Below, piece after piece: positions 1 through 64,000 of a DNA stretch of 64,000 nucleotides. Within the stretch, counting starts at the first letter, position 1. Each line of letters starts with the position of its first letter. The notes under the pieces are model-generated. The model was not told where the DNA came from, made no database searches, and worked only from the letters and a program-made list of their open reading frames with translations. A program made the translations under genes and the position numbers. The DNA lies in the NCBI GenBank assembly GCA_022452285.1, contig JAKUNG010000003.1:165470-229469 (forward strand), written 5' to 3'. Source of the DNA: Terriglobia bacterium. GTDB lineage: Bacteria; Acidobacteriota; Terriglobia; Versatilivoradales; Versatilivoraceae.

Positions 1-1317
1 GACTTCAGCCTGCATCCGTTGTTTTCGTGGATCAGTGGCTTTCATCTTCTTATACTTGGCCTGAATTTCTTTGATTTTCGGTGCAAACTGTTGCATTTTC
101 TTGCTGGATTTTAGGGATTTAATCCGAAGAGGGAATAAAGCTACATTGATTACAATAGTCAATAGAATGATTGCAACCCCATAGTTGCCCACGACGGAAT
201 AAGTCCATTTCAACCCGTACAGCAAAGGCCTACAAAGAAAAGCAAACCAGCCATAGTCAATCACTCCATCTAGTGCATCGGGTAACACATTAGTATCCTT
301 AGGTCCAACAAAAAGCCTGACACCTTGTCCCGACCCATAAACACCGATATTAAGCAAGATAGTCTCTAAAGGTTCTTCACCTAAATAATCTATAACTCCC
401 TGACTTCCTAAAGAGATACGTCTGATTTGATTAGGACCTGCTGGTAAAAAGACGGCGGCAAAATAATGATCTTCCAAACCAAGAGTTTGGAAGTTCCCCT
501 CCATCGAGCGCCTACTCTCAAGGTCGCTTTCATCAAGACGTTCAATATCTCCTTGGCTTTTAAGAATGACGTATTTTTTAGCCCATGCGTTATTAAGAGT
601 GCGATCGCCAAAACCACCCCTCCACAAAAGAGAGTGGTCCACTGGTCTTCCATTAATTGAGACATTAGAGTCAATCTGAATTTCGTAAGAGTCTGCCTGA
701 AAGGTCAATTGCTTTGTTACCGAGACAATTCCGTCAGAATATTCAAACTTCAATTTTCTTGGTACAGACCCGGAGCCTGAAAAATTAAGGATTGGTGGCC
801 CATCAAAGCGAAAAAGAGCAGTCTTCAATTTTTCAGTAATCTCCGTTTCTTTCTCAATTCTTAGGGAAAGAGGGAATCCCGCTTTTTTTGCCTGCTCTTC
901 GCAGTTGCTCCTCACTTGAGAATCAGCCTTTTCACAATTGAGCGGCAGAAGATTCAAGGCCTCTCCGTTACCATCTCTAAAATCTTTTAGCACCCATTCT
1001 TTTACAATTGCTCCTCTATTGGAAAGGGAAAGCCGGAACCGGTCTGTTTCAACTAAATACGAGTTTTCGGAATTAGCTGAAATTGTTTCAATACCTCCGG
1101 ATTGAAAAAGGCGGGAGCCTGCCGGGGCACTTCGGGGCCCTGCATTTAAAGGTTTATTATTAGCCCGAGGAGCCGTTTTTGAAGTCTCTATTTCTTTACC
1201 TTCAGTTTCTATAATTTCAGGGACTTCTGGAGGGGGTGCAAAGCGTTGAAGTAAATATTGCGAACCAACCAAAACAAGAAGAGAAAGGCTTATGGCTAAT
1301 ATAAAATTTTTGTCCAT
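1..1317 (-). CDS. yidC: Membrane protein insertase YidC (3' end cut by window)
   Basis: YidC/Oxa1 inserts proteins into the inner membrane, with or without SecYEG. The ORF track misses this gene because its stop lies outside the window. I read it from an ATG at 1317 (MDKNFILAISLSLLVLVG) without interruption to base 1, 439 codons. The N-terminal transmembrane anchor is followed by a Pro-rich linker and a large periplasmic domain, the layout of the long Gram-negative form. Near the window edge, KMQQFAPKIKEIQAKYKK matches the conserved cytoplasmic loop of the insertase domain. It lies 21 bp downstream of yidD in the usual rpmH-rnpA-yidD-yidC order. The remaining membrane helices should lie just left of the window. 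Confidence 0.93.
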   Translation of the reverse strand, partial: MDKNFILAISLSLLVLVGSQYLLQRFAPPPEVPEIIETEGKEIETSKTAPRANNKPLNAGPRSAPAGSRLFQSGGIETISANSENSYLVETDRFRLSLSNRGAIVKEWVLKDFRDGNGEALNLLPLNCEKADSQVRSNCEEQAKKAGFPLSLRIEKETEITEKLKTALFRFDGPPILNFSGSGSVPRKLKFEYSDGIVSVTKQLTFQADSYEIQIDSNVSINGRPVDHSLLWRGGFGDRTLNNAWAKKYVILKSQGDIERLDESDLESRRSMEGNFQTLGLEDHYFAAVFLPAGPNQIRRISLGSQGVIDYLGEEPLETILLNIGVYGSGQGVRLFVGPKDTNVLPDALDGVIDYGWFAFLCRPLLYGLKWTYSVVGNYGVAIILLTIVINVALFPLRIKSLKSSKKMQQFAPKIKEIQAKYKKMKATDPRKQRMQAEV

Positions 1318-1338
1318 TGATTTTATGTCTTAAAACCA

Positions 1339-1557
1339 TTAATCAAGAGGATCGTATCCACCTGGGTGAAAAGGATGGCACTTTATCAACCGCTTTAATC
1401 CACGCAGCACCCCGCCTAGGAGACCATACTTACTGATCGCTTGATGGGAATATTCTGAGCAGGACGGCCAAAACCTACAGGCCGGAGGTAGAAACGGCGA
1501 GATAAACTGCTTGTACAAGTAGAGGCAGCGTAACACGCCCTTCTTGAGGAGTTCCAA
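1339..1557 (-). CDS. yidD: Membrane protein insertion efficiency factor YidD
   Basis: This is a 72-residue protein of the YidD (UPF0161) family, a small membrane-associated factor that assists YidC-dependent insertion. The family signature is complete: LYKQFISPFLPPACRFWPSCSEY, then a His-rich tail KCHPFHPGGYDPLD. The Cys residues of the CRFWPSC motif are present. Its start lies inside rnpA, with an 83-bp overlap in another frame, and yidC follows 21 bp after its stop. Translational coupling within the rpmH operon is therefore likely. Confidence 0.93.
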   Translation of the reverse strand: MELLKKGVLRCLYLYKQFISPFLPPACRFWPSCSEYSHQAISKYGLLGGVLRGLKRLIKCHPFHPGGYDPLD

Positions 1558-1903
1558 GGGCCCTCGTCAACTGTTCCAAAAGACGGTTAATTTCCAAAAA
1601 GGTTGCCCTTGACCCCAATCGTCCTGCAGAAGTCTTTGGATGGACAACAACATCAACTCCATAAGGAATCGAAGCCTTGAGAAGCCTTAAAGCCTCTCTG
1701 ATACGACGTTTCAAAAGATTTCTTCTAACAGCATTGCCTAGCCTTCTACCTACTGATATTCCAAAACGTGGAGACTTTAAATCATTGAGGGCAAAAAAAA
1801 GCTGAAGATTGGCCCCCTGTATCCTTTTACCTTTCTCATAGACAACTTGATATTGTCTAGACCCTAGAAGTCGTACACATTTTGGGAAACCCTGATTTAA
1901 CAA
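1475..1903 (-). CDS. rnpA: Ribonuclease P protein component
   Basis: RnpA is the protein subunit of RNase P, which matures the 5' ends of tRNAs together with the RNA subunit. The family signature is seen as RFGISVGRRLGNAVRRNLLKRRIREALR (RNR motif), preceded by an aromatic-rich N-terminal half. The predicted protein is 142 residues. Its last roughly 28 residues read through the start of yidD and match no RnpA motif I know. The start codon is only 9 bp after the rpmH stop, so the two are cotranscribed. The RNase P RNA gene is not in this window. Confidence 0.93.
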   Translation of the reverse strand: MLNQGFPKCVRLLGSRQYQVVYEKGKRIQGANLQLFFALNDLKSPRFGISVGRRLGNAVRRNLLKRRIREALRLLKASIPYGVDVVVHPKTSAGRLGSRATFLEINRLLEQLTRALGTPQEGRVTLPLLVQAVYLAVSTSGL

Positions 1904-1912
1904 TTAACGTCT

Positions 1913-2047
1913 CTACGGTGCCAAACGTTTGCGGCCTTTTGTCCGACGACGTTTGAGTACCAACCGGCCAGCTTTAGTCCTCATTCTAACACGGAAACCA
2001 TGTGTCTTAGCCCTCTTTCGGTTATTAGGACGAAATGTTGGTTGCAT
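1913..2047 (-). CDS. rpmH: 50S ribosomal protein L34
   Basis: This 44-residue, strongly basic protein is too short for the ORF track. It reads [20 protein letters not shown] and then RMRTKAGR...[12 protein letters not shown], the L34 pattern (T-x-N-RKR-x-HGFR-x-RM-T-x-GR-L-RR-KGRK-L). A purine-rich ribosome site (AAGAAGGG) precedes the ATG, and a strong promoter lies about 45 bp upstream. It heads the rpmH-rnpA-yidD-yidC cluster, which diverges from dnaA as in many bacteria. Confidence 0.96.
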
Positions 2048-2091
2048 GGGTACCCTTCTTACAGTTTAGGAATTTATAGTCAAGACAGCCC

Positions 2092-2121
2092 TTTATATCA
2101 CATGATTTATTTGACTGTCAA
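2092..2121 (-). promoter_or_regulatory. Sigma70-type promoter for rpmH operon
   Basis: On the minus strand there is a perfect -35 box TTGACA (2116-2121), an 18-bp spacer and a -10 box TATAAA (2092-2097). The leader to the rpmH ATG is about 40 nt. This is the best promoter match in the rpmH-dnaA intergenic region. I found no perfect DnaA box in that gap and no comparably clear promoter pointing to dnaA. Confidence 0.7.
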
Positions 2122-2334
2122 ACCAATTGATTCTTGATGCTACTCCGTCTTAGACAGGACCATTTCTTGGGCATTATTGTTCGTTTTTAGTGAGGATCTT
2201 TCATATTGTAAACTTCTAACCTCTATGCTATCTTAATTTCACAATCAAGACAGCGAAAAGCCTCGCAAATTCTAGATATTTTGTGTAATTTTATCTTTTT
2301 TTGGACTTGGTACTACGATAGATAGAACTTTTCA

Positions 2335-3714
2335 ATGTTGCGAGTTCTGTCAATTTTTAGACGAAGCTCCCAGAAAAACTCCCCTATGAATGTCTGGCAA
2401 AAAATTTTAAAAAACGTCGAACCAAGGATGAACAAACAACTTTTTTCAACCTGGTTCAAACCAACTCAATTTCAAAGCCTCCAAGAAGATAACACTCTTC
2501 ACATAACCGTGCCCAATCCCACCTTTGAGAGTTGGATAAAGGAACACTACTCTGACATGTTACAGGAGGCAGTCCGCGAATCCCAACTTGGAGATTTAAC
2601 ATTTCATTTTCACTCAAAATCTAGCAGCAAGAATGGTTATTCTGTTACCAAACCCAAAGATTCCCCCTATCAAACGGAACTTAATTTTAATTCTGTGGAG
2701 AACTTACTGAATTCCAGATATACCTTTGATCGCTTTGTAGTGGCCTCTTGCAACCAATTTGCCCATGCTGCAGCTTTAGCTGTAACGGAGACTCCAGGTC
2801 GAATTTATAACCCGCTCTTTATCTACGGGGGTGTTGGTTTAGGCAAAACTCACTTAATACAAGCCGTTGGACATGAGATTAAATCAAGAGCCCGTAATGC
2901 TCGCCTTAGTTATGTTTCTTCAGAAAGATTTACAAATGAAGTTGTTAACGCTATACGTTATGATAGAACTTTGGCATTGCGTGAAAAATATCGTAATATT
3001 GATGTCCTCCTAGTAGACGATATTCAGTTTATTTCAGGAAAACAAGCTACCCAACAAGAATTTTTTCACACTTTTAATACCCTTTATGATGCGCAAAAAC
3101 AGTTGGTAGTTTCCAGTGATTCTCTTCCTAAGGAAATCCCAGATATCCAAGAGCGCCTTAAATCTCGATTCGAGTGGGGACTAATTGCAGATATCCAGCC
3201 TCCTGATCTTGAAACTAAAGTTGCAATATTAAAGAAAAAGGCTGCATTCGAGAGCTTCGAGTTACCGGACGACGTCGCCTTTTTTATAGCCAGCAAAATA
3301 GAATCAAACGTTCGAGAATTAGAAGGATCTCTGGTAAGACTGATGGCTTTTAGTTCTCTAACTGATGAACCTGTCTCCCTAGCTATGGCTCAGAAAGCTT
3401 TGAAAGCTATACTTAAATCAGAAGAAAAACATGTAAATATCGAAAAAATTCAAAAAATTGTAGCTGATTACTTTAAACTAAAAGTTTCTGCCCTAAAAGC
3501 CAAAAATAACTCTAAATCAATTACTCTTCCCAGACAAATTGGCATGTACCTGTGCAGAGAATTAACTAAAGCTTCTCTACCAGAAATCGGCAGATCCTTT
3601 GGTGGTAAACATCATACAACGGTTATTCATTCTATAAAAAAAGTTGAGCATCAAAAATCATCCAACAAAGATTATGATAAGCTCATAAAGATGTTTTTTG
3701 ACTCTTTGAAGTAA
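2335..3714 (+). CDS. dnaA: Chromosomal replication initiator DnaA
   Basis: DnaA is the AAA+ ATPase that binds DnaA boxes and opens oriC. In order: domain I (MNVWQKILKNVEPRM...FSTWFKPT), a short linker, an AAA+ domain with Walker A GGVGLGKTH and Walker B VLLVDDIQF, then domain IV with the DnaA signature KHHTTVIHSIKKVE. The track start gives 459 residues. The first 17 match nothing conserved, and an in-frame ATG at 2386 begins exactly at MNVWQKIL, so the true protein may be 442 residues. Neither start has a convincing ribosome site. It is followed by a box-rich gap and dnaN. Confidence 0.97.
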   Translation: MLRVLSIFRRSSQKNSPMNVWQKILKNVEPRMNKQLFSTWFKPTQFQSLQEDNTLHITVPNPTFESWIKEHYSDMLQEAVRESQLGDLTFHFHSKSSSKNGYSVTKPKDSPYQTELNFNSVENLLNSRYTFDRFVVASCNQFAHAAALAVTETPGRIYNPLFIYGGVGLGKTHLIQAVGHEIKSRARNARLSYVSSERFTNEVVNAIRYDRTLALREKYRNIDVLLVDDIQFISGKQATQQEFFHTFNTLYDAQKQLVVSSDSLPKEIPDIQERLKSRFEWGLIADIQPPDLETKVAILKKKAAFESFELPDDVAFFIASKIESNVRELEGSLVRLMAFSSLTDEPVSLAMAQKALKAILKSEEKHVNIEKIQKIVADYFKLKVSALKAKNNSKSITLPRQIGMYLCRELTKASLPEIGRSFGGKHHTTVIHSIKKVEHQKSSNKDYDKLIKMFFDSLK

Positions 3715-3723
3715 TAGCTAAAA

Positions 3724-3925
3724 ATTTCCACAACCATTTCTTTAAATACTGTGGAAAATCTGTTAAATTTATTTTTACAATGTTTTCTTTGTTTTATCAG
3801 ATAGGTTTTCCATAGTTTTATTCACAATATTTATAACTGATTCTAAAGAACTTATATTAATTTTTAACCTTTTAAACAGCACTACTATTACTATATAAAT
3901 AATATATTTAAAATATACCTAGGAT
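3724..3925 (+). other. Probable chromosomal replication origin (oriC)
   Basis: The dnaA-dnaN gap contains two exact matches to TTWTNCACA: TTATTCACA at 3818-3826 on the plus strand and TTTTCCACA at 3750-3758 on the minus strand. One-mismatch copies lie at 3724-3732 (ATTTCCACA), 3806-3814 (TTTTCCATA) and 3870-3878 (TTTTAAACA). Three bases after the last one is CTACTATTACTAT (3882-3894), which reads 3'-GATGATAATGATA-5' on the lower strand like the DnaA-trio, followed by an almost pure A/T tract. Box, trio and AT tract in this order match the bacterial basal unwinding arrangement. Strand bias was not computed. Confidence 0.75.
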
Positions 3926-3929
3926 ATAA

Positions 3930-5060
3930 ATGGAAATTACTGTTAGAAAATCTGATATTGTCAATGAAGTTTTGCTGACACAAGGAGTTGTTGAAAGAAA
4001 AACAACAATCCCAATTTTAGCAAATCTACTGATTGAAACTGGAGAGGACAAAATTAACTTTGCTGCTACTGACCTCGATCTTGGGATAAAGAGCTCCTGC
4101 CCAGCAAAAATTCTAGAAACAGGATCAATTACTACTCCGGCAAAAAATTTCCTGGAGATTATTAGATCTTTACCACCTGATAGGGAGATAAAGATAAAAA
4201 AACTGGAAAATAGTTGGGCACAGATTAAGTGCGGATCAGCAACATTTAAAATTGTCGGATTACCAACTGATAATTTTCCTACTCTACCGGCATGCGAAAC
4301 AGATTTGGTTCAAATACCAGCAAAGATTCTATTAAGACTAATTAATAATACTATTTTTTCAGTTGCTCCAGAAGAGACTCGGTTTGCCTTGAACGGAGCC
4401 TTGTTATTACTAAAGCCGTTAAGTATTACTATGGTTGCTACTGATGGACATCGACTTGCACATATTGAAAAAACTCATGAATTTAATAATATTAATACCG
4501 AAATTAGTACTTTGATTCCTAGAAAAGCATTATTTGAACTTCAAAAAATCCTTGATGGAATTGACGAGAAGGACCAAGAGAAAGAGATGGTTAGCTTTGG
4601 GAGGGATGAGACTCATATATTTTTTAGTATCGGTGGAAGGCTTATGATCGCAAGAATGTTGACGGGACAGTTTCCTAATTATGAGGCGGTTATTCCCAAA
4701 GATAATAAAGAGAGTATTCGTTTAGATAAGATAGACTTCCAGAGCGCTATTGAAAGAATTGCTTTGTTAGCAGATGATAAATCACGTTCGATTCGGGTTG
4801 TTTTAGAGGACCATAAGCTTGAGATTAGTTCGAGTAATGCCAATTTGGGAGAAGCTAACGAACAGATTAAGACAGAGTACGCAGGAGCAAAACTTGAACT
4901 TGGTTTTAATTGTAAGTATCTCTTGGAATTTCTTAAAGCAACTGAAGATCATTCGATTAGTTTCGACTTTAAGGATAGTCAGAGTTCTGGCCTATTAAGG
5001 CCAGCGAATGAAGAAGAAGATTATCGTTATCGTTATATTGTTATGCCAATGAGAATTTAA
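3930..5060 (+). CDS. dnaN: DNA polymerase III beta subunit (sliding clamp)
   Basis: The beta clamp is a ring-shaped dimer that tethers the replicative polymerase. At 376 residues it has the normal family length, with three similar subdomains. The start MEITVRKSDIVNEVLLTQGVVERKTTIPILANLL, the middle FALNGALLLLK...MVATDGHRLAH and the C-terminal YRYIVMPMR are all characteristic. The C-terminal MPMRI supplies the protein-binding pocket region. AGGA lies 5 nt before the ATG. It sits directly after the probable oriC and before recF. Confidence 0.97.
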   Translation: MEITVRKSDIVNEVLLTQGVVERKTTIPILANLLIETGEDKINFAATDLDLGIKSSCPAKILETGSITTPAKNFLEIIRSLPPDREIKIKKLENSWAQIKCGSATFKIVGLPTDNFPTLPACETDLVQIPAKILLRLINNTIFSVAPEETRFALNGALLLLKPLSITMVATDGHRLAHIEKTHEFNNINTEISTLIPRKALFELQKILDGIDEKDQEKEMVSFGRDETHIFFSIGGRLMIARMLTGQFPNYEAVIPKDNKESIRLDKIDFQSAIERIALLADDKSRSIRVVLEDHKLEISSSNANLGEANEQIKTEYAGAKLELGFNCKYLLEFLKATEDHSISFDFKDSQSSGLLRPANEEEDYRYRYIVMPMRI

Positions 5061-5164
5061 GTATTTGTATTGACTTTAGAGTGGTTTTTTGTTCGGTCAA
5101 ACCTACCAAGTAACTCTATTTAAACGAAAATAATTTAAATACACAGCCCTTAGTCCAGCTCGGA

Positions 5165-6286
5165 ATGACCCTATCCAAGCTATTAGTTAGTTTTTTTCGA
5201 AACATTCAAGATGCAGAGGTCCTTTTTTCACCTCAAGCGAACGTCATTTTAGGCGATAACGGTCAAGGGAAAACTAACCTTTTGGAGGCAATTCATGTTT
5301 TATCTCTTACTAAATCATTTCGTACCCACCAGGCTCGTGACTTAATCAACTGGAAAGCTTCTAAATACCATATAAAAGGAGAAATACAAAATAAAGAGGG
5401 CAAATTCCTCCTATCGGTTGAATACTCCCATCTCATCCGAAGAATTTTGGTGAATGATTCTAAAGCAAATCTTATAAGATATTTAGGTCTTCTAACTGTA
5501 GCGGTTTTCTCAACCATTCATGTTGAACAGTTTAAATCTGATGCCGAAATCCGGCGGCGTACAGTGGACAGAGGACTTTATCCAATCCATCCTACCCACC
5601 TCAGAAGGATTTTGGATTATGGTAGATTAATAAAACAGAAAAATTCCTTATTAAGAGAAGGCTCTTCGGGTTATAATAAGAGGAACCGTGATTTGCTGGA
5701 GAGTTGGAATCTTCAAATAGCCGATCTAGGAGCGAGGATTATTAAATCACGTCAGCGTTATATTGAAAAAATCAAGGATAAACTGAATATTCAACAAAAT
5801 TGGTTTACCCCTGAATCCCTAACAGTAAAGTATCTTCCTTCCTTCGAATTCAACACAGATTTGACGCTGGAAGAAACTCATGATCAAATGTTGAAAAAGC
5901 TCTCTCAGGAGAGTCAAAATGAGTTTCGCGCCCGAAGGTCTTTGGTCGGCCCACATCTAGACCAAATTTTATTGCTAGTTAATGGTAAATCAATGCAAAG
6001 ATTTGGGTCAGCAGGTCAACAAAGAAGTTCCCTCCTTGCCTATCAACTGGCCCAAATGGAAATCCATTTTGATGTGAGGGGAGAGTATCCAATTTTTTTA
6101 ATGGATGATGTTGATGCTGAATTGGATGAAGGAAGAATGAATAGTATTTTGAAAGTCTTAGAATCAAAAACTCAAGTTTTTATTACCACCAATAAACCAG
6201 ACTTTATAAAAAAAAAGCGTTTCGGGGATAGTTTGGTTAAAACATTTGAGGTTAAACAGGGTCAGATTAAGGAAATAACTTTTTGA
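5165..6286 (+). CDS. recF: DNA replication and repair protein RecF
   Basis: RecF is an SMC-like ATPase that helps load RecA at gapped DNA in the RecFOR pathway. The 373-residue product has Walker A GDNGQGKTNLLEAIHVLSLTKSFR, the ABC-type signature region FGSAGQQRSSLLAYQLAQ and a Walker B FLMDDVDAELDE. All are complete, and the length is usual. It follows dnaN by about 100 bp and precedes gyrB by 20 bp, so recF-gyrB are probably cotranscribed. Confidence 0.95.
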   Translation: MTLSKLLVSFFRNIQDAEVLFSPQANVILGDNGQGKTNLLEAIHVLSLTKSFRTHQARDLINWKASKYHIKGEIQNKEGKFLLSVEYSHLIRRILVNDSKANLIRYLGLLTVAVFSTIHVEQFKSDAEIRRRTVDRGLYPIHPTHLRRILDYGRLIKQKNSLLREGSSGYNKRNRDLLESWNLQIADLGARIIKSRQRYIEKIKDKLNIQQNWFTPESLTVKYLPSFEFNTDLTLEETHDQMLKKLSQESQNEFRARRSLVGPHLDQILLLVNGKSMQRFGSAGQQRSSLLAYQLAQMEIHFDVRGEYPIFLMDDVDAELDEGRMNSILKVLESKTQVFITTNKPDFIKKKRFGDSLVKTFEVKQGQIKEITF

Positions 6287-6294
6287 CAAAGTAA

Positions 6295-8748
<2,454 letters not shown>

Positions 8749-8791
8749 ATTAAATAACTCCAGAAAGCAATTTTCGAACAAAGAAGATTTT

Positions 8792-11260
8792 ATGGATAAT
8801 CTGCTTCCTTTTGATGGAACACCAATTAGTATCGAAGAGGAGATGAAGCGCTCGTTTTTGGAGTATTCTTTGAGCGTAATTGTTGGTCGAGCTCTGCCCG
8901 ATGCTAGAGACGGTCTAAAGCCTGTCCATCGGAGAGTGCTTTATAGTATGGAGCAGATGGGCTTGGCGTCAAATAGGCCATACCGAAAGTGTGCAAAGAT
9001 TGTGGGAGAAGTCATGGGGAACTATCACCCTCATGGGGATTCTGCCATTTATGACGCCTTGGTTCGAATGGCTCAGGAATTCAACATGCGTTGTCCGTTA
9101 GTGGATGGTCAGGGGAATTTTGGCTCGATTGATGGCGATCCACCTGCGGCAATGCGCTATACCGAGGCAAGATTAGCAAGTGTTGCAAGGGAAATGTTAG
9201 CCGATATTCAGATGGAAACAGTTGATTTTGTTGCTAACTATGATGACAGTCTGAAAGAGCCAGCCTGTCTGCCAAACCGCGTTCCAGCGCTACTAATTAA
9301 CGGGTCAGATGGCATAGCTGTTGGGATGGCAACTAAAATTCCTCCCCATAATCTTAAAGAAGTTATTAATGGCGTTATCCAATTGGTTGAAAAGCCCAAA
9401 TCGAAGGTTGAAGACGTAGCTAATTTCATCCCCGGTCCTGATTTTCCAACCGGTGGGTTTATTTATGGTAAGAGCGGAATTGCCCAAGCCTATAGAACGG
9501 GGAGAGGTTCAATTACTATCCGGGCCAAGGCGGATATTGAAAAACAAACTAACAGTGATAAAGCCTCGATCATTATTACTGAGATTCCCTTTCAAGTGAA
9601 TAAAGCACGGCTGATCGAGAAGATTGCAGACTTGGTTCAAGAGAAAAAACTTGATGGTCTTGTTAATCTTCGGGATGAGAGTGATCGCGATGGAATGCGC
9701 ATCGTTGCTGAACTACGCCGAGGGGTACACCCAGACGTTGTTCTGAATAATCTTTATAAACTGACGCCAATGCAGACTAGTTTTGGCATGAACATGGTGG
9801 CCATTGTCAATGGTCAACCACAAGTGCTTAACCTGTTGTCAGCTCTGCAATGTTTTGTAGATCACCGCATTGAGGTAATTAAACGGAGGAGTAGCTACCA
9901 ATTACGGGCAGCCCAGGAAAGAGCTCATATTATAGAGGGCCTTTTTAAGGCTATAGAAAATATTGATAAGGTAATTAAACTCATTAAAGCCTCGAGTTCT
10001 CGTCCAGAAGCTCGTGAGGGACTCATGCGGGAGTTTGACCTATCGTCAATTCAAGCTAAACGCATAGATGAAATGCAACTGGGGTCTCTGGCAGGGTTGG
10101 AACGAGAAAAGCTTACTCAGGAATATGATAATTTGAGTCAGCGAATTGCCGAATTGCAAGAAATTCTCTCTCAGGATAAAACCCTTAGACGTCTTCTGGT
10201 TAAGGAGTTAAAAGAGGTTCAAAAGAAATACGGGGATGAACGTCGGACACCTATCCGTGATGAAGAAGCGGAGATCAAGCTGGAAGACAGGATTCCTATG
10301 GAAAACGTAATTCTTACTCTAACCAACGATAATTATCTCAAGCGAACTCCTCAAGATATTTTCAAAAGTCAGCACCGTGGTGGCAAAGGTCGCATTGGCG
10401 TAAAGACTCGGGAAACCGACTTTCCCAAGCTGCAAAAAGTAGCTTCAACCCATAGCCATCTTTTAATTTTTACCAATCAGGGAAAGGTCCACTGGAAAAA
10501 GGTTTATGACGTTCCAGATGTTGGACCAACAGGCAAGGGAAGAGCCATTGTTCAGCTGGTCACTTTTGCTCCTGGTGAGAAGGTTGCAACTGTTCTACCC
10601 GTAACTGATTTTGCTGAAGATCAGTTTGTAATGTTTGCTACCCGACTGGGAACAGTCAAGAAGACACGGCTGACGGCTTTTGGTAATCCAAGGTCCCGAG
10701 GGATTCACGCAATCAACTTAGACCCTGGTGATGACCTACTTGCAGTGGAATTAACTACTGGAGAAAATCAAATCTTTTTGGGAACTCGGGAAGGTAAATG
10801 CATTCGTTTCCATGAGAAAAATGTACGGGCTGTGGGCCGTACAGCTCGAGGTGTCAAGGGTATTAGGCTAGGAGCTAAAGATTGTTTGGTCGGAATGACG
10901 GTGAGCGCTGAGGAAGGACAAATTCTTTCGGTTACCGAAAACGGTTACGGGAAGCGAACTTTAATTGGACAGTATCGTAGCCAATCCAGAGGCGGTAAAG
11001 GTGTCATTAATATCAAAACTTCTGACAGGAATGGTCAAGTAGTGGATATTATGAAAGTCGACAAAGAATCACAGGTAGTCTTTATATCTATCCAAGGCCA
11101 GCAGATTAAGCTAGAAGCAGGAAGATTAAGAGCAATTGGCAGAAGCACTCAGGGAGTCCGGCTAATGGAGCTAGATGAGGGTGACAAAATAGCAAACGGA
11201 TGTGTTGTTACCGACCAAACCCAGAAGCTAAAAGACCGTCAATCAAACACGATACATTGA
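8792..11260 (+). CDS. gyrA: DNA gyrase subunit A
   Basis: GyrA breaks and rejoins DNA and wraps it through its C-terminal pinwheel. The 822-residue product starts with [31 protein letters not shown]. The catalytic Tyr is in [10 protein letters not shown]. The quinolone-determining region [17 protein letters not shown] keeps the Ser and Asp found in quinolone-sensitive E. coli GyrA. The gyrase-specific GyrA box is seen as QHRGGKG, with a later QSRGGKG blade motif, which separates it from ParC. It closes the dnaA-dnaN-recF-gyrB-gyrA set. Confidence 0.97.
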
Positions 11261-11270
11261 TAACCTGAAA

Positions 11271-11290
11271 AACCATCAAGCTTGATAGTT
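11271..11290 (+). terminator. Possible hairpin terminator after gyrA
   Basis: AACcATCAAGCTTGATaGTT forms a near-perfect inverted repeat beginning 11 bp after the gyrA stop, between convergent genes. It lacks a real T tract on the plus strand, so intrinsic termination is only a possibility. Confidence 0.3.
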
Positions 11291-11352
11291 AATTAAAGCC
11301 AAAAGGGCAAAGCAGTACTAGAATCTCGTTGTTTGGCTGGAGAAACAATGAA

Positions 11353-12627
11353 CTAAGCTAATTTGACTTGTTGGTTTTTTGGATCCCACCTCAAATATTT
11401 TTTCCTTCGAAAAGAACCTACTCCCATCGAAGTAACTACAGAACCATAATAACCAAGCATTTCATCGCAGTTTAATGGAGAGCCATTTCGTATAGCATTT
11501 TGTAGGTTTTGGTGATGAAGAATGACGTCTTCTGCTCCCTTCTTCCGATAAACTTTTGACCAAAGTTTCTGAGCTCTGAATTCCTCAGGAGCAACTTTAT
11601 TCTCGATGACAAGTTCCTGCGGAGTAATAATGAATCCTTCCTTGGTAAACCGAAGCGTAGCCTTGTGTCCTCGAATTACATGATCGACTGGGAAATCATT
11701 AGCCATCGAGGAAATCAAGGAGACAGTTGGACCCCCTGGATAATCACATAACATGTTAAAGGTGTCAGGAATTTCTGCTTCGCTATTTCCGAATTGCCAT
11801 GTGCCCCCGCTAGCCACTACATGTTCCGGGAAAGTAAGCCCAACGGATTTAATGATTCGGGTTACTCGGTGAATGAAAAGATCGGTTGCAATTCCGCCTG
11901 AGTAATCCCAATAGCGTCTCCACTGAAAAAAACGTCGTGGATCCCAGGGCTGTTTGGAGGCAGGACCCAACCATGCTGACCAATTTAAGTTAGTGTTAGG
12001 ATCGGCTTCAGGGTCAATATCATAAGCCCAGAAGTCATCTGCATAGTTACGAGAATAATCAATTTGAGCCATGACCACTTTTCCTAAAGTTCCTGAACGT
12101 ATATAGTCATTGGCTACTTGGTAAGTTTCATCCGACATTCCCTGAACTCCTACTTGCATTTTTAATCCTGATTTCTTCACCTCACGAACAATCTCTTGGA
12201 CTTGAGGAATGGTTTGCGCCATTGGTTTCTCTAAATAAACATGTTTTCCAGCAGCTAGCGTATCTAGAGCCATTTTGTGGTGCCAGTGTTCTGGAGTAGC
12301 GATTACGGCATAGTCGAGGTTTTTTTGGGAAAGCAGGTCTTGATAGTCTGAAAAAGCAGTCGCTCCACTTTTTGTTGCAGCGGCCGTAAGCCGCTTACTA
12401 TAAATGTCGCAGACCGAGACAACTTGAACATTATCTGTTTCCTGAAGTGTAAGAAGTGCCTCTAGGTGAATACTTCCCATTTTTCCACATCCAATAATCC
12501 CTACCAGTAATTTTTCATTAGCCCCCGGGATGGAAGAATAGCTTCGGGCGGTCCAGCCGGGCACTGCAGCAACCCCAACACCGACACGGTTTAAAAACTC
12601 GCGGCGGTTAACTTTAATATCAGTCAT
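11353..12627 (-). CDS. Gfo/Idh/MocA-family oxidoreductase with Tat-like signal
   Basis: This is a 424-residue NAD(P)-dependent oxidoreductase, a family acting mostly on sugars, inositols and their derivatives. The N-terminus VNRREFLNRVGVGVAAVPG resembles a twin-arginine signal, and the Rossmann motif GIIGCGKMGSIHLEAL follows. The sugar-dehydrogenase signature is ATPEHWHHKMALDTLAAGKHVYLEKPM, with the usual EKP lysine. A glycosyl-hydrolase-109-like role is also possible for such exported members. It is last in a minus-strand run of four genes, 98 bp after the amidohydrolase. The substrate is unknown. Confidence 0.85.
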   Translation of the reverse strand: MTDIKVNRREFLNRVGVGVAAVPGWTARSYSSIPGANEKLLVGIIGCGKMGSIHLEALLTLQETDNVQVVSVCDIYSKRLTAAATKSGATAFSDYQDLLSQKNLDYAVIATPEHWHHKMALDTLAAGKHVYLEKPMAQTIPQVQEIVREVKKSGLKMQVGVQGMSDETYQVANDYIRSGTLGKVVMAQIDYSRNYADDFWAYDIDPEADPNTNLNWSAWLGPASKQPWDPRRFFQWRRYWDYSGGIATDLFIHRVTRIIKSVGLTFPEHVVASGGTWQFGNSEAEIPDTFNMLCDYPGGPTVSLISSMANDFPVDHVIRGHKATLRFTKEGFIITPQELVIENKVAPEEFRAQKLWSKVYRKKGAEDVILHHQNLQNAIRNGSPLNCDEMLGYYGSVVTSMGVGSFRRKKYLRWDPKNQQVKLA

Positions 12628-12725
12628 TATTGGTTCCTCTTTTTCAATTTAGATAGGAAAAGGATTCTGTTGGCCTCCTGATCCGATGGAAAGAATCGTC
12701 CTGAAGCGAACAACCTTCAGGCGAG

Positions 12726-13643
12726 CTAGAAACGCGTGACAAGTTTTTCTAGGTTCTTATAAAGGAGAAGACTTACGTCGGTAGATGTAACTCCCAAATC
12801 GTCGAGTGCTTTTCTTTGTATTTCATAAATATCTTTTCTCCACCCTCGCGGAAAGACTGTTGAATCTGTTCCAAAAAGAAGACGTTCGATACCAAAAGCT
12901 TTCTCTTCGAGGACATTTTCAAAGAGTTCTTTTAAATTAGAGAATTTCGAGTTGTGTTGAAGCCAACTGTTTGAACTAGAGGTGTCTAGGTAAAGATTCC
13001 TGAATTCTCGAGCAGGCTCTATTAACCCATCTAGTTGACCACACCCGAAATGGGGCACAATAAAAGAAACTTCAGGAAATTTCCTCAAAATCCGACCAAG
13101 TCTTTGGCCATCGCCAAATTCCTGAATGCATGGACTTGCACTTCCCAGTTTCTCTTGGATTAATATTTTTAACTCGCCAATGTGAACAAAAACTATCAGT
13201 TTAAATTTCCTAGCCAATTCATAAAGTCTCACACAGGCAGGATCGTCTGGGAAAAAATGGTGAAGGGCAGGAAAAAGAAGAAGGCCAGAAAGTTTTTTAG
13301 AAACTATATCTTCTACAATATCTGAAGCAGCAGGGTCTGTGGGGTCTACTAATTGGAATCCTACAAACCTATTAGGAAATAGTTTAATTGCTTTTTCTAT
13401 GGAGGCCTGCTCACCTAAAATGCTGCCAAACAAAATAGCCCGTGAGACTTTATTTCGATCTAGTTCCTTCACCCACAGCTTTGCTAGTTCCTGTGGATTT
13501 TCTGGAGGAGGAAAAATTCCGAGTTTGTCAGAAGCGCAGTCAGTAGGATCCTTAAGCTGACTAAATTCAGGTGATTGCTGTGAATAAAAACGAATGACCT
13601 CACGTGTAAAAAAATGAAGGTGTGAGTCGAATATCATTTCCAT
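12726..13643 (-). CDS. Amidohydrolase-2 family metal-dependent hydrolase
   Basis: The 305-residue product is a TIM-barrel hydrolase of the amidohydrolase-2 family (COG2159-like). The metal-binding HxH lies at the extreme N-terminus (FDSHLHFF). FVHIGELKI supplies a mid-barrel His, and FIVPHFGCG and LLFGTDSTVFPRGW supply the later His and Asp. Family members include decarboxylases and lactonases, so the reaction cannot be named. Two in-frame ATGs six bases apart are possible starts. It lies 71 bp after the methyltransferase and 98 bp before the Gfo/Idh/MocA gene, suggesting cotranscription. Confidence 0.75.
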   Translation of the reverse strand: MEMIFDSHLHFFTREVIRFYSQQSPEFSQLKDPTDCASDKLGIFPPPENPQELAKLWVKELDRNKVSRAILFGSILGEQASIEKAIKLFPNRFVGFQLVDPTDPAASDIVEDIVSKKLSGLLLFPALHHFFPDDPACVRLYELARKFKLIVFVHIGELKILIQEKLGSASPCIQEFGDGQRLGRILRKFPEVSFIVPHFGCGQLDGLIEPAREFRNLYLDTSSSNSWLQHNSKFSNLKELFENVLEEKAFGIERLLFGTDSTVFPRGWRKDIYEIQRKALDDLGVTSTDVSLLLYKNLEKLVTRF

Positions 13644-13714
13644 AAAGGAATCATAACCACCTGTTCATTTAGAAACAACACCCAATTCTAATTAAATGAC
13701 GGAATCATGCAGGT

Positions 13715-14428
13715 TTATTCAACATAAGCCGTATATGCTAGATTACGCCAAGGTGGCCAAGGAGTATGAATATGAAAGGGTTGTATATTTTGAAACCCTT
13801 TTTCTTCTAGAAGAGTTTCAACCTCTCGATGAGTTCTTAGTCGATGCGATCCACTTCCTCGGACAATTAAATGATTAATAGCAGTCCAAGGATAGGGTTT
13901 AAATTCCCAGAGAACAATTCTGCCTTTAGGTAACAAGACAGTTTTGATCTCTTCTAGAACTTGGGCTACCTGAGAATCCGGCAGATATTTTAAAACATGA
14001 GATAGTAAGACAACGTCAAAACAATTTTTCTGAAAAGGTATTTGTAATCCACTAGCTACTATAGATTCAAGTGGATTGGACTGGTTAAGAGATCCGTTGA
14101 ATTGTGTTGACCTTTGGATCATTTGGTAAGAAATATCAATGCCTATATAGGTTTTTTTTGATTTAATTTTTCGGTGGCTTGTTGCCAGTATCTGTCCCAG
14201 GCCAGAACCTACTTCTAGGACTCTGTCTTGAGGATCAAGATTGGATGCTTTAATGAATCTTCCAGCATAGGCAACACCACTTAAGTTAAAGACCAAGCGG
14301 CCAATAAAAGATCTAAAACCTTTTCCCCCGATCCATTTATCGTAAAACGATTGTGTCCTCAACTCAGATTCACTAAGGAGGGACTCCCGATTTGACTGAT
14401 TACAGTTGGATGAATTTATTAAATGCAT
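13715..14428 (-). CDS. Class I SAM-dependent methyltransferase
   Basis: The 237-residue product carries SAM-binding motif I VLEVGSGLGQILA, an acidic motif II (YIGIDISYQM) and a post-I strand DVVLLSHVLKYLPD typical of the UbiE/Methyltransf_11 group. The C-terminal GRIVLWEFKPYP also fits this fold. No substrate-specific motif is recognisable. It lies 75 bp after the AhpD-like gene and 71 bp before the amidohydrolase on the same strand. Confidence 0.8.
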   Translation of the reverse strand: MHLINSSNCNQSNRESLLSESELRTQSFYDKWIGGKGFRSFIGRLVFNLSGVAYAGRFIKASNLDPQDRVLEVGSGLGQILATSHRKIKSKKTYIGIDISYQMIQRSTQFNGSLNQSNPLESIVASGLQIPFQKNCFDVVLLSHVLKYLPDSQVAQVLEEIKTVLLPKGRIVLWEFKPYPWTAINHLIVRGSGSHRLRTHREVETLLEEKGFQNIQPFHIHTPWPPWRNLAYTAYVE

Positions 14429-14503
14429 GGAAATATTTTTTTTAGAGTAATTTTTAAAATTGTTTTTAATCCACTGAAACTTAGAAGATAGTTCTTTGTT
14501 TTG

Positions 14504-14875
14504 TTAGTAATGTTTCAGATTAAGGTTGTCAGCAGCGATATCAGTTAAATCGACGACAGCCGCAGCATTGACCCCCATTGCAACTGCAATGGTCTCGCTT
14601 ATTTCAGCTTTGGTAGCACCCAGTTTAAGGGCCTTTTTAATGTGTCCTTCTAAGCAGCCTTGGCATTTAGCTGTGAGTGACGCTGAAATGGCAATGAGCT
14701 CCTTCGTCTTTCGACTAAGAGTGGATTTTTTGTAGGTTTCTGAATAAAACTCAAAGTAGATTTTCTTCATCTCGGGTGCCAACATGCTGTAACTTTCAAG
14801 TTTCTTCCCTGATTCACTGCGAGAAGGTGTCGGAACATTTTTGGATTTGTGAGTAGTCTTGCTATTCAAATGCAA
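14504..14875 (-). CDS. Carboxymuconolactone decarboxylase / AhpD-like protein
   Basis: The 123-residue product is of the CMD/AhpD fold. The redox-type motif is CQGCLEGH, followed by IKKALKLGATKAEISETIAVAMGV, which is the family core. The CxxC plus His favours an AhpD-like peroxidase or disulfide reductase over the decarboxylases, which often lack the Cys pair. A good ribosome site (AAGGAG) precedes the ATG. It is probably the first gene of a minus-strand group running to 11353. Confidence 0.85.
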   Translation of the reverse strand: MHLNSKTTHKSKNVPTPSRSESGKKLESYSMLAPEMKKIYFEFYSETYKKSTLSRKTKELIAISASLTAKCQGCLEGHIKKALKLGATKAEISETIAVAMGVNAAAVVDLTDIAADNLNLKHY

Positions 14876-15046
14876 ACTCCTTGTTTTTGTTGTAAATAAT
14901 TTCTCAACTGATGGGATTCACCAGAGGTTTTTAAAAACCCTAAACTTATTGTCTAGTCGTGTTATAGCACTGAAATTTTAAATTAAGAAGCGGTTTTATA
15001 TAAAGACTTTATTTTGTCTTCTTAGTCAATTGAAAGCGGATGCCTA

Positions 15047-15075
15047 TTGACAGAATAATAGCAATTCCAGATAAT
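15047..15075 (+). promoter_or_regulatory. Sigma70-type promoter for TPR lipoprotein
   Basis: A perfect -35 box TTGACA (15047-15052) is followed by a 17-bp spacer and GATAAT (15070-15075), which is 5 of 6 to the -10 consensus. It lies about 95 bp upstream of the chosen ATG at 15170. Further upstream in the same divergent gap is a perfect palindrome GGTTTTTAAAAACC (14926-14939), a possible operator. Confidence 0.65.
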
Positions 15076-15169
15076 CAGATAAATAATTTTAAAAAGGTAA
15101 GGTTGCTTTGCAACTTTCACTCAATTTTGTTTGGCGGTTTCATTATCGGAGCGGTATTGGGAGCACATT

Positions 15170-16147
15170 ATGAAAAAAAGTTTATTTTTGACACTAGTTT
15201 TAATTGTTGGGTGCGTTATAGCCACTAACCCTCATGTTGCTCAGGAGAATCCTGGGTATACCCGAGCAGAGTATGATGCGTTCCAAAAGGCAGTTGAGGT
15301 TGCAGATTTAGGAGCAAAGGCAACAGCTTTGAAAAAATTTGTCGATGCTAACCCGAAATCTAAGTTGGTTCCCTACGCAAATGAACAGTTTGGACCGGTA
15401 CTTCAAGGACTTTATCAGAAAAGAGATATGGCTACTTTGGGTCGAGTGGCTGAACAATTCCTACAATTAATGCCTGGTAATGAAGTAGGAACCGGATATG
15501 CCTTTGAAGCCTTTGCCCAAACTAAAAATTATGTAAAGGCTGCAAAATATGGAGAGGCTTATTATGCGAAGAAACCTAATCAGGCTGCCGCTCAAATGTT
15601 AGCTATGGTTTTTTCCAACCTCAATAACCAAAGCAAGTTTATTAATTTTGCTCAAAAGGCCCTGGAAGGAAAGAGTGCTAAAGATGGTTTTCTCCTCAAT
15701 TATAAACTTTCGGAGATCTTTGTTAAAAGAAAGAGTTTTGGCAGGGCAAATAGATACTGTCAACGAGTACTAAGTGCATATCCCGGTTCTGAAGTGCCTC
15801 CGGGTACTACGCCTGAAAAGTGGTCTCAAATAAAAATTGCGTACAACAACATCATTGGTAAAAACCATTACGATGGCAAACGATATAGAGCAGGAATAAG
15901 GTCATTTCAAAATACCCTTAGGCTAAGTCCTCGAAATGGTATGGCTTTTTACTACATGGGTATGTCTAACTGGGGTCAAGAGGATATTGTTACGGCTATG
16001 AAGAATTTGTCTAAGGCTGTTACAGTTGATGGTGGGTTTGCCAAACCTGCTAGGGGCAAACTAGAGATTCTTTACAAGGCTTCTAACAACGGCTCGTTGG
16101 ACGGACTAGAACGCAGAATTAAAGCAGCTGCTTCGGAATTAAAGTAA
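15170..16147 (+). CDS. TPR-repeat lipoprotein, function unknown
   Basis: I start the protein at the ATG at 15170 (325 residues) rather than the track start at 15131. GGGAG precedes this ATG, and the product then begins with a proper signal, MKKSLFLTLVLIVGC. IVGC fits a lipobox with Cys14. The mature part contains helical pairs typical of tetratricopeptide repeats, for example the segment around RAGIRSFQNTLRLSPRNGMAFYYMG. It is monocistronic, with its own promoter upstream and a hairpin downstream. A role as a periplasm-facing scaffold is inferred from TPRs only. Confidence 0.75.
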   Translation: MKKSLFLTLVLIVGCVIATNPHVAQENPGYTRAEYDAFQKAVEVADLGAKATALKKFVDANPKSKLVPYANEQFGPVLQGLYQKRDMATLGRVAEQFLQLMPGNEVGTGYAFEAFAQTKNYVKAAKYGEAYYAKKPNQAAAQMLAMVFSNLNNQSKFINFAQKALEGKSAKDGFLLNYKLSEIFVKRKSFGRANRYCQRVLSAYPGSEVPPGTTPEKWSQIKIAYNNIIGKNHYDGKRYRAGIRSFQNTLRLSPRNGMAFYYMGMSNWGQEDIVTAMKNLSKAVTVDGGFAKPARGKLEILYKASNNGSLDGLERRIKAAASELK

Positions 16148-16162
16148 CTAGTTCCCCGAAAG

Positions 16163-16199
16163 AACCATAGCAAGATTCTCAGTGATTCTTGCTATGGTT
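16163..16199 (+). terminator. Hairpin terminator after TPR lipoprotein gene
   Basis: AACCATAGCAAG (16163-16174) pairs perfectly with CTTGCTATGGTT (16188-16199), plus one inner A-T pair, giving a 13-bp stem with an 11-nt loop. A T-rich stretch (TTCCTT) follows, and the hairpin begins 15 bp after the stop codon. Position and stem strength fit intrinsic termination, although the U tract is interrupted. Confidence 0.6.
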
Positions 16200-16390
16200 T
16201 CCTTACTGCTTTCCTCAACAAATCTTTCGCCCGTTTTCCTATTTAGACGGTTAATAGCTCATAGCCCATCATCAGTACCTGAACCTAGCGATATTCAGGG
16301 AGGGTTTAATTATTCGGTCACCAATGCTTGGAGTTATCAGTATAAAAGTTAGTTTGTCCTGAACCAATTCAATAAAAATATGAGGATAAC

Positions 16391-17110
16391 GTGGAAATTG
16401 GAATAGTTGGCTTTGGACGATTTGGACAGTTTGCTGGAGATATTCTTAATAAAGATTTTAAAGTCTCTGCCTATGACCACCAGGTGACTGCCCAGAAAAC
16501 AAATATTCAATTAGCTTCATTAGAAGAAGTTGCAAAGAAGGATGTTCTCCTAATATGTGTTCCGATTTCGGAAATGGACGTTGCTTGTCGTCAATTGAAG
16601 CCCCATCTATCCCCGGGCCAACTAATAGTAGATACCTGCTCAGTTAAGGAGCAACCCCTAAAGTTAATGCTTGATTTGTTACCATCGTTTGTTGAGATTT
16701 TGGGGTGCCATCCACTGTTTGGTCCTGATTCAGGGAACAATGGTGTTTCTGGATTAGAAGTTGTGCTCTGTCCGGGCCGGTGTGCCCGTGTTGAGAAGGT
16801 AAAGGCTTTTTTGGAAAAACTTTGTTTTAAAGTAACTGTAACCTCAGCAATAGAACATGATCAGGCAATGGCAAAAACCCAAGCGCTCTTTCACTTTCTA
16901 GCTAAAGGATTCGCTCAACTTAAAATTGACTCAGATTGTTTGTCAACTCCTGGGCCAGCGCATTTGCTTCAGGATTTCAATGATGTTTTGAGTGATTCAG
17001 ACCAACTTTTTCAAGACCTTCAGCGACTTAATCGCTTTGTATCTTCCGAGCGGAAAAAACTCATTGAAAACCTCGTTTCTTTGGACAAATATTTATCAGA
17101 GGATTCTTAG
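16391..17110 (+). CDS. Prephenate/arogenate dehydrogenase-like protein (TyrA family)
   Basis: The 239-residue product has a Rossmann N-terminus GIVGFGRFGQFAGDIL and the motif ILGCHPLFGPDSG, which is diagnostic of TyrA-type dehydrogenases in tyrosine synthesis. VDTCSVKEQPL is also conserved. It is shorter than most TyrA proteins and lacks an ACT or chorismate mutase domain. The start is a GTG with GAGG just upstream. It converges with the M24 peptidase gene. A prephenate-specific role is likely but unproven. Confidence 0.8.
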   Translation: MEIGIVGFGRFGQFAGDILNKDFKVSAYDHQVTAQKTNIQLASLEEVAKKDVLLICVPISEMDVACRQLKPHLSPGQLIVDTCSVKEQPLKLMLDLLPSFVEILGCHPLFGPDSGNNGVSGLEVVLCPGRCARVEKVKAFLEKLCFKVTVTSAIEHDQAMAKTQALFHFLAKGFAQLKIDSDCLSTPGPAHLLQDFNDVLSDSDQLFQDLQRLNRFVSSERKKLIENLVSLDKYLSEDS

Positions 17111-17137
17111 CAGGGCAGGTGGTTCTTCCCAGTATGT

Positions 17138-18313
17138 TTATATTTTTAGAATTTCCTGCTGAATAGGTTCTCCCGTAACCCGTATATCATTATTGCCTAA
17201 ATAAATATTAATCTCACTCCGAATACCAAAGTCAGGCAAGTAAATTCCTGGTTCAATAGAAAAACTGGTGTGTGGAATCAGAACCCGTTCATCTTTTGTT
17301 TCTAGACTGTCCATGTTTGCACCATTTCCATGATCATTTTCTCCGATGCTGTGACCAGTTCGGTGAAGAAAAGCATCACCGAATCCAGCCTTGGAAATAA
17401 CTTGACGTGCAACCTGGTCTACCTCCCAACCCTTGGTAGATGTTCCTGTAGTGTGCCTGTGTTCGACAAATCGGATGGCATCATCCCGGGCTTTTTTCAC
17501 AACTTCCCATACGTTGAGGATTTGGTTAGGTATTTCATCTCCAAGAAAAACTACCCAAGTATAGTCCGCATAGACGGAGTGTGGTTGTAATAATTTAGCC
17601 CAGAAGTCGATAAGAAGAAAGTCCCCTCTCTTGATGTCAGCAGAAGATTCCAAACTAGGTTCATAATGTGGATTATTACTATTTTGATTAACTGCTACAA
17701 TTGGAGGAGAACTAGACTGTAACCCCTGATGTTTATATTTTTCCAAAATAGTCTGTTGAACTTGATATTCGGTCAGAAATAGATTGTTTCTAGTTGTCTG
17801 ACTAATCTGTTCCAGAATTTCAAAAAATAACTGCATCAGTTTCTTACTAGCTAACAAGTGTGTTCTAAGCTGGTCCTTACTCCATCGAGCTTCAAAATAT
17901 TGGATTAGGTCAGCTGAGGAAACAATTTCTTTTCCAAGGTTTCTTACCATTTCTACTGTTCCAGCATCTACTCTGGAAACATAGGGGATAAAACAATTGG
18001 GAGAGTATTCCATAGCCAGACGTTGACTTGTGTTGAGCAGCTTACTTAATCCAGCTTCCATTTCTTTCCAACTACTAAAACAAGCTATTTCAACTGATAA
18101 ATGTTGGAAGCCCTGTCGTTCTATATGATGACATAGCAGCGTTGGAGATCCATTGGCTGGAATCCAGCAATACCACCTCCTTGTTAACATCGTTTTTTGA
18201 ATCCCCAAAAGTTTTTTTGCTAAAGGGTTCAGACCTTGAAAATCGTAAAGGAGCCAGCCGTCAATCTCCATGGCTTTGATTTGTTCCTGAATTTCTTCAA
18301 TTTTTAAATTCAT
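17138..18313 (-). CDS. M24-family metallopeptidase (Xaa-Pro aminopeptidase-like)
   Basis: The 391-residue product has an N-terminal creatinase-like domain and a C-terminal pita-bread catalytic domain. All five metal ligands of M24 enzymes can be placed: Asp in LLIDFWAK, Asp in VYADYTWV, His in GHSIGENDHG, Glu in FSIEPGIYL and Glu in IRSEINIYL. It is therefore probably an active dinuclear-metal peptidase or a related C-N hydrolase. There is no signal peptide, so it is cytoplasmic. It diverges from metK across a 287-bp gap. Confidence 0.85.
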   Translation of the reverse strand: MNLKIEEIQEQIKAMEIDGWLLYDFQGLNPLAKKLLGIQKTMLTRRWYCWIPANGSPTLLCHHIERQGFQHLSVEIACFSSWKEMEAGLSKLLNTSQRLAMEYSPNCFIPYVSRVDAGTVEMVRNLGKEIVSSADLIQYFEARWSKDQLRTHLLASKKLMQLFFEILEQISQTTRNNLFLTEYQVQQTILEKYKHQGLQSSSPPIVAVNQNSNNPHYEPSLESSADIKRGDFLLIDFWAKLLQPHSVYADYTWVVFLGDEIPNQILNVWEVVKKARDDAIRFVEHRHTTGTSTKGWEVDQVARQVISKAGFGDAFLHRTGHSIGENDHGNGANMDSLETKDERVLIPHTSFSIEPGIYLPDFGIRSEINIYLGNNDIRVTGEPIQQEILKI

Positions 18314-18434
18314 TTAACTTGCCTCAGTAAAAGAAATGAGAGATCTAAAATAAGAGAAGGAGATCTTGTTGTAAACCTACTTATTCTCCGAGTAATAGAA
18401 GATATATTAACTATACTAGGTTGAGGTAAATCGC

Positions 18435-18464
18435 TTGACAAACTATAAGATGGCAGACTATGGT
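18435..18464 (+). promoter_or_regulatory. Candidate metK promoter
   Basis: A perfect TTGACA (18435-18440), an 18-bp spacer and TATGGT (18459-18464, 4 of 6) precede metK by about 137 bp. The promoter lies inside a 9-bp inverted repeat, ACTATACTA (18410-18418) and TAGTATAGT (18483-18491). A second -10-like TATAGT overlaps the right arm. A long leader would result. Confidence 0.5.
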
Positions 18465-18548
18465 TCATTGGTTTGATTGCTTTAGTATAGTGTGAGAAAG
18501 GTTGTTATAGTGGACCTTCTAAATTATATGATGGGATTTTGATAAAAA

Positions 18549-18584
18549 GGCAGTACTGATTTCTGTTAAGGGTTAATAACTGCC
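18549..18584 (+). promoter_or_regulatory. Hairpin in the metK leader next to its ribosome site
   Basis: GGCAGT (18549-18554) pairs with ACTGCC (18579-18584) around a 24-nt loop. The ribosome site GGGAG (18587-18591) starts two bases after the stem, and the ATG is at 18601. The position suggests translational control of metK. I could not match it to a known SAM riboswitch consensus (SAM-I, II, III or SAM/SAH). Confidence 0.35.
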
Positions 18585-18600
18585 GTGGGAGTAACTGATT

Positions 18601-19794
18601 ATGGGAGAGGGAGAAAGAACACTATTCACAAGTGAATCTGTTTCAGAGGGACATCCTGATAAAGTAGCTGACCAAATTTCGGATGCTATCGTAGACTCTT
18701 ATATAGCTGGAGACCCAGATTCTCGGGTAGCCTGTGAGACATTGGTGACTACTGACTATTGTGTTGTTGCTGGAGAAGTGACCTCCAGAGCCACGGTTGA
18801 TATTGAGAAAGTCGTCAGGAGCACTATTCATAAAATTGGTTATGTTCAAAAAGGGCTAGGTTTTGATTTTGAAAGTTGTAAGGTAGATGTTAGGCTTCAT
18901 CCTCAGTCCCCAGATATATCTCAGGGGGTCACAGAAGGGAAAGGCCTCTTCAAGGAGCAAGGCGCTGGAGATCAGGGTATGATGTTTGGCTATGCATGTG
19001 ATGAAACCGCTGAATTAATGCCAACCCCTATTGTATTAGCTCAGAGACTAGTAGAGAACATGGCAGAGCTTAGAAAAAGTGAACAACTTGATTATATTCT
19101 GCCCGATAGTAAAAGCCAAGTCACCATAGAATATGTCGAAGGAATACCTACCAGAGCTGACTCGATTGTAATCTCTACTCAGCATAAAGAGAATGTTTCT
19201 CATGATAGTATCTATGCAGATATCCTTGAACAGGTTATCAGGCCTACTGTTCCTAATAAACTTCTAGACAACCGAACAAAGTACTATGTCAATCCAACTG
19301 GAAAATTCGTTGTAGGTGGTCCTAGTGGAGATACAGGATTAACAGGTCGTAAGATTATTGTTGATACATATGGAGGCTGGGCTCGTCATGGAGGTGGTGC
19401 TTTTTCTGGAAAAGATCCAAGCAAAGTGGATCGCAGCGCTGCTTATGCTGCCCGCTATGTGGCAAAAAACATTGTTGCCGCTGGGCTGGCAAAGAAATGT
19501 GAGGTTCAATTAGCTTATGCGATTGGGGTTGCCCAACCCATGTCTGTTTTGGTCGACACTTTCGGTACTGGAAGATTAAAACAAGATGAGTTGGTTAACA
19601 TTATTCGAGAAGTTTTCGATCTTCGACCCAAGGGTATTATCGATTCTCTTTCTTTGCAACGACCTATCTTTCAGTGTACTGCTGCCTACGGTCATTTTGG
19701 AAGATCTGCTGGTGATGATGGATCATTTAGTTGGGAGAAGACTGACAAAGTCAAAAACCTAAGCATGCTAGCATCCCAATACGGATTAGAGTAG
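18601..19794 (+). CDS. metK: S-adenosylmethionine synthetase
   Basis: MetK makes S-adenosylmethionine from methionine and ATP in the cytoplasm. The 397-residue product shows all landmarks: [20 protein letters not shown] at the start, [12 protein letters not shown] (methionine/ATP site), the P-loop [19 protein letters not shown], and the C-terminal AYGHFGR. The length is standard. The gene appears monocistronic with a structured leader. It is followed by about 395 bp with no recognisable gene. Confidence 0.97.
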
Positions 19795-20189
19795 CAATGA
19801 ATATTAACTATTGGCTAGGTACTTCCCAGAAGAAATGTTGTCTTTTAGTTTGTTATTAATATAAGCACTAGATTCAGAGGAATTTAAAAGATTTTCAATA
19901 CCCCGACCAATAAAATTTAGTATCGTCTTAGGTATTTATCTTCATTTCCCTTATTTAAATTCAGCATTCTTTTGCAACGTAGACCAACAAGGATTTGAAT
20001 CTAAGAATCCCCGAGAATTATTCCTAATAATACCGTAAAGATTTTAGAAACCTCTTTGAGAAGTCTGCAAGAAAAATTGATCAATGAGGTGTGCTAAGAT
20101 TCAGCATAGGGGTCCTAAAAAGTTTGGAACATATGAACTGAGGTTATTATTTACCTTTGGGTTAAGACACCAAAAAAGGTTGAATTCAG
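19795..20189. other. Intergenic stretch with no recognised gene
   Basis: This is a 395-bp AT-rich gap between metK and the fusion ligase. No ORF with homology, no tRNA fold and no strong terminator hairpin were seen by eye. The right end contains AAAAAGG upstream of the next ATG, a weak ribosome site. The promoter of the fusion gene must lie here, but none of the candidates is convincing. Confidence 0.5.
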
Positions 20190-23147
20190 ATGGACCAAAA
20201 ACAGATTTGTTCAAGTTTAGTGCAAACCAGAAAAATGAAGCTAAGAAAGTCAAAGGTTGAGAAAATCATTCTTACTGTAGCGAGCAACTTCCTGACAGAA
20301 TTAGGTTCTTATAGAGCATTGCATAGATTGTCCCTAAAGGTTTCTCTTGAAGAAGACCTCGGTTTAGGGAGTCTAGAAAGGGTTGAATTATTGCTCCGAT
20401 TAGAAATGGAACTTGGTCTGAAATTTCCAGAGCATTTGTTGTCTGAGGTGAAGACAGTTGAAGATATTGTTGGTGTGATTTTTGAACAAGAACAAGAAAA
20501 GGACCATTCTAATAAAAATAATCAGACTAGGAAGGTTAACTTGTTGCAGAAGGCCAAACAGGTTCAAGATGGTATGGCGGGTATTGATGCCTGGTCTAAA
20601 AATGGTGCTTGGCCTGAAACTCTTGACGAAGCTCTTTCGTATTACGCTCACCAAGGGAGGGACCGTCCTCACATTCATTTACGACTAGAAGACGGCCAAA
20701 TGCAGGTAATGTCCTATGGAAAGTTATTTGCGGAAAGTTCTCGTGTTGCAGGGGGATTAATAGAGAAATGGGGTCTCAACCCTGGAGACAGAGTTGGTGT
20801 TATGCTCCCAACAGGCCCTGATTTTTTTTATGCATTTTTTGGAATTATTTTGGCCGGAGGAATTCCGGTACCTCTATATCCCCCTTGGCAGGCTAACCGT
20901 TTGGAAGAATATGCCCAGCGTCAAACAGGAATCCTTGAAAATGCAGGAGTAAGATTTCTGGTTACCTTCCAAAGAGTTAAGCGATTAATGAGTATATTGA
21001 AAGTTGGCCTACCAAGACTAGAAAATGTTTTTACAGTCGAAAGCCTAGAGAAATGCTCAAAAAAAACTCGACCGTCTATTCCGCAAGACATTTCGTTGAT
21101 TCAGTATACTTCAGGAAGCACAGGAGATCCCAAAGGAGTAGTGTTGACGCATGCCAACTTGATTTCTAATATCCGGGGATCAGCTCAGGCTCTTAAAATA
21201 ACCTCCAAGGACATAGGTGTAAGTTGGCTGCCACTCTACCATGATATGGGGTTAATTGGTGCATGGCTTTCTTGTTTTTATCTGGGCATTCCCATTGTCA
21301 TTATGTCCCCTCAGGCATTTTTGAACCGACCAGAACGTTGGCTTTGGGCAATTCACCATTATCGAGCAACTTTGTCAGCTGCCCCAAACTTTGCTTACGA
21401 ACTTTGTTTAAGCAGGTTGAATGCTAAAGATCTAGAAGGTCTAGATCTTAGTTGCTTAAGAGCTGCACTGAATGGTGCAGAATTTGTTTCATTGGAAACC
21501 CTGGAAAGGTTTTCAATGAAGTTTAAGGAGTACGGCTTTAGGATAGAGTCCTTCCTTCCTGTCTACGGTTTGGCTGAGTGTTCATTAGCTGTTACCATTC
21601 CACCGTTAAATCGGTCCCCTCTTTATGAGAAAGTTAATAGAATAATTTTTGAAAACAGTGGTTATGCAAAATTGGCTGACAATAAAGAGGGAACCCCCTT
21701 AATTTTTATTTCCACTGGTAGGCCTCTTGTCAAACATGATGTCAGAATTGTCAGTGAGAACGGAGAGGTTCTCGCATCTCGGTCACAGGGACAAATCCAG
21801 TGTCGAGGACCCTCTGCAATGAAAGGTTATTTTGAAAACGATACAGCTACATCAGGCGTTCTTCAAGATAAATGGATCAACACAGGAGACTTGGGTTATC
21901 TAGCAAATGGGGAATTATTCGTTACAGGTCGGATCAAAGACCTCATTATTAAAGGCGGACGAAATATTTTTCCCCAGGAAGTAGAGCAGGCAACAGCTAG
22001 TGTAAAGGGAATTCGGAGAGGCTGTGTGGCAGCTTTTGGAGTTGCGGGCCCTGAACTGACGGGTGAGCGACTAGTCGTTGTGGCTGAAACCCGACTTTCT
22101 GAAACAAAAGATCAGCAAAAACTGATTTTAAAAGTCGCAGACTGCATTAGGAATAGATTAGCTATTTCCCCAGATGAAATTTTATTAGTTTCTCCCCACA
22201 CAGTACCAAAAACCTCGAGTGGTAAAATTCGGCGTGATAGTTGTAGGAAGATGTATTTACAGGATAGGTTGAATTTAAAAACTCCTGTTATCTGGATCCA
22301 AACAAGTCGGCTAGTTATGAAGGGATTAATCCGAATGATTTGGCTAGCTCTTAAGAAAGTAGTCTTTTGGATTTATGGGGGATATGTTTGGTTAATCTTG
22401 GGACTGGTGACAATACCATGCTGGTTATTATTAATATTAGCCATACCGAAATCAAAGCCTCAAAGAGCAACAGTTTTGTTAAAATTTTTGTCCCGGTTGA
22501 CCCTAAAATTATCGGGACTCCAGCCAATTATTAAGGGCGCTGAGAATTTTTTAAATTTGTCTGTCTATCCAGAAAAAGGTCTATTATTAGTTTCCAACCA
22601 TTCCAGCTATTTGGATATTCTCATCCTTGCTGCCTCCATACCTTTTGATTTTTGTTTTGTTGCAAAACGGGAAGCGGCATCTTGGCCTTTTGTGGGCACC
22701 TTTATAAAAAAGTCTGATTATTTAACTGTTGATCGTGAAAATGCTAGTGAAGCAGTTCAGGACAGCAATCGAATCAGGAGCGTGTTGTTGAGTGGGAGGC
22801 CAATACATATTTTCCCAGAAGGAACTTTTACAGCTGCTAATGGATTACGACCATTTCAAATGGGCGCTTTCAAAGCAGCTGTAGATACAAATTCTCCTCT
22901 TTTACCTGTTACCCTGCAGGGAACTCGAAAAGTGCTCCGTGATGGTGTTCTTTTTCCATCCTATCATAGGATTAACATTATAGTTAGTCCAGTCATAAGG
23001 CCAAGCGGTAAGGACTGGAAAGAAGCAATCAGACTTCGAGATAGAGTTCATTGTGAAATTCTTAAGAATTCGGGAGAAGATGCGTTACATCTTATTTTAG
23101 CTGGTCCAAAAAAGAAAAAGTTCAAGAGGGTTTTAGGTGACTCCTAG
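20190..23147 (+). CDS. ACP / fatty acyl-AMP ligase / PlsC acyltransferase fusion
   Basis: This 985-residue protein has three parts. Residues about 20-100 form an acyl-carrier domain with the phosphopantetheine Ser61 in DLGLGSLERVEL. Residues about 150-700 are an adenylate-forming ligase with YTSGSTGDPKG and PLYHDMGLIG, and a C-terminal GRIKDLIIKGGRN...KTSSGKIRR. These closely match the fatty acyl-AMP ligase (FAAL) group. After a membrane segment (about 713-755) comes a PlsC-type acyltransferase with NHSSYLD (the H-x4-D motif) and FPEGTF. I infer activation of free fatty acid, loading on its own ACP and transfer to a lysolipid. E. coli Aas has a similar pair of activities in the opposite domain order. 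Confidence 0.88.
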   Translation: MDQKQICSSLVQTRKMKLRKSKVEKIILTVASNFLTELGSYRALHRLSLKVSLEEDLGLGSLERVELLLRLEMELGLKFPEHLLSEVKTVEDIVGVIFEQEQEKDHSNKNNQTRKVNLLQKAKQVQDGMAGIDAWSKNGAWPETLDEALSYYAHQGRDRPHIHLRLEDGQMQVMSYGKLFAESSRVAGGLIEKWGLNPGDRVGVMLPTGPDFFYAFFGIILAGGIPVPLYPPWQANRLEEYAQRQTGILENAGVRFLVTFQRVKRLMSILKVGLPRLENVFTVESLEKCSKKTRPSIPQDISLIQYTSGSTGDPKGVVLTHANLISNIRGSAQALKITSKDIGVSWLPLYHDMGLIGAWLSCFYLGIPIVIMSPQAFLNRPERWLWAIHHYRATLSAAPNFAYELCLSRLNAKDLEGLDLSCLRAALNGAEFVSLETLERFSMKFKEYGFRIESFLPVYGLAECSLAVTIPPLNRSPLYEKVNRIIFENSGYAKLADNKEGTPLIFISTGRPLVKHDVRIVSENGEVLASRSQGQIQCRGPSAMKGYFENDTATSGVLQDKWINTGDLGYLANGELFVTGRIKDLIIKGGRNIFPQEVEQATASVKGIRRGCVAAFGVAGPELTGERLVVVAETRLSETKDQQKLILKVADCIRNRLAISPDEILLVSPHTVPKTSSGKIRRDSCRKMYLQDRLNLKTPVIWIQTSRLVMKGLIRMIWLALKKVVFWIYGGYVWLILGLVTIPCWLLLILAIPKSKPQRATVLLKFLSRLTLKLSGLQPIIKGAENFLNLSVYPEKGLLLVSNHSSYLDILILAASIPFDFCFVAKREAASWPFVGTFIKKSDYLTVDRENASEAVQDSNRIRSVLLSGRPIHIFPEGTFTAANGLRPFQMGAFKAAVDTNSPLLPVTLQGTRKVLRDGVLFPSYHRINIIVSPVIRPSGKDWKEAIRLRDRVHCEILKNSGEDALHLILAGPKKKKFKRVLGDS

Positions 23148-23277
23148 AAAAATAGGATGGCTTTTTTGAACTGAAAATGAGGTTACTTATCTAATTGCTG
23201 TTTGGCCATGCTTAATTAAAAAAGCTTTTTTAGAGTACAGTTGATTCTCAATATATTTTTAGCTAAGGAACTAAAAA

Positions 23278-24774
23278 ATGACTCAAAGCAACCCTGAGTT
23301 TAGTGATCAATTGATCCTCACCATTGATGTAGGCAGCTCTTCAGTGCGTGCTAGCCTGTACGACCAAGAAGCTAGTGTTAAAGATAATTTCCAGAGTCGC
23401 AGGAATTATAATTTTGAAACCACTTCAGGCGGAGGTGTTGAATTTGATGCGGATGTTCTTTTTAAACTGGTTTTAGAGGTAATAGATGAGGTATTAGAAC
23501 GTTGTGGAAAAAGGTGTTCCCGAATCGTTGCAGTGGCGATGTCTACTTTTTGGCATAATTTGGTAGGGATAAACGTTGCTGGCCAAGCAATAACTCCAAT
23601 TTATTCCTGGGCTGATACGCGCAGCTCCAAAGAAGCGGAAGGTTTCCGACAGAGGATCGACGAGGTTCACTATCATGGTAGGACGGGATGTGTAATTCAT
23701 CCCAGCTATTTGCCCTCGAAGTTGATATGGATCAAAGAAGCTCAACCTCAAATATTTCGTAAAGTTTCTCGTTGGATGTCTTTTGGAGAGTATTGTTACT
23801 TAAAATTTTTTGGAATAGCTTCTTGTAGCTTTTCAATGGCTTCTGGAACAGGCTTATTTAACCAAAATTTACAGGATTGGGATAATGAAGTTTTAGAAAT
23901 TCTTCCAATTGAAAGAAATCAACTGTCACCCCTAATTGACTTGGATAAGCCATTCAGGGGACTCATTAAGCCATTCTCTAGTCGCTGGCCCAGTCTAAAC
24001 CGAATCCCGTGGTTGCCTGCTATGGGTGATGGAGCCTGTAGTAATATCGGCAGCGGATGTTCTAGCCCAAAGAGTTTAGCTCTCATGGTAGGAACTTCTG
24101 GAGCCATGAGGGTTGTATTTAGGAAGAAGAAGATCAATATTCCTCAGGGCTTATGGTGTTACCGTGTGGATCGCCATCGGTTGGTTATGGGGGGTGCCCT
24201 TAGCAATGGAGGCCTTCTTGTTGCTTGGATGAGAGAGACCTTAAACTTACCTCAAGAAAAAGAAATGCTTGAATGCCAAATTGCAGAAATGGAGCCCTCT
24301 TCACATGGTCTTACTATACTCCCATTTTTAGCAGGGGAACGGAGTCCTGGTTGGCATTCAAGTGCGAGGGCAACGATTAAGGGGCTTAGTTTACATACAA
24401 AGCCTCTTGATATTTTCCGAGCCTCCCTCGAATCAGTAGCTTACCGTTTTGCTAAAATAGAAAAGCTTTTAACCCCAGTTGTCCCGGAAAATGAAGAAAT
24501 TATAGCTTCTGGTGGAGGAATTTTGCATTCACCAACTTGGCTTCAGATTATGGCTGATGTTCTGGCTAAGCCGATCTTTGCCTCAGGAGTGAGTGAAGCG
24601 TCCAGTAGGGGAGCTGCTCTGTTAGCGTTAGAAGTTTTGGGGTATATTGGAAGGATAGAGGATGTTAAAATCCCTATGGGTTCAAGTTATACCCCTAACT
24701 TGGAAAAACATGACAAGTATCTAAAGGCTATGGAAGAAACAGAACAACTATATCAGTTAATATTGGGTAATTAA
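23278..24774 (+). CDS. FGGY-family carbohydrate kinase (gluconokinase-like)
   Basis: The 498-residue product has the two-lobed FGGY fold: an N-terminal phosphate-binding loop LTIDVGSSSVRASLYD, a second nucleotide site around MVGTSGAMRVVF, and the C-terminal adenosine motif IIASGGGILHSPTWLQIMADVL. The pattern HPSYLPSKLIW and MASGTGLFNQN is closest in my recognition to gluconate kinases of this family. Specificity for another sugar is possible. It lies 148 bp before transaldolase, which fits feeding of 6-phosphogluconate or another sugar phosphate into the pentose phosphate pathway. Confidence 0.85.
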   Translation: MTQSNPEFSDQLILTIDVGSSSVRASLYDQEASVKDNFQSRRNYNFETTSGGGVEFDADVLFKLVLEVIDEVLERCGKRCSRIVAVAMSTFWHNLVGINVAGQAITPIYSWADTRSSKEAEGFRQRIDEVHYHGRTGCVIHPSYLPSKLIWIKEAQPQIFRKVSRWMSFGEYCYLKFFGIASCSFSMASGTGLFNQNLQDWDNEVLEILPIERNQLSPLIDLDKPFRGLIKPFSSRWPSLNRIPWLPAMGDGACSNIGSGCSSPKSLALMVGTSGAMRVVFRKKKINIPQGLWCYRVDRHRLVMGGALSNGGLLVAWMRETLNLPQEKEMLECQIAEMEPSSHGLTILPFLAGERSPGWHSSARATIKGLSLHTKPLDIFRASLESVAYRFAKIEKLLTPVVPENEEIIASGGGILHSPTWLQIMADVLAKPIFASGVSEASSRGAALLALEVLGYIGRIEDVKIPMGSSYTPNLEKHDKYLKAMEETEQLYQLILGN

Positions 24775-24922
24775 TTTTGATTGGCTTTTATAATCTTTCG
24801 GATGAAACTCTGAAAAAGGGTGCCTTGGACTACTATTTTTCGTTAAGAATCTCCTTCTGATAATTCTTGGGTTGAAGATTTTATTATATTTAAGTTACAT
24901 GCTTCCAACGAAGGAGCTATAA

Positions 24923-26065
24923 ATGGGAATTGAGGAAGAAGTAACTAATTCGTTACTCAAACTGCGTTCTGTAGGCCAAAGTCCTTGGTGCGATAGTATT
25001 AGTCGATCCCTTATTAATGAACTGCCTCAAAGAATTGCTAAAGATGGTCTATGTGGGATTACATCTAATCCGACAATTTTTGAGAAGGCTATCAATGGCA
25101 GTTTGGATTATGACAAAGAAATTCAATCGTTGGCTCAAGCTGGAATGTCGACCTTCGGGATTTATGAGTCTTTAGTGGTTCACGACATTCAGAAAACAGC
25201 AGATCAGTTTGGAAAGTTGTTTGAAAAATCGAACAAAATAGATGGTTTTGTAAGCTTAGAAGTTTCTCCTCATCTAGCCCACAACACTCAAAAAACAATT
25301 GAAGAAGGACGTCATTTATGGAGGTTAGTAGCAAGACCCAATCTAATGATTAAGGTTCCCGCAACTCCAGCAGGCATTCCTGCCGTTACTCAGCTAATCA
25401 GTGAAGGGATTAATGTAAATGTTACATTAATGTTCTCAATCAATCATTACCGACAGGTAGCAAAAGCTTATATGAGAGGCCTAGAATCTCTAGATAGGAC
25501 TGCTAGTTTTCTGCCAGTTGCTTCAGTTGCTAGTTTTTTTGTTAGTCGAGTGGATACAGTTGTAGATAAATTGCTTTGTCAGTTGAAAGAACAGGCTTCA
25601 ACAGAAATAGTAAAAAATACTTGTGAAGATTTGTTTGGTAAGGCAGCCATTGCTAATACCCGTTTAGTTTATCAAGAGTTCAAGAAAATTTTTTCAGAGA
25701 AATCATTCCTTAACTTTAAAGAAAAAGGGTTCAATGTTCAAAGACCACTTTGGGCTAGTACCAGTACTAAAAATCCAAATTACCGGGACGTTTTGTATGT
25801 CGAGGAACTAATAGGGGAGAATACTATCAATACCATGCCACTTGATACCATGGCAGCTTTTAGAAGTCATGGTAGGGTGACTTCTACTTTGGAAAATGGT
25901 TTAGAGGATGCCATCAGAACTCTCTCTCTTCTTAAGGATTTGGGGATCGATCTCGATGCAGTGACTCTTAAGCTACAGGAAGACGGCGTTAAACTTTTTT
26001 TGAATTCATTTGACAATTTAATTTCATCAATCGCAAAGAAGCGAAAAAAAATCACTAGAATTTGA
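24923..26065 (+). CDS. tal: Transaldolase
   Basis: Transaldolase transfers a dihydroxyacetone unit between sugar phosphates in the non-oxidative pentose phosphate pathway. The 380-residue product is of the longer bacterial type. DGLCGITSNPTIFEKAI holds the conserved TSNPTIF, and the Schiff-base Lys is in LMIKVPATPAG. GINVNVTLMFS and LWASTSTKNPNY are also conserved. GAAGGAG before the ATG is a strong ribosome site. The last 11 bp overlap the 3' end of the convergent flippase-like gene. Confidence 0.93.
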   Translation: MGIEEEVTNSLLKLRSVGQSPWCDSISRSLINELPQRIAKDGLCGITSNPTIFEKAINGSLDYDKEIQSLAQAGMSTFGIYESLVVHDIQKTADQFGKLFEKSNKIDGFVSLEVSPHLAHNTQKTIEEGRHLWRLVARPNLMIKVPATPAGIPAVTQLISEGINVNVTLMFSINHYRQVAKAYMRGLESLDRTASFLPVASVASFFVSRVDTVVDKLLCQLKEQASTEIVKNTCEDLFGKAAIANTRLVYQEFKKIFSEKSFLNFKEKGFNVQRPLWASTSTKNPNYRDVLYVEELIGENTINTMPLDTMAAFRSHGRVTSTLENGLEDAIRTLSLLKDLGIDLDAVTLKLQEDGVKLFLNSFDNLISSIAKKRKKITRI

Positions 26066-27098
26066 GTTTCTGGTCAGGTGAACCTTCTTTGGGGTCTGAA
26101 TGGCTTTGGGAAATAGTAGAAAGTTGTTTCCATGAAAACCCTTCCCGATTTAACAGGACTAATCCAACCAGAATAATTGGTGCCATTGAGAAAATGTAGG
26201 CAACATTACTGATGGCATGTGCTTGGGACTGAGGATCCTGAGAAGATAGGTTTTGTGAGAAAAAATTAACCAGAGTCAAACTCATAAATAATTGAAAGCC
26301 ACCCATTCCACCTGGAGTTGGAATGGCTACACCTACGACTGTAATAACGACTATCAAAAAAGCTCCCCAAAGAGGAAAGTCATCAAGATAAGCCATTAAT
26401 ACAAACCAATCTCTTAAAGCAATGCAACTCCAGATGGCTAGAGAAAGGATAGATGCTTTTAAAAGATTTCCACCCCTTTGTACAATCTTAAACCCTTCCA
26501 AGAAGGAGAGAAAAAGCTCCTTTAGTTTTGAGGGAATAATTTTTGGCCAACTCTTTTGACGGAGAAAAAAAATCAATAGGCCAAGCACTGACAACAATGC
26601 TAGAAAACCAAAAAAAGACCACTTGATGGTAAGCAAAATTTCTTGACTACGATCTGAGTTAGATGAATGAATTTGGGAAAATAAAAGCAAACACGATCCA
26701 AAGATTACAATTAATGTGATCATATCAAGCATCCGCTCTAAAAAGGATGTTCCTATCACCGAGAGAGATGAAACTTTTTCTTTTTTTGCCAGGAGCACAG
26801 AGGCAACTATTTCTCCAGCTCTAGGTGGAATTAAGTTGATAGTGTATTTGATTAAGGTAAAAGAAAATAATTTTTCATAAGAGATTTGGCTTTTGATAGG
26901 AACGAGCAAAATTCCCCATCTCCAAGCACGTAGGGCCATGTGAATCGTCGTAAAAACTAGGCTAATTAAAAGGAATAAAGGCTTGCCATTGAGCATTACC
27001 TCCCAAACTTTTTTCCAGTCAGGGACGCTAAAATAAATCAGAATAAACACCAGCAATGTCAACCCAAGGCTAATTATCCAAGCAAATGATTTTTTCAT
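26055..27098 (-). CDS. Flippase-like membrane protein (LPG synthase TM / UPF0104 family)
   Basis: The 347-residue polytopic membrane protein belongs to the lysylphosphatidylglycerol-synthase TM domain family (UPF0104), without any attached synthase domain. Typical sequence points are LRAWRWGILLVPI near the N-terminus, PPRAGEIVASVLLAKK, and VGVAIPTPGGMGGFQ towards the C-terminus. About eight hydrophobic segments are visible. Family members are proposed lipid translocases; the cargo here is unknown. It converges on transaldolase with an 11-bp overlap. Confidence 0.8.
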   Translation of the reverse strand: MKKSFAWIISLGLTLLVFILIYFSVPDWKKVWEVMLNGKPLFLLISLVFTTIHMALRAWRWGILLVPIKSQISYEKLFSFTLIKYTINLIPPRAGEIVASVLLAKKEKVSSLSVIGTSFLERMLDMITLIVIFGSCLLLFSQIHSSNSDRSQEILLTIKWSFFGFLALLSVLGLLIFFLRQKSWPKIIPSKLKELFLSFLEGFKIVQRGGNLLKASILSLAIWSCIALRDWFVLMAYLDDFPLWGAFLIVVITVVGVAIPTPGGMGGFQLFMSLTLVNFFSQNLSSQDPQSQAHAISNVAYIFSMAPIILVGLVLLNREGFSWKQLSTISQSHSDPKEGSPDQKLKF

Positions 27099-27476
27099 GG
27101 TTAATTCTTATAGATACGATTTTTTACAAACAAAATCCTGAAAATTATGAGAATAAAAGTGAATTAGAATGGTGTGTCCTTTGATTTAAACCAAATTGGA
27201 TAAACGCTTAGATCAATTTTCAACCTAAGGAATGGGCTAAACAAGTTTTGTTAAAGGCAATCCAAGGTTTTGATGGTGACACCCTAGCATGATAAAGGTG
27301 ACTTCTCAAGCAGCTAAGAGTACAATTGGAGTCGTTTTTGGCCAAGATAAAGAAGCTTTATGATTAGAAGGAGGGGGCTATTAAAATAATTTATTCGATT
27401 CTAGTATTTGAGAGACGGTTTTGATTTCGGGTAATTTTTAGGTCATTTTGGAATTTATTCGTTGAAGGAAGTGTAA
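27099..27476. other. Intergenic stretch with possible decayed coding remnant
   Basis: This is a 378-bp gap between divergent genes. No intact gene is seen. One frame reads INFQPKEWAKQVLLKAIQGF and then hits stops, and the same frame later gives LLKQLRVQLESFLAKIKKLYD. This might be a broken short gene, but it matches no family I know. An ATG at 27289 would give only 24 residues. Promoters for both neighbours must lie here. Confidence 0.35.
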
Positions 27477-28976
27477 ATGCTTCATCTAGATAAACTTAAA
27501 ACACTACTTGGAACGGTATCTGATCTGAGGGGAGCAGCATCTCTTTTGAGTTGGGATCAACAAACGTATATGCCATCAGGTAGTAGTTTTGCTCGTGCAG
27601 AGCAGTTGGCAACTTTAGAAAAGTTAGCTCATGCGCAGTTCACTTCTATGGAAATTGGGGAACATCTTGAAGGTGCAATTGGAGAGATAAAATCCTTAGC
27701 CTATGATTCAAACGCGGCTAGTTTAGTACGATTTGTGCGTAGAGAATATGACAGGGCTCAAAAGATACCACCCTCCTTAATTGCAGAAATTGCTCGACAG
27801 ACTTCCTTAGGCATGGAAGTTTGGGTAAAAGCTCGTAAGACCTCTAATTTTAGATCGTTTCAGAGTTCATTACAGAGAATTATTGAACTGCAGAGGGAAT
27901 TAGCTGATTGTTTAGGGTTTGAGAATAAACGCTATGACGCTTTATTAGATCAATACGAGCCTGGAATGACAACATCTACCTTAAATAAATTGTTTTCAGA
28001 CTTAAAATCGGGGTTACTTCCCTTGGTTGAGGGTTTATCCCAAAAGATAAATGCCGTTGATGACAAGGTACTGCATCAATATTTTCCTGCGGAGAAGCAA
28101 TTGGAATTTGGTCTCAAGATGGCTGAACTAATTGGTTACGATCTGAGCCGTGGAAGACAAGACCAATCGGTTCATCCTTTTTGTACATCATTTTCAATTA
28201 ATGATGTTCGAATTACTACACGCCTTGATGAAGAGTTTCTATCCTCTGCCCTTTTTGGAACATTGCATGAATGTGGTCATGCTCTTTATGAACAAGGAAT
28301 CAACATAGAATTAGAGAGAACTCTTCTTGGAGGAGGTACTTCACTGGGGATTCATGAATCCCAATCGAGGCTCTGGGAAAACTTAGTTGGTAGAAGTCGA
28401 GAATTTTGGAAATTTGCTTATCCAATTCTAAAGACTTTTTTCCATGATTCATTGGATAAATGTTCATTGGAATCTTTTTACCGTTCTATTAATCGTGTTC
28501 AGCCTTCTCTGATTCGTGTAGAAGCTGATGAAGTTACCTATAATCTACATATCATGCTCCGTTATGAATTAGAAGTAGACCTTTTGGAAGGTAATCTTCA
28601 GATTAAAGACTTGCCAGATGCTTGGAACAGCAAAATGAACAGATATCTGGGTGTTATTCCTTCTGATGATGCAGTTGGGGTACTACAAGATGTTCATTGG
28701 TCTCATGGTTTAATTGGTTATTTTCCTACCTATGCCTTAGGCAATTTAGTGTCAGTTCAATTTTATCAGCAAGCTCAAAAGGCGGTACCGACTATTGTTG
28801 CTGAAATTGAGGAAGGAAAATTTTCAAGCTTGCTTGCTTGGTTGAGAGAACACGTTCATCAGCATGGACGAAAATTTATGCCTGAAGAGCTTGTTAAAAA
28901 AGAAACTGGAGAATTTATCAGTGCAGAACCCTTTGTTCAATATCTTAAAGCAAAATATTCCGAGATATACTTTTGA
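27477..28976 (+). CDS. M32-family carboxypeptidase (Taq type)
   Basis: This is a 499-residue zinc carboxypeptidase of the M32 family. The metal motif is FGTLHECGHALYEQG (HExxH written HECGH), with the third ligand in the downstream GIHESQSRLWEN. DQQTYMPSGSSFARAEQL near the N-terminus and VHWSHGLIGYFPTYALGN near the C-terminus are also family hallmarks. There is no signal peptide, so it should act in the cytoplasm on peptides. bioB follows after a short gap on the same strand. Confidence 0.92.
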   Translation: MLHLDKLKTLLGTVSDLRGAASLLSWDQQTYMPSGSSFARAEQLATLEKLAHAQFTSMEIGEHLEGAIGEIKSLAYDSNAASLVRFVRREYDRAQKIPPSLIAEIARQTSLGMEVWVKARKTSNFRSFQSSLQRIIELQRELADCLGFENKRYDALLDQYEPGMTTSTLNKLFSDLKSGLLPLVEGLSQKINAVDDKVLHQYFPAEKQLEFGLKMAELIGYDLSRGRQDQSVHPFCTSFSINDVRITTRLDEEFLSSALFGTLHECGHALYEQGINIELERTLLGGGTSLGIHESQSRLWENLVGRSREFWKFAYPILKTFFHDSLDKCSLESFYRSINRVQPSLIRVEADEVTYNLHIMLRYELEVDLLEGNLQIKDLPDAWNSKMNRYLGVIPSDDAVGVLQDVHWSHGLIGYFPTYALGNLVSVQFYQQAQKAVPTIVAEIEEGKFSSLLAWLREHVHQHGRKFMPEELVKKETGEFISAEPFVQYLKAKYSEIYF

Positions 28977-29068
28977 TTGACAGATGAAAACCCTGAAGAA
29001 AAAAAACATAAGATTTTTTCTGAAATACAAAAGCGGTGTTTTATTTAATAAATGTAAAGAGAAAAAAA

Positions 29069-30055
29069 ATGAAAAAAGTTGAGTTAAATTCAATCCGCCA
29101 TGATTGGGACATTGAAGAAATTGAAGCTACTTATCTGTTACCCATACCTGAGCTGATCTTTCGTGCTCAGTGTTTCCATCGTTCCTATCATTCCTCTGAG
29201 GAGGTACAAGGGTGTTCCCTGCTAAGTATTAAGACAGGCGGCTGCCCAGAGGATTGTGGGTACTGCCCTCAGTCAGCCCATTACAATACGGATTTATCCG
29301 ACCACGGTTTAATGAACCTCGAGGACACCTTGGTCGAAGCAGAAAAAGCCTGTCAGGCGGGGGCTACCCGGTTTTGTATGGGAGCTGCTTGGAGGCAGGC
29401 CCCTGAGGGTCTGGAGTTTGACAGGGTTCTAGAAATGATACGAGGAGTTAGAAGCCTTGGGATGGAGGCTTGTTGCACCTTAGGTATGTTGACAGAAAAA
29501 CAGGCTGCGGCATTAGCTTCAGCTGGCCTAACTGCTTACAATCATAATCTCGACACTTCACCTGAATTTTATGGGGAAATAATTACCACGCGCACTTATC
29601 AGGATCGACTTGAAACTTTAGCTCACGTTCGAGCAGTTGGGATCAGTGTTTGCTGTGGGGGCATTATTGGAATGGGAGAAAGTCGCTGGGATCGATGCCG
29701 TTTACTTGAGCAATTAGCCATTCAAAATCCTCATCCTGAGAGTGTTCCTATTAACTTATTAGTTCGTGTGGAGGGCACTCCTCTTTTCAGTCAAGAAGAG
29801 TTCGACACTATTGAAATGGTTCGAACGATGGCTACCGCTAGAATCTTGATGCCTAAATCTATGGTGCGCCTGAGTGCAGGCAGATCATCACTTTCAGATG
29901 AAATTCAAACTCTGTGCTTCCTTGCAGGTGCAAATTCAATTTTTATGGGTGAACGCCTATTAACTACTCCTAATCCCCAAACTCACGAAGACCAAAAGTT
30001 ATTAGATCGACTAGGAATGAAGTTCAGGCCTATTAGTACATCAAGGATTAATTAA
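29069..30055 (+). CDS. bioB: Biotin synthase
   Basis: BioB is the radical SAM enzyme that inserts sulfur into dethiobiotin. The [4Fe-4S] motif is [16 protein letters not shown] (CxxxCxxC), and [23 protein letters not shown] and [11 protein letters not shown] supply the other conserved parts, including the Arg in the second-cluster site. I start at ATG 29069 (328 residues) because AAAGAGA lies just upstream and the GTG at 29036 adds a non-conserved peptide. No other biotin genes are present in the window. Confidence 0.95.
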
Positions 30056-30286
30056 ATAAGGTATTGGAGAATTCAAAAGGAACAATTCAAATCTACGCAA
30101 CAACTTATTCTAGGAGAGAATCAAAAAGTTTGGTTCAGTGTTGAAGGGTACCAATTTGATTAAGAAATAGGTCAATCAGATGTGTATAGGGATTTAACAT
30201 TAGGTAAACAATTTTAAATTAATCATGAAAAAAGCTCTTCTTTCTAGGAGCTCAGTTAAAGACGAGTGGTATATTTTTCTTTGCTT

Positions 30287-30799
30287 ATGTTTGATTCTCC
30301 TTCAGCATCTAAATTCTATTTGCAAAAGGTCCTAAGTATAAAGGATATGGTCAAACAGGCAGAACATTTGCGAGAGAAAAGTCAAAAGATGGTTTTTACC
30401 AATGGCTGTTTCGACATAATACACCCAGGGCACATCCACTATCTACATTGTGCGCGCCAACTAGGTGATGTCTTAATCATAGGGATAAATAGTGACCGTT
30501 CAGTTAAAAAGCTCAAAGGAGCCTTACGGCCAATTATGAATCAAGATGAACGGGTCTTAGTTCTCTCTGCACTAGCAAGTGTAGATTACATAACAATTTT
30601 TGAGGAAGACACCCCTCTCCAGCTGATCAGCTCAATCCTTCCCGATGTCCTTGTAAAAGGGGCTGACTGGGATGTTAGAGAAATTGTGGGCAAGGAAATA
30701 GTAGAGGCTGCCGGTGGAACTGTTATTCCCCTTCCTTACCAAAAAGGACTGTCCTCTACTGCAATTGTTGAACGCATTCTGAACCGTTATAGTCATTAA
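30287..30799 (+). CDS. rfaE2: D-glycero-beta-D-manno-heptose 1-phosphate adenylyltransferase
   Basis: This stand-alone nucleotidyltransferase corresponds to the C-terminal half of HldE. It makes ADP-heptose for the lipopolysaccharide inner core. The cytidylyltransferase-type motif is VFTNGCFDIIHPGHIHYLH. INSDRSVKKLKGALRPI and the C-terminal LSSTAIVERI also match. I favour ATG 30287 (about 170 residues). The track uses GTG 30266, where AGGAG lies 15 nt upstream, so the start is not settled. No kinase half is present here. Confidence 0.92.
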   Translation: MFDSPSASKFYLQKVLSIKDMVKQAEHLREKSQKMVFTNGCFDIIHPGHIHYLHCARQLGDVLIIGINSDRSVKKLKGALRPIMNQDERVLVLSALASVDYITIFEEDTPLQLISSILPDVLVKGADWDVREIVGKEIVEAAGGTVIPLPYQKGLSSTAIVERILNRYSH

Positions 30800-30876
30800 T
30801 CTTAAATTTAAAGTGCCCTAATCGTCACTTAGCTTGGAGAACTTAGGGGCTACAACTAAATAGGTCTGACGTTAGC

Positions 30877-33800
30877 GTGATTTTTGAAAAACGACCTTCT
30901 CAATTATTTGAACATTCTAATTTTCAATGTATCCAACAATATTTTAACTCTGGTCCTTGTGCAATTAAATTGTCTGGGATTACTGTTGCTGCTAAACCCG
31001 CCTTTTTAGCTATTCTGCAGAGTCTCTTAAAAAAGCCTATTTGTTTTCTTAGTGCTTCCAAATTAGATCTGGAACAAGTAAGAAATTCGACGTCTTTTTA
31101 TCACCGTGTTATTTCTGGTAGAAAGTCAGAAGGTGTCGCAAGTTTTCCAGCAATAGAACCTAGTCCCTTTAGTGGTCTCCCAACGCATCCAGAAACTCTG
31201 AGAAATCGAGCAGTTACGTTGTGGGAAATCTACCATAGAAGAGTTGACATCTTGATTTGTGCGCCTGGCGCCTTGGTAAACCGAATTTCAAATGTTGGGC
31301 AGTATTTCGGACAGGTACCTTTAATCGAAGTTGGGAAGAAAATTGATCCTGATGAAATGACTTCTTATTTAAAACATGCTGGATATTTTGAAGAGGAACC
31401 TGTAACTAATGTCGGAAGTTTTTCTAGGCGGGGGGGAATTTTGGACGTTTTTTCTCCGGCAAGAGAGAACCCAGCACGAATTGAATTTTTTGGTGATGAG
31501 ATTGAGTCGCTAAGAGAATTTTCCGTGACTTCACAAAGATCCATCGGCTCAGTTTCTAGGATTTTACCAATTCCAATGAGGGAAACGCTATTTAAACCAG
31601 AGGATTTAAAAGTCTGGATAAAAAAAGCTAAAGAAAGATGGGGCTCAGACCGATTTGATGAATTTTTTGAGAATATAGCATTCCAAGTAAATAATGGTGG
31701 AACTTTCCAGGGGAATGGCAATCTGCTTCCATTGGTAATTCCCCGTCGAAATAGTTTTCTAGATTTTATTAGTGATTTTACGGTTGTGTTAGACGAGCCA
31801 GAAGAGCTTGATGAGTGGTGGGCTAGCTGGAAAAATAAAATGGAGGAGGATAGAGTTCAATTAGATGATCAGGACATCCCCAGCTTTGAGGTGCTAGAAG
31901 TTTTTGAAGATTTTCCCCAGATCAAGGAAAGGCTTGCAGTTCGAAAAAGCATTAGGTTGGAGCAATTGGGGGCGAATACCTCGACTGCTTTAGTGCCAGG
32001 TGTTCAAGACCTAGGAGCCACAAGCGATCTTTTGTCTAGGCAAAATCTAGGGGAAAACAGTTCCGGGGTTACGTCCAACATAAATTTTCAGACTGCCCCA
32101 GTTAGAAAATACCATGGAAATATCAAATCCTTGATTAAGGATGTAAAACAATTTTTGAGCATTGGATCTCAAATCGTTGTTGTCCAATCTACTACAGGAA
32201 AGGCAGAACGTCTCAAGGAAATCTTTCTGGAGTATGATCTGCAAATCAGTTCAGGGTTGGGTTTAAATGAATTTGGAAATAATCCAGAGCAGGCCTCAAT
32301 CATAATAGAAACAGGTCAAATTATTGAGGGTTTTCATTATGTGGACAGGAACCTTGTTGTTATTGGGGAAAGAGATATTTATGACGAAATTGATTTTCTT
32401 GAACGGTCATCAGAATCAAAATGGCGATCAGGAACATTTGTTTCAGACTTTCGTGAGTTAAAAGCAGGTGATTATTTGGTGCACCTAGATCATGGTATTG
32501 GTTGCTATATGGGATTAAAGGAGATCAAACAAGGAAATCTAACTCAGGAATTTATGGTACTACATTATCAAAATGAATCTAAACTTTATGTTCCTTTAGA
32601 ACGATTGGATTTAATCCAAAAGTATAGTGGTGACGTTAAGCATAAACCGTCACTTGACAAACTAGGAAATTCTAGTTGGAAAAAGATAAAAGCTAGAGCC
32701 AGAAAGGCCATGAGGGATATGGCTCAGGACCTCCTTAAATTGTACGCGAAAAGAAAGATCCTTCCTGGCTACAGTTTTTCTATTTCTGGGCACTGGCATA
32801 ATGAGTTTGATGAAGCATTTGAGTTTTCCGAGACAGCCGATCAAATAGCAGCAATAAAAGATATTAATCGAGATATGGAACTATCAACACCAATGGATCG
32901 ATTACTATGCGGAGATGTAGGTTTTGGTAAGACTGAAGTTGCTATGCGAGCAGCTTTTAAGGCTGTTTTTGATGGGAAGCAAGTGGCAGTTCTGGCTCCC
33001 ACTACGATACTAGTATTTCAACACTATCTTGTTTTTAAACAAAGGTTTAATGCTTTCCCCATAACCATCGAAATGTTGAGTCGCTTTCGGCGTCCAAAAG
33101 AACAAGCAGCAATTTTCGAACGACTTACAAATGGTAAAATTGATATTCTCATAGGTACTCATTTAATTTTATCTAAGAAGACTGGGTTCCGAGATTTGGG
33201 TCTTTTAATTATAGATGAGGAGCAGCGTTTTGGAGTTTCTCATAAGGAAAAGCTAAAAAACTTAAAACAAAATGTAGATACTTTGGCCATGACGGCAACA
33301 CCAATTCCCAGAACACTACATATGTCGTTGTTGGGTATTAGAGACATGTCGATAATTGAAACTCCACCTCGTGATCGACTGGCAATCCAAACGAATGTTA
33401 TCCCTTTTAGTAAACAAATTATCCATAATGCTATTAGTACTGAATTAAAAAGGGACGGTCAGGTTTACTTTGTCCACAATAAAGTTGAGTCAATTTATTC
33501 AATAAGTAGGATGCTCCAGGAAATTTGTCCAGATTCCCGCATTTTGGTCGCCCATGGCCAAATGAATGAGCAGGATCTAGAGTTAACTATGTTAAAGTTT
33601 GTGGAACACAAAGCAGATATCTTGGTGTCAACTACAATTATAGAAAATGGTCTAGATGTTCCTCTTGTAAACACTCTTATTGTTAACCAAGCAGATCAAT
33701 TTGGTCTAGCCCAGCTATATCAATTAAGAGGAAGGATAGGACGCTCAAACCGACCCGCCTATGCTTATTTACTGGTTCCAAAAGATAAGGTTGTTTCAAG

Positions 33801-34446
33801 TATTGCTAGACAGCGTTTATCTGCTTTAAAGGAATTTAGCGAATTAGGTTCTGGATTTAAGATAGCAGCCCTGGATTTAGAATTTCGGGGTGCAGGTAAT
33901 CTGCTTGGTGGACAACAACACGGTCATATTAACAATGTCGGCTTTGATCTGTATTGTCAAATGCTTGAAAGAGCGATTAAAGAGGCACAAGGAGAAGAGT
34001 TTCTGCCAGAGATTCAGACTCAGATCAACCTCAAAATAAGAATAAAGATCCCACCAGGATATATTCCTGATGAAAATCAGAGGCTTAGCATATATAAACG
34101 TGTTTCATCGATTGTAGGGCAATCTGAAATTAATTCTCTACGTGACGAATTGGAAGATCGATTTGGTCCTGTTCCCAATGAGTTAGAACAACTAATTAAC
34201 TACACCAGATTACGTCACCTAGCGGAAAAAGCCCTTGTGCAGTCTATTGAGAAAACAAAAGAGGGTATAATCATTAAATTTAATGATAAAACGCCGATAA
34301 GGCCCCAGAAATTGGTTGAAATAGTTTCGAGTTATCCTGGCTTATCTCTAAGCCCAAGGGGATACTTGACCCTTTACTCTGACAGTATTACTCAGGAAGA
34401 TATGTTGAATTCAGTAAGAGTAATTCTGAATGACCTAATTTCTTAA
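30877..34446 (+). CDS. mfd: Transcription-repair coupling factor Mfd
   Basis: Mfd removes stalled RNA polymerase and recruits UvrA. The 1189-residue product has the UvrB-like N-terminal module (FSRRGGILDVFSP), the polymerase-interacting domain starting at DYLVHLDHGIGCYMGL, and a RecG-like motor with Walker A CGDVGFGKTEVAMRAAF, LIIDEEQRFGV, MTATPIPRTLHMS and QLRGRIGRSNRPAYAYLL. A C-terminal TRCF domain follows. The start is a GTG. The length is normal and no domain is missing. Confidence 0.96.
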   Translation: MIFEKRPSQLFEHSNFQCIQQYFNSGPCAIKLSGITVAAKPAFLAILQSLLKKPICFLSASKLDLEQVRNSTSFYHRVISGRKSEGVASFPAIEPSPFSGLPTHPETLRNRAVTLWEIYHRRVDILICAPGALVNRISNVGQYFGQVPLIEVGKKIDPDEMTSYLKHAGYFEEEPVTNVGSFSRRGGILDVFSPARENPARIEFFGDEIESLREFSVTSQRSIGSVSRILPIPMRETLFKPEDLKVWIKKAKERWGSDRFDEFFENIAFQVNNGGTFQGNGNLLPLVIPRRNSFLDFISDFTVVLDEPEELDEWWASWKNKMEEDRVQLDDQDIPSFEVLEVFEDFPQIKERLAVRKSIRLEQLGANTSTALVPGVQDLGATSDLLSRQNLGENSSGVTSNINFQTAPVRKYHGNIKSLIKDVKQFLSIGSQIVVVQSTTGKAERLKEIFLEYDLQISSGLGLNEFGNNPEQASIIIETGQIIEGFHYVDRNLVVIGERDIYDEIDFLERSSESKWRSGTFVSDFRELKAGDYLVHLDHGIGCYMGLKEIKQGNLTQEFMVLHYQNESKLYVPLERLDLIQKYSGDVKHKPSLDKLGNSSWKKIKARARKAMRDMAQDLLKLYAKRKILPGYSFSISGHWHNEFDEAFEFSETADQIAAIKDINRDMELSTPMDRLLCGDVGFGKTEVAMRAAFKAVFDGKQVAVLAPTTILVFQHYLVFKQRFNAFPITIEMLSRFRRPKEQAAIFERLTNGKIDILIGTHLILSKKTGFRDLGLLIIDEEQRFGVSHKEKLKNLKQNVDTLAMTATPIPRTLHMSLLGIRDMSIIETPPRDRLAIQTNVIPFSKQIIHNAISTELKRDGQVYFVHNKVESIYSISRMLQEICPDSRILVAHGQMNEQDLELTMLKFVEHKADILVSTTIIENGLDVPLVNTLIVNQADQFGLAQLYQLRGRIGRSNRPAYAYLLVPKDKVVSSIARQRLSALKEFSELGSGFKIAALDLEFRGAGNLLGGQQHGHINNVGFDLYCQMLERAIKEAQGEEFLPEIQTQINLKIRIKIPPGYIPDENQRLSIYKRVSSIVGQSEINSLRDELEDRFGPVPNELEQLINYTRLRHLAEKALVQSIEKTKEGIIIKFNDKTPIRPQKLVEIVSSYPGLSLSPRGYLTLYSDSITQEDMLNSVRVILNDLIS

Positions 34447-34660
34447 AATATTCTGGTTGAATAGAATAATAAAGAACTTATGGTTTTGATTGAATAGGTA
34501 ATATTCAAAGGATCTCTTCCACCTTTTTGTGCGAATAGAGTGGTTTGTTGGAATCTCTATCTAAATAAAGCTCTTAACTTCTTCGAGTAATTTAGTTAAG
34601 CTTTTAAAGTCTGAACAAGTTTTATATTTTCTGAGCCGGTATTTTTGTGTGGGAGGAGTG

Positions 34661-35746
34661 ATGAAACTGCGCTTGTTTTTCATATTAGTAACTTGGACTT
34701 TTATAGTTCCGACATCGTTTATTCTTGCCAATACTATTTTCGAAGAGATTATCTGCCGTGTTAACAACGAAATTATTACTAGTTCTGACTATGAGGAGGC
34801 AACGAATCTGATAAAAAGACAGTTGTCTCAGGATCAAGAAATTAACTCCAGTGGAAAAGTAACAGAGGTATTGAAAGAGAGAGAAAAAAATTTATTGAGT
34901 GACATGATAGAAGATCGTTTGCTTGTCCAGAAAGCAACAGAAATGAAGATGACGGCAGATGGCGATGTGATTAAATTTCTAGATCGTCTACGAAAAGAAA
35001 ATGGTCTACCAACTATTGAAGCCCTTGATAAAGTAATGTTAGAACAGGGCATTAGTCCCATTGATTTCAAGAAACGGCTAAAAGACCAAAGCCTAAGAGA
35101 ACAAGTTCTAGGTCGAGAAGTCTACTACCGAATACAGATAACAAATTCAGAAATAAATGACTATTATGAATCAAATGAGAAAGACTTTCATCGCAAGGAG
35201 GAAGTACGTATAAGTGAAATCTTGATTCCAACGGGGGGTCAGAATTCGGAAGAAATTAAGTTTTCAAAGAAAAGAGCTGAAGAGGTTCTTGAAAAAGCCC
35301 GCAATGGAGAAAAGTTTGACGAGCTGGTTTTGGAGTTCTCAAAAGGTCCAACAGCAAGACGAGGAGGTGATTTAGGGTTTTTCCCTAGAGGACAACTTAA
35401 AAAAGAAATTGAAGATGTTGCCTTCGCTCTCCGAAGAGGCCAGATTACCGCTATATTGGAAGGGACAGATGGGTTTCGAATTTTTAAGGTTACAGAGAAA
35501 CACCAAGCAGGCCTCCAAAGTTTGGAAAGTGTGAAGGAAGAAATTTCCAGTAAACTAATTGAACAGAAAGCTCAACCCGCTATTAAAAGGTATTTGACGA
35601 AGCTACGAAGTAAGAGTTACATTAAAATTAAGTCAGGCTATATTGACAGTCGCGCAGGCAGTGATCCTGCTTCTGTTAAGGATGATCCTATCACCGCTGA
35701 AATTGTTAGACCGCTAACGCTTGATGCTGGGAAAGGGAAACAATAG
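34661..35746 (+). CDS. SurA-like periplasmic peptidyl-prolyl isomerase
   Basis: The 361-residue protein has an export signal (MKLRLFFILVTWTFIVPTSFILA), a SurA-type N-terminal domain beginning IICRVNNEIITSSDYEEA, and one parvulin domain from about VRISEILIPTG to the RRGGDLGFFPRGQL motif. It probably assists outer-membrane protein folding. GGAGG lies 4 nt before this ATG, so I prefer it to the GTG at 34649. E. coli SurA has two parvulin domains and this has one. It follows mfd by 214 bp. Confidence 0.87.
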   Translation: MKLRLFFILVTWTFIVPTSFILANTIFEEIICRVNNEIITSSDYEEATNLIKRQLSQDQEINSSGKVTEVLKEREKNLLSDMIEDRLLVQKATEMKMTADGDVIKFLDRLRKENGLPTIEALDKVMLEQGISPIDFKKRLKDQSLREQVLGREVYYRIQITNSEINDYYESNEKDFHRKEEVRISEILIPTGGQNSEEIKFSKKRAEEVLEKARNGEKFDELVLEFSKGPTARRGGDLGFFPRGQLKKEIEDVAFALRRGQITAILEGTDGFRIFKVTEKHQAGLQSLESVKEEISSKLIEQKAQPAIKRYLTKLRSKSYIKIKSGYIDSRAGSDPASVKDDPITAEIVRPLTLDAGKGKQ

Positions 35747-35772
35747 GTAATCTCAATCCTTAACTTCTGAAC

Positions 35773-35795
35773 ACAAGGAAAGTAGTTATCCTTGT
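35773..35795. terminator. Possible hairpin between convergent genes
   Basis: ACAAGGA (35773-35779) pairs with TCCTTGT (35789-35795) around a 9-nt loop. It lies at the junction of the converging SurA-like and FAD/Fe-S genes and overlaps the end of the latter. It could end transcription from the plus side, but no clear T tract follows. Confidence 0.3.
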
Positions 35796-38644
35796 TCGGA
35801 CTTAGGTGATCCGTCTTCAAGTAATTCCTCAGTACTTTGATCTACCAGATAAGCAATTGACTGATATGGGACTTGGCTGTGTTGTGATAAGCCTATTTCA
35901 CAAGTTTTACTAGTAGAATATCCTGATTTGCAGGGTCCCGGCAAGCTTTCCTTTAAGCTATTTAGAGCTGAATTGGTAAGTTCTGGATAATTGAAACCAC
36001 GGTCTCCAGCAAATCCACAGCACCCTATGTTCGATGGCACAATAACTTCCTCAGAACATAGTTCAGCTAACTCTCGTAGTTTTGAATCTAAACCCATTTT
36101 TGTAGAACTACAAGGGCTGTGTACTGCAACAGACTGCCTAGTTTTCCGAAACCGTAGTCGAGATCTAAGAAATTTTAGGATAAATTCAGCTGGCTCGAAG
36201 GCTGAAAGATTTTCAATGAGACTTGACTCTTCCATTCGCAAGAGACAAGGACTGGTATCGATCAGAATGGGATATTCTCCATGTTGAGAGGCTTTAGTAA
36301 GAGCTCTTGCTAGTTCTTTTTGTTTTTGTTCACCTTGTTCATCAAATCCCTTACTTGAAAAAGGCATTCCACAACATAGTTCTGAGAGATTCTTAGGATA
36401 AATAACTTGATATCCTGCCTTCAGTAAGAGTTGTTCTATCTTGGAGTTTTGTGATCTATTATCTGAACCATCTATAGAAACCCCTAGTGTCCGACTAAGA
36501 CAACTTGGAAAGTACACAACCTTTAAAGGAGACTTCTCATCAACAGGAGGAGGTATTATAGTGTCAGCTGCCTTTGGAATGTATCGATTCCATTGGGGAA
36601 GGTTTTGGCCCAGAATTTTTCGAGCCGAATCAGTAGTGTAATTCATTGCCTCTGATCCTAGTAATCGGTGGAGCATATCTACGAGGTCCAACATTAATCT
36701 TAGGGAACTTGAAACCAGTCCTAGGTGATTAGCAAAGAAAGAAGCAAGGTAATTTTGAAATTTGGACACTTGTTTGCTTCTTAAATCTTTTATAAGTTTT
36801 CCTGTATCAATATTTACAGGACAACTAGTTGCACATAAACCATCAGTAGCACATGTAGCCTCACCTTGGTATGCATATTCATTTAAGAGATTTTTTAACC
36901 TTGAGGGTAGTTGTCCATTACTCTGCAATCTGTTAATTTCTCGCCAAACCACGATCCGTTGTCTTGGTGTCAATGTCAGATCTCTAGAAGGACAATTGAT
37001 CTCACAAAAACCGCATTCAATGCACTTATCCACAACCGAGTGAGCTTTTGGAAGGGGTTTTAGGTTTTTGATGTGTATTTTGGGATCATTATTCAGGAGT
37101 ACACCAGGATTTAAGATGTTTTCAGGGTCAAAAATGTCCTTGATCTGTTTCATTAACGCATAAGCTTCCCTACCCCACTCCATTTCTACAAAAGGAGCCA
37201 TGTTTCGACCAGTCCCGTGTTCAGCTTTAAGGGAGCCATTGTAAGTGTTGACTACTAAATTAGTAAGGTCGTTGATAAAATTTTCATATCGATGAATTTC
37301 TTTACGCAGGTTGAAATCTTGAGTAAAGACGAAGTGAAGATTCCCTTCCAATGCATGTCCAAATATGATTGCTTCAGAATAATGGTGTTTTTGAAATAGC
37401 TCCTGTAATTGTAAAGTAGCCTCTGCTAGACGTTCAATTGGGAAAGCGACATCTTCAATGATAACAGTTGTACCAATTTCTCGAATGCTTCCAATAGAAG
37501 GGAAAAGGCCTTTGCGGATATTCCACAACTGTGTTTGTTCAACAACATCCTGAGTGAAGGAAAAGGGTCGGACGGTATTTAACGTAGCCAAGGTATTATT
37601 GATGTGAGTCAGATGTTTTTCTAGTTCATTTTGAGTTTTTCCTCGTGTCTCTACTAAAAGGGCTGCGACGGACTTATCCAATTGCTTCAGGTATTCTGGC
37701 ATTCCCGCCTTTTGTTCTACAGAGCGTAGACTAGCCCGATCCATAATTTCTACAGCAGATACTGGGCACTCTTTTAATAGAGTCGTGGCTTCACAGGCTG
37801 TTTTAATGTCGGGAAATAGCATCAGAGACGTTGCTTTGTGAGGGTAATCTGGAACGGTTCGGTAAGTTACTTCGGCTGCAAACCCCAAGGTGCCTTCCGA
37901 GCCAACAATGAGGTGTTCAATTATATCAATTGGATCATCAAAATCGATTAGGGCATTTAAACTATAGCCAGTTGTATTTTTCATCCTAAACTTTTGGCGG
38001 ATTTTGTTTGCTAAGATGGAATTCTGCTTGGTGATCTTGGAGAGTTTTTGGATACGAGAGCATAATGATGAATGAGTTTTTTGAAATTGGATTCGACTTA
38101 ATGAGTCACGAGTATCAAGAATACTACCGTCAGCAAAAATAAGTTTTAAGCCTGCTATTGTTTTATAACTATTTTGACTAGTGCCACAACACATGCCACT
38201 AGCATTATTGGCCACTATACCCCCAATCATGGCTGCATTAATAGAAGCAGGATCAGGACCAATTTTCCTACTATAAGGAGCTAAAGCAATGTTTGCATGG
38301 GCTCCAACTACTCCTGGTTGAAGGGTAATTCTTTCTCCAGAATCATGGATCTGAATTTTTCTCCAACTTGGACCTAGCAAGATCAGGACAGAATCAGTGA
38401 CCGCCTGGCCAGACAGACTGGTTCCGCCAGCTCTAAAGGTACAGGGAAGTGCAAGGGATCGACACTTCTGAAGAACTATTTTTATTTCGGATTCAGAGTT
38501 TACTTTGATAACAAGTTGAGGAACTAGGCGATAAAAGCTTGCATCTGTTCCATAAGCAAGAGTCCTTAAATCATCATCTATTAGTTGTTCTCTTGGAATA
38601 TGTGGTTCCAGAGCTTTAGCTAGAATTTTATAATTACCATCCAT
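35786..38644 (-). CDS. FAD-linked oxidase fused to Fe-S and cysteine-rich (CCG) domains
   Basis: The 952-residue oxidoreductase has an N-terminal FAD-binding type 4 domain (CTFRAGGTSLSGQAV, GGIVANNASGMCCG) and an FAD-oxidase C-terminal domain (VGSEGTLGFAAEVTYR, HALEGNLHFVFTQDF). Two 4Fe-4S motifs (CIECGFCEINCPS and CATDGLCATSCPV) and a GlcF-like part with CCG motifs (LCCGMPFS, GCCGFAGDRGF) follow. The layout combines GlcD-like and GlcF-like functions in one chain, as in fused D-lactate or D-2-hydroxyacid dehydrogenases. Electrons probably go to the quinone pool. The substrate is inferred only at class level. Confidence 0.88.
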   Translation of the reverse strand: MDGNYKILAKALEPHIPREQLIDDDLRTLAYGTDASFYRLVPQLVIKVNSESEIKIVLQKCRSLALPCTFRAGGTSLSGQAVTDSVLILLGPSWRKIQIHDSGERITLQPGVVGAHANIALAPYSRKIGPDPASINAAMIGGIVANNASGMCCGTSQNSYKTIAGLKLIFADGSILDTRDSLSRIQFQKTHSSLCSRIQKLSKITKQNSILANKIRQKFRMKNTTGYSLNALIDFDDPIDIIEHLIVGSEGTLGFAAEVTYRTVPDYPHKATSLMLFPDIKTACEATTLLKECPVSAVEIMDRASLRSVEQKAGMPEYLKQLDKSVAALLVETRGKTQNELEKHLTHINNTLATLNTVRPFSFTQDVVEQTQLWNIRKGLFPSIGSIREIGTTVIIEDVAFPIERLAEATLQLQELFQKHHYSEAIIFGHALEGNLHFVFTQDFNLRKEIHRYENFINDLTNLVVNTYNGSLKAEHGTGRNMAPFVEMEWGREAYALMKQIKDIFDPENILNPGVLLNNDPKIHIKNLKPLPKAHSVVDKCIECGFCEINCPSRDLTLTPRQRIVVWREINRLQSNGQLPSRLKNLLNEYAYQGEATCATDGLCATSCPVNIDTGKLIKDLRSKQVSKFQNYLASFFANHLGLVSSSLRLMLDLVDMLHRLLGSEAMNYTTDSARKILGQNLPQWNRYIPKAADTIIPPPVDEKSPLKVVYFPSCLSRTLGVSIDGSDNRSQNSKIEQLLLKAGYQVIYPKNLSELCCGMPFSSKGFDEQGEQKQKELARALTKASQHGEYPILIDTSPCLLRMEESSLIENLSAFEPAEFILKFLRSRLRFRKTRQSVAVHSPCSSTKMGLDSKLRELAELCSEEVIVPSNIGCCGFAGDRGFNYPELTNSALNSLKESLPGPCKSGYSTSKTCEIGLSQHSQVPYQSIAYLVDQSTEELLEDGSPKSEQG

Positions 38645-38843
38645 TATTCGTAACAGGGGCTCCTTTTTTCGATTGCCCAGTGAAAAGTCCTACATCGAAA
38701 ATCATTGTTTCACTTTCTAGAAAGAACTAGCAGTCCTTTTGATTATTTCTAAACAGCTACCTCCAATAAAAATTTTTATCTAAAGTGTTGTTTCTACTTA
38801 AGATTAGAGACACTGCAACAATTGTTTTCAATCGATTAATAAA

Positions 38844-39539
38844 TTAGGATCTAATCAGTTTTCCTAATTGAATTAACTTTTCTAGACCATAAGTAGTAAG
38901 TTCGTCAAGTCCTTCAATGGTTAGATCTGGAGGAGGATATTTTACATGTACTTCAGGGTCAAGAGCATAGTGGCCCTGACGAATAAAAATTGTTGTAACA
39001 CGTCTGCTCCATGAATGTTTAACAGAATTTAGAATCCTGATTTTATCATCTACCAGAATATAGTGTTCTGCAGGATACCGTCTCTCTACGTCATCTAACG
39101 CAAGCTCTTTATGAACATAGATAAGTACATTTGAATTTGCAACATTAAACAGACCAGCACTTTCAACTTTTCTGGGTTGATAGATGATGTCACCATCTGA
39201 AAAGATAACGACTAACCCCCAGGTCTTGAGTTGATCAATAATTTCTAATGCTTTGGGAAAAAGACGGTTGGCAAAAGGATAATTCAGAATGTAGGAAGAA
39301 ATCTTGAGTAAGCGGGGGTCATGGGGATACTTTACACGGTATAATTGTAATGCTCCTAAGTAATCAGCATAACCAATCTCATCTCGAAGTTTTATAAAAA
39401 TATCCCAATAACGTTTATTGTTTTCATAACCAATTGTATCCTCGATGTAATGGGTGAAATCAGTGAGAACACGGTCATTGTCCAACAAGGTGTTGTCAAC
39501 ATCCAGAAGAAGTACCACCTCATTTTTCAAATTAATCAC
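38844..39539 (-). CDS. HAD-superfamily hydrolase
   Basis: The 231-residue product has HAD motif I LLLDVDNTLLDND, a motif II-like VVIFSDGD, and a motif III/IV region YILVDDKIRILNSV. The Asp nucleophile and the acid two residues later are present. Family members are mostly phosphatases or phosphotransferases, and the substrate is unknown. It follows the TMTC-like gene by about 100 bp on the same strand. Confidence 0.8.
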   Translation of the reverse strand: MINLKNEVVLLLDVDNTLLDNDRVLTDFTHYIEDTIGYENNKRYWDIFIKLRDEIGYADYLGALQLYRVKYPHDPRLLKISSYILNYPFANRLFPKALEIIDQLKTWGLVVIFSDGDIIYQPRKVESAGLFNVANSNVLIYVHKELALDDVERRYPAEHYILVDDKIRILNSVKHSWSRRVTTIFIRQGHYALDPEVHVKYPPPDLTIEGLDELTTYGLEKLIQLGKLIRS

Positions 39540-39640
39540 TCTCCTTTCGAAACTAACTTGAGTCTTTAATCAATAAGTGCAACCCATCTATTTAAGTCAA
39601 GGCTATCATGAATTATACTTGGTTCGTATGGATTACTAGC

Positions 39641-41635
39641 CTAATAAGTTGCCACAGGTGTTTGGACAGAACGCCATTGAATATTTGTGTAGCGGATGGG
39701 TTGGTGTCCTCGGTAGGCTAGGATTCTGTTTTGGATCTGCGCAGCGAGATCAAGTAGTCCTTTGGAAGTGGCAATCTTTTTTGCTAGTTGAGATATTTTT
39801 ATGGCTTGTTCGAATCTTTCTACTTCAGCGTAGGCTGCTCCTAAAGTGTCTAAAAAAAGTGGGTTTGAATAATTTGTTTCTTGGCAAATTTGTTCACTGA
39901 GTTCAACGGATTCTTTCCCGTGACGAAACTGGGGATTGGTGTGAGTTGCTAAGATCCAAGCCAGTCGATTAGCCACTTCTGGCCATGAAGGATTGATTCG
40001 AAGGGCTTCTCGGTAGTGGTTTAGGGATTGGGAGATTTTGCCTTGATGTGCTAAAGCATTAGCTAAATTGGCATGTGCTTGAAAGTCATCTGGATTTAAG
40101 TCAATGGCTTTGGCAAGAACTGGTATTGCTTCTTTAGTTTTTCCTTGACTTAGAAAAAGGGTTGCCAAATTGTTGTGGGCACTTGAGGAGTTAGGATCTA
40201 TACTGATCGCTTTCTTTAGCAATTCAAAAGCCTCTATTTCCTTTCCTTGTTGAATTCGGATGCTTGCCAGATTACTATGAGCTTCAGAACTATCTGGAAC
40301 GAGATTGATAGCCTCTTTGTAATGAAAGGCTGCTTCTTCAAGTTTTCCCTCCATTGTTAAAACAACTGCCATACTATTGTGTGCATTTGGAGCCTTGGGA
40401 TTTGTTGTTAACCAGTTGCGACAAAAAGTTTCATAGTTTTGAAAATAAGTTGATCGATGGATCGTCAGAGTTGCAAATATCAAAACAACAAGAGTGAGGC
40501 AACCTTTGTAACTTAGAAGGTATTTGGAGTTATCATAGGTTTTAAAAGCTGAGACAATCAAAAAAGCTGTGCCTAACCCCGCTAAGAAAACATAACGTTC
40601 GGCAAAAGGGGCCTCTTGCTGCAGCAGGTTAGCGGTAGGTAGCAACATGAAAAAATGCCAAGTTAACCAAAAGTAGAGCATCGGACGAATTGAAGATGGA
40701 AGCTTCAGTAGGCGGATGAAAATCCAGAGAATAATTGTACAGCTAATGACTAAACGCCACGGAGTGAGCCAGATTTCAACTGGAGGTTCATAAATCAACT
40801 TGGCAAAAGGAATGATTAAAACTTGTAGAGAATATACGAAGGAAAGCACAAAATTAGTTAAATTTCCAAAACTATATTCCTCACCTCCAAACAGTGAATG
40901 ACGAATAAAAAAATAAACACTACAAATGATGACCTCTGGCAAATAGTTCCCAATCCGACGGATAATATTTTTAGGTGAAGGTGATGCAGAAATTCTGAAG
41001 AAATCTGCAAGAACAAAAATAATAACTGTGACAACTGCCTGTTCCTTACTAAAAAGTGCTAGAGCAAAAGCTAATACTGCTCCTAAACGCCACTTAAGAC
41101 CACTTCTTAGATAACAATAACTCGCTAAAAGAATAAATACTCCTGGCATTAAAGTTTCTCTACCCGAAGCAATTGGGTAAACGCAGGATGAAGCCACGGG
41201 ATGTAAAGCAAACAGAAATGAAGCTATTAAAGCGGGTAAAGGCTCTAGATTAAAAATAGGCAAACGAAGCAATCCGTAGGCCAGCACAGCTGCTATTCCC
41301 ATCAGGAAAACGTTAAAAGCATGAAAGGGTTGTGGTTGATCACCATGTATAGCTCTTTGTAGTAACAAAGAAAATCGAACTACGGGACGATAATAAGGAA
41401 GGGTAGGGAAATGTCGTTCTGAAAAAATTTGCCTAACATCCTCAAAGGACTGAATCGGGGGGTGAGACAGAATAACTTCGTAATCATCATAAAGAAAACC
41501 ATTTTCAATGGAGGGATAATATATTCCTATTACTGTAACGAAGAGAATCAGAGGTATCCAAAACCTTCCTGGAAACTGTGGTTGGTTAGTGATTTTTGAA
41601 GGTCGATTCTTTTGGTTGGGGTCTAGCTTTTTCAT
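39641..41635 (-). CDS. TMTC-like membrane protein with C-terminal TPR repeats
   Basis: The 664-residue protein has an N-terminal half of about ten hydrophobic segments. Motifs such as FLYDDYEVILSHPPI and YYRPVVRFSLLLQRA are shared with TMTC/O-mannosyltransferase-like proteins. A TPR array of about five repeats follows, with LVPDSSEAHSNLASI, IDPNSSSAHNNLATLFLSQG and LNPDDFQAHANLANALAHQG. In characterised relatives the membrane part is a GT-C-type glycosyltransferase; whether this one glycosylates protein is inference. The acidic DD pair near the first loop is where such enzymes have their catalytic acid. Confidence 0.75.
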   Translation of the reverse strand: MKKLDPNQKNRPSKITNQPQFPGRFWIPLILFVTVIGIYYPSIENGFLYDDYEVILSHPPIQSFEDVRQIFSERHFPTLPYYRPVVRFSLLLQRAIHGDQPQPFHAFNVFLMGIAAVLAYGLLRLPIFNLEPLPALIASFLFALHPVASSCVYPIASGRETLMPGVFILLASYCYLRSGLKWRLGAVLAFALALFSKEQAVVTVIIFVLADFFRISASPSPKNIIRRIGNYLPEVIICSVYFFIRHSLFGGEEYSFGNLTNFVLSFVYSLQVLIIPFAKLIYEPPVEIWLTPWRLVISCTIILWIFIRLLKLPSSIRPMLYFWLTWHFFMLLPTANLLQQEAPFAERYVFLAGLGTAFLIVSAFKTYDNSKYLLSYKGCLTLVVLIFATLTIHRSTYFQNYETFCRNWLTTNPKAPNAHNSMAVVLTMEGKLEEAAFHYKEAINLVPDSSEAHSNLASIRIQQGKEIEAFELLKKAISIDPNSSSAHNNLATLFLSQGKTKEAIPVLAKAIDLNPDDFQAHANLANALAHQGKISQSLNHYREALRINPSWPEVANRLAWILATHTNPQFRHGKESVELSEQICQETNYSNPLFLDTLGAAYAEVERFEQAIKISQLAKKIATSKGLLDLAAQIQNRILAYRGHQPIRYTNIQWRSVQTPVATY

Positions 41636-41810
41636 TGTTTAGAATTCGATTGATCCAAAAGTTAGGTCCAATAATCAATTCCTATACTGTTATGATACGA
41701 TTTTAACTCGAGAAGCGGTGATTAAGGTGATTAAGAAATAATTTTTATTTAAAGGTAGGTCTTATCCTACTGGAGAATTTGTCAGTAAGTTTGATTTTTT
41801 TGGAGATGCT

Positions 41811-43448
41811 GTGAAGCATTGTGGCGTCAGAAAAAGGAGCAGTTTACTTGGTATTGACAGACGGCGTTTTTTGAAAAGCACAAGTGCTTTTCTAGGAACG
41901 TCTAGTTTGCTGGGATTTCCAGGTTATATCAGAGGTAGGTCTAGTATTGAAAACTTAAGGAAGGAAGCCACCCATCGACAGCGTCGCATCATTCTTGATG
42001 ACGATGGAGATTTAGTTTATTCTCCCGAGGCAAAAAAAGGAGCAAGGGCTTTCCTGGCTCTACGTTTAAACCCGGTTTTGGGAACTCCAGTTGATAGTAT
42101 TGCGTGGTGCATTATGTGGGGAATTGCCAAAGGGCAAGGTCAAACTCGTTATTGGGAGACACAACAACGAGGTTGTCCACTTAATGAAAGTATTAGTGAT
42201 CCAACCCCAGTTATGGTGCAGGCAGCTCAAAAACATCAGCTGGAGATTTTTGGATCCATTCGTATGAATGATACACATGATGCTTTTGGAATGCCGGAAG
42301 GAAAACTAATTTATCCTGTTAAAGTAGAGCATCCAGAATGGTTGTTGGGCAACAAGAGCCAGAAGGGTAAGCCCTTTACCACTATGGATGCTGCAATGTG
42401 GTCTGGACTAAATTATGCAATAAAACAAGTTCGAGAAGACCGACTTTGGTGGATTAAACATACGGTAGAAAATTATTTGGTCGATGGTATTGATCTTAAT
42501 TTTTTCCGAATGCCTTGGTATTTTAAACAGGGAGAGGAAGATTCAGGTATGGCATTAATGAATGAATTGATTCGACATGCCCGTTGCATAATCAATAAGG
42601 TTTCAGAATCACGGGGCAGGCCAATACTGCTAGGTGTCAGAATTCCCGGCACTTTAAAAACATGCCAAAGAACTGGTTTAGATGTTGAAACTTGGCTTAA
42701 AGAAAATTTGGTAGACAGACTTCTTGTTGGTGGAGGATATACAGTCTTTACCAATCCAGTCCAAGAGATGGTACAGTTAGGACATTTCCATGATGTACCA
42801 GTTTATCCTTGTATTAATTGTGGCTTGAAGGTTTTTGGTTCAGATAAGGCCATGAGAGGTGCCGCCTCAAATATTTTATCAGCTGGGGCCGATGGGATTT
42901 ATCTTTGGAATTATCAATACCGTAAAGTTCCTATGCTTGCATACGGGCGTCCAGAGCCTTCCTCATACAGGTTGCTGGAGGATCTGAAATCCGCAGCAGC
43001 CTTGAGATTTCAGAATAAAATTTTTGGAGTTGATTACCATCAAGACATTGGTCCTTATGAGAATGCTAGTCATCCAGGACAACTTCCAATAAAACTGAAT
43101 ACTGGTAACCCAGATTCTAAAGTGGCTGTTACTATTCCAGTAGGTGATGATGTAATGGCTGCAAAACGTTCAAATAGATTTCATAAAGCTATTTTGGAGT
43201 TGCAGTTGGAGGGATTACAATCGGATGAACAAATCAAAGCACAGCTTAATGACCATCGGCTTGAAGTTAAGTCAACAAAAATTTTGAAAAAAAATAACAA
43301 TAATTCTTTGATCAAGATCTTATATAACCTTAGTTCAGCGCCGATCAAACAAGGCAATAATCAGTTACATGTTTGGATGAAAAAAAGTAGAAAACAATTT
43401 ATTACTCCGACTCTTCGCCATGTCTGGCTAAAAGTGGACTATCTTTGA
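41811..43448 (+). CDS. Tat-exported protein of unknown function, paralogue A
   Basis: The 545-residue product starts at a GTG with GGAG five bases upstream. The twin-arginine signal is DRRRFLKSTSAFLG. The body looks like an alpha/beta barrel distantly like glycosyl-hydrolase-type proteins, with FGSIRMNDTHDAFG, HPEWLLGN, VDGIDLNFFRMPW, RGRPILLGVRIPGTL and ADGIYLWNYQYR. The same blocks in the same order occur in the 45813-47564 gene, so the two are paralogues. Conserved Asp, His and Glu in those blocks could be catalytic. I do not recognise an enzymatic family with certainty. Confidence 0.7.
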   Translation: MKHCGVRKRSSLLGIDRRRFLKSTSAFLGTSSLLGFPGYIRGRSSIENLRKEATHRQRRIILDDDGDLVYSPEAKKGARAFLALRLNPVLGTPVDSIAWCIMWGIAKGQGQTRYWETQQRGCPLNESISDPTPVMVQAAQKHQLEIFGSIRMNDTHDAFGMPEGKLIYPVKVEHPEWLLGNKSQKGKPFTTMDAAMWSGLNYAIKQVREDRLWWIKHTVENYLVDGIDLNFFRMPWYFKQGEEDSGMALMNELIRHARCIINKVSESRGRPILLGVRIPGTLKTCQRTGLDVETWLKENLVDRLLVGGGYTVFTNPVQEMVQLGHFHDVPVYPCINCGLKVFGSDKAMRGAASNILSAGADGIYLWNYQYRKVPMLAYGRPEPSSYRLLEDLKSAAALRFQNKIFGVDYHQDIGPYENASHPGQLPIKLNTGNPDSKVAVTIPVGDDVMAAKRSNRFHKAILELQLEGLQSDEQIKAQLNDHRLEVKSTKILKKNNNNSLIKILYNLSSAPIKQGNNQLHVWMKKSRKQFITPTLRHVWLKVDYL

Positions 43449-43511
43449 ATTGAATAGGGAAAAAGGCGAAGCTGTTTTTTGATAATGGGTGAGGAGAGTA
43501 GGATTTATTGC

Positions 43512-45704
43512 CTAAGGATTGGCTTTTGCGCTACACAACTCTTCATAGAAAGCCATGCCCTGCTGGATTGTGGTGAGAACATGTTCTTTCTGCTGTTGGG
43601 TGCTAAAATAGGCATCTTCCTGAACCCAACGCTCCAAGGGTTTGAGAAATTCTAATAAGTAGCAACCACTTTGGGACTTTTTAAGTTGGTTTCCTTGGTA
43701 ACTGACATAAACAGGATTGGTGTGAGCAAAAAGAGGATGAGTCCAAATCGAACGTTCTTCGGGCCAGCCTCCTGAACAACGGGCAGCGATCCAAAGGCTT
43801 TTATCGACAAAATGGTCAATGAGTAGGCTTGCTTCCTTGCCACCATTTCTAGATGAAGTGGAGTACATGGGTTGCCCGTTTACCACAAGTTCTAGACGTT
43901 CAAATGATCTATGAGAAAAAGCGGTTGCTTTGATCTGTACTACTTCCCCCTTTTTTAAACTCAATTCATCTCCGGCACCTAAGCCGTTTACACTAAGGCT
44001 AATCATGGGTCCATTAGTAACAAAAGATTGACCTTTTCTTAGCCCATTGATCCAAGATTGATAAGTAAAAGGCACAGTTAATTTAACGTAGACTCTTTGA
44101 TGACCAATTGCTTCCTCCGGTCCAATCCGGTCTGTTCCAGCAGTAGCTGGCAATCGAAAACCACAGTTTAAGAGATGATACCAAAGTTTCAATGCTTCTG
44201 GGAGGCGTGTGTGTGTAAGAATATCTGCTGTGTCAATTGCTCCAAAAACCATATCAATAGGAAACTCCCGTTGTGCAGGGCGTAAGTGCGCCCAATTTAC
44301 TAGACCTTGCTGACGATGCGTTTCTCTCATTACCTCCAAGAGGAGAGGAAAATCTGGTGATCCGGGTTGGCCATGCTTTGGATGACCCTGACCACTGGGA
44401 TCTAAAAATGAATAGCGTAAGATGTTGGGAGTAGGATGTGCTAATCCACCAGTGGAGAGTGGGGTTATCAATTGTTTTAAATTTAGTAGACTGACATGTC
44501 CCAGCTGTTGATTACGGTACTCTTCGTTGTAATACACTAAATGTCTTGAATCTGAAATTGGATCTACCTTTCCTTTAAAATATTGTTGGGAATAAGTTTC
44601 TCCAAGATGGCTAAAGATCAAAACATTACTAACGCGTAAATCCTCTGCCTTCATTTCGAATAACGCACTAGTCGGGTTCAACATATGAATGTGAGTATCG
44701 CCAGAATACCACCCTTCTTTTTCCATGTTCGCCCATCGTTTCAGTCGAAAGGTTTTCTTAATAGTTTTGTTAGGAGGCAGAAACACTTCCTCCTCAAGGG
44801 GAGTGTACTCGAGGCCTCTTCGAATTGAGATTGCTAGTTTTCCAGAGGGAGCACGGATTCGAAAGTTTTCGTTTACATAGTTCCAGCGGGTGGCATTTGC
44901 CCGTGGGCGAAGAATTAATCCATAGGAAGAATCTACTGGAAAGCGATAATTATTCTCTTTATCAATGACCCTAACCCTTCCAAGGGCTGGTGTGCCATCG
45001 GAATTCTCTACCAGCTTACCTACTAATACACCTGTTTCATGAACTTTAAGAGAAGCTTTTTTCTGACCATGGTGAATTTTGGACTCGATTTTAATTATTG
45101 CTTCCCTTTGGCTCATTTCAGAGACTGCAAGGCTAGAAAGAAAATAGCGGGTCATTGCAGGCTGGATCTCAAAGCTTTTTTTCTTAGGAATGAAATCGGA
45201 GGCTGGAAGAGTTATTTTCTGAAGCTGGGATGTAGAATTGTGGATCCTTAGAAGAATTGGTTGAGAAATTTTTTGGTAAAGAACTAATTCTGGGAAATCT
45301 TTGAATTCAAATCCTTCTGGTTCTAATTGAATTTGTATTTTTGGCCAGGGTAGCTCTTTCAGCAAAGAAGAAAATGTGTCTCGGGTCACTTTTAGACTTT
45401 TTGAGAGAAGCCTATTCTTTTTGGATGCCTCAAAAGAGGATATTTTCTGAGAAATGTCGTAAGCATTTAGTGCTTTTAAAACGGTAGCATAGAAATTTCC
45501 ATCGAGCTGGAATTGATTTCGGACTCCTTGATATACATTGCCAACAGCATCAGAATGAATCTCATCTTTGAAAATCGAGTAGAGGTCGTGGACAAGAACT
45601 GGCAGGTCATTCGATTGGGGAACATTTCTGGTAGAACTCTGGTTACAGAAAAAAATTATCACTCCAATCAATATCAAAACCAATCGAGGCTTCCAGCATG
45701 TCAT
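43512..45704 (-). CDS. CehA/McbA-family metallohydrolase with PHP-type domain
   Basis: The 730-residue product has an N-terminal hydrophobic export segment (LVLILIGVIIFFC). The central domain begins EGWYSGDTHIHM, the His-x-His of CehA/McbA-type PHP hydrolases. Later metal-site candidates lie in LIFSHLGE, GLAHPTPN, VNWAHLRPAQ and PATAGTDRIG. CehA and McbA hydrolyse carbamate esters; most relatives are uncharacterised. It lies between the two Tat-exported paralogues, converging with paralogue A and in line with paralogue B. Confidence 0.75.
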   Translation of the reverse strand: MTCWKPRLVLILIGVIIFFCNQSSTRNVPQSNDLPVLVHDLYSIFKDEIHSDAVGNVYQGVRNQFQLDGNFYATVLKALNAYDISQKISSFEASKKNRLLSKSLKVTRDTFSSLLKELPWPKIQIQLEPEGFEFKDFPELVLYQKISQPILLRIHNSTSQLQKITLPASDFIPKKKSFEIQPAMTRYFLSSLAVSEMSQREAIIKIESKIHHGQKKASLKVHETGVLVGKLVENSDGTPALGRVRVIDKENNYRFPVDSSYGLILRPRANATRWNYVNENFRIRAPSGKLAISIRRGLEYTPLEEEVFLPPNKTIKKTFRLKRWANMEKEGWYSGDTHIHMLNPTSALFEMKAEDLRVSNVLIFSHLGETYSQQYFKGKVDPISDSRHLVYYNEEYRNQQLGHVSLLNLKQLITPLSTGGLAHPTPNILRYSFLDPSGQGHPKHGQPGSPDFPLLLEVMRETHRQQGLVNWAHLRPAQREFPIDMVFGAIDTADILTHTRLPEALKLWYHLLNCGFRLPATAGTDRIGPEEAIGHQRVYVKLTVPFTYQSWINGLRKGQSFVTNGPMISLSVNGLGAGDELSLKKGEVVQIKATAFSHRSFERLELVVNGQPMYSTSSRNGGKEASLLIDHFVDKSLWIAARCSGGWPEERSIWTHPLFAHTNPVYVSYQGNQLKKSQSGCYLLEFLKPLERWVQEDAYFSTQQQKEHVLTTIQQGMAFYEELCSAKANP

Positions 45705-45812
45705 TTAAGATATTCCTGTTTATTGGGTAGTTAAGGATTTCCCAAAAATTCTGTTTTTAAAGAACTTGAATAAACCCTAGTTAAAAGATCTCTAGTTATT
45801 CATTTTTTGTTT

Positions 45813-47564
45813 TTAAACCTTTTTTAATTCAGGAATGCTTAAGCGCCCATCTATTAGGGTAATATAAGGTTCTAATCGTTTGTCTCGTTTGACCAATCTA
45901 ATTTCAAGATAATTTGGACCTGGATGAATCGTAATAGGGTCAAGTTTGAATTCAAATTCATGAGTGTCTTTAATGGTTAATCCAGGGAAGGCGCTGGGAT
46001 CTGGCTGAACGGGTTTCCCGTTCCATAGAAAAGCTAACTTATCCTCAGGTCCCAGATCAACCAAACGGACCCAAGCCCTTGGTGACGATGTCGGTCGAAC
46101 TTTTGTTAGATCGTCGGCGATATCAAATACGACCCTATGACCGATATTGTCAGTGGAATAACCAATCATCATGGGAGTCTGGCCAGGCCATTCAGCGTGT
46201 CCAAAGGTACCTGTTAGGACTCCCCCGGTATGAGGGCTGCCATCTAAGAGGTATTTCTTGGCCCCATATTTAAGTAAGTCTGGATTAACCATGTCATGGG
46301 TAAAACTCAAATCTAGTGGATTTTCTCCAGGGCGATGATAGTGGGGCATCCGATAAAAATAGTTCCAAAGCTGGATGCCAGAAATTCCAGAAGAAAAAGC
46401 TCTATAGGTAGCAGCTCGGAGAGATTCGCGGCCCTCTCGGGTAGGTCGAGCATGTGTAAAACAAGCTTGTGAGGGAATGCCATGTTTTTCCCCCAGTTCA
46501 GCAATCTCATTCCAAGGGGTACTGAAAGGGGAGAGACCATTACTGATAACGGTCATATCCAGCAAACCTTCTTCCAGCCAGACTGGAAGATCTATCCCAA
46601 TCCGAAGGCATAGGTCAACGGTTGCGGGAACTCGGGCAGAAATAAATATCGGTCGTCCTCGTCGAGCGCCTTGTTCATTAGCAAGCTTTCGAATTTTGCG
46701 AATAAAAGATGTCATTACATGACGTTGTGCATAGGCTTCGTAACTTGGGAATAGGAAAGGGGATCGGAAAAAGTCGAGCTCAAGACCATCTAAATCATAT
46801 TTATTAACTGTTTCAGCTGCCAAGTTGAAAATAAGATCTCGATAAGGTCCAATGGCATAATTTCCAGCACTTGCTTGAAAATACTGGAAACTCTCATCAG
46901 GATGAGCAATTCCTCGGTCACCAATTAACCATTCTGGATGTTCCCGCTTCCATTTTGGTACATAGAAATAAGGTTCAGCCGGATGGGTTTTTGGTAATGG
47001 GCTTGGTCGATCAAGACCTAAGCGATCTCCCCATCGGTCATGATGGTCATTCATGCGAATTCTAAGAAAAACATCAATGCCGACCTTATGTCCTCCCTCA
47101 CAAATCAAGGTCAAAGGATCCTGACCTGAAGCACACAGACGTTTGACTGCTTCATTCATGCGTAGCGTATTTCCACTTCTTATTACATCTTGATCGTCAC
47201 CGATAATTGGATAGGTTTCAGAGCAATGAGTGGTACCACCGGCATGGTTAATTCCATATGCATACATGCTAATAGCTGAATTTCTCAAAGGCCCAATTGA
47301 TCCCTCAATTAGGCCTTCTGGACTGGGAGGCCAGCCCATCCGAAGGAGAGGATCACCAATGTCTTGAAGTACAACTCGATAATCTTCAGGACGTTTTCCT
47401 GAGAAAGAAGTACCTTGGTTATCCCTTCGTACTAAACCAGCGGCAGTTGCTGTTTTCGGAAGGGAGTTAATTGGATTTAAACTCAGGGCTGTTCCAGCGA
47501 GGGCTGTTGTACGCAGGAACCTCCTGCGTGAAAAACTCGAAAGTGGACGGGTTGCTTTAGGCAT
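45813..47564 (-). CDS. Tat-exported protein of unknown function, paralogue B
   Basis: The 583-residue product has a textbook twin-arginine signal SRRRFLRTTALAGTALS. The body shares ordered blocks with paralogue A: FLRIRMNDHHDRWG, HPEWLIGD, LDGLELDFFRSPF, RGRPIFISARVPATV and SGIQLWNYFYR. A C-terminal beta-rich part follows, with GPNYLEIRLV near the end. GGAGAA precedes the start. It is 108 bp upstream of the CehA/McbA-like gene on the same strand, so both may be on one transcript. Function unknown; a glycan-active role is inferred from the barrel-like pattern and neighbours. Confidence 0.7.
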   Translation of the reverse strand: MPKATRPLSSFSRRRFLRTTALAGTALSLNPINSLPKTATAAGLVRRDNQGTSFSGKRPEDYRVVLQDIGDPLLRMGWPPSPEGLIEGSIGPLRNSAISMYAYGINHAGGTTHCSETYPIIGDDQDVIRSGNTLRMNEAVKRLCASGQDPLTLICEGGHKVGIDVFLRIRMNDHHDRWGDRLGLDRPSPLPKTHPAEPYFYVPKWKREHPEWLIGDRGIAHPDESFQYFQASAGNYAIGPYRDLIFNLAAETVNKYDLDGLELDFFRSPFLFPSYEAYAQRHVMTSFIRKIRKLANEQGARRGRPIFISARVPATVDLCLRIGIDLPVWLEEGLLDMTVISNGLSPFSTPWNEIAELGEKHGIPSQACFTHARPTREGRESLRAATYRAFSSGISGIQLWNYFYRMPHYHRPGENPLDLSFTHDMVNPDLLKYGAKKYLLDGSPHTGGVLTGTFGHAEWPGQTPMMIGYSTDNIGHRVVFDIADDLTKVRPTSSPRAWVRLVDLGPEDKLAFLWNGKPVQPDPSAFPGLTIKDTHEFEFKLDPITIHPGPNYLEIRLVKRDKRLEPYITLIDGRLSIPELKKV

Positions 47565-47984
47565 GGATTATTCTCCTTAAGTAAAATTATTACTGGTTGG
47601 TACCGGGTGATTAGCTGACTGAATTTGCCCGAGTTGAAACTTTGCTCAAGCCAATTTTTTTCTGAAACTTTAAAAAAGAACTATTTTAGCAGAGAATTAA
47701 GATGTAGTGGTCAATCAATAGAATCCATTTATTGTATAGACCCAATAAACTCTTTTTAGAGTACAATGTTGCAGACTTCAAGGAGCTGTTCGGTAAGAAG
47801 TGATTGGTTAGGATTAGAAGTAGTTATTTTGACTAAGATTCTTTAAAACCTGAAGGTCATGTTTGGTCAATAGCTGATTTCAGCCTAATATACCTAAGGT
47901 ACGGAGGGAAACTTATTATGTTGTAGCGAATTAGTGTCTTTAATGGTTTGCTGTTATTATTTAGACAGGTATTAACGAGGACTT
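47565..47984. other. Intergenic stretch between divergent genes, no gene seen
   Basis: This 420-bp AT-rich gap separates the Tat-exported paralogue B (minus) from the desaturase (plus). Only short stop-rich ORFs are present. GAGG lies upstream of the desaturase ATG. I saw no tRNA fold or long inverted repeat. Promoters for both neighbours must lie here. Confidence 0.5.
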
Positions 47985-48860
47985 ATGTCAACTATTTTTT
48001 CAGGGATTCAGGATGGAAACAGAAGGGATGATCGAATCAATCGTGTCAAAAGCATCCCATTCTTTTTAGTCCATTTAGTTTGTTTTACCGCTATATTAAC
48101 TGGAGTTTCATGGGAGGCAATAGGTTTGTGCCTAAGCTGTTATTTCCTTCGAATGTTTGGCATTACAGCAGGATATCACCGTTACTTTTCTCACCGCAGT
48201 TATAAAACTAGTCGAGCTTTCCAGTTTGTTTTGGCTTGGCTGGGGTGTTCTGCTGTACAAAAGGGTCCCTTATGGTGGGCGTCCCATCATAGAAAACATC
48301 ACCAGCATTCCGATCAAGAAGAAGATGTTCATTCACCAGAACGCATGGGATTTTGGTGGTCTCATGTAGGATGGATTTTGTGTGACAAATATGACCATAC
48401 TGATTATGACTCTGTCAAAGATTTGACGATGTATCCGGAACTTTTATGGTTAAATCGATTTTATTTAGTTCCGTGTATTCTATTAGCTGCCCTTTGTTTG
48501 TGGCTGGGTAATTGGCAGGGTTTGGTGTGGGGGTTTTTCATTAGTACTGTTCTGCTCTATCACAGTACCTTTGTGATTAATTCTCTTTGCCACATGTTAG
48601 GAAAAGTCCGTTATAAAACTGGTGATACGAGTCGTAACAGTTTAATTCTGGCAATACTGACAATGGGTGAAGGTTGGCACAACAACCATCACTACTATTC
48701 AACTTCTGTTCGTCAGGGGTTCTTCTGGTGGGAGTTGGATATTTCTTATTATGTTATCCGTATTTTGGCTGGCCTCAGAGTGGTATGGGATCTTAAGAGC
48801 CCTCCTCAAAAGGTGTTAGATGTGGGTCGGGGTCTTCTTAAGAATCCTCTTGAAGAATGA
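47985..48860 (+). CDS. Acyl-CoA (delta-9) fatty acid desaturase
   Basis: The 291-residue integral membrane desaturase has the three diagnostic His boxes: HRYFSH in GITAGYHRYFSHRSYK, HRKHH in WASHHRKHHQHSDQ, and HNNHH in GEGWHNNHHYYS. Together they bind the di-iron centre. Four hydrophobic helices surround them. It introduces a double bond into membrane acyl chains, which would adjust fluidity in a cool habitat. It needs an external electron donor, not found nearby. Confidence 0.93.
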   Translation: MSTIFSGIQDGNRRDDRINRVKSIPFFLVHLVCFTAILTGVSWEAIGLCLSCYFLRMFGITAGYHRYFSHRSYKTSRAFQFVLAWLGCSAVQKGPLWWASHHRKHHQHSDQEEDVHSPERMGFWWSHVGWILCDKYDHTDYDSVKDLTMYPELLWLNRFYLVPCILLAALCLWLGNWQGLVWGFFISTVLLYHSTFVINSLCHMLGKVRYKTGDTSRNSLILAILTMGEGWHNNHHYYSTSVRQGFFWWELDISYYVIRILAGLRVVWDLKSPPQKVLDVGRGLLKNPLEE

Positions 48861-48928
48861 ATTTCTTGAATCAGGAAATTGAAGTTTGACTCACGATGGC
48901 AGTGAAATTAAAGTGGGTGAGGGTTTCC

Positions 48929-49711
48929 CTAAGAGCCCTTTTTTAACGGTTTCCATTGGTTTATCAGCTGCTGTGATTTTTCTATTTGTGATGGGGTCAT
49001 TTGCCTTTCTAGCTGACTTTTCAATTGATTGGCATCCTGGTGTCCTTGGGAACCAGCAATGCTGAACCATTTATGTGCTTTAACAGAATCTTGTGGTATG
49101 CCAGCCCCCTTTGCATACATTAAGCCTAAACGGAACTGGGATGAAGCAATTCCCTGTTCTGCAGCAAGTCGAAACCAATCTGCTGCCTCTTTAAAGTTTT
49201 GTTTCACTCCTTGTCCATCATGGTAGTTCAATCCTAAAAGGAATTGGGCCTCGGCAAATCCCTGGTTTGCAGCTAGTTGATACCACTTTGAAGCTTCCTT
49301 GTCGTTTTGTTTAACTCCATCCCCCTTTGCGTACATAAGGCCCAATATAAACTGTGCCTGTGAATGCTTCTGTTTTGCAGCTAATTGAAACCACTTACGA
49401 GCTTTTTTGAAATCCTGTTGAACACCTTGACCCCTTCCATAGGCAGCACCTAGATTATATTGGGCCTCAACATTACCCTGTTTTGCCGCAAGTTGAAGCC
49501 ATTTAACAGCTTCCTTGAAGTCTTGTCCAATGCCTTGGCCATGATAATACATCACTCCCAGTGCAGCTTGCGCCAGGGGATCTCCTTCTTCAGCAAGGGG
49601 AAGTAAATCAATGTAAGATCTTTCAGTGTAATCTGTGGGATTATCACCAAGAATTGTGCTATGTCCTGCGAAAAGTAAAAGTAATAGGAATAAATTTCTA
49701 AAAGCGTTCAT
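48929..49711 (-). CDS. Sel1-like repeat protein
   Basis: The protein consists almost entirely of five 36-residue Sel1-type repeats, for example AQYNLGAAYGRGQGVQQDF and AQFILGLMYAKGDGVKQND, each followed by KW(F/L/Y)QLAA-type helices. I start at ATG 49711 because it gives a normal signal peptide (MNAFRNLFLLLLLFAG). The track start at 49762 adds a charged leader with no ribosome site. The repeats form a protein-binding solenoid, probably periplasmic. No enzymatic part is present. Confidence 0.85.
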   Translation of the reverse strand: MNAFRNLFLLLLLFAGHSTILGDNPTDYTERSYIDLLPLAEEGDPLAQAALGVMYYHGQGIGQDFKEAVKWLQLAAKQGNVEAQYNLGAAYGRGQGVQQDFKKARKWFQLAAKQKHSQAQFILGLMYAKGDGVKQNDKEASKWYQLAANQGFAEAQFLLGLNYHDGQGVKQNFKEAADWFRLAAEQGIASSQFRLGLMYAKGAGIPQDSVKAHKWFSIAGSQGHQDANQLKSQLERQMTPSQIEKSQQLINQWKPLKKGS

Positions 49712-49890
49712 TAATAACCGGATCTTTCTTTTTGTAAGCTGGTCAGTCAATTTTATAAACATGGGTTAGTCTACAACAATTTATGTTTATTAGCCAAGAA
49801 GGCTAATATTCTAGTAGAAAAATTTGGTTAAATGTTTTTGAGGAGTTCAATGACTCCTTAAAAATTAACTTATCCCAAAATCTAAAAGAA

Positions 49891-51267
49891 CTATTTTTTT
49901 TCCAATACCATGGTTTCAGTTTCTAACCGTTTAAACATGACTTTGTACTGAACAGATCCGTCATCATCCCAATACTCAGTAGCAAGAGGACTATCAAAAC
50001 TCATGGGAATTAAACGCCAGATATTTGGTAAAACCATTAAGTTTTTTGTTTCAGGGGGACGCATGAGGTTGTACATGGTTGTTCCATTTTTAAAACGGGT
50101 CTTTAAAATGTAAGGAGGTTGTTGAGGAGGACGGTTCTGCTTGAGTTTTTCAAGAGCTTCCCGGTCTAGGGTCACACCTAGGCCAGGACGTTCTGAAACA
50201 CGCAGGAAACCATTAACCGGTTCCAGTCTTTCCTTCACTACATCAGAAGCATATATTTCGGAGGTCGTAACAAATGGTAGGCTTGCAGTTTTGAAAGCTG
50301 ACTGCATGTGAGAAACCATGGCTCGGCTAATTCCACCTCCTGCCCATTGCACAGTAAATGGCACATTTGTCGAAGCAAAGAGCCCGGCTCGTCGTATAAC
50401 TACACCAAGCTTAAGATGCCCAACAATATACCCATCAGCCGATTGTTTTAGTACATCAAAAGTATGTTGTATTCTGCTGCCATGTCTTAAAATTGGCAAC
50501 CGGATACTTTTCTTTAAATCAATGTAGGACTCGATGTCGTTCATCTGCTCCAAAGGATCTTCAAAGCACCCAGCGATAGGAGAGTGGGAAATCCGTTCCA
50601 CCAAGTCAGGGTTATGGCCGTAATGGCCGAAATGCGTGAGGTCAAAATGAAGTTTAAACCCTCGTGGGGCCACACGTTCCATGGCTTCCAGTTGATCAAA
50701 AACATTTTCAAAAGGAGAGAGGTGATACTTCATCCAGGTGTAACCCATAGCTGAGTATTTTTCAACTACTTGGGCCATTGCATCAGGCCGGGTTGACACC
50801 GTCCAGGAACTGATGGGCACCCAGCGGCGGTATCTTTGTCCAAAAAGCTTATAGACTGGTATCCTGGCTGCCTTACCCATCAGATCGTACATTGCCTTGG
50901 CCATTGGCTTCGATAATTCATCTCCGACCCAGTCAAAGGGACTGGTTCCTATATATTTATCTAAAACATCCTGAGGTTCATCTCGACCTTCGCCTAGCCC
51001 GTAAAAACCTTTGTTTGTATGTGCAACATAAATAGTTCGTGGTCTGGGTCCATAAAAATGATTGAGCTGATGCTGTTGCCAAGGAACATAATTGGGATGG
51101 ATTTTATGTTTTTCCACATCAGTGACTATGAGGGGGCCATTGACCGAGTCAGAGGTTTTCTTAGCAGCGAGTGCCGCTTTCCAAGGTCTTACTACAGCAG
51201 TTGAACCAATTAAACTTGCTATCCCTGTTGTTAAAAACTGCCGACGATTTTGGCCTTTGTTTTCCAT
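49891..51267 (-). CDS. Tat-exported enolase-superfamily protein with altered active site
   Basis: The 458-residue product has a Tat-like signal NRRQFLTTGIASLIGS and then an enolase-fold barrel. Candidate active-site positions are MKYH (the KxK position), FDLTHFG (Asp ligand) and CFEDPLEQ (Glu ligand). The third ligand position, in LRHGSRIQ, appears to be Ser, and the later His-Asp dyad region reads GHLKLGVV and VQWAGGG. It may therefore bind metal poorly or use other chemistry. The plus-strand enolase gene diverges from it. The family is mostly sugar-acid dehydratases. Confidence 0.75.
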   Translation of the reverse strand: MENKGQNRRQFLTTGIASLIGSTAVVRPWKAALAAKKTSDSVNGPLIVTDVEKHKIHPNYVPWQQHQLNHFYGPRPRTIYVAHTNKGFYGLGEGRDEPQDVLDKYIGTSPFDWVGDELSKPMAKAMYDLMGKAARIPVYKLFGQRYRRWVPISSWTVSTRPDAMAQVVEKYSAMGYTWMKYHLSPFENVFDQLEAMERVAPRGFKLHFDLTHFGHYGHNPDLVERISHSPIAGCFEDPLEQMNDIESYIDLKKSIRLPILRHGSRIQHTFDVLKQSADGYIVGHLKLGVVIRRAGLFASTNVPFTVQWAGGGISRAMVSHMQSAFKTASLPFVTTSEIYASDVVKERLEPVNGFLRVSERPGLGVTLDREALEKLKQNRPPQQPPYILKTRFKNGTTMYNLMRPPETKNLMVLPNIWRLIPMSFDSPLATEYWDDDGSVQYKVMFKRLETETMVLEKK

Positions 51268-51634
51268 ATTTTTAATCCAGATTAATCCTGATTGGGAATG
51301 AATATAAATTCATCTCGCCTTTACTAAGATAATTGCTAAGTATAGTCAATTACTATTCTACTAGAATCATTGCATCGTGTTTAGTAGAAACATCTTTATT
51401 CAAATCGTTCTATGATTATATCCCTAAAAATACAGGAAAGAATTGGTTTTCCGAACTAAATTATCTTAATTTATCTTGGATCTGATACGTGGACCATTAG
51501 CCCTGACCTAATTTTCCAAATCTTCAGGTCAATAGAAGTAGTTCTGGTATGCTATGCTCAAATGATTAAAGGATTCTTTCACTCTATCTTTCACTAACTG
51601 CATCAGTATTTCACGTAATGGAGGGTAAGCAGAA
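51268..51634. other. Divergent control region between the two enolase-fold genes
   Basis: This 367-bp gap has no ORF of note. A perfect 8-bp inverted repeat TTCTACTA (51356-51363) and TAGTAGAA (51382-51389), separated by 18 nt, is a candidate operator. The plus-strand gene has GGAGGG shortly upstream of its ATG. A shared regulator for both directions is possible. Confidence 0.45.
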
Positions 51635-52753
51635 ATGAAAATTGACCGCATTGAGGTTAAAGTAATTGGACCTCAAGTTCAACGCTTTACCTGGTCCCAC
51701 GATTTACCAGAACAATATACGACAAATACCATTGTTCGCATTTTTACCGATGAAGGAATCGAGGGATTTGCTGGCGTTTCTAACTATACTTCTTATAGTT
51801 ATGATAAATATACAGCGGAGACACTCAAACATATGATTCCAGCCCTTATTGGTAAGAATCCCTTGCAGCGTGAAACTTTATGGAAAAGCCTATTCTCGAG
51901 GGTATTTCCACTTTCACCAGGAGCCTTAGCAGTTGTGGATACAGCCCTTTGGGATCTTTTAGGCAAGGTATCTAATCTGCCAATCTATCAACTTTTGGGT
52001 GGGGCACGAGACTACATTCCTTCCTATGCAAGCACCCCACTTTTCAAAGATGTCCCAGCTTATCTAGACTTTGTTGATGAAATGCTGGATCAAGGATTTA
52101 AAGCGATAAAGTTTCATTGTTGGTGCATACCAGAAAAAGATTTGGAACTAGCTTTTGCAGCTCGTAAGAAATATTCCGCTTCTAAAGTTGCCTTCATGTT
52201 AGATGTAGAGAACAACTATGACTGGCAAAGTGCTTTGAAAGTGGCACGAGAATTAGAAGACCTTGAATTCACCTGGTTTGAAGCGCCACTGATGGATTAT
52301 GACTTTGAAGGGTATCAGAAATTGACCAGTTCTGTTGACATTCCTGTCCTGCCCTCGGGTAACTGGATTCAGGATCTACCATCATTTAAACGAGCTTTGG
52401 ACCTGTCTGCCTGGACTGCTGCCCGGACTGATATAACAGTTTGTGGTGGTTTAACTCCTACTCGTAAGGCTCTTGCATTAGTTGATGCGGCGGGAATGAA
52501 ATGCGAGATAATGTCTTGGGGCAACACATTGGTTTCAGCAGCTAATCTACATCTGATGCTGGGTTTAAATCATTCCACCTATTTTGAACAGGCTGTGCCC
52601 TATGAGCCTTACGAGTATGGGATGAAAGATGTGATTCGGACTCAGTCGGATGGAATGGTTCGTGCACCAAAAGGACCTGGATTGGGTTTTGAAGTCGACT
52701 GGAACCTAATGAATGAAGCTAGTATATTTGCTTTTGATAGTAATTCTCTGTAG
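51635..52753 (+). CDS. Mandelate racemase/enolase-superfamily protein
   Basis: The 372-residue cytoplasmic product has the N-terminal capping domain and the enolase barrel. AIKFHCWC is the KxK position (here KxH), FMLDVENNYD gives the first metal ligand Asp and FTWFEAP the second, Glu. The third is Asn in PSGNWIQD, as in glucarate dehydratases. TDITVCGGLTP retains the Asp of the usual dyad, but its His partner position reads SWGN. An acid-sugar dehydratase is likely but unproven. The DadA-like oxidase gene follows by 99 bp. Confidence 0.85.
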   Translation: MKIDRIEVKVIGPQVQRFTWSHDLPEQYTTNTIVRIFTDEGIEGFAGVSNYTSYSYDKYTAETLKHMIPALIGKNPLQRETLWKSLFSRVFPLSPGALAVVDTALWDLLGKVSNLPIYQLLGGARDYIPSYASTPLFKDVPAYLDFVDEMLDQGFKAIKFHCWCIPEKDLELAFAARKKYSASKVAFMLDVENNYDWQSALKVARELEDLEFTWFEAPLMDYDFEGYQKLTSSVDIPVLPSGNWIQDLPSFKRALDLSAWTAARTDITVCGGLTPTRKALALVDAAGMKCEIMSWGNTLVSAANLHLMLGLNHSTYFEQAVPYEPYEYGMKDVIRTQSDGMVRAPKGPGLGFEVDWNLMNEASIFAFDSNSL

Positions 52754-52852
52754 TCAATTTTCCCAATTTAATTTCAATGTCAGCAAGTAGCTCATTTGTT
52801 CAACTCTCGCTAAAGGTAAGAAGATTTAACCCATTATTTAGAATGAGGTCCG

Positions 52853-53980
52853 ATGTCATTAGATTCCAAATTTGAAGTGATTGTAGTAGGTGGTGGTGCT
52901 ATTGGTTGTACCATTGCCTACTACCTGCGGTCAGAAGGGTTTAAGGTAGCCTTAGTTGATAAGGGTCCGATTGGTTTTGAGGCATCTTGGGCCTCAGCAG
53001 GCATTGTAGGTCCCGGAACCTTCCTGGGAGGTAATTCTTGGTTTAAGCCAGCAACCAAGATGTCAAAAAAACTGTACGATGATCTCAATCAAGCACTTCA
53101 TGAAGAAACAGGACAACTGGTGGAATACGGGGGACAGGGTACTCTAACTTTAGCCTTTAATGCAGAGGAGGTTGATGGGATCCAACAATACGTAAAAAAA
53201 CAAAAGGGAGATGACGTGCCCACAGAAATTCTGATGGGTGTAGAAGCTCGTCAACGGGAACCATCCTTACCCGAAAATCTTCTTGCTGCAATGTTAAGGC
53301 CTGATGGACGATTCTTGGATGCTCGAAACTATACGTTAACCATAGCCAAGGCAGCAGAAATAAAAGGAGTGCGGATGATACAAGGATGGCCAGTTACAGA
53401 ATTTCTATGGGAAAAATCAAGAATAGCAGGAGTCAAATCTGGATTTAGCAGTCTAATAGCGGACTGGGTTATAAATGCTGCTGGAGCATGGGGAGGTGAA
53501 TTAGATCCAAAACTCGTTCTGCCAATTTTCCCGGATCATGGACAAATTATGGCTCTAAAAGGTCCAGTAAATGGTCTAAGGCATACCTTATGTCGTTGGA
53601 ACCAATCTGGGTACATAACTCCCCGAGTAGACGGCCGAGCCTTAGTTGGAGCTACCCATGAACAAATCGGCTTCCAAAAAATGATTACACCGATGGGACT
53701 AAGGGTTTTATCTGATATCACGAAAAGAGTATTACCCGAGTTAAGTGATAGAAAAATCTTGGATATTTGGTCAGGTTTGCGTCCCGCTACCAAAGACGGT
53801 TTACCCGTCATTGGACCAGACTACCGAACAACTGGCGGTTATCTATGGGCTACTGGACATTCGAGTAGTGGTATGATGCAGGCACCAGCTACTGCAAAAG
53901 TAATCGTAGATCTGGTTTCCAATAAAAAACCTAGAATTCCCATAGAGGAAGTAAGTGTTAACCGATTCATAAAAGTGTAG
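52853..53980 (+). CDS. DadA/glycine-oxidase-like FAD oxidoreductase
   Basis: The 375-residue product belongs to the DAO family. The dinucleotide-binding motif VVGGGAIGCTIAYYLRSEG is at the N-terminus. The FAD-contacting C-terminal region includes WSGLRPATKDGLPVIGPDY and WATGHSSSGMMQAPATAKV. It has no signal peptide. Substrates in the family are D-amino acids, glycine, sarcosine and similar amines. It is probably cotranscribed with the enolase-family gene 99 bp upstream, and GAGG precedes its ATG. Confidence 0.87.
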   Translation: MSLDSKFEVIVVGGGAIGCTIAYYLRSEGFKVALVDKGPIGFEASWASAGIVGPGTFLGGNSWFKPATKMSKKLYDDLNQALHEETGQLVEYGGQGTLTLAFNAEEVDGIQQYVKKQKGDDVPTEILMGVEARQREPSLPENLLAAMLRPDGRFLDARNYTLTIAKAAEIKGVRMIQGWPVTEFLWEKSRIAGVKSGFSSLIADWVINAAGAWGGELDPKLVLPIFPDHGQIMALKGPVNGLRHTLCRWNQSGYITPRVDGRALVGATHEQIGFQKMITPMGLRVLSDITKRVLPELSDRKILDIWSGLRPATKDGLPVIGPDYRTTGGYLWATGHSSSGMMQAPATAKVIVDLVSNKKPRIPIEEVSVNRFIKV

Positions 53981-54122
53981 AAACCTTTGAAAATAAATTA
54001 GGTCCATTATAATGAGTGATTTAAAATACTACAGATATAGTAGATATCTTCCTAGATGACCCCTTGACAGTGTAAATAATAGGTGATTTTCGAACAAGAA
54101 CAGAAAGCGGATCAGAAAATCT

Positions 54123-55253
54123 CTATTCCCTTTCTGAAGAATCTTTTTTGGACTGAAGTGTGCTGTCTGGGGGAGAGAATACTAGAGGATTTTGGTCTAC
54201 TGAAGGCAAAGGAGAAGTTGCAGTTGGGTTTTCAGAGCTAAGTAGAATTGCAATCCACCGTGTTTCTTCATTGCTATCCAGCGCTATTTTAACTGTCATG
54301 GTTAAAGGGACAGAAAGAAGCATTCCAACTGGTCCTAAAACCCATCCCCAAAAAACTAACGAAAGAAAGACCACTAATGTCGATAATCCTAAACCTCGGC
54401 CCACGAACCGAGGTTCTATAATACTGCTGAAGATGAAGTTTATTACTAAATAACCCAGAGCAACCAGTAAAGCAGTTCCATGACCTAACTGAATAAGGGC
54501 TAATAGTACCACTGGAATTGTAGCGAGTATTGAGCCGATAGTAGGCACGTAGTTAAGTAGAAAGGCCAATAACCCCCACAATAACGGAAAATCAACACCA
54601 AGAACTGCCACCCAACTTGCTGCTAGAAGTCCAGTGGCTGCACTTACAGATGTCTTGATGGCAAGATAACGCTGCACTGCATTTGTAAATTCTTTGAAGG
54701 CTGGAAGCGAAGCTTCGGGATTTCCTTTAATAGACCGAAGTTTAGTGGGAAAGCTGGAAACCTCAAGAAGAATAAAAATAACTACAATCATTATCAGAAA
54801 GGTATTCGTGAGAACACTCCCTAAGCCAGCTAGTAAGGTAGCAACCAGTTGCATGACTGCGCCTGGATTAACTATTTCTTTTAATTGGGAGCTAGAAAGG
54901 TAGATTCCTCTTATTTCTAGCCAAGAAAAAAGGTCTGTCATTTGTTGTTGAAGACGTTGTTGATAGAATGGCAATTCTTGAGAAAAGTTATTGAGTGAAG
55001 TTCCTAATACAGCAGTAATCATAAAACCGATTCCCAGAATCACTAGAACTACGAGTATGATGGAAAGAAATGAGGGAACGCCTCTTTTTTTTAACCAGAA
55101 AACAGGAGAAGTGCCAATAATAGCAATAAAAATTGCTACTAGAAAAGGGACGATGATTGCTGCTGCCTCTCTCATGCCTGCAATTATTATGACTACTGCA
55201 GCAGTAACAATAGCAATCCGGGCAGTCCCGACTTGGTTTCCTTTTTCGTTCAT
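54123..55253 (-). CDS. AI-2E-family transporter (PerM/YdiK-like permease)
   Basis: The 376-residue membrane protein has about seven to eight helices. The family hallmark near the C-terminus is seen as FLSLVFWGWVLGPVGMLLSVPLTMTVKIALD, and LLNYVPTIGSILATIP is the other conserved block. Despite the family name, members export various substrates and few have been tested. A charged, Ser/Pro-rich tail of about 40 residues follows the last helix. It converges with the DadA-like gene. Confidence 0.87.
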   Translation of the reverse strand: MNEKGNQVGTARIAIVTAAVVIIIAGMREAAAIIVPFLVAIFIAIIGTSPVFWLKKRGVPSFLSIILVVLVILGIGFMITAVLGTSLNNFSQELPFYQQRLQQQMTDLFSWLEIRGIYLSSSQLKEIVNPGAVMQLVATLLAGLGSVLTNTFLIMIVVIFILLEVSSFPTKLRSIKGNPEASLPAFKEFTNAVQRYLAIKTSVSAATGLLAASWVAVLGVDFPLLWGLLAFLLNYVPTIGSILATIPVVLLALIQLGHGTALLVALGYLVINFIFSSIIEPRFVGRGLGLSTLVVFLSLVFWGWVLGPVGMLLSVPLTMTVKIALDSNEETRWIAILLSSENPTATSPLPSVDQNPLVFSPPDSTLQSKKDSSERE

Positions 55254-55554
55254 ATTTTCTGTTCGTCGAATGTTTTTATTTTCTTATCAACTTTATATTT
55301 ACTGGCCAACTTTCAAAACTTAGTTGGAACTAAACTCATTTCTGGGTAAGACTATTAATTTTTCACGAAATGTTTAAATCTCTAATTAACTGGTAATATT
55401 ATTTTAGTTTTGCTTGTCCTTATTTTTAGGGAAATAAGGACAATGTTCATACCAGTTTGTATTGTAACAGGCTTTCTAGGCATAGTGATATAGATACAAG
55501 TGTTTCGTCAAAAATTATTGTTGAAGAGTAATAATAAAGCTTAAATTAAATGCT
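55254..55554. other. Divergent intergenic region with a perfect 12-bp inverted repeat
   Basis: This roughly 300-bp AT-rich gap lies between the AI-2E-type and UMF1-type transporter genes. It holds no gene. TTGTCCTTATTT (55414-55425) is exactly complementary to AAATAAGGACAA (55432-55443) across a 6-nt loop TTAGGG. As it lies upstream of both genes, it is more likely an operator or leader hairpin than a terminator. Confidence 0.55.
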
Positions 55555-56886
55555 ATGAGCAAAAAAAACAACAAGAGAATAATTTTTGGTTGGTGCATGT
55601 ATGATTGGGCCAATTCTGCTTATATTACCACTGTGGCCACTGGAATTTTGCCGGCTTATTTTGCCGGAGAAGTAGTTGGCCCCGAAGGTATTAAAATTGG
55701 TAATACAGGATATAGTGCTACTACTCTTTGGGGGTTTAATGTTGGTTTTGCGGCCCTGATATCACTTTGTTTAGGTCCGATATTAGGAGCTATAAGTGAT
55801 ATTTCGTTTACGAAAAAGAAGTTTCTCTTGGGGTTTGCGTACACTGGTTCGTTGTTTAGTAGCTTGATTTATTTTTGCCAAGAAGGTGATGTTTTTAAGG
55901 CATTATCTTTTTTTTTGGTAAGTCAGGTGGCATTTATTTGTGCCAATGTTTTTTACGATGCTTTCTTGCCACAAATTTCTTCTGAAGAAAAAATAAACTT
56001 GGTTTCTGGTAAGGGATATTCCTACGGCTATTTGGGGGGTGGAATTCAGTTTGGATTATCTTTAGTCCTAATCCTTGTTCACAAATCCTTTGGAATATCG
56101 CAGAATCTCGCTGCTAGATTGGGAATAGTACTAGCAGGGTTTTGGTGGGCTGGATTTTCTCTTTTTACAGCTAAGTACCTACCTGAAGATCCTCTTGGGA
56201 AAAAGATTGTAAGAGGGTCCTTTTATAAATTAGGATTGCTTGACAACCTAAAAAAGGGTATTGCAAGGACTTTAAAGACAATACAACTCTTGTGTAGATA
56301 TCATCACTTGTTAGTCTTTCTTTTAGCTTTTATGTTTTATAACGATGGAATTCAGACAGTAATTAATATGTCAATAATCTATGGTAAGGATGAACTAGGT
56401 TTAAAGACTAAGGATCTCATGGTTACCCTTTTTATTGTGCAAGCTGTTGCAGCATTAGGGGCTAATTTTTTCAGTAGGTTATCTTATTGGTTGGGCACAA
56501 AAAACACCCTGGTGTTGACACTGCTAATCTGGTCTACGGTAGTAATTTATGCCTACTTTATTAGGAATACGACGGAATTTTTTTTGCTAGGAATAATGGT
56601 CGGTTTAGTTTTAGGTGGTTCTCAGTCTCTAAGTCGATCCTTTTACGGCGCCATGATTCCAGAGAGAGCAAGTGGAGGGTTTTTTGGGTTCTACGCTTTG
56701 TTTAGTAGGCTTTCAGGAGTTTTAGGTCCGTGGGTTTTTTCTGGGGTGACGCTTTTGTCTGGATCAGCTCGTACTGCAATTTTGTATTTGCTGATATTTT
56801 TTGTTTTAGGAATAGTCCTTTTGTTGTTTGTTGATGAAAGGGAATTCAAAAGAATCAATGTCAAGGGTTGCATTGAGTTGTATTGA
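55555..56886 (+). CDS. UMF1-family MFS transporter
   Basis: The 443-residue product has about 12 hydrophobic segments and the UMF1/Atg22-like signature MYDWANSAYITTV near the N-terminus. GGSQSLSRSFYGAMIPERASGGFFGFY near the C-terminus is equally characteristic. It should be an inner-membrane transporter, probably for amino acids or small peptides, but the cargo in bacteria is not established. It lies 112 bp before the M81 peptidase gene on the same strand, which could indicate uptake of that enzyme's substrate. Confidence 0.85.
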   Translation: MSKKNNKRIIFGWCMYDWANSAYITTVATGILPAYFAGEVVGPEGIKIGNTGYSATTLWGFNVGFAALISLCLGPILGAISDISFTKKKFLLGFAYTGSLFSSLIYFCQEGDVFKALSFFLVSQVAFICANVFYDAFLPQISSEEKINLVSGKGYSYGYLGGGIQFGLSLVLILVHKSFGISQNLAARLGIVLAGFWWAGFSLFTAKYLPEDPLGKKIVRGSFYKLGLLDNLKKGIARTLKTIQLLCRYHHLLVFLLAFMFYNDGIQTVINMSIIYGKDELGLKTKDLMVTLFIVQAVAALGANFFSRLSYWLGTKNTLVLTLLIWSTVVIYAYFIRNTTEFFLLGIMVGLVLGGSQSLSRSFYGAMIPERASGGFFGFYALFSRLSGVLGPWVFSGVTLLSGSARTAILYLLIFFVLGIVLLLFVDEREFKRINVKGCIELY

Positions 56887-56998
56887 TGCAATTTCTAATT
56901 AAAATTATCTCGTTTATTGATTTGAATTCAGGGATAAGAAAAAATTGTGCAACAAAATGGTATTGGATTGAAGATAATAATTTGAAAGGAATATATCT

Positions 56999-58483
56999 AT
57001 GCGTATTGCAATTGGGGGAATAGAACATGAGAGTAGTAACTTCGCGCTTTTAGAAACCCCTTTCGAGGCCTTCTTTGGACACTCTCGTTCCTGTCAACCT
57101 AAGGAGCTACTAACTAGGACTGGTGAAATAAATACGATCATTGATGGATTCATAAAGGGACTTCGTCTCGAGGGGGTTGAAATTGTGCCACTTGGATGGT
57201 TCCATGCTCCATCAGGAAGACAACCGACAAGAGGAACCCATGAGGCGGTTAAGGAATCCTTGCTAGCTCCTCTGCGCAATTCTATGCCAGTTGATGGCGT
57301 TCTCCTGAGTTTGCATGGTGCCTACTCAGCAGAAACTGTAGATGATGCAGACGGTGACATACTTCAATCAGTCCGAGCAGTAGTAGGTAGAGCTTGTCCA
57401 GTCATAGCTGTGCACGACCTTCATTGTAACATTGGAAAAACAATGGTGGAGAATGCCACTGCTCTTATAGTAGAGGATACTTACCCTCATGTAGACATGT
57501 CCGAAAGGGGTGTAGAAGCTGCTAACATGATGATTCAAACCATTAGAGGAGAGGTGCGTCCTACTTTAGGCTGGTGTCCAATTCCGCTTTTTTGGTCTGC
57601 AGAGAAAATGATTACCTCAGAAGAGCCAATGAGCTTAGCCATAGAGCAGCTCTTGGAACTTGAGAAGCATCCTGATGTTTTGACAGCCAGTATTGGTGTT
57701 GGTTACCAGTGGGCAGATGTGAATTGTGCCGGAGCAGCTACTTTGGTTGTTACTGACGGTGATTCTGCCGCTGCTCAGAAAAAAGCGGAGGATTTGGCTC
57801 AGTGGATCTGGATACGACGAGATTGTTGGCAGCGAGAGCTGCTCTCTGCTGGTCAAGCTTTGATCGAAGGAGAAAAAATAGCTAAATATCCAATCATCTT
57901 AGCAGATCAAGCTGACAATTCTGGTGGAGGTGCTCCAAGTGACAGTACAGAGATTCTACGTTTGTTTATCGAACAAAATCTTAAAAACGCAGCTGTTCTT
58001 TATATTGCAGATCCTGAAACCGCTGACAAAGCAACTGAAGCTGGTAAGGGACAAATAGTTGAAGTAGAAGTTGGTGGCAAATCCCATGCTACCCAAGGAC
58101 CCCCAGTATCAATGAGAGCAGAGGTTCTTGCTGTTAGCGACGGACGTGTTGTTTGTGATGGTCCAATGTTTGCTGGATTAGAGGTTGATCATGGGAAGTC
58201 GGTTTTGCTTAAGCAAGGTGGGATTTATGTAATAGTTATTTCTTTAGCTCATCAACCAGTTGATCTTGCATTTCCACGAAGTCTAGGGTTGGACTGTGGC
58301 AGCATGCAGTATATTTGTGTGAAGTCTACAGGTCATTTTCGTAGTGGTTTTGGTCCTATAGCTGGTTCCATTTTTAATGTTGATGCAGCCGGTATCTTCA
58401 CTCAAGATTTTAGTAAAATCCCTTTTACAAGACTGGGAAGAGATATTTACCCAATGAATCCAAAAACCTGTTTTTTGATTTAA
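56999..58483 (+). CDS. M81-family metallopeptidase (MlrC-like)
   Basis: The 494-residue product begins MRIAIGGIEHESSNFALLETP, typical of the M81 family whose founder MlrC completes microcystin degradation. Further conserved blocks are SLHGAYSAETVDDADGDILQ, VHDLHCNI, EDTYPHVDMSERG and DQADNSGGGAPSDSTEILR. The His and Asp residues of the probable metal site are retained. There is no signal peptide. The family is widespread in organisms that never meet microcystins, so the natural substrate here is unknown. Confidence 0.88.
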   Translation: MRIAIGGIEHESSNFALLETPFEAFFGHSRSCQPKELLTRTGEINTIIDGFIKGLRLEGVEIVPLGWFHAPSGRQPTRGTHEAVKESLLAPLRNSMPVDGVLLSLHGAYSAETVDDADGDILQSVRAVVGRACPVIAVHDLHCNIGKTMVENATALIVEDTYPHVDMSERGVEAANMMIQTIRGEVRPTLGWCPIPLFWSAEKMITSEEPMSLAIEQLLELEKHPDVLTASIGVGYQWADVNCAGAATLVVTDGDSAAAQKKAEDLAQWIWIRRDCWQRELLSAGQALIEGEKIAKYPIILADQADNSGGGAPSDSTEILRLFIEQNLKNAAVLYIADPETADKATEAGKGQIVEVEVGGKSHATQGPPVSMRAEVLAVSDGRVVCDGPMFAGLEVDHGKSVLLKQGGIYVIVISLAHQPVDLAFPRSLGLDCGSMQYICVKSTGHFRSGFGPIAGSIFNVDAAGIFTQDFSKIPFTRLGRDIYPMNPKTCFLI

Positions 58484-58630
58484 GTTTAAAGATCTTTTTT
58501 ACTCTGTTGTAGTCTTAGTAGTGATGTGATGGTTAGGCAATCTAGAGTTTTCGGAATTATCTACAATCTATCCTATAGATAAATTACTTAATTCAAGATA
58601 TAGTTAGCATAAAGAAAGCTTATGGTAAAA

Positions 58631-58645
58631 ATTGCAGGTGCCAAT
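58631..58645. promoter_or_regulatory. Possible LysR-type operator
   Basis: ATTGCAGGTGCCAAT is an interrupted palindrome (ATTG-N7-CAAT) of the T-N11-A kind bound by LysR regulators. It lies about 50 bp before the LysR gene start, where autoregulatory sites usually occur. Short motif, low specificity. Confidence 0.25.
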
Positions 58646-58693
58646 CTTAATTATAGTTTAGTTAATGAAATTTTACTTTGTCTTGGTTAAATT

Positions 58694-59605
58694 ATGAATC
58701 TTGACCAAATCCGTAATTTCCACGCAGTTGCTGTGCACAAGAGTTTCACAATAGCAGCAGAGAAGCTTTTTCGTACACAACCAGCTATAAGCACTCAAGT
58801 TAGAATGCTGGAGGAAGAGCTGGCAGCTAAACTTTTTGACCGGATTGGCAAAAAAGTATTCCTGACACGAGCAGGGGATGTCCTTTTTACCTATGCAGAG
58901 CGACTTTTAAGCCTACATGATGAAGCAAAACTTGCAGTTACGGATCTTAATACTTCTCCAAAGGGGAAAATTGTAATAGGTGCAAACGAGGCTACTTTTC
59001 TTTATGTATTACCAGAAATCTTTTCGATATTTAAAGATAAATATCCTAATGTACAGATTAGTATCTATCGTAACTTCACAAAAAAAGTTCTTGAAAAGGT
59101 TAAAACCAATCAGTTAGATTTTGGGATTGTAACTCTTCCTATTCCTGGGGATGAGTTAAATATTTTGCCAATTTCTACGGAGGAGTTGTGGCTTATAACC
59201 GAACCCAATCATCCGTTAAACAAAAAATTGTCTTGTGAAATCAACGATCTTATTCCATACCCCTTGATTTTCCATTCGGCAGGCACCACTCGAGAACGTT
59301 TAGTGAAGCGTTTTGGTGACTTGTGGGACAAGCTTAATATTTCAATGGAATTAGCTAGTATTGAAACTATAAAAAAGTTTGTATCTATTGGAATGGGGAT
59401 TTCAATTGTTCCAAAGAGTTATGCAGAAAAGGAGCAGAAGGAGGGGGTGCTCCATTTGCAACCAATAAAAAGTTTAAATCTGATTAGAGAACTGGGTGTT
59501 ATCCATAGGAAAAATCGCTATCTCTCTCGAGCGTGTATTACCTTTCTTGAGGTTATAAAAGAATCGATGAACTGTATACCGAGTTCTTATGCTAATAATG
59601 ATTGA
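58694..59605 (+). CDS. LysR-family transcriptional regulator
   Basis: The 303-residue product has the winged helix-turn-helix SFTIAAEKLFRTQPAISTQVRMLEEELAAKLFDR, followed by the linker helix and a two-lobed periplasmic-binding-like effector domain (KIVIGANEATFLYVLPEIFS to the C-terminal IGMGISIVPKS). The same-strand genes upstream (UMF1 transporter, M81 peptidase) and downstream (FxLYD-like protein 24 bp away) are candidate targets. The effector is unknown. Confidence 0.92.
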   Translation: MNLDQIRNFHAVAVHKSFTIAAEKLFRTQPAISTQVRMLEEELAAKLFDRIGKKVFLTRAGDVLFTYAERLLSLHDEAKLAVTDLNTSPKGKIVIGANEATFLYVLPEIFSIFKDKYPNVQISIYRNFTKKVLEKVKTNQLDFGIVTLPIPGDELNILPISTEELWLITEPNHPLNKKLSCEINDLIPYPLIFHSAGTTRERLVKRFGDLWDKLNISMELASIETIKKFVSIGMGISIVPKSYAEKEQKEGVLHLQPIKSLNLIRELGVIHRKNRYLSRACITFLEVIKESMNCIPSSYANND

Positions 59606-59629
59606 GGTTAAACAAATAAAAAATCAGCT

Positions 59630-60241
59630 ATGAATAGAAAACATCAAGAAAATAGTGAAAAGCCAACGGATCTATCTTCGTTAGAAGAACAAAAACAGTC
59701 AGATTTTGAGGCAGAATTTTTCGGTCCTACTAAAAAACGAAGTTGGATTTTAGCTGTTGCGGTTGTTTTAACTGCGATTATTTTGTTGGCTTCTTTAATT
59801 TCCTCGTCCAAAGCATTCAATCCTTGGTTACCTTGGACTATTGAGTATGCTCAAAAAAGAGTCCCTCAGGGGCCTAACGGAGAGCCGCCTATTGTGCTTT
59901 TAGAGCTTAGCCAAACTCAAAGTGAAGAGACAATTACCATCAAAGGAAGAGTAAAAAATCAGAGTGAAGAACAAATTAAGGAACTAATCGCCACTCTGAC
60001 TTTGATTACTTCCTTAGCTCTTCCTGTTATTGAGGATGTTTCTATTTCTCCCGAAGAACTGGATGCTGGAGCCGAAGGCTCCTTTGAGTGGGTAAAACCT
60101 CTTACAGGGCAAGCAGGTGGTATGAAACTCAAATTTGGACTTGGCAGTGGTGCAATAGTACAACATAAGGACGGGCGGTTTGAAAAAACAGAAAAAAGAT
60201 CTGAGTCGTTAGAAAATGAATCGTTAGAAAAGAACTTTTGA
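59630..60241 (+). CDS. Single-pass membrane protein with FxLYD-like domain
   Basis: The 203-residue product has an acidic cytoplasmic start, one membrane helix (WILAVAVVLTAIILLASLI, about residues 39-57), and an extracytoplasmic beta-rich domain in which ETITIKGRVKNQSEEQIKELIATLTL resembles FxLYD-type domains. A charged Glu/Lys-rich tail follows. It starts 24 bp after the LysR stop, so it may be cotranscribed with it. Function unknown. Confidence 0.6.
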   Translation: MNRKHQENSEKPTDLSSLEEQKQSDFEAEFFGPTKKRSWILAVAVVLTAIILLASLISSSKAFNPWLPWTIEYAQKRVPQGPNGEPPIVLLELSQTQSEETITIKGRVKNQSEEQIKELIATLTLITSLALPVIEDVSISPEELDAGAEGSFEWVKPLTGQAGGMKLKFGLGSGAIVQHKDGRFEKTEKRSESLENESLEKNF

Positions 60242-60368
60242 TTGTTTTATGTTTTTTGTTGCTTATATTTTGTTCCTCCCTAATTGTGGTTTCTTCATTG
60301 AAAGTACTCAACTTAAATTCGAGGGTTAACTATTGCGTACTGTCTTTGTGTGAAAGGTTAGACCGGGT

Positions 60369-61361
60369 ATGAACAAGAGAAAAGTGCTGCAAAAAAAAAT
60401 ATTTAATGTTAGTCGACGTTTTCGGGGATTACAAAGAGTTACAAAGGCTTTATTATCCACTAAGCATCCTTTATTAGCCCATCTTATTCCAATTCGTCGT
60501 TGCAACCTTTCTTGTACATATTGCAATGAATTCGACAATTTTTCTCCTCCTGTTTTAACAAAAGAAATGATAAGACGAGTGGATACCCTAGCAAAACTAG
60601 GTACAGCTGTTGTTACCATCAGTGGGGGCGAACCATTTCTACACCCTGACTTAGACCTTATTATTGCCCAGATACGTTCAAGAAAGATGCTCTCTGGAGT
60701 AATCACAAACGGTTATCTATTGAATGAAAAACGGATTACGCAATTAAATAAGGTAGGACTCGAATATATGCAAATCAGTATCGATAATGTTAATCCTGAT
60801 GACGTTTCAAAAAAGAGCCTAAAAGTTTTAGATGCTAAACTTTTGATGTTATCCAGATATGCAGAATTTGACGTAAACATTAATTCAGTACTAGGCTCTG
60901 GAATATGTTTTCCAGATGACGCTTTAACTGTTGCACGTCGAGCCGTCAAGTTAGGGTTTTCGAGCACCTTAGGTATCATTCACGATGGTAGTGGACAATT
61001 AAGACCTTTATCTAAAAAAGAACGTTCGGTATACCGAGAGATTCAAAAATTGGGGAAGAGATCTTTTGCTAGATTTAATCAATTTCAAGAAAATATTTCT
61101 TGGGGAAAACCCAACGACTGGAGATGTAGAGCCGGTAGTCGATACCTCTATGTTTGCGAAGACGGACTGGTACATTACTGTTCCCAGCAACGTGGATATC
61201 CGGCAATCCCCTTAGAAAATTATACTCAAGAGCATATAGAAAACGAATTTAACACAGCCAAAGAATGTGCACCTTATTGTACAGTTTCCTGTGTTCAGCA
61301 GGTTGCTATTTTTGATAACTGGAGAGCGCCTCAGACCGGTAGTTTTAAAACCATTTCTTGA
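60369..61361 (+). CDS. Radical SAM protein with C-terminal Cys cluster
   Basis: The 330-residue product has the [4Fe-4S] motif CNLSCTYC in [20 protein letters not shown], the SAM-binding [13 protein letters not shown], and a C-terminal set of Cys residues ([28 protein letters not shown]). These suggest a SPASM/twitch-like auxiliary cluster. This arrangement is found in enzymes that modify peptides or small molecules. No short precursor peptide is obvious in the flanks. It lies between the FxLYD-like gene and fabI. The substrate is unknown. Confidence 0.82.
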
Positions 61362-61505
61362 ACGATTAGATTAAGGGTTTACTTCAATGGTTGATAAAAG
61401 AAGAATTATTTGGGTTTGATCAAAAATAACTAAAATAACGGAGATTGACAAACAAAACTTGGGAAAAATCTGGCAATTTCAAGCGATGTTGACCAGGAGG
61501 TTGAT

Positions 61506-62270
61506 ATGTTGAAGGGCAAAGTTGGGATTGTTTTTGGAATAGCTAATAAACGCAGTATTGCTTGGAGTATAGCTGAAGCATGGCATCGGGCAGGAGCCCA
61601 ATTGGCCTTAACTTATCAGGGGGACCGACTGCGGGATAATGTAGCTGAATTAGCTCATGGTCTTGGAGGGAATATTCCTATTTATCCCTGTGATGTTACA
61701 AAAGATGAAGAGATTGACAATGTTTTTAAATCTCTGGGAAATGATTTTGATTGTTTGGATCTGGTTTTACACAGTGTAGCTTTTGCCCCTAAGGAAGCAC
61801 TGGAAGGACAGTTTTTAGAAACAGAGAGAGAGGCTTTTAGAGTTGCCCATGATGTGAGCGCATATTCATTGGTAGCTATTTCTCGTGCGGCGCTACCTTT
61901 AATGACAAATGGAGGTAGCATTGTCACGATGACATATTATGGTTCTGAAAAAGTTGTACCACATTACAATGTAATGGGAGTTGCGAAGGCCTCTCTTGAA
62001 GCTACAGTAAGGTATCTATCCTATGATTTAGGTTCAAGAAAGGTTCGTGTAAATGCTATAAGTGCTGGCCCAGTTAAAACGCTGGCTGCTAGAGGAATTC
62101 GTGGTTTTAGTAGTATGCTGACCTACCATTCTGAACATGCTCCATTAAAGAGAAATGTTGAAATTGAGGAGATAGGAAATACCGGGCTATACCTAGGTAG
62201 TGATCTGTCAGCAGGTGTCACTGGTGAAATTATTTTTGTTGATTGTGGTTACAATATAATGGGTATGTAA
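61506..62270 (+). CDS. fabI: Enoyl-[acyl-carrier-protein] reductase (NADH)
   Basis: FabI completes each elongation cycle of fatty acid synthesis. The 254-residue product has the FabI-type nucleotide motif GIANKRSIAWSIA and the active-site pattern Y-x6-K (HYNVMGVAK), with the second conserved Tyr in MTYYGSEK. The acidic start and SAGPVKTLAARGI are also diagnostic. AGGAGG lies 4-5 nt before the ATG. The triclosan-relevant segment reads HSVAFA, as in several natural FabI proteins. Confidence 0.94.
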   Translation: MLKGKVGIVFGIANKRSIAWSIAEAWHRAGAQLALTYQGDRLRDNVAELAHGLGGNIPIYPCDVTKDEEIDNVFKSLGNDFDCLDLVLHSVAFAPKEALEGQFLETEREAFRVAHDVSAYSLVAISRAALPLMTNGGSIVTMTYYGSEKVVPHYNVMGVAKASLEATVRYLSYDLGSRKVRVNAISAGPVKTLAARGIRGFSSMLTYHSEHAPLKRNVEIEEIGNTGLYLGSDLSAGVTGEIIFVDCGYNIMGM

Positions 62271-62346
62271 ATAAATTATTTTGTAAGGAATAAAAAAATA
62301 CGGTTAGCTTAAGCTTAAGTTATAGATCACCAAAGGAGAACCAATT

Positions 62347-63012
62347 ATGGACAGAATATTCCCTTCAGCTCAACAGAGAACAAAGACTCCCAATTTAAGG
62401 AGTAAAGCTTTCTTATTCTGGACGACTACTTTATTTGTGGTAGTTACAATGCTGATAAATTGTACAAGTGAGAGTGCCTCTAATTTAGCAACAAAATCAG
62501 CCGCTCCCGGTTCTTCTCGTACTTCAGATAAGGGCAAACAGCTAGGCCCATTTATTTTTCAGATTCCCTCTGGGTGGATTGAGACTGAACCTAGTTCAAG
62601 AATGCGTAAAGCTCAGTTCACATTACCCAGATCAAATGACGATTCAGAGGATGGAGAGTTAACAGTGTTTTATTTTGGATCAGGGCAAGGTGGATCAACA
62701 GAAGCTAATATTAACCGGTGGATTGGCCAGATTAGTCAACCAGACGGATCTTCTTCTCGGGCTAAGGCAAAAATTATTAGTGGGGATGTTTCGGGATTTA
62801 AAATCACCCAGGTTGATGTCAGTGGGACACTACAAGCTTCTCGAATGCCCGGTGTGCCACAACGGCCAGCCAAAACCGGTTACCGTTTGTTGGGGGTTGT
62901 TCTTGAAAGTCCTGAGGGACCTTGGTTTTTCAAGCTTGTTGGACCAGAAAAAACTATTGAAAGATGGGCGGCCAGTTTTCAGAAGTTTATTGAAAGCGCC
63001 AAATCAAATTAA
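62347..63012 (+). CDS. Probable exported lipoprotein, unknown function
   Basis: The 221-residue product has a long basic N-region, then a hydrophobic stretch (FWTTTLFVVVTMLINC) ending at a Cys. The lipobox LINC is imperfect because Asn is unusual at -1. The mature domain starts GKQLGPFIFQIPSGWIETEP and resembles small beta-rich secreted domains, with no motif I can name. AAAGGAG precedes the ATG. It converges with grpE. Confidence 0.6.
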   Translation: MDRIFPSAQQRTKTPNLRSKAFLFWTTTLFVVVTMLINCTSESASNLATKSAAPGSSRTSDKGKQLGPFIFQIPSGWIETEPSSRMRKAQFTLPRSNDDSEDGELTVFYFGSGQGGSTEANINRWIGQISQPDGSSSRAKAKIISGDVSGFKITQVDVSGTLQASRMPGVPQRPAKTGYRLLGVVLESPEGPWFFKLVGPEKTIERWAASFQKFIESAKSN

Positions 63013-63028
63013 GCCTGTTTTATATTTA

Positions 63029-63622
63029 CTAGTTAAATCTCCCAACTTTGACTTTTGCTGGGCGAATAAGTAATCCATTCATAAGATAACCCTTACTAAC
63101 TATTTCAAGAATGCAGTTGTCCTGTTCTTTTTTAGTTACATTAACTACTGCAACGGCTTCTGAAACCTCAGGATCGAAAGTCTGACCCACTTGAGTAACT
63201 TCCGTTAAGCCTAAGTCATCGAGTACTCCGGAGAATTGGTTATGGATAAGTCCTACGCCTTCAATTAGACCTTGAAAATTAGGAGTTTTTTTAGAAGCAT
63301 TCAAGGCCCTTTCTAAATTTTCAAACACATCTAAAAATTCTTTTACAAGGTCCCCTTTAGATTGAAGAATCCTTTTTTCGTGCTCGTTTCGAATTCGCTC
63401 CCGAGACTTTTGAACTTCAATTTCTGCGTTCTTCTGAACTTCATTTACCTTTTTTTCCAATTCCTGTACATAGGTAGGTTTAAAAGAATATTCCTTCTCA
63501 TCCTTAGATGCTTCTTTTTCTTTGTTGACCCAAAAACGTTTGTCGGTGACTCGAATTGGAGTCTCTGTTTTTTTTGATTTAGTGTTTGAAAGGGAATTTT
63601 GTTTTTTTTGTAGAAGTGACAT
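63029..63622 (-). CDS. grpE: Co-chaperone GrpE
   Basis: GrpE is the nucleotide exchange factor of DnaK. The 197-residue product has a charged N-terminus, a long coiled coil (VQELEKKVNEVQKNAEIEVQ...RERIRNEHEKRI), the hinge LVKEFLDVFENLERAL, and the C-terminal beta domain with FDPEVSEAVAVV and GYLMNGLLIRPAKVKVG. All are usual for the family. dnaK and dnaJ are not in the window, so they may lie beyond the right edge or elsewhere. Confidence 0.93.
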   Translation of the reverse strand: MSLLQKKQNSLSNTKSKKTETPIRVTDKRFWVNKEKEASKDEKEYSFKPTYVQELEKKVNEVQKNAEIEVQKSRERIRNEHEKRILQSKGDLVKEFLDVFENLERALNASKKTPNFQGLIEGVGLIHNQFSGVLDDLGLTEVTQVGQTFDPEVSEAVAVVNVTKKEQDNCILEIVSKGYLMNGLLIRPAKVKVGRFN

Positions 63623-63864
63623 TACTTATATGTCCTTTTAGCTAACTGTTTAAAGAAAATTACCTAGGCGGCCAAAAAAGAACAACAAAGAGCTTTTTCT
63701 ATGGCGAGTTTCTAGTCCTGATAAGGTTAGGCAAATAAATTGTACTGGTCTTAATGTCTATACACCAAGTTGATTTGATAGACAAAAAAAAGAAAGGCTG
63801 TGTTTGAGGTAAAGCAATGCATATATTTGTGTTAATTTGGATGACATCTTGAAAATAGTCTGGC

Positions 63865-64000
63865 TTAGTTTTCAATCTTTGCTTCATCTACAAGCATTAC
63901 TGGTATGCCATCTTTAACAGGGTAAACTCGTTTACACTTTTGGCATTTTAGGCCATCCTCATTTGGTGTTAAATTTACAGGCTCTTTGCAGACTGGACAA
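63865..64000 (-). CDS. Trm112-family small zinc protein (5' end outside window)
   Basis: The ORF track misses this because its start lies beyond base 64000. The visible 44 residues read CPVCKEPVNLTPNEDGLKC and then QKCKRVYPVKDGIPVMLVDE, ending ...AKIEN. This is the YcaR/Trm112 pattern: two CxxC pairs and a conserved YPVxDGIPxML. It is normally about 60-70 residues and activates methyltransferases or accompanies other cellular roles. It is complete at the C-terminus. Confidence 0.85.
   Translation of the reverse strand, partial: CPVCKEPVNLTPNEDGLKCQKCKRVYPVKDGIPVMLVDEAKIEN

Follow-up and report, generated by a model that had tools for sequence, protein, structure and literature searches.

A GH156-lineage paralogue pair around a CehA/McbA-family metallohydrolase in an Acidobacteriota genome: one copy keeps the predicted active site, the other has isoleucine at the catalytic-base position

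What do two paralogous exported proteins do next to a CehA/McbA-type metallohydrolase? The question is raised by a locus in a 64,000-nucleotide stretch of DNA from a Terriglobia bacterium, which is referred to here as the window. An earlier note had described the paralogues as a family with no named function and the three genes as a candidate for an undescribed system, located in the envelope and perhaps acting on a glycan. The three ORFs reported there were verified, and they are listed below with the codons and the neighboring gene to which the argument refers.

Paralogue A, 41811 to 43448, plus strand: 545 aa, GTG start; Tat-exported GH156-like protein with seven of the seven GH156 active-site residues checked.
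CehA/McbA-family metallohydrolase (CehA), 43512 to 45704, minus strand: 730 aa; residues 336 to 340 form a PHP-type DTHIH motif; N-terminal signal-like segment.
Paralogue C, 45813 to 47564, minus strand: 583 aa; Tat-exported GH156-like protein with the triad and the general acid kept and Ile at the base position.
Asp65 codon of A, 42003 to 42005, plus strand: pairs in the alignment with Asp14, the catalytic base of EnvSia156.
His156 codon of A, 42276 to 42278, plus strand: pairs in the alignment with His134, the general acid of EnvSia156.
Ile69 codon of C, 47358 to 47360, minus strand: at the Asp14 column, flanked as QD-I-GD.
His175 codon of C, 47040 to 47042, minus strand: aligned with the general acid His134.
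FAD-dependent amino-acid-oxidase-like gene (DAO), 52853 to 53980, plus strand: syntenic neighbor, the orthologue of which adjoins C divergently in the sister genus.

The hydrolase gene indeed lies between A and C, but the genes do not bracket it symmetrically. Only C and CehA are co-oriented, with CehA 108 bp downstream of C, whereas A is encoded on the opposite strand and converges with CehA, their stops being separated by 63 bp. C and CehA are thus the sole possible operon partners, and plausibly form one operon. Direct reading of the N-termini confirmed the Tat signals claimed for both paralogues, with the twin-arginine motifs DRRRFLKS in A and SRRRFLRT in C; the TIGR01409 model matched C alone, below threshold. 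Elsewhere in the window, a twin-arginine signal-like N-terminal stretch was also noticed in an enolase-superfamily protein (49891 to 51267, minus strand; MR_MLE_C match only), a feature that dehydratases of this superfamily do not usually have.

A and C are paralogues, as the earlier note had proposed from five shared sequence blocks, all of which are present. A BLASTP alignment of 503 columns shows 27% identity between them (E = 3e-49), and in the family tree they form, together with their orthologues, sister lineages with 100% bootstrap support. Searches of Pfam, NCBIfam, and PHROGs returned no name for either protein, and an "unknown family" is therefore the expected outcome of plain annotation. 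It was a sequence search of the PDB that gave both proteins their family, the best match being EnvSia156 (PDB 6rzd), the founding GH156 inverting exosialidase (phmmer E = 9.7e-16 for A and 2.5e-15 for C). EnvSia156 was also reached by a profile built from A and C plus their orthologues (E = 1.7e-26) and by one built from the 25 family genes that this genome carries (E = 2e-58, spanning EnvSia156 residues 9 to 383). Identity to EnvSia156 is only 21 to 23%, from which the substrate is not deducible. Moderate in quality (mean pLDDT of 65 for A and 62 for C, with low values around the active-site loops), the AlphaFold2 models gave the same answer in Foldseek: the three best matches of both were the EnvSia156 structures 6s00, 6s04, and 6rzd, with best E values of 7e-25 for A (top match 6s00) and 9e-27 for C, and the next fold followed at about 1e-10 to 1e-9. 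In the model of A, a (beta/alpha)8 barrel precedes a beta-sandwich, as in GH156 and in EnvSia156 itself (PMC6254351, PMC6811678). Cwp19, the second fold match of the two models, lacks the GH156 active-site residues (PMC6811678). The glycosyl-hydrolase-like family GHL10 was rejected for C, since its Pfam similarity (E = 0.002) is below the cut-off and far poorer than that to GH156. Sequence, predicted fold, and motifs together place A and C in the GH156 sialidase lineage, as proteins predicted to combine a (beta/alpha)8 barrel with a beta-sandwich. The paralogue family is consequently not a nameless one, and the locus is better viewed as a new member (A) and a variant (C) of a known kind of protein than as an undescribed system.

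We next aligned this lineage with the catalytic apparatus of EnvSia156, in which Asp14 is the general base, His134 the general acid, Arg129, Arg202, and Asn346 form the triad that holds the substrate carboxylate, and Arg246 is conserved and buried (PMC6811678). All seven residues checked are kept in A: D65 (Asp14), H156 (His134), D154 (Asp132), the triad R151, R233, and N367, and R277 (Arg246). The blocks shared by the paralogues turn out to be GH156 motifs, IRMND-HD carrying Arg129, Asp132, and His134, D-FFR carrying Arg202, the R-P-T block Arg246, and LWNY Asn346. By contrast, A does not retain in the alignment residues that contact the glycerol tail of sialic acid in EnvSia156 (Asn15, Ser16, and Tyr135, among others), so that its sugar can be predicted only by class. 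By homology to EnvSia156, the most likely role of A is that of an inverting exo-glycosidase, which would remove a terminal alpha-keto acid sugar outside the cytoplasm, putatively sialic acid or a related sugar, for instance Kdn. Asp65 would activate the water and His156 protonate the leaving group, while Arg151, Arg233, and Asn367 would hold the carboxylate. A is thus best described as a new GH156 member of predicted activity, and for this protein the match to a glycoside hydrolase family is a confident one. A caveat is that sialidase activity, according to a secondary report (cited in PMC10298468), was found in only 5 of the 19 GH156 proteins expressed in one study.

The match is only partial for C. 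The same alignment places H175 at His134, R170, R267, and N401 at the triad, R311 at Arg246, and D173 at Asp132, i.e., six of the seven residues, whereas Ile69 occupies the Asp14 column, a correspondence read from sequence alignment, with models of low confidence around the active-site loops. Isoleucine stands at this column in all eight C orthologues found, within VVLQDIGD in the seven of the sister genus and IILQDIAD in the one of a third genus. By alignment, C thus lacks the GH156 catalytic base, and for this reason it is classed here as a GH156-related protein rather than a GH156 sialidase.

C is nevertheless not a decaying copy. Among close orthologues, its dN/dS (Nei-Gojobori) is 0.09 to 0.13, compared with 0.16 to 0.28 for A and 0.24 to 0.33 for CehA, which makes C, at about 0.1, the most conserved gene of the trio and one clearly in use. 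Loss of the base has therefore been tolerated or selected in a functional protein, and C either binds without cleaving or uses another base. The properties of EnvSia156 bear on both options. Every Asp14 mutant of this enzyme was inactive, and its D14A variant retained weak binding to a sialoside on a glycan array (PMC6811678); the first result makes a GH156-type hydrolase improbable, and the second renders a binding role plausible. With the same carboxylate clamp and general acid as A, C is probably a glycan-binding or otherwise repurposed paralogue. Alternatively, A and C could both be active exo-glycosidases of the GH156 lineage with different linkage or sugar specificities, the base of C having shifted to Asp68 or Asp71 in QDIGD. 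These two residues, adjacent to the lost position, are invariant in all orthologues, and the retention of the general acid, the triad, and Arg246, together with the strongest purifying selection among the three genes, would fit an active C. However, a one-residue shift in a beta strand normally points the side chain away from the pocket, and 24 of the 25 family members of this genome, even those devoid of the remaining site, carry Asp exactly at the Asp14 column, indicating that the position matters. We consider a relocated base unlikely, and retain for C the reading of a binding or repurposed protein.

The protein between the paralogues is a CehA/McbA-type hydrolase, as had been recognized: it scores 181 bits against NF038032 (cut-off, 80), and DTHIH (D336-T-H-I-H340) is invariant in six CehA orthologues. 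It differs from known CehA/McbA proteins, among them the carbaryl hydrolase CehA, in about 330 extra N-terminal residues, an export-signal-like N-terminus, a glycosidase-like neighborhood, and no known carbamate substrate. The founding CehA enzyme cleaves a carbamate ester, and removal of an ester-like group from a glycan is accordingly the simplest proposal for its relative here. In what is the weakest step of the scheme, the metallohydrolase would probably trim such a substituent from the same glycan or from the product.

Whether CehA belongs with its neighbors at all was assessed by synteny. Orthologues of C occur in seven genomes of the sister genus (74 to 77% identity) and in one of a third genus (51%). 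CehA follows C on the same strand in all seven sister-genus genomes, and A lies 2 to 3 kb beyond CehA on the opposite strand, so that eight genomes from two genera share the order C-CehA-A; in one of them, the locus is split over two contigs and the order is deduced. In the sister genus, a BNR propeller gene weakly similar to known sialidases is placed between CehA and A, and a DAO-type oxidase gene adjoins C (loci L102, L103, L106, and L107). Same-strand pairs of a GH156-like gene followed by CehA also recur elsewhere. There are two in this genome (in the window and at 332496 to 336234 of contig C1), two in a single-contig relative (G009), and two in a genome of another Acidobacteriota family (G086), i.e., two observed in each of the three genomes surveyed versus 0.2 to 0.3 expected; the two loci of the relative may be orthologous to the two found here, which leaves about four independent cases. 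The linkage with CehA suggested by the earlier note was thus borne out beyond this locus, within and outside the bacterial family. It could still be argued that CehA is a chance neighbor of unrelated role and that the "system" amounts to no more than an old tandem pair of paralogues that never separated. In the three genomes, the majority of CehA genes do not adjoin a GH156-like gene, a permutation test run on this genome reached nominal significance only (p, 0.02 to 0.03), and the gene next to C in the third genus (G002) is not CehA. Yet chance would have to account for the one-strand C-CehA adjacency in eight genomes of two genera, as well as for the pairs at a second locus here, in the single-contig relative, and, twice, in a different family of the phylum. 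This explanation is quite improbable; the link between CehA and GH156-like genes is real but not obligate.

A glycan-acting exported set is probable, as had been proposed, and the genome offers some hints as to the sugar. NanE (PF04131) had no match in this genome, while control genomes were positive. A sialic-acid catabolic route is not supported, and the standard Neu5Ac route looks incomplete in the absence of a NanE homologue. The same 3.2-Mb genome encodes 15 members of the DHDPS/N-acetylneuraminate-lyase (NAL) superfamily, several of them no more than 15 kb away from a GH156-like gene. Around family members, NAL/DHDPS and BNR genes are enriched only nominally, and only at some distances. 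Clustering of the neighbors of family members brought up SDR, sugar-acid dehydratase, and symporter genes, among others, as recurrent, a result that is suggestive only. The A/C pair might act on a sialic-acid-free glycan, e.g., a polysaccharide bearing uronic or aldonic acids, and feed sugar-acid dehydratases and aldolases. Consistently, enolase-superfamily sugar-acid dehydratase-like genes (in the window, at 49891 to 51267 and 51635 to 52753) and HpaI/GarL-like aldolases recur near family members, NanE is missing, and a review names plant glycans as likely targets of environmental GH156 proteins (PMC11929135). We regard this alternative as doubtful, since A and C keep the triad for a carboxylate on the anomeric carbon, a feature of 2-keto acid sugars, and the members that truly look re-targeted are others, which lost the triad. 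A 2-keto acid sugar is thus still preferred as the target of A. The MAGs of the relatives are, we presume, mostly from marine sponges. In a survey of sponge MAGs, both GH33 sialidases and polysaccharide-degrading Acidobacteriota were reported to be enriched (PMC8163846).

Beyond the window, A and C are part of a large family, with 25 members in this assembly (3.24 Mb, 87 contigs, 7% contamination) and 44 genes in the single-contig relative. Many family genes were also found in another Acidobacteriota family (G062 and G086), whereas among the 199 genomes sampled from the phylum just 6 gave a strong match. Such copy numbers per genome set this group apart from EnvSia156, as do the Tat signals of A and C and the isoleucine of the latter. 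All seven residues are kept in eight of the 25 members: A, a fusion protein in locus L009, one protein in L016, and those of L011, L013, L021, L023, and L024. C has six. Triad and acid are gone from most of the remaining 16, all of which nevertheless have Asp14 and most of which have Arg246. EnvSia156 branches among the motif-keeping members in the tree, and 14 divergent members form a clade of their own (support, 93). About 15 paralogues (in L009, L010, L012, L015, L017, L018, L019, L022, and L025) retain the Asp14 equivalent, mostly within a D-[GSA]-RH motif, but neither triad nor acid, and as judged from these motifs are a probable subfamily with another substrate. Two further observations concern individual members. 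The fusion (L009:2451-5291; contig C1, about 323450 to 326290) is a 946-residue protein in which a BNR/sialidase-like propeller region is joined to a GH156-like barrel with seven of the seven residues, i.e., a natural fusion of two predicted sialidase-type folds. L023 and L024 (C12:270348-271799 and C87:51062-52513) carry near-identical genes on different contigs and may be one gene assembled twice, given the 7% contamination. The literature searched yielded no description of a GH156 expansion in Acidobacteriota or sponge-associated bacteria.

Collectively, our preferred explanation, to which we assign a probability of roughly 0.6, is that A is an exo-glycosidase, C a binding or repurposed paralogue, and CehA a trimming enzyme, the trio being one of many small exported glycan-processing loci in what would be a lineage-specific GH156-like expansion of the "Ca. 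Versatilivoraceae" group. More tentatively, and at somewhat less than even odds, C may found a GH156-derived non-hydrolytic subfamily (sialoglycan binding or differently catalytic) paired with CehA, while the roughly 15 base-only members would constitute a new family of glycosidases acting on another substrate within the 25- to 44-copy expansion. Few GH156 members have been characterized so far, and this locus offers a natural pair in one small region, a complete-site copy and its sister. C is the natural equivalent of the laboratory Asp14 mutant and yet the best-conserved gene of the set, which makes the A/C pair a clean test of a possible conversion of GH156 barrels into binding proteins. 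In the lineage concerned, the named members of which are "Ca. Versatilivorator" and related Acidobacteriota MAGs, 25 to 44 copies per genome would suggest that a set of exported glycan enzymes has been overlooked.
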